Shown: positions 1 to 36,825 of the stretch, piece after piece | How the letters are laid out: each line of letters begins with the position of its first letter | Numbering within the stretch: the stretch's first letter is position 1 | Source: Eubacterium sp. | GTDB lineage: Bacteria > Bacillota > Clostridia > Lachnospirales > Lachnospiraceae | DNA: 36,825 nt | Assembly: GCA_017437905.1 (NCBI GenBank) | Contig: JAFRWY010000016.1 | Coordinates: 1 to 36,825, forward strand | Reading direction: 5' to 3' | Notes under the pieces: generated by a model | Told to the model about the DNA's origin: nothing | What the model saw: only the letters and a program-made list of their open reading frames with translations | The model's database searches: none | Translations under genes and position numbers: made by a program

Positions 1-1141
1 AAGCCGTCAGATCGAGCGTGTGGCGCCCGGCGTTATCTGCCGGAAGTCCGTAGACACGCCGCTGCAGACCGGTATCAAGGCCATCGACGCCATGGTGCCC
101 ATCGGACGCGGACAGCGTGAGCTGATCATCGGTGACCGTCAGACCGGTAAGACCGCCATCGCACTGGATACCATTATCAACCAGAAGGGTCTGGGTGTGT
201 ACTGTATCTATGTGGCCATCGGTCAGAAGGCTTCCACGGTTGCAAATATCGTAAAAACCCTGACAGAATATGAGGCGATGAGCTATACCACCATCGTGGC
301 TTCCACGGCCAGTGAGATGGCTCCCCTCCAGTATATCGCGCCTTACTCGGGCTGCGCCATCGGTGAAGAGTGGATGGAGGAAGGCAAGGACGTGCTGATC
401 ATTTATGATGATCTCTCCAAGCACGCCCAGGCATACCGTACCCTGTCCCTGCTGCTCCGCAGACCCCCCGGACGTGAGGCTTACCCGGGCGACGTTTTCT
501 ACCTGCACTCCAGACTTCTGGAGCGTGCTGCGAAGCTGTCCGACGAGCTGGGCGGCGGTTCCCTGACCGCACTTCCCATCATCGAGACACAGGCCGGCGA
601 CGTGTCCGCGTACATTCCGACGAACGTTATATCCATTACGGACGGCCAGATCTATCTGGAGACGGAAATGTTCAACTCCGGCTTCCGCCCTGCGGTAAAC
701 CCGGGTCTTTCCGTATCCCGTGTCGGCGGTGCCGCACAGATCAAGGCCATGAAGAAGATTGCTTCACCCATCCGTGTGGAACTGGCACAGTACCGTGAGC
801 TGGCTGCGTTCTCGCAGTTCGGTTCCGAGCTGGACGATGACACGAAGGAGAAGCTGGCACAGGGCGAACGGATCCGACAGATCCTGGTACAGCCCCAGTT
901 CCATCCGCTTCCGGTTGAGAAGCAGACAGCCATCATTTACGCGGCCGTAAAGCATTATCTGCTGGACATTCCGGTGGAACGGATCGCGGAATTCGAAGCG
1001 GATCTTTTCGAATACATTTCCACAAATGAGCCGGATATCTTTAACCGCATCCGCGAGGAGAAGGTCATTGCGGACGATGTGGAGCAGATGCTGATCAAGG
1101 CCATCGAAGAGACCAAGAAGAAGCTGCTGTCAGCAGAATAA
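1..1141 (+). CDS. atpA: F1Fo ATP synthase subunit alpha, 5'-truncated by window edge
   Basis: This is the alpha subunit of the F1 ATP synthase headpiece, which binds a non-catalytic nucleotide and alternates with beta in the hexamer on the cytoplasmic face of the membrane. The reading frame is open from base 2, so the first roughly 125 of about 500 residues lie upstream of the window. Visible hallmarks are the alpha-type P-loop GDRQTGKT, the [14 protein letters not shown] segment and the SRVGGAAQ segment that carries the arginine finger reaching into the beta active site. The C-terminus is normal. It is followed after 36 bases by atpG, the conserved alpha-gamma-beta-epsilon order. Identification is secure. 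Confidence 0.98.
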
Positions 1142-1177
1142 ACAATCATTATGACGATGATACAGAGGTGAACGGTT

Positions 1178-2119
1178 ATGCCTTCCATGCGAAGCATAAA
1201 AAGAAGAAAGGAGAGCGTGACGTCCACGCAGCAGATCACCAAGGCCATGAAGCTGGTCTCCACGGTGAAGCTGCAGAAGGCGCGGGCGAAGGTGGAAGCG
1301 AATTCTGCCTATTTTGAAGCGCTCTACAAGACCATCTGTTCCATCATGGCAAAGACCCTTGATCTGGACAACCGGTTCCTGAAGGAGGGATCCGGCGGAA
1401 AGAAGGTGGTCATCGCCATGTCCTCCAACCGCGGACTGGCAGGCGGTTACAACTCCAATATCGTGAAGAAGATCGATGCCTTCGGATTTGATAAGGAGAA
1501 TACCCTGATCTACGGCCTGGGCCGGAAAGGGATCGAGGGACTCCGGCGACGCGGCTATCGTGTGGAGTGGGATGAGTCGGACATCATCAACGAACCCCTC
1601 TACAATGACTGCATCGCCATAACCAAGGATCTGATGAGGCGGTTCGATGAAGGAGAGATCGACGAGATCTACGTGGCCTACACGGACTTCAGGAACACGG
1701 TGACCCATGTACCTACCATCCGGAAGCTGCTCCCTCTGTCCCGTGCGGACTTTGAGGAGAATATGGAAGAACAGCTGGGAGAGTCGGAAGCAGACAGGAA
1801 TCTGCAGATGAACTACGGTATGTCCAGCAGCGGTATCGAAAATGATATGGTGCTCTTCGGTGCGGTCATGGATCATTATCATCCGGAAGTGAAGATCCTG
1901 AACGAGATCATCCCGAAATATATCACGAATATCATTTACGGTGCATTTCTGGAAGCCATTGCAAGCGAAAATGCTGCGCGTATGCAGGCCATGGATTCGG
2001 CAACGGAGAATGCCCAGGATATGATCAGTTCCCTGGAGCTGCAGTATAACCGGGCACGTCAGGGTACCATCACGCAGGAACTGACGGAGATCATAGGCGG
2101 CGCGGAAGCACTGAATTAA
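1178..2119 (+). CDS. atpG: F1Fo ATP synthase subunit gamma
   Basis: This is the gamma subunit, the central rotor shaft whose N- and C-terminal helices form the coiled coil inside the alpha3beta3 ring. The N-terminus (MRSIKRRKESVTSTQQITKAM) and the C-terminus (helical, ending in TQELTEIIGGAEALN) are the two conserved helical regions. A GAGGTG ribosome site lies about 8 bases before the ATG. At 313 residues it is somewhat longer than the usual 285-290; the extra length seems to lie in the peripheral domain, where acidic stretches such as DFEENMEEQLGESEAD occur around residues 190-205. It sits between atpA and atpD, separated from atpD by 158 bases that hold a repeat element. Confidence 0.97.
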   Translation: MPSMRSIKRRKESVTSTQQITKAMKLVSTVKLQKARAKVEANSAYFEALYKTICSIMAKTLDLDNRFLKEGSGGKKVVIAMSSNRGLAGGYNSNIVKKIDAFGFDKENTLIYGLGRKGIEGLRRRGYRVEWDESDIINEPLYNDCIAITKDLMRRFDEGEIDEIYVAYTDFRNTVTHVPTIRKLLPLSRADFEENMEEQLGESEADRNLQMNYGMSSSGIENDMVLFGAVMDHYHPEVKILNEIIPKYITNIIYGAFLEAIASENAARMQAMDSATENAQDMISSLELQYNRARQGTITQELTEIIGGAEALN

Positions 2120-2121
2120 TA

Positions 2122-2258
2122 TGTCATCCTGAATCCCCGAAGGGGTGGGGGATCTTCTGCATATGCGGGAAAGAGACCCTTTACACTGTGAACGGCATGG
2201 CATTTCCCGCTGCCCCGCAAGGCGGGCCGGAATACGACGCCATGTACTCAGAATGACA
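2122..2258. repeat. Intergenic inverted-repeat element R1 (TGTCATTCTGAG family)
   Basis: This element almost fills the atpG-atpD gap. It begins with TGTCATCCTGAA (2122-2133) and ends with CTCAGAATGACA (2247-2258), which are imperfect inverted repeats of each other. Inside are a GGGGATCTTCT-like segment and short GC-rich palindromes such as CCCCGAAGGGG. The same ends recur at 3702-3849, 27213-27343 and 29837-29972. It leaves atpD its own ribosome site. Confidence 0.75.
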
Positions 2259-2265
2259 GGAATAG

Positions 2266-3699
<1,434 letters not shown>

Positions 3700-3701
3700 G
3701 C

Positions 3702-3849
3702 GGTCATTGAGTCGCAGGTATGTCCTCCCGAGCCGGGAACAGGACAGGGAGATTCTTCGTCGCCATGCTCCTCAGAATGACAAGGGTATGCCATTCCGAG
3801 TCGAGAGCAGGACAAACATGTCCTCCCGAGCCGAAGGCGAAGAATCTGA
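3702..3849. repeat. Intergenic repeat element R2 (TGTCATTCTGAG family), composite
   Basis: It fills most of the atpD-atpC gap. A degenerate left end (GGTCATTGAG, 3702-3711) is matched by a clear right end CTCAGAATGACA at 3771-3782, preceded by the characteristic GATTCTTCG segment. A further partial copy follows (GTCCTCCCGAGCCGAAGGCG, then AAGAATCT, to about 3849), so two copies or fragments seem to lie in tandem. No open frame with a ribosome site is present. Confidence 0.65.
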
Positions 3850-3882
3850 AGAATTCAGAAATTGTAGAGAGTCAGGAATCGT

Positions 3883-4287
3883 ATGATAGATAAGTTTCAA
3901 CTGACAATTATAACCCCCGAGCGGGAGTTCTTCAGCGGTGATGCCACCTTCGTTGAATTTACCACAACGGACGGTGACGTGGGTGTGTATCCGATGCATA
4001 TCCCAACCACGGTGGTTCTGGACCCCGGCGTCCTGCGCATCCATAACGGTAAGGATGTGCGGGAAGCCGCGCTCCATTCCGGCTTTGCGGAAATCCTGCC
4101 GGACCGGATCACGATCCTGGCGGAAGCCGTGGAGTGGCCGGAGGAGATCGATAAGAACCGCGCCGAGGAAGCACGCATCCGCGCAGAACGGAAGCTGGAG
4201 GATTCCGCCGCTGACGGAAGCAAGGCGGAGCTGGCACTGAAGCGCTCCGTACTCCGTATCCGTATGGCGGAGAAGGAAGGACGATAA
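3883..4287 (+). CDS. atpC: F1Fo ATP synthase subunit epsilon
   Basis: This is the epsilon subunit, which sits on the gamma shaft and couples or inhibits rotation. It shows the N-terminal beta-sandwich opening (FQLTIITPEREFFSGDA), the family GDVGVYPMHIP segment and a helical C-terminal arm rich in Glu, Arg and Ala. The length of 134 residues is typical. The ribosome site before the ATG is weak (an AGGA about 7 bases upstream), which would suit the lower amount of epsilon made. It closes the atp operon; no T-run terminator follows directly, only a structured element at 4294. Confidence 0.95.
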   Translation: MIDKFQLTIITPEREFFSGDATFVEFTTTDGDVGVYPMHIPTTVVLDPGVLRIHNGKDVREAALHSGFAEILPDRITILAEAVEWPEEIDKNRAEEARIRAERKLEDSAADGSKAELALKRSVLRIRMAEKEGR

Positions 4288-4293
4288 ATATCC

Positions 4294-4382
4294 TGCGAGA
4301 AAGCTCCGGGATTCAGCCCGGAAGGATGTCAGCGAAAGCCGACCCGGATCCCGGGCCGGGTCTCGCAAGTGAGATCTGAACC
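4294..4382 (+). repeat. Structured intergenic repeat B1 (branched hairpins)
   Basis: An outer stem TGCGAGA (4294-4300) / TCTCGCA (4361-4367) encloses three possible hairpins: TCCGGG/CCCGGA with a six-base loop (4305-4322), GTC-GC/GC-GAC capped by a GAAA tetraloop (4328-4343), and GACCCGG/CCGGGTC (4341-4362). The last competes with the outer stem. The part from TGTCAGC onward aligns with the sequence at 13170-13221 (TGTCAGC, AA-GC, ATC-C, GC-AG-GAGA, TGAAC), so this is one member of a dispersed repeat and not a unique leader. It lies between atpC and the lipoprotein gene and has no poly-T tail. Confidence 0.55.
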
Positions 4383-4430
4383 ATAAAAAACACGTGTGAG
4401 ATATCAGCATAACAGGTGAGGTATACGTGT

Positions 4431-6404
4431 ATGAAATATAAATTCGGAAGAAAGAGCCGCGCTAAGCGGCTCGTGGCATTTGCGCTTGTACTGGGCATGG
4501 GACTGTCCATGGCCGGCTGCGGGAAGGAAGCAAAGGACTCACGCCCCAGGGCGAAGAGTATCTTTGAGTTCTTTGACAGTGAGCCGGATACGGAGGACCC
4601 CTGGTCCACGGAGCAGTCCACGGAACCGGGAACGGGTGACGTGATCGTGGATCCGCCGGTCATCGATCCGCCGACAGCGGATCCGAATAAGTACTCCGAT
4701 ACGGAAAATGAAGAGCTGAACAAGCTCTTTAAGGAGTTCTTCGATGAGGGTGTGACCTCGTCCTCCATATCATTCCGTAATTATATCAAGGACGGGAAGA
4801 ATTTCGGCCTGCAGGCCCCCAGTCCGGCAACCCTCGGGGATCCGGATCGGGAATATACCGAAGAAGGCTTCATGGAAGATAAGAAGGAAGTGGAAGATTG
4901 GATCTCCAGACTGGAAGCCATCGATGTGAATACCCTCACGGAGCAGCAGCGCTTCGATTATGATTATCTGCTGGATAATCTGAAGTCCAGCCTTGTTACA
5001 TATGAAAATGTATATATCGGCGGGGACTTCTCACCCATGAGCGGTGTTCAGGGGAATCTGCCGTCGGTGTTCACGGACTGGATCTTCGAATCAAAGGAAG
5101 ATATCCAGCTGTATATCGATGTGATGAAGCTTTATCCGCCCGAAGTGGACAAGGCTCTGGAATTTGAGAAGCTCCGGGTCGAGAAGGGCTACGGATATGA
5201 GGACTGCGTGATCGACAAGATCATTTCCCAGTGTGATGAATTCCTGAACCAGACGGGAGAGAATTTCCTGATCACTGTGTTCAATGAGCAGATCGACGGC
5301 TTTGCGGGCGTGACGGATGAGGAACGTGCGGACTTCAAGAAGCAGAACGAAGAGGCAGTAACGAATTATCTCGTTCCCATGTATCAGCGGATCAAGGATA
5401 CATTTACCGGACTGAAGGGAACCAATAAGATTAAGGGCGGGCTCTGCAATTTCGAAGAACACGGTGCGGAGATCTATGCGTACCTCGTCAGGGAATATAC
5501 GGGAAGCACCAAAACACCGGAGCAGATGATCGCCTATGTGGATCAGGCCATCAACAATATCCGGACCCGGATGGATACAATGTATCTCACGGATACGGAC
5601 GCGTATCTCTATTTCATTTCCAACGAAACCACGCTCTTTAATTACATGTCGAACATGAAGGCGGAAGAGGTGGTAAATGATCTGATGAACAGGGTCATGG
5701 GAGACTATCCGGATATCGGAAAGATCAATTACCAGGCACTTTATTTCGATAAGAGCATGGAGAAGATGAAGGAGAATACCCTGGCCTACTACATGATCCC
5801 TCCCATCGATGATAAAGACGGGAATCTGATCCGTGTCAACGGAGCCCATAAGGATGATATGTGGATTACACTGGCGCATGAAGGATGCCCGGGGCACATG
5901 TATCAGACGAATTATTACAAGCAGACGAATCCGCAGAATTTCCGGTTCATCGGAACCGAACTCGGATATATCGAGGGCTGGGCGGTCTACGCCAGCTACG
6001 AAAGCCTGAAGTACTGCGACTTTAACGGCTCGGAATACGCGGAGCAGCTGAGAGAACTGGCGGCGATGGATGAACAGCTGGGCTACCTGATCCAGGGCCG
6101 GATCGATCTCGGGATCCATGTGGAGGGCTGGACGGTAAGTGATATCGAGAACTTCCTGTCCAGGAACGGCATGAATGCGAGTGCGGCAGAGAGGATCTAC
6201 ACATTCCTGGTGGGAAATCCCGCACTCTACCTCAGTTATTCCGTGGGCTATATGGAAATGAAGGACCTTCGGGATTATGCGGAGGATGAGCTGGGTGACA
6301 AGTTCAATGTTGTGGAGTATCACAGAACCGTACTGGATGCGGGACCCTGCAAATATGACCAGCTGAAGAAGCGGGTGGATAAGTATATACTGGAGACAAA
6401 GTAG
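4431..6404 (+). CDS. DUF885-family lipoprotein, probable zinc metallopeptidase
   Basis: This is a predicted surface lipoprotein of 657 residues. The ATG at 4431 follows an AGGTGAGG ribosome site; an in-frame GTG at 4416 lies inside that site and is rejected. A basic N-terminus, a hydrophobic stretch and the lipobox SMAGC (Cys about residue 26) predict lipid anchoring, followed by an acidic Pro/Thr-rich linker. The body matches the DUF885 family: HEGCPGH (an HExxxGH-type metal motif), the downstream E-GWA-YA segment, and a C-terminal SYSVGYMEM region typical of the fold. These proteins are expected to be metal-dependent peptidases, but substrate is unknown. It ends at a strong terminator. Confidence 0.88.
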   Translation: MKYKFGRKSRAKRLVAFALVLGMGLSMAGCGKEAKDSRPRAKSIFEFFDSEPDTEDPWSTEQSTEPGTGDVIVDPPVIDPPTADPNKYSDTENEELNKLFKEFFDEGVTSSSISFRNYIKDGKNFGLQAPSPATLGDPDREYTEEGFMEDKKEVEDWISRLEAIDVNTLTEQQRFDYDYLLDNLKSSLVTYENVYIGGDFSPMSGVQGNLPSVFTDWIFESKEDIQLYIDVMKLYPPEVDKALEFEKLRVEKGYGYEDCVIDKIISQCDEFLNQTGENFLITVFNEQIDGFAGVTDEERADFKKQNEEAVTNYLVPMYQRIKDTFTGLKGTNKIKGGLCNFEEHGAEIYAYLVREYTGSTKTPEQMIAYVDQAINNIRTRMDTMYLTDTDAYLYFISNETTLFNYMSNMKAEEVVNDLMNRVMGDYPDIGKINYQALYFDKSMEKMKENTLAYYMIPPIDDKDGNLIRVNGAHKDDMWITLAHEGCPGHMYQTNYYKQTNPQNFRFIGTELGYIEGWAVYASYESLKYCDFNGSEYAEQLRELAAMDEQLGYLIQGRIDLGIHVEGWTVSDIENFLSRNGMNASAAERIYTFLVGNPALYLSYSVGYMEMKDLRDYAEDELGDKFNVVEYHRTVLDAGPCKYDQLKKRVDKYILETK

Positions 6405-6429
6405 GTCTGTAGGACGGCTCTGTCAGAAT

Positions 6430-6488
6430 GCACAACGGAAGGAAACGATTTTTGTTAAGTTCGTTTCTTGCCCGTTGTGCTTTTTTTT
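6430..6488 (+). terminator. Rho-independent terminator after the DUF885 gene
   Basis: A long stem pairs GCACAACGG and AAACGA (6430-6449) with TCGTTT and CCGTTGTGC (6461-6480) and is followed directly by eight T residues (6481-6488). Confidence 0.9.
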
Positions 6489-6621
6489 GTTACTATGGAA
6501 GAAAGAAACGAAAAATTAAGTTTTAGTTTCCAGGAGGGATACATTTTCAACAAAAATATGCCGCGGAATGCGGCGAAAACGCCGGAACTCACAGGTTTTA
6601 CGAGAGAAGGAGGGAGTTACT

Positions 6622-7191
6622 ATGGAACTGAAGGCACGTATCATGGAGGGGGCAGTGACTTGTTTCCGGGAGAAGGGGATCAAGTTCACTATGGATGATC
6701 TGGCTGAAAAGCTGGGTATGAGCAAGAAGACGATCTATACGGTGGTCGAAGGGAAGGATGAGCTGCTGGTGGAAATGGTGGAGCATGTATTTGCCTCCAT
6801 CAAGGAGAGCGAAAATGAAGTGCTCTGGAACGAGGAACTGACCACGGTGGATAAGATCCGGAAGATCCTGGGAGTCTTCCCGGAAGCGTACAAAGATATT
6901 AATTTCCAGGGAGTATTTGAGCTCCGTGACCGGTATCCGGAGATCTACCGGCTGGTGGAGGAACGGCTGGAAACCGGGTGGGAAGCCACTATCGCCCTTC
7001 TGGAGCAGGGGATGACCGAGGGTGTGGTCCGGAAGATCAGCATTCCCATATTCAAGATGATGTACGAGGCTTCGCTGGAGCAGTTCTTTAAGAGGGACAT
7101 CCTGCAGAGGAACGGCATCAGCTACCAGCAGGCACTGGGAGAGGTTGTGGAGATCATGGTGGACGGGATCGTTATGGACACCAGGGCATAG
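6622..7191 (+). CDS. TetR/AcrR-family transcriptional regulator
   Basis: This 189-residue protein has the typical TetR N-terminal helix-turn-helix (residues about 20-45: FTMDDLAEKLGMSKKTIYTVV) followed by an all-helical ligand-binding domain without recognisable ligand type. The start at 6622 is chosen because AAGGAGGG lies 6-7 bases upstream; the frame extends further upstream but without a ribosome site. It is the first gene of a same-strand run of glycosyltransferase, sugar symporter and alpha-galactosidase, 72 bases before the next gene. It is a plausible local regulator of that cluster, but no palindromic operator was evident to support this. Confidence 0.9.
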   Translation: MELKARIMEGAVTCFREKGIKFTMDDLAEKLGMSKKTIYTVVEGKDELLVEMVEHVFASIKESENEVLWNEELTTVDKIRKILGVFPEAYKDINFQGVFELRDRYPEIYRLVEERLETGWEATIALLEQGMTEGVVRKISIPIFKMMYEASLEQFFKRDILQRNGISYQQALGEVVEIMVDGIVMDTRA

Positions 7192-7263
7192 AGTAAAAAG
7201 AAGATGTCCTTTTGAACGTGGGGGCGTTACAGAGGATGACCACAGAATGGAGGAGGATACAGT

Positions 7264-8940
7264 ATGACACAGCGTTCGGAAGAGATATTCGGAAACGGAA
7301 TGTCCGGAAGAGTGGTTCGTAAGGCAGAACGTTCAAAGGAAAATTATATCAAGAAATTCGGAGATGACAGCAATGTGGACTACCGGGCATATACGGAGGA
7401 GAATCCGTATATCGGCCCGATCCTGGGTGTCCGGAACATCCGCGTGGAGGCGCCGAAGGACGGGAACACGGCAGAAGCCGTAACCACCGGTCCGGACAGG
7501 AAGGATCCTGTGGACGCGGTCAATGAGCAGGGCACTGCTCCGGAGGAGGAGTCCCCGCTGGTACACGCGGCGGTCAGGAATGCGGCCGAAGCCATCCGCG
7601 CCATCGCGGCAGCGGAGAAGGAAGAAGCAGAGCGGACGGCGGAGAGTCAGGCGGAAGACGCGGCGGAATCGAAAGACAGCGGCTTTGATGTGGAGAAGGG
7701 TATCATCGTCGGAAATATCCGGATGGGCTTCGGTCATTACCGGATCTCCATGGCCATTGCATCCGCGGCCCATGCCATGGGTTACACACCCTACTGGATG
7801 GACCTGAATTCCTATCCGGATACCACCTGTACCAAGGTGATCTCCGCACAGAATGACCTTTATTCCCTGGGTTCACGCATGTCCCAGAAGAGTAAGATAT
7901 TTAACAAGGTGGTATGGGAGCCGGTGAATTACGAAGGCTTCCGCCAGCTTTCCTACAACGCATCCGATCAGGCAAATGCGGAGCTGATGGCACCGGTATT
8001 TAAGAACGTTCCGAAGGAGCTGCCCCTGGTTGCCACTCACGTGTGGCCGGCACAGGCGGCGCTGCATGCGGGCATGAAATATGTAGTGAATGCGATCCCG
8101 GACAACTGGCCCATGGCGCTGCATCTGGCAGAGGGAAGCATTCATACGGTGCAGACCCATTATGCATATCAGGGCTACCGCATGCTGAACGGCATGCAGA
8201 AGAAGAAGGTCCTTTCTCCCATGCCGGAGGATTCCCTGGTCTACACGGGACACTATGTGGATCATGAGCTGGTGGAGAACATCGAAGCGGATTGCGAGGC
8301 AAGACTGGCAAGACGGAAGGACGGACAGCCGATGCGGTTCCTGCTTACCATCGGAGGCGCAGGCGCACAGGGAGAGATCTTTAAGAGCATCCTGCAGGCA
8401 CTGATGCCCCGGATACGCCGGAAGGAAGTGGCCCTCTATGTTAATGTGGGCGATTATCAGGCAGTCTGGGACAAGCTGCTGCTGGATGTCAGGGGACTGA
8501 ACCGGGTGAGCCGGACCCATTTCAATGACTGGGAAGCAACAAAGGAATTTGCGAAGAAGGCCCTGACCGGCAGGGTCGTCGGGGTACATGCATTTGCACA
8601 CGAGAACATCTTCGAGGCGGTCTATGCCACAAATCTGCTTATGCGGAGTGCGGACGTGCTGGTGACCAAGCCCAGCGAGCTCTCCTTCTATCCGGTTCCG
8701 AAGCTCTTTATCCGGAGAGTGGGCGGACATGAGCAGTGGGGAGCCATCCACTCGGCAGAGATCGGGGACGGAACCCTGGAACTCAGGGACATCCCCCATG
8801 TGCTGCAGGGACTGGAACTGTTCATTGAGGATGAGAGCATGCTGGGGGGCATGTGCAGAAATATTATCGAGAACAAGAAAATGGGGATTTACAACGGGGC
8901 ATACGAAGCGGTGAAACTTGCAGTCGGACTGAAAAACTGA
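7264..8940 (+). CDS. GT-B-fold glycosyltransferase-like protein of unknown family
   Basis: The protein has 558 residues and a well-placed ribosome site (GGAGGAGG). I do not recognise the family by name. Residues about 85-145 are a low-complexity Ala/Glu-rich linker. After it comes GNIRMGFGHYRISMAIASA, which resembles the nucleotide-sugar transferase N-terminal loop (GxGHxxAA) of the MurG and monogalactosyldiacylglycerol synthase type. The C-terminal half has LLTIGGAGAQ and a later ADVLVTKPSELSFYPVPKL segment, in the position of the donor-binding motif of such enzymes. A cytoplasmic or membrane-associated glycosyltransferase is therefore likely. It lies in front of a symporter and an alpha-galactosidase, but a role in that pathway is not evident; glycolipid or storage-glycan synthesis are alternatives. 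Confidence 0.6.
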   Translation: MTQRSEEIFGNGMSGRVVRKAERSKENYIKKFGDDSNVDYRAYTEENPYIGPILGVRNIRVEAPKDGNTAEAVTTGPDRKDPVDAVNEQGTAPEEESPLVHAAVRNAAEAIRAIAAAEKEEAERTAESQAEDAAESKDSGFDVEKGIIVGNIRMGFGHYRISMAIASAAHAMGYTPYWMDLNSYPDTTCTKVISAQNDLYSLGSRMSQKSKIFNKVVWEPVNYEGFRQLSYNASDQANAELMAPVFKNVPKELPLVATHVWPAQAALHAGMKYVVNAIPDNWPMALHLAEGSIHTVQTHYAYQGYRMLNGMQKKKVLSPMPEDSLVYTGHYVDHELVENIEADCEARLARRKDGQPMRFLLTIGGAGAQGEIFKSILQALMPRIRRKEVALYVNVGDYQAVWDKLLLDVRGLNRVSRTHFNDWEATKEFAKKALTGRVVGVHAFAHENIFEAVYATNLLMRSADVLVTKPSELSFYPVPKLFIRRVGGHEQWGAIHSAEIGDGTLELRDIPHVLQGLELFIEDESMLGGMCRNIIENKKMGIYNGAYEAVKLAVGLKN

Positions 8941-8972
8941 CGCGGGAACCGGACTTGTGAAAGGAGAAGCAT

Positions 8973-10397
8973 ATGGAGTTACGTTTTAAGGAGAAAGCGG
9001 CCTACGGCCTCGGTGCTGTGGGTAAGGATATGGTCTACATGTTGTCGGCCAGCTATGTGCTTTATTATTTCCAGGATATTCTGGGAGTATCGGCGGTGGC
9101 CATGGGTGTCATCCTGCTGGTGGCCCGGATCTTTGACGCATTTAACGATCCCATCATGGGCATCGTTGTTGCAAAGACACAGACCCGCTGGGGGAAGTTC
9201 CGTCCCTGGCTGATGATCGGAACCCTCACCAATGCGGTGATCCTGTTCCTGATGTTCTCCGCACCTCCGAGTCTGGATGGCGGCGGACTGGTGGCCTATG
9301 CGGCCATCGCATATATCCTCTGGGGCGTTACCTACACCATGATGGATATTCCCTACTGGTCCATGATCCCGGCCTTTACCAAGGGCGGACGGGAACGTGA
9401 GAAGCTGACGGCACTGGCCCGTTCCAGTGCAGGCGTGGGTTCCGCACTGGTGACCATTTTCACCATGATGATCGTGCATATGATCGGCGGAGAAGGGACG
9501 GAAGGCGAGCGCACCGGTTTTAGGTGGTTTGCGCTGATCGTGGCAATTCTTTTCGTTATCTTTATCACCCTGACCTGCGTTGCCATCAAGGAGAAGTCCA
9601 CGGTGAACACCCAGTCTCCGTCGGTGGGCGCCATGTTCAAGGCACTTTTCACCAACGATCAGGCCATGACGGTGGTGATCGCCATCGTACTGATCAATAC
9701 CGCCATCTACATCACATCCAACCTGGTGATCTATTTCTTCAAATATGATTTCGGCGGTGAGGACTGGTACAAGGGCTACACCTTCTTCAACATGTTCGGC
9801 GGTGCGATCCAGATCCTGTCCATGATGCTGTTCTATCCGCTGCTCCGGAAGAAATTCTCCAACACGAAGATCTTTTACATCACACTGACCAGTGCGGTGA
9901 TCGGCTATGTCGCTCTTTTTGCCATTGCATTTATTAACATGTCCAATGTTTACATCCTGTTTATTCCGGGCTTCTTCATCTTTGCGGCAAATGGTGTGCT
10001 GCAGATCCTTACCACCATTTTCCTTGCAAATACGGTGGATTACGGGGAAATGAAGAACAACCGCCGGGATGAGTCGGTGATCTTCTCCATGCAGACCTTC
10101 GTGGTGAAGCTGGCCTCCGGTATCGCAGCCTTCGTGGCAGCCATCTGTCTCTCCGTCAATTCCCTCAGCTCCGAGGAAACCACGGAAGCGGAGCAGGTGA
10201 TGGATTTCGCAAAGAACGTCAGCGAAGGCGCAAAGCTGGGACTTCGGATGACCATGACCCTGATCCCGGTGCTGGGGCTCATCATCGCAGTACTTGTCTT
10301 CCGTAAGAAGTATATCCTGACGGATGATAAGGTCCGAGAACTGGCACAGGAGATCGCGAAGAAGAGAGCGGCGGAACAGCAGGAAAAGGCTGAATAA
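8973..10397 (+). CDS. GPH-family sugar:cation symporter (MelB-like)
   Basis: This 474-residue membrane protein has about 12 hydrophobic segments. The glycoside-pentoside-hexuronide signature is clear at residues 52-79: DAFNDPIMGIVVAKTQTRWG followed by KFRPW. The paired Asp residues (D55, D59) match the cation- and sugar-binding region of the melibiose carrier MelB. The C-terminus is a charged cytoplasmic tail. It starts at an ATG after GAAAGGAG. The downstream alpha-galactosidase begins 25 bases after its stop, so the likely cargo is an alpha-galactoside such as melibiose or raffinose; this is inferred from context. Confidence 0.9.
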   Translation: MELRFKEKAAYGLGAVGKDMVYMLSASYVLYYFQDILGVSAVAMGVILLVARIFDAFNDPIMGIVVAKTQTRWGKFRPWLMIGTLTNAVILFLMFSAPPSLDGGGLVAYAAIAYILWGVTYTMMDIPYWSMIPAFTKGGREREKLTALARSSAGVGSALVTIFTMMIVHMIGGEGTEGERTGFRWFALIVAILFVIFITLTCVAIKEKSTVNTQSPSVGAMFKALFTNDQAMTVVIAIVLINTAIYITSNLVIYFFKYDFGGEDWYKGYTFFNMFGGAIQILSMMLFYPLLRKKFSNTKIFYITLTSAVIGYVALFAIAFINMSNVYILFIPGFFIFAANGVLQILTTIFLANTVDYGEMKNNRRDESVIFSMQTFVVKLASGIAAFVAAICLSVNSLSSEETTEAEQVMDFAKNVSEGAKLGLRMTMTLIPVLGLIIAVLVFRKKYILTDDKVRELAQEIAKKRAAEQQEKAE

Positions 10398-10422
10398 AAC
10401 GGATGATTCCGGGGATGAATGG

Positions 10423-12909
10423 ATGATAAGAAAAATCAGGAATAAGCTTTTCATACTGGATACAAAGCATACGACCTATGCCTTCCGGGTGCTGCCCACG
10501 GGACAGCTGGAGCACCTTTATTACGGTGCGCGTATCACCATCGATGACGAGGCAGATCCGGAAGCCATGGGACTGGCGGAGCGGCATGCATTTCCGCCGG
10601 GGACGACATGTATTTACGATACGGAAGAGAAAACCTACTCGCTGGAAGACATGCGTCTTGAATACAGCTGGCCCGGGAAGGGAGACCTTCGCGAGCCGGC
10701 TGTTGCCCTGCGTCATGCGGACGGAGGAAGAACCTCCGATTTTTCCTTCGAGAAGACGGAGCTGATCCGGGGAACGGGTGCGGAACCGGCGGAGCCAAAG
10801 GAGCCGGAGGGGAAGAACACCGCTCCCTTTGCTCTAAAGCACGGACTTCCGGCTGCATACGATGAAAAGGGAGAAGCCCATACCCTTGCGGTTACCCTTT
10901 GGGACCGTTCCTATGATATGGAGCTGACGCTTTATTATACGGTATATGCGGAAATGGACGTGATCACACGCTCCGCAGTGCTGACCAACCACGGGAAAGC
11001 CCCGGTGACGATCGAGCGGATCATGAGTCTCTGCATGGATCTGGATGCGGAACCATACATTATGTCAACCTTTAACGGCGCGTGGATCCGGGAAATGCAC
11101 CGGACGGATACGCCCCTCGGAGCCGGAAAACTGGTAAATGCCACTACCTCCGGCATTTCCTCCAACCGGGCAAACCCCTTCGTCATGCTGTCGAAGCCCC
11201 ATACCACGGAGGATGCGGGAGAGGTTTATGCCTTCAACCTGATCTATAGCGGGAACCATTACGAAGCAGCAGAAGTAAGCCCCTTCGGCAAACTCCGGTT
11301 TGTCTCCGGGATCAATCCCGAAGGCTTCTCCTGGCAGCTGGGGGCGGAAGAAAGCTTCCACGCCCCGGAAGCGGTGATGACCTATTCCCGGGAAGGCTTT
11401 AACGGCATGAGTCAGCAGATGCATGCCTTTGTCCGGGAGCATATCGTCCGCGGATACTGGAAGAAGAAGCCCCGCCCCGTGCTGCTCAACAGCTGGGAAG
11501 CCTCGTATTTCAAGATCGATGAAGGAAAGCTCCTGAAGCTGGCTAAGGCCGGCCGGGATGTGGGCATCGAGCTTTTCGTCATGGATGACGGCTGGTTCGG
11601 CGACCGGTCGGATGATACCAAAGCCCTGGGGGACTGGGATGTGAACAGGAAGAAGCTTCCCGACGGGTTAGAAGGCCTGGCGGCGAAGGTGAAAGCCCTG
11701 GGCATGAAGTTCGGTCTCTGGGTGGAGCCGGAAATGATCAGCGTGGACAGCGACCTTTACCGGAAACATCCGGACTGGGCGCTGCAGATTCCGGAACATT
11801 TCCATTCCGAAGGACGAAACCAGCGCTTCCTGGATCTTACCCGGACGGATGTTCAGGACTATATCATAGAAAAAATGAGCAAAATCTTCGGAACTGCCGG
11901 TGTCTCCTACGTGAAATGGGACATGAACCGCAGCATGACGGACGTTTACTCCGCATCCCTTCCGCCGGAACGGCAGGGAGAGGTAGCTCACCGTTATATG
12001 CTGGGACTCTACAGGATCATGTCCACCCTGACCCGGAAGTTCCCGAAGATCCTTTTTGAGGGATGCGCCTCCGGCGGCAACCGGTTTGATCTGGGGATCC
12101 TTTCCTTCTTCCCGCAGATCTGGGCCAGCGACGACAGCGATGCCGCGGCCAGGGCTGAGATTCAGACCGGCTACAGCTACGGCTATCCCATGAGTGTTGT
12201 AACCTCACATGTTTCGGATGTTCCGAACCATCAGACCCTCCGGCGGACACCCCTTGCCACCCGGTTCAATGTGGCAGCCTTCGGTGTGCTGGGCTATGAG
12301 TGCAACATTTCCGATATGAAGAAGGAAGAGCAGGAGGAGATCCGACAGCAGATCGCACTGTATAAAGAATGGCGGGACGTGTTCTTCTTCGGCAGCTTCT
12401 ACCGGGGACGGGCTGCGGGTGTAGGTGACGGCATGGGCGGTCACGGATGCTTCGGCGGAACGGGCACCTTTAGTGCCATTGCCCCGACTTCGGGAAATAT
12501 CACGGAATGGACCGTGGTCTCCCCGGACGGAAGGAAGGCAGCCGGCCTCCTCTTCCAGCTGCTTACCCGCCCCAATGTACTGACCGAAGTGTACCACGCA
12601 AAAGGACTTCTGCCCGACCGGAAATACAGCTTCCGGAACCTGGAACGAAAGCATAACCTGAAGGACTTCGGAAGCCTGGTGAACACAGTGGCTCCGGTGC
12701 ATGTAAAGCCGGACAGCATGCTTCATAATGTCATAGCAAAAAAGGTAAAAATGGACGGTGAGACAGAGGACCTTACGATGTACGGCGATGCCCTGATGTG
12801 TGCCGGCGTACATGTGGCCCAGGCCTATTCCGCAACAGGCTACAACGGCAAAGTAAGACACGCCCCGGACTTCTCCTCGCGTCTCTATCTGATGCGGACC
12901 CTTGACTAA
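10423..12909 (+). CDS. Alpha-galactosidase, glycoside hydrolase family 36
   Basis: This enzyme removes terminal alpha-galactose from melibiose- and raffinose-type sugars with retention of configuration. The frame is open from 10324, but the ATG at 10423 is favoured because GGGGAT lies 6 bases upstream and earlier codons overlap the symporter. The protein has 828 residues. The (beta/alpha)8 domain shows FVMDDGWFGDRSDD, GLWVEPEMIS, YVKWDMNR with the predicted nucleophile D500, and WASDDSDA with the predicted acid/base D570; the 70-residue spacing agrees with characterised GH36 enzymes. There is no signal peptide, so it is cytoplasmic and fits import of intact sugar by the preceding symporter. 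It is longer than the roughly 730 residues common in the family, with a Pro/Glu-rich insert near residues 120-140. Confidence 0.95.
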   Translation: MIRKIRNKLFILDTKHTTYAFRVLPTGQLEHLYYGARITIDDEADPEAMGLAERHAFPPGTTCIYDTEEKTYSLEDMRLEYSWPGKGDLREPAVALRHADGGRTSDFSFEKTELIRGTGAEPAEPKEPEGKNTAPFALKHGLPAAYDEKGEAHTLAVTLWDRSYDMELTLYYTVYAEMDVITRSAVLTNHGKAPVTIERIMSLCMDLDAEPYIMSTFNGAWIREMHRTDTPLGAGKLVNATTSGISSNRANPFVMLSKPHTTEDAGEVYAFNLIYSGNHYEAAEVSPFGKLRFVSGINPEGFSWQLGAEESFHAPEAVMTYSREGFNGMSQQMHAFVREHIVRGYWKKKPRPVLLNSWEASYFKIDEGKLLKLAKAGRDVGIELFVMDDGWFGDRSDDTKALGDWDVNRKKLPDGLEGLAAKVKALGMKFGLWVEPEMISVDSDLYRKHPDWALQIPEHFHSEGRNQRFLDLTRTDVQDYIIEKMSKIFGTAGVSYVKWDMNRSMTDVYSASLPPERQGEVAHRYMLGLYRIMSTLTRKFPKILFEGCASGGNRFDLGILSFFPQIWASDDSDAAARAEIQTGYSYGYPMSVVTSHVSDVPNHQTLRRTPLATRFNVAAFGVLGYECNISDMKKEEQEEIRQQIALYKEWRDVFFFGSFYRGRAAGVGDGMGGHGCFGGTGTFSAIAPTSGNITEWTVVSPDGRKAAGLLFQLLTRPNVLTEVYHAKGLLPDRKYSFRNLERKHNLKDFGSLVNTVAPVHVKPDSMLHNVIAKKVKMDGETEDLTMYGDALMCAGVHVAQAYSATGYNGKVRHAPDFSSRLYLMRTLD

Positions 12910-12967
12910 ACTATTTTCCCTGACGAAAGAGCCGGGGATATCACCCGAAAACCATAACGAAAGGCAT

Positions 12968-13024
12968 GAATCCTGCCCGCGGACACATTCTGAAACCAGA
13001 AGGTCCACGGGCAGATTCGTTTTG
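12968..13024 (+). terminator. Probable terminator after the alpha-galactosidase
   Basis: GAATCCTGCCCGCGGAC (12968-12984) pairs imperfectly with GTCCACGGGCAGATTC (13003-13018) and is followed by a short GTTTT run. The stem is strong and the T-run short. It opens the gene-free stretch that runs to 13695. Confidence 0.65.
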
Positions 13025-13136
13025 CCGGATCCCCAGCCAGAGCAGGAAAAAACGTCTGCCCATGGCCTGTTTAGATTATGATTATTTTCAGCATGATAAT
13101 TAAATAAAGAACTCGAATTCTTTTAGTGATCGCATT

Positions 13137-13221
13137 AGTTCAAGTGGTGAATTGGGAAGGAAGTTTGTCAGCTAACGCTTGCCTGAATCTCCCGCCAAGC
13201 CTTGCGAGCGAGACTTGAACT
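13137..13221 (+). repeat. Structured intergenic repeat B2 (second copy of B1 family)
   Basis: Outer arms AGTTCAAGT (13137-13145) and ACTTGAACT (13213-13221) are perfect 9-base inverted repeats. The stretch from TGTCAGC to TTGAAC aligns with 4328-4382, matching at TGTCAGC, AA-GC, CC-G-ATC-C and GC-AG-GAGA-TTGAAC. It is followed by a small TATGAG/CTCATA hairpin (13225-13249). Confidence 0.55.
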
Positions 13222-13290
13222 CAATATGAGATGATTCCCACCTCATAGGTAGCGGTAATATGAGACATAATCAGGAAACCGACCATAAGA

Positions 13291-13532
13291 GGCGCCTCAA
13301 AAGACGAACGTAGTGTCTTTCGAGGTCATCGCGTGTCCCGGCACTTGGCAATCCGCGAGCACAAAGTGCGAAGCGGGAAGCCTATGTGCCGCTGGGGGCA
13401 CCCGCGGTTTGCGCGAGCAGTGAGTCGAGCGGGCATGCTTGCATGCCCATTCGACGAGCGCCGCGACATCGAGCGAAGCGAGAGGGCGCGAGCCGGGCCG
13501 AGAAAGGCACTACGGTTCGTCAAAAAGGCGCC
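13291..13532. repeat. 242-base element with 31-base terminal inverted repeats and internal hairpins
   Basis: The left arm 13291-13321 starts GGCGCCT and contains GACGAAC and GTAGTG; the reverse complement of the right arm 13502-13532 reads the same with a few differences near its A/T tract and one single-base indel. Between the arms are nested hairpins: GCACTT/AAGTGC (13341-13369), GTGCC/GGCAC (13386-13401), and GTCGA with GGGCAT / ATGCCC with TCGAC (13424-13455). No gene with a ribosome site lies inside, although short open frames exist. It could be a non-autonomous mobile element or a structured RNA. Neighbouring bases show no obvious target duplication. Confidence 0.6.
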
Positions 13533-13599
13533 GAGGGGGATAGAAATCTTTCCAAGGATTACCTGACATTGTCCACGGTCTGTCATGGCCTCCCACGGC

Positions 13600-13628
13600 T
13601 TGTCATCTGTATCGCCGCATGATACAAT
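13600..13628 (+). promoter_or_regulatory. Promoter of the rhomboid-CotH-two-component unit
   Basis: A TTGTCA -35 (13600-13605) is separated by 17 bases from TACAAT (13623-13628), which is preceded by TG at the extended -10 position. Transcription would start near 13635, leaving a leader of about 60 bases before the ATG at 13696. Two further TGTC(C/A) repeats lie upstream at 13570 and 13581, 11 bases apart. Confidence 0.65.
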
Positions 13629-13695
13629 CAAAGTTGTTTACAGGCAGAAACCACAGAATCTAACTGCGGCAGTTTCATAAAGGAGAGCAGGGCTT

Positions 13696-14331
13696 ATGTC
13701 AGATCTACCATCCATTTCCACAGGCACCGGTACCCCGTCAACCCGTAAATTCCGAATCCGCTACAACGCCCCGGTCACACTGACCTTCGCGATCGTTTCG
13801 CTGGCCGTACTGGGCCTCGGGTACATCACCAACGGCTGGACCACGGAGAACCTTTTCTCCGTATACCGCTCAAAATTCAGCTTCTTCTGGGTCATCCGGC
13901 TGTTCGGACATACACTGGGACACGCGAACATGAGCCATTTCTTTTCGAATATGACGCTGTTCCTGCTCCTGGGCCCGGTGCTGGAGGAGAAGTATGGCTC
14001 GAAGAATCTGCTGGAAATGATCGGAATCTCGGCGGTGGTCGCGTCGATCTTCCAGATGATCTTCTTCTCGAATACCATGCTGCTGGGCGCCAGCGGCATC
14101 GTCTTCATGATGATCATCCTTACATCGGCAGTGAATATGGAGCAGGGAGGGATCCCGCTCAGCATGATCCTGGTAATCCTGATCTATCTCGGAAGTGAGA
14201 TCTGGGATGCATTTACGGTAAATGATAATATCTCGCACCTGACCCATATTCTGGGCGGAATCTGCGGAGCGGTCTTCGGCTTCCTGTACGCAAAGGATCC
14301 GAAGCTGAAGGACAGCATGACGGGTGCGTGA
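13696..14331 (+). CDS. Rhomboid-family intramembrane serine protease
   Basis: This 211-residue membrane protein has about six transmembrane segments after a short cytoplasmic N-terminus. The rhomboid catalytic features are present: GHANMSHFFSNM (His/Asn cluster, residues 75-86), the active-site GASG with Ser133 in the fourth segment, and His184 in HILGG in the last segment. It would cleave transmembrane substrates within the bilayer. An AAGGAG ribosome site precedes the ATG. Its stop (14329-14331) is 23 bases before the ATG of the secreted CotH-like gene, so the two are co-transcribed. A link between the protease and maturation or release of surface proteins is plausible but unproven. Confidence 0.88.
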   Translation: MSDLPSISTGTGTPSTRKFRIRYNAPVTLTFAIVSLAVLGLGYITNGWTTENLFSVYRSKFSFFWVIRLFGHTLGHANMSHFFSNMTLFLLLGPVLEEKYGSKNLLEMIGISAVVASIFQMIFFSNTMLLGASGIVFMMIILTSAVNMEQGGIPLSMILVILIYLGSEIWDAFTVNDNISHLTHILGGICGAVFGFLYAKDPKLKDSMTGA

Positions 14332-14354
14332 CCGGTTATAACACGGAGGCTTTC

Positions 14355-17300
14355 ATGGAATATATCAGAACAAAAAGCAGACTTCTTTTCACGGCGCTGA
14401 TCATTCTCTTCTGTCTGATCCCGGCAGGTTCCGTATTTGCCGGAAATGAAGAGGAGATGGAGGAACCCTACCGGAAGCGGGAGTTCGTTACCATGCAGGA
14501 AGCAGGGGAACTGGGGATCCCGGAAAGTGTCACGGTGGGAACCGCCTTCAAGGATGCGGACAGGAAGCTGGTCATCGAGCCGGGAGACGAAGCATATCTG
14601 CCGGCGGATCCGGTGGATCCGGAGGAGGATGATGCCGTCGACAGCCGGGAAGATCCGGATGGAGAAGTAGACGTTTTCGAAAATGAACCCTGCGGAATCT
14701 ACCTTTCCGCTTCGGAAGATGTCATGACGGATATGTATGTCACCCTGAAGAAGTCCTTCACCTTTACGGAGAAGTCCGTGGACCGGATCACACTGGATGC
14801 ACAGCTGATCCGCGGAGAAGGCGTATCTGCGGCAATCTATCTGGACGATGCAAAGTCCCCCTTCGTAACCTTTCAGCTGAGGAAGAGGGAGACCTTCCAC
14901 GCCGTGAATCTTACCTCCATGGGCTTGCAGGGAGAGCACACGGTAGCGATAGCATTTAAGGGAAAGGGCGAAGGAGAGGATAAGCAGATCAAGGTGCTGC
15001 TCGGATCCCTCGGATTTGAATATTACTCGGCTCCGGTGATCTACTTCAACATCGATGAATCCAAAGGAACCGTGGAGGCCATGAATCAGAGCAAGGATCA
15101 CAGTGTCGGGTGCACTGGTTCCATCGACATTCTTGTTCCGGAGGGTTACCGCTCGGAATTCAGTACGGAGGAGCAGGCGGACATAAAGGGACTTAAGATC
15201 GAGCGTGTGCGGGGACGCGGCAACTCCACATGGGAGAAGGATAAGAAGCCGTATTCCCTGAAACTGGAAAAGAAGGCTTCGCTTCTCGGCATGGGGAATA
15301 ACAAGAACTGGGTGCTGCTGGCGGATTACTATGACAACAGTCACTTAAGAAACCGCACCACCTACTGGTTCTGCCGGTCGCTGGATCAGCTGTATGCGAT
15401 CCGCTGTGTGCCGGTGGAAGTGGTAATGAACGGAGACTATTACGGCACGTATCTCCTTTCGGAAAATGTACGTGTGGGCGAGGGACGTGTGGAGATAGCC
15501 GGACTGACGGAGACGGATGAGGAACTGCCGGCCATTTCCGGCGGATATCTGATGGCTATGTCTCCCTATGGTACCGTGGATGAACGGACTGTCTTTCAGA
15601 CGGAGAAGGGGATTGAATTTGAGTTCGAGACCCCGGATTTCGTAACTTACGAGAATCAGGCGCAGAAGGACTACATTTCCGGTTATCTGCAGAAGACGGA
15701 GGATGCGATCTTCGGAGAGAATTTCCGGGATGCGGACGGCGTCAGCTACATGGAATATATGGACCTGGATGCGGCGGTGGATTACTGGTGGATGCAGGAG
15801 TTCACAATGAACGGAGATGCTTTTGTCACGGACAGTACCCGGCTCTATAAGGACCGGAACGGCAAGCTGATCTGGGGACCGGCCTGGGATTTCGACTATG
15901 TGGCCTGGGGGAATCTGCAGTATGACGAAGCGGAAGCCATGCAGTATAAAGGCTTCAACAACACGGTCATGTCATGGTTTGACCGTCTGAAGGCGGATCC
16001 GGTATTCATTCAGGCTCTGAAGGACCGCTGGACCACCTTCGACGGGAAACTGGAGCAGATCACGAAGGAAGGCGGTATCCTGGACCGGTACTACAAGGAG
16101 CAGGTGGCGTCCAAGTACTATGACTATGAGCGCTGGGGATATTATTCCTCCCCGAATTCCGATTACAGGAGCGAGGTGGAGCAGTTCAGGAAATGGATCG
16201 AAAAGCGCCGGGCCTGGGTGAACGAGCATCTGAATGACCTGGACAGCCTTTATACCACGGTCACATTCCTGGCAGACGGGCAGGAGTATACAAAAGAGTC
16301 CTATCTTTTCGGTGAACCCCGGCAGATCACTCTTCCCAATCCTCCGGAGAAGGAGGGGTATTACTTCACCGGCTGGTTCCTGGAGAACGGACGGCAGCTT
16401 TCATCGGGTACGGTGCCGGATGGGGACTTCGCGGTAAATGCGAAGTACATCCCGCTGGACCAGTTGACCAGGGCCGAGGAGATCTTCCTGCAGGCGAAGA
16501 AGATCTGGATCCCCATGGACGAAAGCGAGTTTTATATGAGCTACTCCACCTATCCGGCAGATGCGGAGCTCTGCATACTGGAATGGAAAAGTTCCGATCC
16601 GGCGGTGGCAACCATGAAGGAGGATACGCTGGTCAAGGTGGGTGTCGGAGACACTACCGTGACGGCGACCCTTACGGGAACCCGGGGAGAGAAGACGGAG
16701 ACCTGTCTCGTGCATATCTATGATCCGAAGACGGAGAACGTCGGGAAAATAACCTCCTTCCGGCCGGCGGAGGACTCTCTGGAGGTAAACGTGGGACAGT
16801 ACCGTCAGATCCAATTGGTTTTTCAGCCGGAGGTCTGCTCCGCAAACTGGGGCATCTCCTATGAGTCAGAGGATGAATCCGTGGCTTTTGTGGATAATCT
16901 CGGGGTTGTGAACGGCGTCTCGGCAGGAAGTACGACCATCCGGATCCAGCATTTTGAAACGGGAATCGAAGAAAAGGTACAGGTTACGGTCAGTGAGGCA
17001 GTAAACTACTCCGGAGAGTGGGTGAAGGGCCGCTGGTATAATAAGGACGGCACACAGACCTATAAGGGCATCGGAAGCTGGTCCCGGGACAGCAGGGGCT
17101 GGAAGTTCGGGGATACCCTGGGCTGGTCCGCGAAGAACTGCTGGCAGGCCATCGATGGAAAATGGTACTATTTTGATCCGGAGGGCTATATGGAGAAGAA
17201 TGCCTACCGGAAGGGACTGTATCTTACCGGAAGCGGAGCCTGGGATGGGAAGGAAGCGGCCGCTGTCTGGAAGAAGGACGGCAAGGGCTGGTGGTATCGG

Positions 17301-17579
17301 CTTCCGGAGGGCACCTGTCTTAAGAACACCTGGATGAAGATCGACGGGAAATGGTACTATTTTAAGGCCGATGGATACCTTGCCCAAAGCGAGTTTATCC
17401 GGGGCTGGTGGATCGGAAAGAACGGTGCTCAGAGCGATCCCGTCCGCTGCGGTTGGCATAAGACCGCCCGGGGCTGGTGGTACGGAGTCTCCGGCGGATG
17501 GTATGCGAAGAGCAGAACCTGCCGGATCGACGGAACGCTCTACGCATTTGACCAAAACGGGTATCTGATCGAAGAGTAG
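14355..17579 (+). CDS. Secreted CotH-like protein with Ig-like and cell-wall-binding repeats
   Basis: The predicted protein has 1074 residues. The ATG at 14355 follows GGAGG by 5 bases and begins a signal peptide ending near SVFA-GN; an in-frame GTG at 14328 overlaps the rhomboid stop and is rejected. Residues about 228-640 match the CotH kinase family: RGRGNSTW (from residue 286), KKPYSLKL, LLGMGNNKNWVLLADY, YYGTYLLSENVRV and WGPAWDFDY (from 507). CotH domains are atypical protein kinases known from spore coats and secreted bacterial proteins. Next come an InlB-type repeat (GYYFTGWF, about 635-700), two bacterial Ig-like domains, and four to five aromatic wall-binding repeats (from about 888; KWYYF, GKGWWYR). 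It is therefore anchored non-covalently to the cell surface. Its substrate is unknown. Confidence 0.88.
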   Translation: MEYIRTKSRLLFTALIILFCLIPAGSVFAGNEEEMEEPYRKREFVTMQEAGELGIPESVTVGTAFKDADRKLVIEPGDEAYLPADPVDPEEDDAVDSREDPDGEVDVFENEPCGIYLSASEDVMTDMYVTLKKSFTFTEKSVDRITLDAQLIRGEGVSAAIYLDDAKSPFVTFQLRKRETFHAVNLTSMGLQGEHTVAIAFKGKGEGEDKQIKVLLGSLGFEYYSAPVIYFNIDESKGTVEAMNQSKDHSVGCTGSIDILVPEGYRSEFSTEEQADIKGLKIERVRGRGNSTWEKDKKPYSLKLEKKASLLGMGNNKNWVLLADYYDNSHLRNRTTYWFCRSLDQLYAIRCVPVEVVMNGDYYGTYLLSENVRVGEGRVEIAGLTETDEELPAISGGYLMAMSPYGTVDERTVFQTEKGIEFEFETPDFVTYENQAQKDYISGYLQKTEDAIFGENFRDADGVSYMEYMDLDAAVDYWWMQEFTMNGDAFVTDSTRLYKDRNGKLIWGPAWDFDYVAWGNLQYDEAEAMQYKGFNNTVMSWFDRLKADPVFIQALKDRWTTFDGKLEQITKEGGILDRYYKEQVASKYYDYERWGYYSSPNSDYRSEVEQFRKWIEKRRAWVNEHLNDLDSLYTTVTFLADGQEYTKESYLFGEPRQITLPNPPEKEGYYFTGWFLENGRQLSSGTVPDGDFAVNAKYIPLDQLTRAEEIFLQAKKIWIPMDESEFYMSYSTYPADAELCILEWKSSDPAVATMKEDTLVKVGVGDTTVTATLTGTRGEKTETCLVHIYDPKTENVGKITSFRPAEDSLEVNVGQYRQIQLVFQPEVCSANWGISYESEDESVAFVDNLGVVNGVSAGSTTIRIQHFETGIEEKVQVTVSEAVNYSGEWVKGRWYNKDGTQTYKGIGSWSRDSRGWKFGDTLGWSAKNCWQAIDGKWYYFDPEGYMEKNAYRKGLYLTGSGAWDGKEAAAVWKKDGKGWWYRLPEGTCLKNTWMKIDGKWYYFKADGYLAQSEFIRGWWIGKNGAQSDPVRCGWHKTARGWWYGVSGGWYAKSRTCRIDGTLYAFDQNGYLIEE

Positions 17580-17688
17580 GGACAGTGGAATGATCTGAGT
17601 ACGGCGAACGCATCGACGGAAGCGAAGCGTACGGAGATGTCGGTACGGCTTGATCAATCGGAGTATAAAGAACGGAGACAGGAAGAGT

Positions 17689-18363
17689 ATGTTTCATATT
17701 CTGGTAGTGGATGATGATAAAAATGTACGCCGTTACATCCGGACGGTTCTGGAGAGCAACGGTTATATGGTCAGTACGGCGGAAGACGGAGAGAAGGCTC
17801 TGGCAGTTCTTGAGAAGGAAATGATCAACCTGGTGGTTCTGGATATCATGATGCCGGTCATGGACGGTTATGAGTTCACCCGGACGCTCCGGGAAGGGAA
17901 CAGCAGCCTTCCGATCCTTATGGTATCCGCAAAGCAGCTTCCGGCGGATAAGCATCAGGGATTTCTGGCGGGAACGGATGATTATATCACGAAGCCCATC
18001 GATGAGACGGAAATGCTTCTTCGGATCAAGGCGCTTCTTCGCCGGGCTAAGATCGCGGATGAGCGAAGGATCGAGATCGGGGACGTGGTACTGGATTATG
18101 ACAGCCTGTCGGTGAAACGGGGAGAGGAGGTGCAGATGCTTCCCCAGAAGGAGTTCCATCTGCTCTTCCTCCTGCTGTCCTATCCCGGAAAGATCTTCAC
18201 GCGGATCCAGCTGATGGACGAGATCTGGGGAACGGAGAGCGAGACCGGCTGGGAGACGGTGACGGTGCATATCGGCCGGCTCAGAAAAAGATTTGAAGGA
18301 TGGGATGAATTTGCGATCGAATCGGTTCGCGGACTGGGATACAGGGCGGTGAAAAAAGTATGA
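17689..18363 (+). CDS. OmpR/PhoB-family response regulator
   Basis: This 224-residue protein has a receiver domain (residues 1-120) with acidic cluster D8-D9-D10, phospho-acceptor D52 (VVLDIMMPVMDG) and the conserved Lys in the VSAK segment. Its winged-helix DNA-binding domain (about 130-224) ends in the typical VTVHIGRLRKRF and VRGLGYRA motifs. The ATG at 17689 follows GGAG/AGGA; the frame is open to a TTG at 17650 that lacks a ribosome site. It overlaps the histidine kinase gene by 4 bases and follows the CotH gene after 109 bases, so it is probably part of that unit. Regulators of this class bind direct repeats with an 11-base period, as seen at four promoters here. Confidence 0.95.
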   Translation: MFHILVVDDDKNVRRYIRTVLESNGYMVSTAEDGEKALAVLEKEMINLVVLDIMMPVMDGYEFTRTLREGNSSLPILMVSAKQLPADKHQGFLAGTDDYITKPIDETEMLLRIKALLRRAKIADERRIEIGDVVLDYDSLSVKRGEEVQMLPQKEFHLLFLLLSYPGKIFTRIQLMDEIWGTESETGWETVTVHIGRLRKRFEGWDEFAIESVRGLGYRAVKKV

Positions 18364-19427
18364 ATGTGAATAAAAAACTTGAGAATTCAAAGCAGAACAT
18401 TTCCCTGATCATCACGCTTTCCGTGGTGGTCATGGGACTGCTTCTGGTAACCACGCTCATCGTAGGCGTGATCGTTTTCTTCTTCATCTATCGGGGGATG
18501 CTGAAACTGGAATCCACGGGGATCAGTGCCACATCCCTTTTTCTTATCTTTGTCGGACTCAGTCTCTCCATCGGAACCATCCTTTCTTTTGTCACCATGC
18601 ATCTTCCCATCAAGCCGGTATCCAAGATCCTGGATGCCACGAATCGGCTGGCCTCCGGGGATTATTCCGTGCGGCTTTCCTTCAAGGGACGTTTCGCCAA
18701 GCTTCCGCCGATCCGGAAAGCCACCGACAGCTTCAATACCATGGCGGAGGAACTGGGGCAGATCGAGATGCTCCGTTCGGATTTCATCAACAATTTTTCC
18801 CATGAATTCAAGACCCCCATCGTATCCATTGCCGGCTTCGCAAAGCTTCTGAAGAAAGGCAATCTTTCGGAGGAGACAAAGGCGGAGTATCTGGATATCA
18901 TCGAGGAAGAGTCCCTGCGTCTTTCCGCACTGGCCACGAATGTACTGAATCTGGCAAAGGTGGAGAATCAGAGTATTCTTTCGGATACGGAGGAATTCAA
19001 CCTGTCCGAGCAGCTCCGTACCTGTGTACTGATGCTGGAAACCAAATGGAGCAAAAAGCATATTGACCCCATGCTTCCAGAGGAGGATTATCAGGTCTAC
19101 GGAAATGAGGAGCTGTTAAAGCAGGTCTGGATCAATCTTCTGGACAACGCCATCAAGTTCTCCGAAGAATACAGCAGCGTGGAGATCGGTATCCGGGAAG
19201 ACCGGGAGGGCCTCCGGGTGGCTATCTCCAATTTCGGAGAGCCGATCCCCGAGGAGAAGCGGGAGCGGATCTTCGGTAAGTTCTATCAGGCGGACGAATC
19301 CCACGCCACCGAAGGGAACGGAGTGGGTCTTGCAGTGGTGAAAAAGATCGTGGAACTGCATAAAGGGAGTGTCCGGGTGGAATGCGCGGAAGGAAAGAAC
19401 ACATTTCTTGTAACACTGCCGAAATAA
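18360..19427 (+). CDS. Membrane sensor histidine kinase
   Basis: The kinase has 355 residues and pairs with the response regulator through a 4-base ATGA overlap. Two transmembrane segments (about residues 15-43 and 57-80) enclose only a very short external loop, so it probably senses within the membrane or through a partner. A HAMP linker follows (LDATNRLASGDYSVRL). The dimerisation helix holds phospho-acceptor His148 in FSHEFKTP. The ATPase domain has the N-box WINLLDNAIKF (N259, N263), an F-box (IFGKFYQAD) and the G2 loop GNGVGLAV. The short sensor loop is typical of intramembrane-sensing kinases involved in cell-envelope stress; that function is inferred. Confidence 0.93.
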   Translation: MNVNKKLENSKQNISLIITLSVVVMGLLLVTTLIVGVIVFFFIYRGMLKLESTGISATSLFLIFVGLSLSIGTILSFVTMHLPIKPVSKILDATNRLASGDYSVRLSFKGRFAKLPPIRKATDSFNTMAEELGQIEMLRSDFINNFSHEFKTPIVSIAGFAKLLKKGNLSEETKAEYLDIIEEESLRLSALATNVLNLAKVENQSILSDTEEFNLSEQLRTCVLMLETKWSKKHIDPMLPEEDYQVYGNEELLKQVWINLLDNAIKFSEEYSSVEIGIREDREGLRVAISNFGEPIPEEKRERIFGKFYQADESHATEGNGVGLAVVKKIVELHKGSVRVECAEGKNTFLVTLPK

Positions 19428-19524
19428 AATTAAGAAAAGTTTCGTTTCAGTTTAGAAATGAATGATAATATCCTTACTCGGGGGAGTCTGTGCTTCCGAA
19501 AAACCGAAGAAAGGATAAACTATC

Positions 19525-20421
19525 ATGCGCAAGGTACAGATCATTACGGACACCTGCTGCGATCTGACCCCGGAACTTCTGGAACGCTACGGGATCGATT
19601 ATGCCAGGATGAACACCGTATATGAGGGGAAAGAATCTCCTGCGGAGCTTTCCTGGACTGCATCCGAGGTTCATCAGTTTTATGAAAACATACGGAACGG
19701 AGGCCGTTATACAACGACCCAGGTTCCGGTTGAGGAATACGACCGGGTATTCCGGAAATACCTGGAACAGGACTGTGATATCGTCTATATCGCCTGCTCC
19801 ACGAAACAGTCCGGATCGGTGAATACGGCAAAGGTTCTGGCAAAGAAGCTGGAAGAGGAATTTAAGGGGGCAAAGATCCTCTGCATGGATTCCAACAGAT
19901 CCGCCTTCGGAGAGGGGATTCTGGCCATGGAGGCAGCAAAGCTCGCATCCGCAGGGAAGGATGCTGAGACGGTCTATTCCGAGATCTGGAAGATCCGGAA
20001 TACGTCACTGGAGTTCTGTGCAGTACATACACTTGAATACCTGCGTCGGGCAGGAAGAGTCAAGGGGTCTGCCGCATTTTTCGGGAACCTGTTCGGCGTA
20101 AAGCCGATCATTATCGCAGATGCTGAGGGCAATCAGGCGGCATATAAAAAAGTAAAAGGAAGAGAAGCTTCCATCACCGAGCTCGTTAACCTTCTGAAGG
20201 AGAAGATCCGTAAGCCGGAGGAACAGACCGTATATCTGGCACATGCGGATTGCAAACAGGAAGAAGTCAGCGCGCTGAAAGAAAGGATACAAAAGGAGAT
20301 TCCCTGCAAGGACGTCTATATATGTTCCATCGGTCCGATCATCGGGGCCACGACAGGGCCGGATGCCATTGCAGTTTTCGCTCTTGGCGAAGAAGTAACC
20401 TTTGTTGGTGGGGAGAAGTAA
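19525..20421 (+). CDS. fakB: DegV/FakB fatty-acid-binding protein
   Basis: DegV-family proteins hold a fatty acid and present it to the kinase FakA, which makes acyl-phosphate for phospholipid synthesis. The 298-residue sequence shows the N-terminal IITDTCCDLTPEL segment, YTTTQVP around residues 70-76, the CSTKQSGS motif and the C-terminal GPIIGATTGPDAIAVF segment, which are hallmarks of the fold. The ATG follows GAAAGGA. A possible GATAAT -10 lies at 19464-19469 but no convincing -35. The fakA gene starts one base after its stop, so the two form a complete operon. Chain-length preference cannot be read from the sequence. Confidence 0.92.
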   Translation: MRKVQIITDTCCDLTPELLERYGIDYARMNTVYEGKESPAELSWTASEVHQFYENIRNGGRYTTTQVPVEEYDRVFRKYLEQDCDIVYIACSTKQSGSVNTAKVLAKKLEEEFKGAKILCMDSNRSAFGEGILAMEAAKLASAGKDAETVYSEIWKIRNTSLEFCAVHTLEYLRRAGRVKGSAAFFGNLFGVKPIIIADAEGNQAAYKKVKGREASITELVNLLKEKIRKPEEQTVYLAHADCKQEEVSALKERIQKEIPCKDVYICSIGPIIGATTGPDAIAVFALGEEVTFVGGEK

Positions 20422-20422
20422 G

Positions 20423-22078
20423 ATGGATAAGAACAGTATAAACAGTCAGATGCTGGCTGAGCTGATCGGAGGAGGAATACAGAATCTCGGACTCCACAGA
20501 GACGAGGTAAATGATCTGAATGTATTCCCCATCCCGGATGGAGATACCGGAAATAACATGCTGATGACCATACAGGGCAGTGAAACCGCCGTTCCTTACG
20601 AGGATGAAGGGATCGGTGACTATGCCCGTCGTGCGGCAAACGGTATGCTTTTCTCCGCCCGGGGCAATTCCGGAGTCATCCTGTCACAGATCGCGGACGG
20701 GATCGCTGCCGGACTGGAGGGCGTTGACACCGCGGATGTGGAGGATACGGCCCGCGCATTCCGTTGCGGTGTGGAGCATGCGTATTCCGCAGTTGCGGAT
20801 CCTGTGGAAGGAACGATCCTTACCGTGGTCCGGGAAGCAGTGGATTATGCTTCTTCCCTGAACTGCAAGGATGTGGGTGAATATCTGGCTGCTTTTTTAA
20901 TGCAGGCACAGGAGTCCCTCAACCATACACCGGATCTTCTGGAGGTTCTGAAGAAGGCCGGCGTGGTGGATTCCGGCGGAGCCGGATTGATCTATATCGT
21001 GGAGGGAGTTCTTTCCGTACTGAACGGGGAGAAGGTTGAAAGCCGGGACGTGCACCCGGGACACACATCCGTACCGGCTCCCGGAGCGGAACTGAATTTT
21101 GACCTTTTCAATGAGGACAGCGACCTTGTCTTCGGATACTGCACGGAGCTTCTGCTCCGGCTCCAGCGGAAGAAGACGGATATCGAGAACTTTGATCTTG
21201 CGGCCTTCCGTGAGTTTCTCCAGAGCATCGGAGATTCCGTGGTATGCCTGAGGACGGGAAGCGTAGTGAAGCTTCACGTGCATACGAAGGAGCCTTACCG
21301 TGTGCTTCAGTACGGTCAGCAGTTCGGTGAATACCTGACCGTAAAGATCGAGAATATGTCGCTTCAGCACAACAATCTGCCTGCGGACAGCAAGCTGGTT
21401 CAGCAGGAGGAATATAAGCCCTTCGGAATCGTTGCCGTGGCAACCGGTGAAGGCATCAAGAAGAATTTCCGTGAAATGGGCACGGATCAGATCGTGGAAG
21501 GCGGTCAGTCCATGAATCCCCCTGCGGATGATTTCATCGAGGCATTCCGCAGGATCAATGCGGGTACGATCTTCGTACTTCCCAACAACGGAAATGTGAT
21601 CCTTGCCGCAGAGCAGGCTGCAAAGTTGTATGAGGATGCGGATATCCGGGTGATCCCCAGCCGTACCATCGGTGACGGTTATGCGGTTCTTTCCATGCTG
21701 GATCTGGATTCCGGAGACGCGGATGTGATTGAGAAGGATATGAAGGATGCCATGCAGGGTGTCGTTACCGGCAGCGTGACCAGGTGCATCCGGGATACCG
21801 AGATGGACGGCTTCCGGCTCAGGGAAGGACAGTATCTGGGCATCGTGGGAAAGACCATCGTATCTGCGGATAATGACCGGAGAGATACTGCCTGCATGCT
21901 GACTTCGCGGATGGACTTCACGGATCATCAGATCTGCATCATCATCCGGGGAAAGGATTCCACGGAGGAAGAAGCGGAAGAAATCGCAGGACAGCTCAGG
22001 AAAGAGCATAAAGACTGCGAGATCTATGTATTAAACGGCGGACAGGAGCTTTACAGCTACTATGTCATCCTTGAGTGA
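20423..22078 (+). CDS. fakA: Fatty acid kinase FakA (DAK2 domain plus DegV-like C-terminal domain)
   Basis: This 551-residue protein is the ATP-dependent kinase that phosphorylates FakB-bound fatty acids. The N-terminal DAK2/DhaL domain has the metal-binding PDGDTG at residues 38-43 plus D31 and ARGNSGVILSQ; the middle and C-terminal part resembles DegV and binds FakB in the known homologues (YloV type, about 550 residues). The ATG at 20423 is preceded by GGGGAG inside the end of fakB; an in-frame upstream start at 20402 would overlap fakB and lacks a ribosome site. It is followed by a strong terminator shared with the converging minus-strand operon. Confidence 0.94.
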   Translation: MDKNSINSQMLAELIGGGIQNLGLHRDEVNDLNVFPIPDGDTGNNMLMTIQGSETAVPYEDEGIGDYARRAANGMLFSARGNSGVILSQIADGIAAGLEGVDTADVEDTARAFRCGVEHAYSAVADPVEGTILTVVREAVDYASSLNCKDVGEYLAAFLMQAQESLNHTPDLLEVLKKAGVVDSGGAGLIYIVEGVLSVLNGEKVESRDVHPGHTSVPAPGAELNFDLFNEDSDLVFGYCTELLLRLQRKKTDIENFDLAAFREFLQSIGDSVVCLRTGSVVKLHVHTKEPYRVLQYGQQFGEYLTVKIENMSLQHNNLPADSKLVQQEEYKPFGIVAVATGEGIKKNFREMGTDQIVEGGQSMNPPADDFIEAFRRINAGTIFVLPNNGNVILAAEQAAKLYEDADIRVIPSRTIGDGYAVLSMLDLDSGDADVIEKDMKDAMQGVVTGSVTRCIRDTEMDGFRLREGQYLGIVGKTIVSADNDRRDTACMLTSRMDFTDHQICIIIRGKDSTEEEAEEIAGQLRKEHKDCEIYVLNGGQELYSYYVILE

Positions 22079-22137
22079 TCCTCCGGATCAACGGAATGGT
22101 TGAACTGCGGGAACAGCAGGGAGGAATATAAAGTAAG

Positions 22138-22171
22138 AACGGGACGGGTGTCATGGCACCCGTCCCGTTTT
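22138..22171 (+). terminator. Terminator between convergent fakA and the glycosyltransferase operon
   Basis: AACGGGACGGGTG (22138-22150) pairs perfectly with CACCCGTCCCGTT (22157-22169) around a six-base loop, followed by a short T stretch. Read on the minus strand it also has a few T residues, so it may serve both operons. Confidence 0.85.
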
Positions 22172-22212
22172 AGTACTCGTATATCGATTTTTTGAAGGAT
22201 CCGTTTCGAATC

Positions 22213-24051
22213 TTACCGGACGTCCACGTCCGGAGTCTCACCGGACTCCTCCTTCACCGGAACAAAACCCTCCAGCTGCTGGGCCTTATCTTCCTGCGTG
22301 GTATAGGACAGAGGAATGTGATACTCCTCTTCGTAGATCTCCTTCCACAACTCATAATTCTTAAACATCATCTGTTCCGCCTGCTTACGCAGCGAAAGCG
22401 ATGTGTCCGGGAAGACCGGAGGAGAGACATGGATGGTATATTCCTGTACATAGAAGCCGTCCTCTCCCATGACATCCGAATCCTTCATGGTGATAAAGCA
22501 GGGAAGGACCGGCGCTCCGCTTCTTGCGGCACACTGGAATGCGCCCCGCTTCAGCGGCTTCGGCTTCCGGTAGTTCCACCACATGCTCTGTTCCGGATAG
22601 AACAGTACATAGTCACCGGTGGCAACCAGTTCCGTGACCGCCTTATAGAACTTCTTCATGGTGGCCGGATTGGAGGACAGCGGCAGGGTATTGCAGTGAC
22701 GCATCAGGAAGCCGTAGAATCCGGGGAAGGAGGTATAATTGCCTTCCCGGATCACCCGCCAGAAGCTGTGGTCGGGCTGCTCCGCCGCTTCATAAGCCAT
22801 CTGGATGGCAAAACTGTCAAATGCATTGAAATGGTTGCAGGTGATGATCGCACCGCATTCCAGGTTCTTGAAATTCTCGATTCCCTTGATCTCTTTGATG
22901 ATGAGCTTCTTATCCTCAACCAGTCCGTCGATGAATTTATGCGCCATTTTGAAGGCCATCTTGGTCTTCAGCTTCTCGGCCTTGGTCTTACGGACATATT
23001 CGATCTCGTCGGGCATGAGCATCCGTCCGGGAGGATCGTTCTCAACGTCCTCATCGAAGCGGCCTTCCCGTTCATACTGATCGATCTTGCGGAGGATGTT
23101 GACCCGATCCTGATCGCGCTTATCATGATTGATCCGGTTCATAAAGTTGTCCTCTCTGTTGATCTCCTTCACGGCAAGCCGGATAAGGTTCTCGGAGCTC
23201 TGGGCATCCCGTGCCTTCTCCGCGCCGGAATAGGATCGCTGCATATTCAGCAGCTCCTCATAGAATACGGTCTCCTTTGCATATTTCCAGAAATACTCGC
23301 CGCAGATACAGTACTCATAATGCCATGGCTTGTTGACCATGATATAGTGGATCATTTTCGCCTGATCGAGCGGATAGGGGATCTCCCCGAAGGTCTCGGT
23401 ATTCCAGCGCTGGTCCAGCCAGTACACATGATCCTTACAGATCAGGTTCAGATAGTCCTCATCCTGTGTTACCACGAAGTTGTAGTAATGCAGATAGTCG
23501 ATAAATTTGTCCAGAACGAAATGCAGCCGGAACTGCTCGCAGTTGATCAGCATCATGCCGGCATTGAAGAAGTTGTAACGCGATACGCCCACGACCTTCT
23601 CCACATAGGTGCCGAACTCCTTGGTCTGTACCATGACCTGCTCATGGCAGGCACCCAGATAGGCGTCACGGATATCTGTAAGATACAGCTGGCTGATATC
23701 GCCGAGGATGACCGTATCGCTGTCAAGGTACAGGGCCTTGTTGTACTGCGGGAACATCTCTGCGATGAACAGCCGGTAGTATGTGGTTTTCGAATAATAA
23801 TCCCGAAGCGGCAGCTTTTCCGAGATCGAATAAAGATAATCGGACACATCCACGAAGCGGACCTCAAAATTCTCATCGGCAAGCTTGTAGACGATATCCT
23901 TCATCGGCTCCGAGATATCGGTATGAAGAATATGCAGAACGTACCTGTATTTTCTCGATGCATTCCGGATCAGTGACTGCATCGAAACGACAGTGAATTT
24001 AACAAATGCATCGTCGCAGGCATAAAAGATTGGGATGATGGGTTCCTTCAT
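22213..24051 (-). CDS. GT8 glycosyltransferase fused to PlsC-like acyltransferase
   Basis: This 612-residue protein joins two enzymes. Residues 1-275 are a family 8 retaining glycosyltransferase: FYACDDAFVKF at the N-terminus, the metal-binding DSD at 110-112 (ALYLDSDTVI), FFNAGMMLIN and the HYIMVNKPWHY segment that closes on the donor. A charged linker (about 276-390) leads to a lysophospholipid-acyltransferase-like domain with the HX4D motif NHFNAFD (H407, D412) and FYPEQSMWW in the position of the acceptor-binding block. No signal peptide is seen. Its ribosome site AAAGGAG overlaps the end of the preceding GT8 gene, whose stop is 2 bases upstream, implying coupled translation. It probably makes an acylated glycolipid or glycopolymer. 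Exact substrates are unknown. Confidence 0.85.
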   Translation of the reverse strand: MKEPIIPIFYACDDAFVKFTVVSMQSLIRNASRKYRYVLHILHTDISEPMKDIVYKLADENFEVRFVDVSDYLYSISEKLPLRDYYSKTTYYRLFIAEMFPQYNKALYLDSDTVILGDISQLYLTDIRDAYLGACHEQVMVQTKEFGTYVEKVVGVSRYNFFNAGMMLINCEQFRLHFVLDKFIDYLHYYNFVVTQDEDYLNLICKDHVYWLDQRWNTETFGEIPYPLDQAKMIHYIMVNKPWHYEYCICGEYFWKYAKETVFYEELLNMQRSYSGAEKARDAQSSENLIRLAVKEINREDNFMNRINHDKRDQDRVNILRKIDQYEREGRFDEDVENDPPGRMLMPDEIEYVRKTKAEKLKTKMAFKMAHKFIDGLVEDKKLIIKEIKGIENFKNLECGAIITCNHFNAFDSFAIQMAYEAAEQPDHSFWRVIREGNYTSFPGFYGFLMRHCNTLPLSSNPATMKKFYKAVTELVATGDYVLFYPEQSMWWNYRKPKPLKRGAFQCAARSGAPVLPCFITMKDSDVMGEDGFYVQEYTIHVSPPVFPDTSLSLRKQAEQMMFKNYELWKEIYEEEYHIPLSYTTQEDKAQQLEGFVPVKEESGETPDVDVR

Positions 24052-24053
24052 GG

Positions 24054-24881
24054 TTACTCCTTTGGGGGTAAGTTTATTATTTCCAGGTACTCCTCATAGA
24101 TGTCATCGAACTGTCGGTATTTAAAGATCTTGTGGACCTTGTCGATATGCCACTGCTTGATATTGTCCGTATGCGGATAGGGCAGCCAGAAAAGCCGTTT
24201 TGAGAAATGCCGCACCACCGTGTGCTTATGCAGGAATTTCTGGTCGTTAAACCGCTGGGGCAGTACCTTCCGCTTTGTTGTGGACCGGATCAGTGCGCTC
24301 TGGTCCGCAAAGGTCAGTTTCTTCTTTTTGATCCACCACCGGGCCTTCTTGAAAAGCCCTGTCTCCCGGGCCAGCTTCATATTGAACAGCAGGACACCGG
24401 CGTTGATATAATTCGGATAGAGCAGGTATTTTCCGTAGTGGTCACGGGCGGCCGCATATTCATAGCCCGTAAGATCCGTGTCCCAGAGAAGCCGGACGTC
24501 CCGGTTGAACATGATGTCCGCATCCAGGTAGAGCAGCTTGTCCGGGATCCCCTTCACCACATCCGCGAAGAGGCGGATCAATGTATAGGGAGAGCAGTAG
24601 GCTCCCTCGTTGGGACAGCCGGAGAAGGCTTTCATGTAATATTTCGTCACATCATACAGCCGGACGGAATTCTCTTCGTTGTAAAGCTTCACCACCGTCT
24701 CCAGGGTACGGATATGCGCATCGGATACGCAGATGTATTTTTCGTCCAGGTGGGAAACGTCCATGGTGAAGATGTGGAAACAGAAGGGCTCCTTCGTCTC
24801 CGTCCGCCTCAGGATGGACAGAACCGAGGTGAGCACTCCGTCATAGACACCGTCATTTCCGCAGTACAGAATGTCGATCAT
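24054..24881 (-). CDS. Family 8 glycosyltransferase
   Basis: This 275-residue stand-alone GT8 enzyme has the N-terminal DILYCGNDGVYDG nucleotide-sugar segment, the metal-binding DAD at residues 120-122 (LLYLDADIMF), YINAGVLLFNM and a C-terminal H-T-DNIKQWH segment. The ATG at 24881 follows AGGAG on the minus strand; the frame is open further upstream inside the acyltransferase gene but has no start signal. It overlaps the acyltransferase stop by 4 bases. Family 8 members add glucose or galactose to surface glycans or lipids; the sugar and acceptor here are unknown. The gene is the middle member of the three-gene operon. Confidence 0.9.
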   Translation of the reverse strand: MIDILYCGNDGVYDGVLTSVLSILRRTETKEPFCFHIFTMDVSHLDEKYICVSDAHIRTLETVVKLYNEENSVRLYDVTKYYMKAFSGCPNEGAYCSPYTLIRLFADVVKGIPDKLLYLDADIMFNRDVRLLWDTDLTGYEYAAARDHYGKYLLYPNYINAGVLLFNMKLARETGLFKKARWWIKKKKLTFADQSALIRSTTKRKVLPQRFNDQKFLHKHTVVRHFSKRLFWLPYPHTDNIKQWHIDKVHKIFKYRQFDDIYEEYLEIINLPPKE

Positions 24882-25660
24882 TGGCTCTTCTCCTGTTTTA
24901 TGTATCTGATCTGCACGTGGTCGGATGTCTCCGCCCGCTTGCACATGCAGTTATATACCTTGTCACGAAGCTCCTTCTTCCGGTCCCTGACCGGCAGCTC
25001 CATATCCGGATAGAAGGGGCCGTCCACGTAGGTTATGATCCTCGGGTGCTTGAAGATCCGGCGCTTATGATAGGTATTCGTAAAGCAGTACACCGGCGTC
25101 CCCGCCTTGGCCGGATAGGCAAAGGAGGTGTCCGGGAAATTACGGATCTTCGTATAGTAGGGCCAGATGTGTGCCTCAGGATAGATGGTTACGCAATGCC
25201 CCTGGCTGATACGGGTATCGATGGCATCCAGGAAGTTTTTATATGCCCTCATCCCATCCGGAACCGGCAGGGCTCCCAGGGACGGGGTGATCTTCCCCAG
25301 CACGGGCATGGATACATTATTGGCATGCACCACCATATACACGGTCTTGGCAAAGGTGATCACGTTTGGAATAAAGGGATCCCCGATATCCTGTGTGTGG
25401 TTGCCGTACAGGAAATACCCGTCGTGTCTGTGCTTCTTCAGCTTCTTTCTGCCTCTGGTCCGCTGTCCGAATACAAGCTTGACGTAGAGAAATGCGATCG
25501 GAGTCGCCACGATCCGGTACCAGAAGATATGCGTGAACCGCTTGAAGAGCGAGGTGTGGATATAAACATAGTTTTCATCGATCTTCCGGGGCGTGATCTC
25601 TGCCTGAGAGAACTCGTCATTCATTTCATCGGAATAGTAGATTACTGTACGCCTGTCCAT
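24878..25660 (-). CDS. PlsC/LPLAT-like acyltransferase with non-standard catalytic spacing
   Basis: The first gene of the operon encodes 260 residues with one hydrophobic segment near residues 48-63. LFLYGNH-type sequence places the catalytic His at H88 (NHTQDIGDP), with Asp at D91 and D94, so the usual HX4D spacing is not met (HX2D or HX5D). The downstream blocks are present: GALPVPDG, and YPEAHIWPYYTK in the place of the EGTR block. It probably transfers an acyl chain at the inner face of the membrane. A conserved subfamily with altered spacing is more likely than a dead enzyme, because the rest is well kept. The ribosome site is weak (GGCGGG). Confidence 0.8.
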   Translation of the reverse strand: MDRRTVIYYSDEMNDEFSQAEITPRKIDENYVYIHTSLFKRFTHIFWYRIVATPIAFLYVKLVFGQRTRGRKKLKKHRHDGYFLYGNHTQDIGDPFIPNVITFAKTVYMVVHANNVSMPVLGKITPSLGALPVPDGMRAYKNFLDAIDTRISQGHCVTIYPEAHIWPYYTKIRNFPDTSFAYPAKAGTPVYCFTNTYHKRRIFKHPRIITYVDGPFYPDMELPVRDRKKELRDKVYNCMCKRAETSDHVQIRYIKQEKSQ

Positions 25661-25726
25661 GTCTTACACCCGCCGGAACGAAGGTAAATATCCGTTTCCG
25701 CTGCCAATTTATAGTTCATGACGGAG

Positions 25727-25755
25727 ATTATAACATATTCTGAACAAAATGTCCT
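25727..25755 (-). promoter_or_regulatory. Extended -10 promoter of the acyltransferase/GT8 operon
   Basis: On the minus strand AGGACA (25755-25750) is followed after 17 bases by a perfect TATAAT (25732-25727), preceded by TG at the extended -10 position. It faces the acyltransferase gene with a leader of about 60 bases. Confidence 0.75.
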
Positions 25756-25851
25756 TAACTTCGTATGAATTTCTTTCATGAATAAGCGGTTTTTTTAGAA
25801 ATATACAAAAGAACGAAGGGAAGATGAAAAAATCGGCGAAAAGAAAAAACG

Positions 25852-25885
25852 TGTGACAGTTCTGTGACAGAGTGTGTGATAACAT
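25852..25885 (+). promoter_or_regulatory. Direct-repeat promoter box A (TGTGAC-N5-TGTGAC)
   Basis: TGTGACA at 25852-25858 and again at 25863-25869 are exactly 11 bases apart, and 11 bases after the second TGTGAC comes TAACAT (25880-25885) with TG at the extended -10 position. Boxes with the same geometry lie at 30242, 30593 and 35275. No gene starts nearby on this strand; a perfect terminator follows at 25912. Confidence 0.55.
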
Positions 25886-25891
25886 GTAGCC

Positions 25892-25964
25892 ATACAAAAA
25901 ACCACTCCCTTATAAAAGAAGCCCGAACATCCGGCATTTCGGATGTTCGGGCTTCTTTTATGCT
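25892..25964 (+). ncRNA. Possible short transcript ending in an orphan terminator
   Basis: Box A would start transcription near 25892. A 20-base-pair perfect stem follows (25914-25933 with 25940-25959, loop GCATTT), its arms ending in AAAA and TTTT so that it works as a terminator in both directions. The enclosed RNA would be about 70 bases with no open frame. It may be a small RNA, a leader-attenuator, or debris of a lost gene. Confidence 0.35.
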
Positions 25965-26038
25965 GCTTTGGCCCGGAGAAAGCTCCCGTGGGAGAACGAA
26001 AAACCGGCTCCATAAAAACGTTTCTTGCACTCGTATAA

Positions 26039-26518
26039 CTGAGTGTTTATAATGGTTTTGTGAGGTTTTACTGCTGGGGCTGCCGGATCGGTATGATTGA
26101 TGTGTCCGGGAATCCGAAGCTGTTCGTGCTTTACTGCGAAGGCAATAAGCTCACGACCCTGGATATCAGTGCAAGCGCGAGTCTCCGGAGTGCATTTGCC
26201 GGCAAGAAGACCGAGCAGACCAATGCGAAAACCGGAGCGAAATCCCGGTATTATATGTCCAATGAGAATTCCTCCTGGATACTGAAGGTCGATCCTTCCA
26301 CCACGGTAAATACTACGGCGGAGAAGACCGGCACATGGAAGAAGGATTCCAAGGGCTGGTGGTACCGGTATTCGGACGGAACCTATCCGAAGAACTGCTG
26401 GGCGAAGATCAAAGGGAAATGGTATTTCTTCAGTAACGGAGCCATGGTAACGGGAACGAAGACCATCTCCGGAAAGACCTATCATTTCGATGAAGAGGGC
26501 GTCTGTCTGGATTCATAA
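26039..26518 (+). pseudogene. 3' remnant of a leucine-rich-repeat, cell-wall-binding surface protein
   Basis: The frame encodes the end of a surface protein: part of a leucine-rich repeat (MIDVSGNPKLFVLYCEGNKL, TTLDIS), a short linker, and one wall-binding repeat pair (GWWYRYSDGTYP, GKWYFFSNGAMVTG). It opens inside a repeat, has a TAA at 26036-26038 directly upstream, and its only early starts (GTG 26060, ATG 26093) have no ribosome site, so the 5' part with signal peptide is missing. A TATAAT happens to lie at 26048-26053, inside the recognisable coding remnant. The wall-binding repeats are related to those of the CotH protein at 14355. It is unlikely to yield a functional exported protein. 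Confidence 0.75.
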
Positions 26519-26540
26519 AAAGATTGCATACAATGCGTAC

Positions 26541-26628
26541 TTGACAGGTTAGTGCCTACTAACTATACTTATTGATGGTTAGCAGACACTAACTTTATTT
26601 TTTGCCCATAGGGTTAGTAACATCTAAC
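26541..26628 (+). promoter_or_regulatory. feo promoter with three DtxR/IdeR-like operators
   Basis: A consensus TTGACA (26541-26546) and TATACT (26564-26569) are 17 bases apart. Three copies of the palindrome GTTAG-N6-CTAAC occur at 26548-26563, 26578-26593 and 26613-26628; the first exactly fills the spacer and the others cover the early transcribed region. The half-sites match the core of DtxR/IdeR iron-repressor operators (GGTTAG-CTAACC). This predicts repression by an iron-loaded regulator whose gene is not in the window. Confidence 0.82.
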
Positions 26629-26655
26629 TAATGAAGAAAAGGGAGGAGTACCGTG

Positions 26656-26865
26656 ATGCCATTAATTTATGCGGAAATGGGAAAACCGGCGATCATTAAA
26701 AAGATCGGAGGAAATCCGGAGGTAAGGAAACATCTGACAGATCTTGGATTCAGCGTGGGCGGAGAGATCAGCGTGGTGAGCTCGGTCGGAAGGAATCTGA
26801 TCGTAAAGGTCATGGACAGCAGAGTGGCGGTCAGTGAGGAACTGGCAGGAAAGATCATGATCTGA
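26656..26865 (+). CDS. feoA: FeoA-domain protein (first copy)
   Basis: This 69-residue cytoplasmic protein has the SH3-like FeoA fold: KIGGNPEVRKHLTDLGFSVGG and the end VSEELAGKIMI. FeoA proteins assist the ferrous iron transporter FeoB, probably by binding its cytoplasmic part. The ATG at 26656 is 7 bases after GGGAGGAG; the adjacent in-frame GTG (26653) is possible but less well spaced. It is the first gene behind the iron-operator promoter, 86 bases before a second feoA. Confidence 0.93.
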   Translation: MPLIYAEMGKPAIIKKIGGNPEVRKHLTDLGFSVGGEISVVSSVGRNLIVKVMDSRVAVSEELAGKIMI

Positions 26866-26951
26866 CCGCAGGTGATGCGGAAGAACGAAGCATATGCGGA
26901 GAGATACAGCATATTCGGAAGAACACTATACATTCAGAGGAAGGTGAGAAC

Positions 26952-27173
26952 ATGAAAACACTTCGGGAAGTTAAGATCGGTGAAACCGCCAGGGTCCTGA
27001 AACTCCAGGGAGAAGGTGCCATCCGGCGCCGGATCATGGATATGGGGATCACGAAAGGCGTTGAGATTTATGTGAGAAAGGTGGCGCCACTGGGAGATCC
27101 GGTAGAGATCACCGTGAGAGGCTATGAACTGTCCGTCCGGAAAGCGGACGCGGAGATGATCCTGGTGCAGTAA
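26952..27173 (+). CDS. feoA: FeoA-domain protein (second copy)
   Basis: This is a second 73-residue FeoA with the more typical sequence: LREVKIGETARVLKLQGEG, RRRIMDMGITKGVEIYV and RGYELSVRKADAEMILV. An AGGAAGGTGAG ribosome site precedes the ATG. Twin feoA genes before feoB are common in Clostridia; the two copies here are clearly diverged and probably have separate roles. The gap to feoB is 219 bases and contains repeat R3. Confidence 0.94.
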   Translation: MKTLREVKIGETARVLKLQGEGAIRRRIMDMGITKGVEIYVRKVAPLGDPVEITVRGYELSVRKADAEMILVQ

Positions 27174-27212
27174 GTCAGACAGCGACAGGAAAGATTTTTC
27201 GACCATGCAGCC

Positions 27213-27343
27213 TGTCATTCTGAGCGGGCGCATGTGTGCCGGTGGCACACGGGTATGCGCCGATCATCGACCGGGCGGCAGCGCGAAGCGAAGAATCCCA
27301 TCCGATCGAACACATGAAGAGCTCCTGCGGCCTCAGGATGACA
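27213..27343. repeat. Intergenic inverted-repeat element R3 (TGTCATTCTGAG family)
   Basis: TGTCATTCTGAG (27213-27224) and CTCAGGATGACA (27332-27343) are inverted ends with one mismatch. Inside are a strong hairpin (GGCGCAT with GTGTGCC / GGCACAC with ATGCGCC, 27227-27263) and the family segment GCGAAGCGAAGAATCC. This is the best-preserved member in the window. Confidence 0.8.
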
Positions 27344-27392
27344 AGGCCACATTCGAAGAATTAAAAACAACAAAGAAAGTGAAGGAACAACT

Positions 27393-29807
27393 ATGAGCAT
27401 ACGTATCGCCCTCGCGGGAAATCCGAACTGCGGGAAGACAACACTTTTCAACGCACTGACCGGTGCCAACCAGTATGTGGGTAACTGGCCGGGTGTCACG
27501 GTGGAGAAGAAGGAAGGAAAACTGAAGGGGAATAAGGAAGTGAAGATCGAGGATCTTCCCGGTATCTACTCCCTGTCACCCTATACCCTGGAGGAAGTGG
27601 TGGCCAGAAATTATCTGATCGGCCAGCGGCCGGACGCCATCATCAACATCGTGGACGGAACCAACCTGGAACGGAACCTGTTCCTGACCACTCAGGTGCT
27701 GGAGCTGGGCATCCCCGTGGTGGTTGCAGTCAATATGATGGACCTGGTGGAGAAGAACGGGGACAAGATCAACACCAAAGCCCTTTCCGATAAGCTGGGA
27801 GTTCCGGTGCTGGAAATCTCCGCCATGAAGGGCACCGGCATCGACAAGGTGACCGAGAAGGCCATCGCCCTTGCAAAGGCCGGCGAGGTTGCTGAGAGGA
27901 AGCATTCCTTCTCCAAAGAAGTGGAAGACTATATCGGACGGGTGGAGGAGAAGCTCCCCGATGAGATCAGGGAAGAAGAGCGCCGGTTCTTTGCCATCAA
28001 GCTGCTGGAGCGGGATGACAAGGTGACGGAAATGGCGAAGGATCTTCCGGATGTATCCGCAGAGATCGCGGAAATGGAGAAGGCCTTCGACGATGACACC
28101 GAAAGCATCATTACCAATGAGCGTTACAGCTTCATATCATCCATCATTTCCGGAGTACTGAAGAAGAAACACTCCGGAACCAAGATGAACACCTCGGACA
28201 AGATCGACCGGATCGTGACCAACCGCTGGCTGGCGCTGCCGATCTTCGCGGTGATCATGTTCATCGTATATTACGTATCCATTTCCACTGTGGGCGGCTG
28301 GGCTACGGATTGGGCAAACGACGGGCTGTTCGGCGACGGCTTCCATCTCTTCGGAATGAACGGTGAGCTGGATGCGGATACGGACAAATGGGCTGAGGAG
28401 CACGTATTTGTTGACGGCGTAAAGGAAGTGATCGACGCGGCAGCGGCTGACGAAAATGTCATCGGCGCCGAAGATCTGCAGGGGGCCTTTGAAGACGGGG
28501 ATCTGGATGGTTTCCTGGAAGCATATGACTTTTATGCAGATGATCTGATCGAAAAGGGATATGACATCGAGGCAGCCCTGACAGACGCGGAAGCACTGGA
28601 CGAAGAAGGTGAGTTTACCTCGCCGGATCCTTCGGAGTACGGAACCTGGGTACCCGGTGTTCCCGTTCTGGTTGAGAAGGGCCTGGATAACATCAACTGT
28701 GCGGACTGGCTGAAAAGCCTGATCCTGGACGGAATCATCGCCGGAGTGGGAGCGGTGCTGGGATTTGTTCCCCAGATGCTGATCCTCTTCATCTTCCTGG
28801 CGATCCTGGAGGAGTGCGGCTACATGGCCCGGGTGGCATTTATCATGGACCGTATCTTCCGGAAATTCGGTCTTTCCGGAAAGTCCTTCATCCCGGTTCT
28901 CATCGGAACCGGCTGTGGCGTGCCGGGTATCATGGCAAGCCGGACCATTGAAAATGAAAGAGACCGTCGTATGACGATCATGACCACCACATTTATCCCC
29001 TGTGGGGCGAAGCTGCCCATCATTTCCCTGATCGCAGCGGCCCTGTTCCACGGTTCCGGACTGGTGGCATGGAGCGCATACTTTGTAGGTATCGCAGCCA
29101 TCATCCTGTCCGGTATCATCCTGAAGAAGACGAAAATGTTCGCAGGGGATCCGGCACCCTTCGTTATGGAGCTGCCGTCTTATCATCTGCCGAAGGTGGG
29201 GGCTGTGCTCCGGTCCATGTGGGAGCGTGGCTGGTCCTTCATCAAGAAGGCAGGAACCATCATCCTCCTTTCTTCCATCCTGATCTGGGTAGGCAAGTCC
29301 TTCGGATGGGCGGACGGCAGTTTCGGTTTCAACCCGGACATCGCTCTGGAGGACAGTATCCTGGGCAAGATCGGAAGCGGTATCGCATGGATCTTTGCTC
29401 CCCTCGGATTTGATAACATCCGTGCAACCGTGGCTACGGTCATGGGACTTGTGGCAAAGGAAGAGGTTGTGGGCGTCTTCGGTGTACTGGACTTCGAGGG
29501 ACTCACCAGACTGGCAGGATATTCCTTCCTGCTGTTCAACCTGTTGTGTGCACCCTGCTTTGCAGCCATCGGTGCCATCAAGCGGGAAATGAACTCGGCA
29601 AAGTGGACCTGGTTCGCCATCGGTTATCAGTGTGCATTTGCCTACGTGGTGGCGCTCTGCGTATATCAGATCGGCATGCTGGTCAGCGGAACCTTCAGCG
29701 TATGGACCGTTGTGGCATTCCTTCTTCTGATCGGTTTCTGTTATCTGCTCTTCCGGCCTTATAAAGAGAGCCAGAAGCTGGAGATCCGGATGAAGAAATC
29801 CGCGTGA
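27393..29807 (+). CDS. feoB: Ferrous iron transporter FeoB
   Basis: FeoB imports Fe(II) across the membrane. The 804-residue protein starts with a cytoplasmic G domain: P-loop GNPNCGKT at residues 9-16, NWPGVTVEKKEG, DLPG and NMMD. A helical spacer follows, then the membrane domain from about residue 275 with the conserved GCGVPGIMASRTI and VAKEEVVGVFGVL segments. The loop between the first two membrane segments carries a strongly acidic insertion (about residues 322-416, many Asp/Glu) that would face outside and is absent from well-known FeoB proteins such as that of E. coli. The ribosome site is GAAGGA. It is followed by repeat R4 and the Cys-rich accessory gene. Confidence 0.97.
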   Translation: MSIRIALAGNPNCGKTTLFNALTGANQYVGNWPGVTVEKKEGKLKGNKEVKIEDLPGIYSLSPYTLEEVVARNYLIGQRPDAIINIVDGTNLERNLFLTTQVLELGIPVVVAVNMMDLVEKNGDKINTKALSDKLGVPVLEISAMKGTGIDKVTEKAIALAKAGEVAERKHSFSKEVEDYIGRVEEKLPDEIREEERRFFAIKLLERDDKVTEMAKDLPDVSAEIAEMEKAFDDDTESIITNERYSFISSIISGVLKKKHSGTKMNTSDKIDRIVTNRWLALPIFAVIMFIVYYVSISTVGGWATDWANDGLFGDGFHLFGMNGELDADTDKWAEEHVFVDGVKEVIDAAAADENVIGAEDLQGAFEDGDLDGFLEAYDFYADDLIEKGYDIEAALTDAEALDEEGEFTSPDPSEYGTWVPGVPVLVEKGLDNINCADWLKSLILDGIIAGVGAVLGFVPQMLILFIFLAILEECGYMARVAFIMDRIFRKFGLSGKSFIPVLIGTGCGVPGIMASRTIENERDRRMTIMTTTFIPCGAKLPIISLIAAALFHGSGLVAWSAYFVGIAAIILSGIILKKTKMFAGDPAPFVMELPSYHLPKVGAVLRSMWERGWSFIKKAGTIILLSSILIWVGKSFGWADGSFGFNPDIALEDSILGKIGSGIAWIFAPLGFDNIRATVATVMGLVAKEEVVGVFGVLDFEGLTRLAGYSFLLFNLLCAPCFAAIGAIKREMNSAKWTWFAIGYQCAFAYVVALCVYQIGMLVSGTFSVWTVVAFLLLIGFCYLLFRPYKESQKLEIRMKKSA

Positions 29808-29836
29808 CCTTATGCCGAACAGGCAAAGAACGTGAC

Positions 29837-29995
29837 GGTCATTCTGAAGTAACGCAGCACATGATTGTCATCCTGAACGAACGCGGAGCGTGAGTGAGGG
29901 ATCTCTGAGGCTGTGCGCCTATGATGACAGGAAAGACCGGGGAATCCTTCGAGCTATGCTCTCAGGATGGCACGCGAGGCCGGTGGATGACAGGC
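29837..29995. repeat. Intergenic repeat element R4 (TGTCATTCTGAG family), composite
   Basis: The feoB downstream gap holds several family ends: GGTCATTCTGAA (29837-29848), TGTCATCCTGAA (29866-29877), GATGACAGG near 29922-29930, and CTCAGGATGGCA (29961-29972), with GGGATCTCTGAGG and GGAATCCTTCGAG segments between. It looks like two adjoining or nested copies with partial decay. Confidence 0.6.
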
Positions 29996-30010
29996 GAAAG
30001 GAGAGACAAT

Positions 30011-30208
30011 ATGGATACTATATTCGGAACGACTTTGGTGGCGATCATACTTCTTGCGATCGTCGCGTTGATCATCCTCGGTATGATCCGTAATAAGAAG
30101 GCCGGGAAATCCGTGATCTGCGGCTGTGACTGTAAGAACTGCAGCGGCTGCTGCGGCTCCTGCAGGGGATGTCCGGGGTGTGCCCCGGGCAGAGAGCGGC
30201 AGGCATAG
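30011..30208 (+). CDS. FeoB-associated Cys-rich membrane protein
   Basis: This 65-residue protein has one N-terminal transmembrane helix (about residues 8-28) followed by a basic stretch and a Cys-rich tail with CGCDCKNCSGCCGSC-type spacing. This matches the FeoB-associated Cys-rich family found next to feoB in many Firmicutes, thought to bind iron or assist its transfer at the cytoplasmic face. The ATG at 30011 follows AAAGGAG; the frame is open upstream to 29921 but that part runs through the repeat element and is not coding. It is probably part of the feo operon. Confidence 0.9.
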   Translation: MDTIFGTTLVAIILLAIVALIILGMIRNKKAGKSVICGCDCKNCSGCCGSCRGCPGCAPGRERQA

Positions 30209-30241
30209 CGGAAAAAGGCACAGCTTCGGAACCTCCGGTTG

Positions 30242-30275
30242 TGTGATGGTTCTATGACAAATCCCATGTTGTACT
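30242..30275 (+). promoter_or_regulatory. Direct-repeat promoter box B
   Basis: TGTGATG (30242-30248) and TATGACA (30253-30259) are 11 bases apart, and 11 bases after the second hexamer comes TGTACT (30270-30275) with TG at the extended -10 position. Geometry equals boxes A, C and D, with more mismatches. It would serve the 48-residue gene at 30335. Confidence 0.45.
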
Positions 30276-30334
30276 TCCGGTATCACAAAAAAATCAGCTG
30301 AACTGATGACGATAGATGACCGGGAGGTGGCAGT

Positions 30335-30481
30335 ATGAAATTTGATTGGGAAATGATCGTTGCGATGATCATTGTAGGTGTTCCGTTTTTGATCGTAATC
30401 GGCAGGATACTGTTCACGAAAATGAGAGGGGTTGATGCCGAGGCGGTTGTGGTCCGGCTGGACGAGTCCCGTTCCACATGA
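30335..30481 (+). CDS. 48-residue single-pass membrane protein
   Basis: This small gene has an excellent ribosome site (GGGAGGTGG, 5-6 bases before ATG). The product starts MKFDWEMIVAMII, has one transmembrane helix (about residues 7-26, ending at VIGRILF) and a short charged cytoplasmic tail (VVVRLDESRST). It lies between the FeoB-associated gene and a strong terminator, with its own possible promoter box B. I do not recognise the family. Small single-helix proteins next to transporters often modulate them, so an iron-transport role is possible but rests on position only. Confidence 0.65.
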   Translation: MKFDWEMIVAMIIVGVPFLIVIGRILFTKMRGVDAEAVVVRLDESRST

Positions 30482-30531
30482 CAGAGCGGACCCTGTTCCA
30501 CATGACGGAACGGTCCCGATCCATATGAAAA

Positions 30532-30571
30532 TCCCGGTTCATCCGTAATGGGTGAACCGGGACTTTTTTTT
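30532..30571 (+). terminator. Rho-independent terminator closing the feo region
   Basis: TCCCGGTTCA (30532-30541) pairs perfectly with TGAACCGGGA (30553-30562), followed by a C and eight T residues. A second hairpin (GGACC and GTTCC with GGAAC and GGTCC, 30488-30516) precedes it. Confidence 0.92.
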
Positions 30572-30592
30572 AAATCGGGAGAAATATCATTT

Positions 30593-30626
30593 TGTGACAC
30601 TTCTGTGACCGATTTCGTGATACAAT
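30593..30626 (+). promoter_or_regulatory. Direct-repeat promoter box C
   Basis: TGTGACA (30593-30599) and TGTGACC (30604-30610) are 11 bases apart, followed 11 bases after the second hexamer by TACAAT (30621-30626) with extended -10 TG. No good -35 exists, which suits an activator-dependent promoter. It lies 90 bases before the lipoprotein desulfurase gene. Confidence 0.6.
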
Positions 30627-30716
30627 AGATCCATATGAGTTTTCCAGATACCCGTGGTATGGTTTCGGAAGAACCGTAACGAAGGGATCTGAGGATTTCA
30701 GAAAGGATTGAGAGAG

Positions 30717-32297
30717 ATGAGAAAGCGCAGATTATTAACCATGACGATTGCAGGATGCATGGCACTGTCCATGGCATTTACCGGCTGCACGAAGAAGGAT
30801 GAGGAAACCACCGCTGCGGAAGCCACAACGGAAAGTGTCGCAACGGAGAGCGGCTCCACGGAACAGACCACGGAGAGCGGTTCCACGGAAGCGGCTACGG
30901 AGAGTCCTTCCACCGAAGCAGCCACGGAGAAGCCGGTGGATGGGAATATCACACTGGAGAATATCCGGGACTATGTGGTGGGGATCGATGAGCCGATCGA
31001 ACTGAAGGACGGTACCAAACAGGCACTGATCAATTTTGATAATGCGGCAACCACACCGTCCCTTTCACCGGTTTCGGCGATGGTGGAAGAGGAACTGAAA
31101 ATGTACGGCTCCGTGGGACGCGGGTTCTCACAGAAATCCGATCATTCCACCGAACTTGTGGAAGCCACAAGAAAGAAAGTCCTCAGCTTTGTCGGGGCAG
31201 ATACGGAGAATAATGAGTATGTGTGTGTATATACAAATAATACCACGGACGGCCTGAACAAGCTGGCGGCTGCACTGATCGAGAATAAGAGCGATGTGAT
31301 CCTTACCACCCGGATCGAGCACCACTCCAATGACCTTTCCTGGCGTGAGCGGGGCACCGTGATCTACGCGGAGGTGGATGAGCAGGGCCGTGTGAAATAT
31401 GAGGATATCGAGAAGCTTCTGAAGGAAAATAAGGTGAAGATCGTTTCCATCACGGCAGCTTCCAACGTGACCGGATACGTGACGGATGTACACCGGGTGG
31501 CTAAGCTGGCGCATCAGTACGGTGCTCTCCTGGTTGTGGACGGGGCACAGATCGTAGCACACCGGAAGTTTGAGATGAAGGGTGCTACCCCGGAAGAGGA
31601 TGTGGACTTCCTGGTATTCTCCGCCCATAAAATGTACACGCCTTACGGAGGCGGTGCGATCGTCGGCAAGGTAGAGCATATGTACGATAAAATGCCGGAT
31701 GTGTACGGCGGCGGTACCGTTCAGATCGTTGCGGACAATCGTCAGAATTATAAGAATCCTCCGGCCAGCTGGGAAGCCGGCTCTCCCAACTATCCGAGTA
31801 TCGTGGGTCTGAACAAGGCCATCGATATCCTGCAGGGAGTTGGATTTGACAAGATCGAAGAGCATGAGAAGGTTCTGAACCGCAGACTGATCGACGGCCT
31901 GAAGAAGTTCGACAACATCGTGATCTACGGGGATACGGAGAATATCGATGACCGTGTGGGCGTAGTCACATTTGACTTTACGGATCTGAATTCCTATTAT
32001 CTTGCAGTTGCCCTGAAGGAATATGGCGGAGTGGGTACACGCCGCGGATCCTTCTGTGCACAGCCCTACGTATGGAGACTGAAGGGTATTTCGGATGATG
32101 AGGTAGGCGGATTCGAGAACTGCGAAGGCGCACATGCGCCGGGCATGATCCGGATCAGCTTCGGTATCTACAATACAGAGGAAGAGGTGGACCGTTTCCT
32201 GGAGGCACTTCCGAAGGCCATCGAAGAGGCAAAGAAGGAAGTGAAGAGGATCACGGACGAAGATCTGGCATCGAAGCCCATCAAACCGGAGTACTAA
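30717..32297 (+). CDS. Predicted lipoprotein with SufS-like cysteine desulfurase / class V aminotransferase domain
   Basis: The 526-residue protein starts at ATG 30717, 9 bases after GAAAGGA. The N-terminus is a signal peptide with two to four Arg/Lys, a hydrophobic core and the lipobox AFTGC (Cys about residue 24), followed by about 45 residues of Thr/Glu/Ser-rich linker. The rest is a complete PLP enzyme: NFDNAATTP, EHHSNDLSW, VDGAQIVAH, the Schiff-base Lys in FSAHKMYTPYGGG, and near the end RRGSFCAQP, whose Cys matches the catalytic Cys of SufS-type desulfurases, and RISFGIYNTEEEV. This would take sulfur from cysteine or a related compound, but outside the membrane. All motifs look intact. 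Alternative substrates cannot be excluded. Confidence 0.85.
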   Translation: MRKRRLLTMTIAGCMALSMAFTGCTKKDEETTAAEATTESVATESGSTEQTTESGSTEAATESPSTEAATEKPVDGNITLENIRDYVVGIDEPIELKDGTKQALINFDNAATTPSLSPVSAMVEEELKMYGSVGRGFSQKSDHSTELVEATRKKVLSFVGADTENNEYVCVYTNNTTDGLNKLAAALIENKSDVILTTRIEHHSNDLSWRERGTVIYAEVDEQGRVKYEDIEKLLKENKVKIVSITAASNVTGYVTDVHRVAKLAHQYGALLVVDGAQIVAHRKFEMKGATPEEDVDFLVFSAHKMYTPYGGGAIVGKVEHMYDKMPDVYGGGTVQIVADNRQNYKNPPASWEAGSPNYPSIVGLNKAIDILQGVGFDKIEEHEKVLNRRLIDGLKKFDNIVIYGDTENIDDRVGVVTFDFTDLNSYYLAVALKEYGGVGTRRGSFCAQPYVWRLKGISDDEVGGFENCEGAHAPGMIRISFGIYNTEEEVDRFLEALPKAIEEAKKEVKRITDEDLASKPIKPEY

Positions 32298-32315
32298 GAT
32301 CATTCCGGAAGCATA

Positions 32316-32360
32316 GAACGGGGACAGGTTGGAATTCATGACCTGTCCCTGTTCTTTTTT
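32316..32360 (+). terminator. Rho-independent terminator after the desulfurase-like gene
   Basis: GAACGGGGACAGGT (32316-32329) pairs with ACCTGTCCCTGTTC (32341-32354) with one wobble, then six T residues. On the minus strand it also has a T-run and may end the facing remnant. Confidence 0.9.
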
Positions 32361-32366
32361 ATGTTG

Positions 32367-32681
32367 TTATGCTGCCGCTGCGAACTGAACGGAGTTATAA
32401 GCCTCGTGGAAGGAGTCAACTCCCCTGGCCTTCATTTCATTGCGGCATACAGACCGGAATACATAGAATACATCGTTTACCTTGATTACGACGGTTTCGC
32501 GGACCATGTCCACCATCTCGGCATCCTTTGTAAGTGCTCTGTATGTGCAGGAAAAGGTATAAGCCTTATTGCCGTCCAGTGTTGTTTCACCGATATCACT
32601 GTAGGTGCATGCATACGGTGATTCAACCTTCATTTTGGGCCTGCAGTTGTTCAGAAGGGTTTTTTGCGTTAAAATAGACAC
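32367..32681 (-). pseudogene. Probable C-terminal remnant of an unrecognised secreted or lipoprotein gene
   Basis: The minus-strand frame of 104 residues has no ribosome site at its first ATG, which lies inside the radical SAM promoter; a second ATG at 32633 (MKVESPYACTYSDIGETTL) also has only weak signals. The body (YTFSCTYRALTKDAEMVDMV, then VIKVNDVFYVFRS) reads like the beta-rich C-terminal part of a small secreted Lachnospiraceae protein, with no signal peptide remaining. I do not recognise the family. A short intact cytoplasmic protein is the alternative. It converges on the terminator at 32316-32360. Confidence 0.5.
32647..32675 (+). promoter_or_regulatory. Promoter of the radical SAM gene
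   Basis: TTGTTC (32647-32652) is followed after 17 bases by TAAAAT (32670-32675); transcription would start near 32682, leaving a leader of about 35 bases to the ATG at 32717. Confidence 0.6.
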
Positions 32682-32716
32682 ATGAAGACTGATTGGTTAT
32701 TCGAATGGGGAATCAT

Positions 32717-34483
32717 ATGAAATTTTTGCTTGTTGCGGTAAATGCAAAATATATTCATTCCAATCCGGCCGTATATTCGCTTTATGCCTATTCCGCAGGA
32801 AAGTATGCGGACATGATGGAAATAGCGGAATATACGATCAACCAGAAAAAGGAGGATATCCTGGCAGGGATCTATGAGAGAAAGCCGGATGCCGTGGGAT
32901 TTTCCTGCTATATCTGGAACAGAAGCATCATCGGGGAGTTACTGGAAGATCTGCCGAAGGTTCTGCCGGAGGCAGATATCTGGCTGGGCGGACCGGAAGT
33001 GAGCTTCAGTGCTCCGGAGGTGCTCCGTCAGTATCCGGAAATAAAAGGGATCATGGTGGGAGAAGGGGAGGTAACCTTCTCTGAGATCCTTCGGCAGTAT
33101 CTGCGGCCGGAAGGACCGGATTTTACCGGTGTGGCCGGGCTTTATCTTAAGTCGGGATACACCCGGCCGAGGGAGATCACGGACCTGAGCCGTCTTCCTT
33201 TTCTGTATCAGGAGACGGAAAGCTTTGCCAACAGGATCATTTATTATGAAAGCAGCAGAGGCTGTCCCTACCGGTGCAGTTATTGCCTCTCTGCTATCGA
33301 TAAGACGGTAAGATTCCGGGATATCGAACTGGTGAAGCAGGAACTGGATTTCTTCCTTAAGGCCGGAGTGAGACAGGTGAAATTCGTGGACCGGACCTTC
33401 AACTGCGGACATGAACACGCCATGGAGATCTGGCAGTATCTGCATGAGAAGGATAATGGGATTACGAATTTTCATTTTGAGATAGCTGCAGACATTCTTA
33501 GGGATGAGGAGATAGAGCTCCTTCAGAGTATGAGACCGGGACAGGTGCAGCTGGAGATCGGTGTCCAGTCCTTCAATGAAGATACACTCCGGGCTATCAA
33601 CCGGAGGATGGATAAGGACAGGCTGATCCATGTGGTTTCCGAGATCCGTAAGAACCGAAATATCCACCAGCATCTGGATCTGATCGCGGGGCTTCCCTAT
33701 GAGGATTATGAGAGTTTCGGGAATTCCTTTGACCGGGTGTACGCCATGGAACCGGATCAGCTGCAGCTGGGATTTCTAAAGATGTTAAGCGGTGCGCCCA
33801 TCGCCCTGGAGGCGGAGGAGTACGGGATCGTCTATACGAAGCAGCCGCCTTATGAAGTGCTGGGTACAAAGTGGCTTTCCTATGCGGATGTGATCCGGCT
33901 GAAGAAGATCGAAGAGATGGTGGAGCTCTACTATAACAGCAATCAGTTCGTACATACGCTTCGTTATCTGAAGAGGACATTTGCTTCGCCTTTCCGGATG
34001 TTTGAAGCACTTTCGGAGTATTACGAGAAACACGGTCTTTTTATCAACAGTCCTTCGAGAGCATACCGGTATAAGGTGTTGCTGGATTTTGCTTCGGAGG
34101 TTGATCCGGGACGGAATGCGCTATACACGGAGCTGATCACTTATGATCTTTATCTGCGTGAAAACATGAAGAGCCGGCCGGAATTCTGCAGATCCCTGAC
34201 AGATGAGGCATATAAGAATTTCAGACATGCCTTTTATCAGGAAGAGGAAAAGACAAGGCGGTATCTGCCGGATCTGAAACAGTATGACAGTCGCCAGCTT
34301 TCGGGGATCACACATCTGGAACCATTTTCCTATCCGGTATGGGATACGGAAAGTTTCGATCAGTGGGAGGAAGGAGATGCTTCCGGAGAGGAACGGTATA
34401 TCCTTTTTGACTATACCCGAAAGGATCCGCTGACGAAGGAGGCGTTTACTATCTGCATCAAAAAAGAGGATTATGATGCATAG
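32717..34483 (+). CDS. B12-binding-domain radical SAM protein (DUF4080 type)
   Basis: The 588-residue protein has an N-terminal cobalamin-binding-like Rossmann domain (FLLVAVNAKYIHSNPAVYSL, IWLGGPEVSFSAPE, GEGEVTF) and a radical SAM barrel with the cluster motif SRGCPYRCSYC (CX3CX2C). Conserved barrel segments VKFVDRTFNC, FEIAADIL, IGVQSFNEDTL and LDLIAGLPYEDY follow. The C-terminal about 200 residues match the DUF4080-type extension found in Clostridia. The ATG at 32717 follows GGGGA by 6 bases; earlier in-frame starts (32693, 32705) lack ribosome sites. These enzymes probably modify methylated or complex substrates, but the reaction is unknown. It has no obvious partner gene here. Confidence 0.88.
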   Translation: MKFLLVAVNAKYIHSNPAVYSLYAYSAGKYADMMEIAEYTINQKKEDILAGIYERKPDAVGFSCYIWNRSIIGELLEDLPKVLPEADIWLGGPEVSFSAPEVLRQYPEIKGIMVGEGEVTFSEILRQYLRPEGPDFTGVAGLYLKSGYTRPREITDLSRLPFLYQETESFANRIIYYESSRGCPYRCSYCLSAIDKTVRFRDIELVKQELDFFLKAGVRQVKFVDRTFNCGHEHAMEIWQYLHEKDNGITNFHFEIAADILRDEEIELLQSMRPGQVQLEIGVQSFNEDTLRAINRRMDKDRLIHVVSEIRKNRNIHQHLDLIAGLPYEDYESFGNSFDRVYAMEPDQLQLGFLKMLSGAPIALEAEEYGIVYTKQPPYEVLGTKWLSYADVIRLKKIEEMVELYYNSNQFVHTLRYLKRTFASPFRMFEALSEYYEKHGLFINSPSRAYRYKVLLDFASEVDPGRNALYTELITYDLYLRENMKSRPEFCRSLTDEAYKNFRHAFYQEEEKTRRYLPDLKQYDSRQLSGITHLEPFSYPVWDTESFDQWEEGDASGEERYILFDYTRKDPLTKEAFTICIKKEDYDA

Positions 34484-34554
34484 CAGTGTGCCGCCGGTTG
34501 TGGTATTCTTTAGGTATGCAGGGGATGATACGATTATGGTTTGGGGGGCTGACA

Positions 34555-35103
34555 ATGAAACGAAAAACGGCAAAAGAGATCCTCACGGATTCATTTCAGG
34601 AGCTTGCGGCGGAAAAAAGCATCGATAAGATCACGATACAGGAGATTGTGGACAACTGCGGATATTCTCCGGCAACCTTTTACCGTCATTTTAAAGATAA
34701 ATACGACCTTATTGCGTGGGAACATACCAGGGCTATAGCCAAAATCGTGGACAAGACCGTTGCAGATGATTATCAGTGGAAGCAGACCCTTTATGACGGA
34801 GCCCGTTTGTATAATGAGAATAAGGAATATCTGGTGAATCTGCTGCAACATACTTCGGGTCACGATTCTTTCATGCAATATATGACGGAGATCAATTGCG
34901 CCGCGCTGGAGAAGTACATCCTTTCCGTCAAAGGGGATCAGAAGTTGACGCATGATGAAATGATGTATGTAAAACTCTACTGTTATGGCCTCGTCGGTCT
35001 CGCCTGCGAATGGATGCTGGGACAGATCGATGCTACACTGGAAGAAATAGCGGAAGTCTATGAGCGATCGATCCCGGAACCGTTGAAAAAATATCTTCTG
35101 TAA
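34555..35103 (+). CDS. TetR-family regulator (DhaS-like)
   Basis: This 182-residue protein has a helix-turn-helix (residues about 20-45: KITIQEIVDNCGYSPATFYRHF) followed by KDKYDLIAWEH, and a C-terminal domain of the TetR_C_8 type seen in DhaS-like regulators common in Firmicutes. The ATG at 34555 follows GGGGGGC; upstream in-frame residues have no start signal. It begins 71 bases after the radical SAM gene and ends before two hairpins. Target genes and ligand are unknown; no dha genes are nearby. Confidence 0.88.
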   Translation: MKRKTAKEILTDSFQELAAEKSIDKITIQEIVDNCGYSPATFYRHFKDKYDLIAWEHTRAIAKIVDKTVADDYQWKQTLYDGARLYNENKEYLVNLLQHTSGHDSFMQYMTEINCAALEKYILSVKGDQKLTHDEMMYVKLYCYGLVGLACEWMLGQIDATLEEIAEVYERSIPEPLKKYLL

Positions 35104-35238
35104 ATGAGAAAAACCGGCGGAAAGCGGGCACCGCTGATGAAACGGATGGAGAAGCAGGGTTCATCACGTATCCGGCCGGAAGGGAATGAAAGCAGGCTGC
35201 ATTTTGGCGCAGCCTTCTTTAGGAGAATGAAACAGAAG

Positions 35239-35275
35239 CAAAGCGCCCGCTCGGCACGGACGCTTTGTTTTTTTT
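35239..35275 (+). terminator. Rho-independent terminator after the TetR gene
   Basis: CAAAGCG (35239-35245) pairs with CGCTTTG (35261-35267) and is followed by eight T residues. A weaker hairpin (AGGCTGC/GCAGCCT, about 35193-35216) lies just upstream. Confidence 0.85.
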
Positions 35276-35308
35276 GTAAAGGTGTTGTAAAAGTCGGGGT
35301 GGTATAGT
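35275..35308 (+). promoter_or_regulatory. Direct-repeat promoter box D (TGTAAA-N5-TGTAAA)
   Basis: TGTAAA at 35275-35280 and 35286-35291 are 11 bases apart and match the WalR consensus TGTWAH-N5-TGTWAH. TATAGT follows 11 bases later (35303-35308) with TG at the extended -10 position. It starts directly after the preceding terminator and faces the small gene at 35366. Confidence 0.6.
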
Positions 35309-35365
35309 GTGCACATGAACAAAAAACAACAGCAAAAGCATTTTGGTAAAGGAGAATTCGCGGAT

Positions 35366-35563
35366 ATGTTTAACTCATATCCGGGAGGTGCAGACAAGGC
35401 CTTTAGCGATCTTACTACTATCGGGGTTTATTTCCTGAGGGGCATTGGTGAAACAGACAAATATGTTACCGTATTATGTAATTTATCAGGAATTTTCAAG
35501 AATCATACCATGATCCAGACACTGGCATGGCTTCGCACCTATGATTCCTGGTATGCAGCATAA
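35366..35563 (+). CDS. Hypothetical 65-residue protein
   Basis: The frame is open from 35309. The ATG at 35366 is chosen because AAAGGAG lies upstream (spacing 11, somewhat long); an ATG at 35315 would coincide with the predicted transcription start of box D and would need leaderless initiation. The product (MFNSYPGGADKAFSDL..., ending RTYDSWYAA) has no signal peptide or membrane segment and I do not recognise it. It is followed by a terminator and faces a gene remnant on the other strand. Confidence 0.45.
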   Translation: MFNSYPGGADKAFSDLTTIGVYFLRGIGETDKYVTVLCNLSGIFKNHTMIQTLAWLRTYDSWYAA

Positions 35564-35713
35564 AAATGAAAAAACGGAAGCTCCGGACAGTCGGTTCGGA
35601 GCTTTTTGTGTTGGTGAGACATGTCTGGGGGAAAGTTCCAGCGTTTCATCTGTTTTCTTGAGATTCTCGAGTACGCCGTTCTTTACGGCTTCAAAGAAAT
35701 CGTCTTTGTTCAT
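35486..35713 (-). pseudogene. 5' fragment of a truncated gene, possibly DUF5688-type
   Basis: On the minus strand a strong ribosome site (TTGGAGGG) precedes an ATG at 35713. The first about 28 residues (MNKDDFFEAVKNGVLENLKK) look like a genuine N-terminus and resemble the opening of the large DUF5688 proteins of Lachnospiraceae. After residue about 30 the frame runs through the terminator hairpin and into the antisense of the hypothetical gene, with no family resemblance. The rest of the gene seems to have been deleted. A true 75-residue protein is less likely. Confidence 0.45.
35578..35608. terminator. Bidirectional terminator after the hypothetical gene
   Basis: AAGCTCCG (35578-35585) pairs with CGGAGCTT (35597-35604), followed by TTTTG; on the minus strand it is followed by CCGTTTTTTC. 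It may end both facing units. Confidence 0.8.
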
Positions 35714-35825
35714 AGCATTCCCTCCAATTTAAAATAATGGCGTTATAGGTAGATAATTAGCCACCCCCGCTTGTACGTTTGTTGATGGATGGGAGGGTAG
35801 CGATAGCTACCCTCTGGCCAATAAT

Positions 35826-35926
35826 TTAATTACATCATTAATTGTTTAACTGCATCATTTTTTAAAGAATGATGTAGTTAAGATTGACAATGAGTATGAT
35901 GAATGCTATTGTTTAAGTGCATCATT
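35826..35926 (+). promoter_or_regulatory. fic promoter with four copies of a 14-base operator-like motif
   Basis: TTAAnTnCATCATT occurs at 35826-35839, 35846-35859, inverted at 35868-35881 and again at 35913-35926 (TTAAGTGCATCATT). Copies 2 and 3 form a near-perfect palindrome. TTGACA (35884-35889) and TATTGT (35907-35912) are 17 bases apart, with copy 3 ending two bases before the -35 and copy 4 starting directly after the -10. A further hairpin (GAGGGTAG/CTACCCTC, 35793-35814) lies upstream. This arrangement predicts tight repression, perhaps by the Fic product or a partner. Confidence 0.7.
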
Positions 35927-35970
35927 TCATTAACTTATGAGTGAATTGATATTTGAATGAGGATATTGAA

Positions 35971-36825
35971 ATGAGAAATTTTGAATACAGTAAAAAATGG
36001 GAAAAGCTGCTGACGCCGGAAATAGTGGCATTGCTTACGCAGATCCATGAGTATAAAGGTGAACAGTCGCTTTTTATAGAAGCAAAAGCAGATAAACTGA
36101 CACAACTTGTGGAGATTGCAAAGATTCAAAGTACTGAGGCATCCAACAAGATTGAAGGTATTTATACTTCTGATGCGAGACTGAAAGCGCTTGTTAAGGA
36201 TAAGACTACACCCAGGACAAGAAATGAGCGTGAGATTGCCGGATACAGGGATTTGCTTAATACAATCCATGAGAGTCATGATTACATCTCGATAAGACCG
36301 AATATGATCCTTCAGCTTCACAGAGATTTATATAAGTTTGAAGGTTATGATATCGGTGGAAAGTATAAAGCAGCGGATAACATCATTGAGGAAGAGGATG
36401 AACAGGGCAACAAGTTCGTAAGATTCAGACCGGTTCCTGCATGGGAAACGCCTGAGTCAATCGAGAATCTTTGCAATGAGTTTGATAAAGCTCTTGGTTC
36501 CGGAACAATCGATCCGCTTCTTCTGATACCGATGTTTATACTGGACTTCTTATGTATCCATCCTTTTAATGACGGTAACGGGAGAATGAGCAGATTGCTT
36601 ACCTTGCTGATGCTATACAGAGCCGGATACATTGTAGGAAAGTATATCAGTATTGAGTATTTGATAGAAAAGACCAAGGATTCATATTATGAATGTCTGC
36701 AGGAAAGCTCTCTTAACTGGCATGAGGAAGAGAATCATTATGTTCCGTTTGTTCAGTATATGCTGGGTGTTGTAGTGGCTGCATACAGAGATTTTTCCGA
36801 CAGAGTAGAGACCTTGGTTACCAGC
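35971..36825 (+). CDS. Fic-domain protein (AMPylase type), cut by window edge
   Basis: The frame is open from ATG 35971 (GAGG 8 bases upstream) to the end of the window, 285 residues so far. A Fic N-terminal domain holds the inhibitory-helix motif SNKIEG (S58, E62, G63), the (S/T)xxxE(G/N) pattern of self-inhibited Fic proteins. The catalytic loop HPFNDGNGRMSR (H197 to R208) is complete, so transfer of AMP or another nucleotide to a target protein hydroxyl is expected. Homologues of this layout often end in a winged-helix DNA-binding domain, which would lie outside the window and could bind the operator array upstream. Codon and base use (ATA, TTA, AGA, AT-rich flanks) differ from the rest, suggesting acquisition by transfer. 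Confidence 0.9.
   Translation, partial: MRNFEYSKKWEKLLTPEIVALLTQIHEYKGEQSLFIEAKADKLTQLVEIAKIQSTEASNKIEGIYTSDARLKALVKDKTTPRTRNEREIAGYRDLLNTIHESHDYISIRPNMILQLHRDLYKFEGYDIGGKYKAADNIIEEEDEQGNKFVRFRPVPAWETPESIENLCNEFDKALGSGTIDPLLLIPMFILDFLCIHPFNDGNGRMSRLLTLLMLYRAGYIVGKYISIEYLIEKTKDSYYECLQESSLNWHEEENHYVPFVQYMLGVVVAAYRDFSDRVETLVTS

Follow-up and report, generated by a model that had tools for sequence, protein, structure and literature searches.

An open reading frame of 526 amino acids lies on the forward strand of the window, by which we mean the whole stretch of 36,825 nucleotides of Eubacterium sp. DNA that was analysed (30717-32297, with the ATG at 30717 and the stop codon at 32295-32297). As listed in Table 1, the predicted product consists of a lipoprotein signal peptide, a linker and an Aminotran_5 domain, and a terminator-like hairpin lies on either side of the gene. 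The closest solved relatives by sequence were SufS proteins, with B. subtilis SufS the best of them (phmmer 6.5e-54; profile 1.6e-68), and Cys447 was aligned against the catalytic Cys of that enzyme. The 12 rows compared differed in the length and the sequence of the linker. When the enzyme domain was compared with those of seven orthologues, dN/dS ranged from 0.07 to 0.12; the domain is under purifying selection. An AlphaFold model built from alignment A1 without templates was too weak for a judgement on Cys447-Cys469 (mean pLDDT 65.6, pTM 0.69), with residues 445-448 scoring below 50.

Table 1. The enzyme gene, its parts and its borders, with positions in the window
Feature	Position	Strand	Basis
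Terminator-like hairpin between the feo cluster and the enzyme gene, 14 pairs	30532..30562	+	Hairpin scan
GAAAGGA, ribosome-binding-like, before the ATG	30701..30707	+	GAAAGG recurs in 8/9 rows read
Whole gene, exported cysteine desulfurase-like lipoprotein (predicted), 526 aa	30717..32297	+	ORF, Pfam, dN/dS
Sec/lipoprotein signal peptide (predicted), residues 1-23, ending in FTG	30717..30785	+	Rule; LspA and Lgt, no TatC
Cys24 of the lipobox AFTGC, predicted to be lipidated	30786..30788	+	Sequence, rule
Linker rich in Thr/Glu/Ser/Ala, about residues 25-77	30789..30947	+	Sequence
Aminotran_5 domain (class V aminotransferase / cysteine desulfurase fold), residues 105-494	31029..32198	+	Pfam, E 1e-84
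Lys305 of SAHK (302-305), aligned to the PLP lysine	31629..31631	+	Invariant in 19/19, 60/60 and 11/11 rows
Cys447 of FCAQP (446-450), aligned to the SufS catalytic persulfide Cys	32055..32057	+	Invariant in 19/19, 60/60 and 11/11 rows
Cys469, second Cys, in the lengthened loop past the catalytic Cys	32121..32123	+	19/19 exported rows
Terminator-like hairpin just 3' of the gene, 17 pairs	32315..32355	+	Hairpin scan

Lipoboxes were called by a scripted rule resembling PS51257. Residues 1-24 of the window protein (MRKRRLLTMTIAGCMALSMAFTGC) were called by this rule, as were 66 of 10,000 shuffled versions of its first 60 residues. A stricter Gram-positive pattern asks for L, V, I, A or M at position -3, where the window protein has F. 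At the nucleotide level, GAAAGG stood no more than 20 bases 5' of the 24-codon signal in eight of the nine rows read, the window included. The signal opened with ATG in seven of these nine and with TTG in L043, while the cut stretch of L041 had no start codon at its head. Relative to the window, silent changes in the signal codons outnumbered replacing ones in seven of the eight other rows, the exception again being L041 (4 silent, 11 replacing). Across the eight comparisons the signal gave a dN of 0.12-0.26 and, in the six where it was computable, a dS of 0.77-2.69.

The window's own genome contains LspA and two matches to Lgt. No TatC match was found in it (completeness given as 100%, 133 contigs), by a search that rang in 11 of 14 control genomes. 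With Lgt and LspA present and no match to TatC, gene content points to Sec export followed by lipidation, rather than Tat, as the likely route. The initial annotation had also noticed an RR-LL in the start region, faintly like a twin-arginine signal; Tat export on the strength of this hint was rejected because the genome has no TatC match.

Relatives of the enzyme were drawn from 61 related genomes, from named genome contigs, and from 299 genomes of the family, 344 of the order and 398 of the phylum. Loci were made for 30 of the 41 order-level and 30 of the 50 phylum-level genomes with matches, and further cousins stand outside the tree. Same-genome duplicate loci, the broken copy L071/L127 and L128 (a second copy of L069) were left out before counting, and the SufS-type rows were thinned by keeping every second fetched row. 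L127 (G437:C37) is a broken version of the exported enzyme from a different family within the order, its pieces lying in two frames. Nineteen distinct intact rows were about 60% or more identical to the window protein. An export signal was called by rule in 18 of these 19, against 2 of 60 cousins (36-53% identical) and 0 of 11 SufS-type rows. The remaining clade row, L011, is truncated by a contig end, and the two cousins that passed, L014 and L069, both seem false by eye. The lipobox rule called 12 of the 19 clade rows and none of the 60 cousins; L044 (PAGC) resembles a thirteenth by eye.

The 19 rows formed a single clade, with an SH-aLRT of 100 in a tree of 90 rows and a bootstrap/SH-aLRT of 100/99 in a tree of 62. 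The signals within it were of several types: lipobox, plain Sec, Sec with an Ig-like domain and, once, a rhodanese as well. Lipobox and plain Sec signals changed into one another at least three times within the clade with export kept, when L044 was taken as lipobox by eye and L011 was omitted. The N-terminus of L052 holds a signal and a Big_2 domain (4.4e-7), and L046 is a single open reading frame of 908 amino acids running from a signal through Big_2 (6.8e-6), rhodanese (1.4e-16) and a middle part to Aminotran_5. The join to rhodanese was seen once, in L046, which comes from one metagenome-assembled genome. By eye, a middle part of the L046 type also precedes the enzyme domain in L050, so the join of middle part and enzyme in L046 is not unique. 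Twelve of the 13 clade loci in named genomes carry a rumen or RUG title, RUG presumably meaning rumen uncultured genome.

These sequences suggest that export is conserved across the clade. The initial annotation had predicted a lipoprotein and had named homologues starting past the lipobox as a sign to the contrary. For the window protein the prediction held, in that the signal has its lipobox and close homologues keep an export signal. Late-starting homologues were not seen in the close clade, where 18 of 19 rows passed the export rule; they are, by contrast, the norm among the cousins, 58 of 60 having no signal by rule.

Nine active-site positions, K305, H304, D275, Q278, H202, N250, R442, C447 and R479, were invariant in 90 of 90 rows (19/19 exported, 60/60 cousins, 11/11 SufS-type). 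The SufS-like domain, with its PLP Lys (SAHK) and catalytic-Cys segment (FCAQP), was thus as intact on alignment as it had been described, and the homologue search proposed with that description found the export signals, this Lys and this Cys all conserved in the close clade. A Cys at position 445 and a Cys in the loop never occurred together in the 79 exported and cousin rows: 46 had the first, 28 the second (among them L053, at a different place in the loop) and 5 neither. As this exclusion rests on three to four changes on the tree, it has no significance once kinship is counted, and an exchange of Cys445 for Cys469 was not retained.

FeoB and a FeoB-associated Cys-rich protein are encoded upstream of the enzyme in the same direction, and a tie to ferrous iron import had been put forward as a tempting but unproven idea. 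In 17 other loci, with flanks ranging from less than 1 kb to about 10 kb, no neighbour was a FeoB relative. Nor was any conserved neighbour of the exported enzyme found, the widest family occurring in 3 of 18 loci and being STAS-kinase-type by eye. The greedy ORF caller used recovered the enzyme in 17 of the 18 loci, an antisense ORF having won in L058. The hairpin scan returned 3 terminator-like sites, against 2.5 expected in shuffles. Hairpins on both sides of the gene and the lack of synteny in these other loci disfavour the link to the feo genes, and the idea was set aside.

As raw counts among the cytoplasmic-looking cousins, a DsrE-type (DrsE_2) gene was adjacent in 4 of 25 contexts and a Mn catalase was at most two genes away in 3 of 25, with Pfam applied to three of the four former cases and two of the three latter. 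One cousin adjoins FUR and ferritin-type genes. The cousins L148, L146, L063 and L136, near Mn catalase, DsrE-type and, once, FUR and ferritin-type genes, hint at a role in oxidative stress. Further neighbours were assigned by eye: SufD and SufU in L066, IscS/ThiI in L068, and serpin-like exported proteins near the enzyme gene in L038 (6200-7915) and L043 (7967-9682), of which one bears a lipobox-like signal and the other choline-binding-like repeats. Downstream in the window, past an orphan ORF on the opposite strand, lies a gene for a B12-binding radical SAM protein with DUF4080 (32693-34483, +).

Two rhodanese matches were found in the window's own genome. One of them, on contig C66 (26215-26577, L129), lies in an open frame of 323 amino acids with a lipobox signal, a linker and CRSGVR, and is 64% identical to the fused rhodanese domain of L046. 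Among 37 genomes of the same genus, rhodaneses of this type (E up to 1e-10) occurred in 6 of 8 with the enzyme versus 8 of 29 without it (Fisher p 0.034, uncorrected for kinship or incomplete genomes). Across all enzyme-bearing genomes the type was found in 13 of 19, in one as the fusion, and none was seen in the other 6. Twelve of these 13 rhodaneses pass the export rule. Of the 13, the L186 copy is cut short and begins within the domain, a stop codon interrupts the match in L190, and L187 has a lipobox that looks doubtful by eye.

In the 299 genomes of the family, this type of rhodanese was found in 63 at 1e-20, namely in two of the four that have the exported enzyme and in 61 of the 295 others. 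Rhodanese loci were made for the better matches; of the 66 that were read, 43 had a lipobox by rule, a further 9 had a signal by rule and the remaining 14 passed on neither count. As 61 of the 63 family genomes with this type have no exported enzyme, most such rhodaneses live without it, and the link between enzyme and rhodanese, although suggestive, is not tight. The one rhodanese fusion and the separate lipoprotein rhodanese nevertheless make it more plausible that persulfide or sulfide would be released outside the cell.

We assign a probability of roughly 0.5 to the reading that the gene encodes a surface-held, PLP-dependent, SufS-like cysteine desulfurase that passes sulfur to an exported rhodanese or to small thiols. 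The protein would leave by its Sec lipoprotein signal, be lipidated and, through the flexible linker, stay attached to the outside of the membrane. There, with PLP bound at Lys305, it would convert free cysteine to alanine and keep the sulfur as a persulfide on Cys447. From this Cys the sulfur would pass to the exported rhodanese (fused in L046, a separate lipoprotein here) or to small thiols as sulfide, and Cys469 in the longer loop might act as a relay. The protein has the signal, its clade conserves signals and catalytic residues, the genome has Lgt and LspA and no TatC match, and rhodanese occurs both fused and separate. From these we infer the location, the loading of PLP, cysteine as substrate, the acceptor and the role of Cys469.

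In support of the surface desulfurase we counted the 18 of 19 rows passing the export rule, the three or more changes of signal type, the invariant active site, the low dN/dS, the rhodanese link and the DsrE-type neighbours of cousins. Counted against it were that an enzyme exported by Sec would have to fold and take up PLP outside the cell, that the fusion occurs in a single protein, that no neighbour is conserved, that rhodanese is common without the enzyme and was not seen in six of the 19 enzyme-bearing genomes, that motif and loop differ from SufS and that the AlphaFold model is weak. A more specific version, which we hold tentatively and would sooner doubt than accept, is a sulfane-sulfur relay on the membrane's outer face in rumen Lachnospiraceae and relatives, running from the Sec-exported enzyme, loaded with PLP outside, through Cys469 to an exported rhodanese lipoprotein or a fused rhodanese; it would be an extracellular counterpart of the SufS-SufU and DsrE relays of the cytoplasm.

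As the motif and loop differ from those of SufS, the substrate or the reaction may differ too, and a PLP enzyme that shares this fold and is exported could instead carry out, for example, lyase, racemase or transaminase chemistry on amino acids or peptides outside the cell. FCA in place of HHCA, a Cys loop about 17 residues longer, Gly in the glycine-rich loop in 79 of 79 rows and an NCBIfam sufS score of 297.7 against a cut-off of 475.1 are all consistent with this, and PvdN, said to work in pyoverdine maturation, would be a precedent. We nonetheless regard a different reaction as unlikely, given that the nine active-site positions, the persulfide Cys included, are invariant, that a rhodanese is fused in one relative, that DsrE-type genes adjoin cousins and that the best solved relatives are SufS. 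Rather improbable as well, in our estimate, is an exported cysteine or cystine desulfhydrase or desulfurase that gives sulfide and alanine with no protein acceptor, the rhodanese being incidental. Such an enzyme would need no conserved adjoining partner, and none was found; six of the 19 enzyme-bearing genomes yielded no rhodanese, which is common without the enzyme, and the longer Cys loop is as in class I enzymes, going by excerpts of a review (PMC8300815). What speaks for an acceptor is the rhodanese fused in L046 and the greater frequency of rhodanese in enzyme-bearing genomes of the genus.

The two other readings carry far less weight with us. The signal might be unused, either because translation starts past it or because the protein stays inside; the cousins do begin at the domain, and GTG codons stand at residues 74, 87 and 88. 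This is very improbable in view of the GAAAGG that precedes the signal in eight of nine rows, the mostly silent changes within the signal in 7 of 8, the other kinds of export signal in relatives and the Big_2 and rhodanese extensions in frame. Surface iron-sulfur chemistry tied to the adjacent feo genes, for which their position upstream on the same strand is the argument, we find scarcely credible, with terminator-like hairpins between and after the genes and no FeoB among the neighbours of 17 other loci, some of them short-flanked.

The role generally ascribed to cysteine desulfurases is to supply sulfur within the cell. Should the surface desulfurase be the correct reading, persulfide chemistry would take place outside the cell, in a clade that has kept export signals through several changes of type and has left its catalytic residues unaltered, and the question would arise how a Sec-exported enzyme obtains PLP. 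Sulfide or persulfide on rumen bacteria might then come from this enzyme. On sequence grounds, some gut bacteria, the majority of them described from the rumen, seem to carry outside the cell an enzyme of a normally intracellular kind, which would remove sulfur from cysteine. No description of an exported or surface cysteine desulfurase was found in the portions of the open-licence literature consulted. A term search of one review (PMC8300815) for extracellular, secreted, periplasm, lipoprotein, membrane-bound and signal peptide gave none of these, and one proteomics paper lists a cysteine desulfurase in its secretome table.

Several known or related systems can be set beside the window protein. 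The cousin family of Bacillota (about 450 amino acids, 36-53% identical, no curated name found) has the same active site, FCA followed later by Tyr451 and, in most members, the long Cys loop. CFC is found in 46 of the 60 cousins; the exported clade is without that first Cys but has Cys469. Like the family 2A encapsulin cargo cysteine desulfurase, the window protein has a SufS-like domain after a long low-complexity N-terminus, although its score on the cargo model NF041166 was 211.8 bits, below the cut-off of 800. The same genome has a possible sulfur-storing encapsulin locus on contig C44 (32981-34096 and 31086-31358; L003, L067, L130), whose SufS-like protein of 596 amino acids, with a low-complexity N-terminus, scored 784 bits on the family 2A cargo model (cut-off 800); by eye, a ThiF-like rhodanese protein is encoded upstream of it. 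PvdN of Pseudomonas, reportedly a periplasmic class-V PLP enzyme of pyoverdine maturation that travels folded by Tat, is alike in being an exported enzyme of that class and differs in that the window genome has no TatC match. PspE and a Geobacter rhodanese-like lipoprotein likewise put rhodanese outside the cytoplasm; nothing returned by the literature search joined them to a cysteine desulfurase-like domain, unlike the rhodanese of L046.

The nearest comparison is with SufS/CsdA type II enzymes, with which the window protein shares the Aminotran_5 fold, the PLP Lys, the catalytic Cys and seven more active-site positions. On alignment its PLP lysine, the His that stacks on the ring, the Asp, the Arg that binds substrate and the catalytic Cys all fall in register with SufS. 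The segment from the Lys to Glu353 has 48 residues in 15 of the 19 exported rows and 49 or 50 in the other 4, compared with 48 in 11 of 11 SufS-type rows; judged by length alone, the clade thus matches the type II insertion (a beta-hairpin) near the PLP Lys. Asn181, found in 90 of 90 rows, sits at N99 of E. coli SufS by our reading of the alignment. Excerpts of a study of that enzyme describe N99 variants as independent of SufE and the glycine-rich loop as part of a beta-latch that protects the persulfide (PMC10011822). In that loop, Gly333 replaces the Glu/Asp of SufS in 79 of 79 exported and cousin rows.

Around the catalytic Cys, RRG(S/A/Q)FCA was found in 19 of 19 exported rows, unlike the RXGHHCA given as the type II consensus in the review excerpts (PMC8300815). 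The residue before the Cys is F in 79 of 79 exported and cousin rows and H in 11 of 11 SufS-type rows. The Cys-Arg spacing is 32-33 in 19 of 19 exported rows against 15 in 11 of 11 SufS-type rows, making the Cys loop about 17 residues longer. This long loop is reminiscent of class I enzymes, for which the same excerpts describe an insertion after the Cys, tying the short class II loop to partner dependence (PMC8300815). The extra Cys469 and the export signal further mark the clade off from SufS, and on the NCBIfam model TIGR01979 (sufS) the window protein scored 297.7 bits, under the cut-off of 475.1; L046, L012 and L045 likewise stayed below that cut-off. Since two SufS consensus features are missing and the curated cut-off was not reached, we class the window protein, which may work like a SufS, not as SufS but as a member of an exported clade of a SufS-like family.
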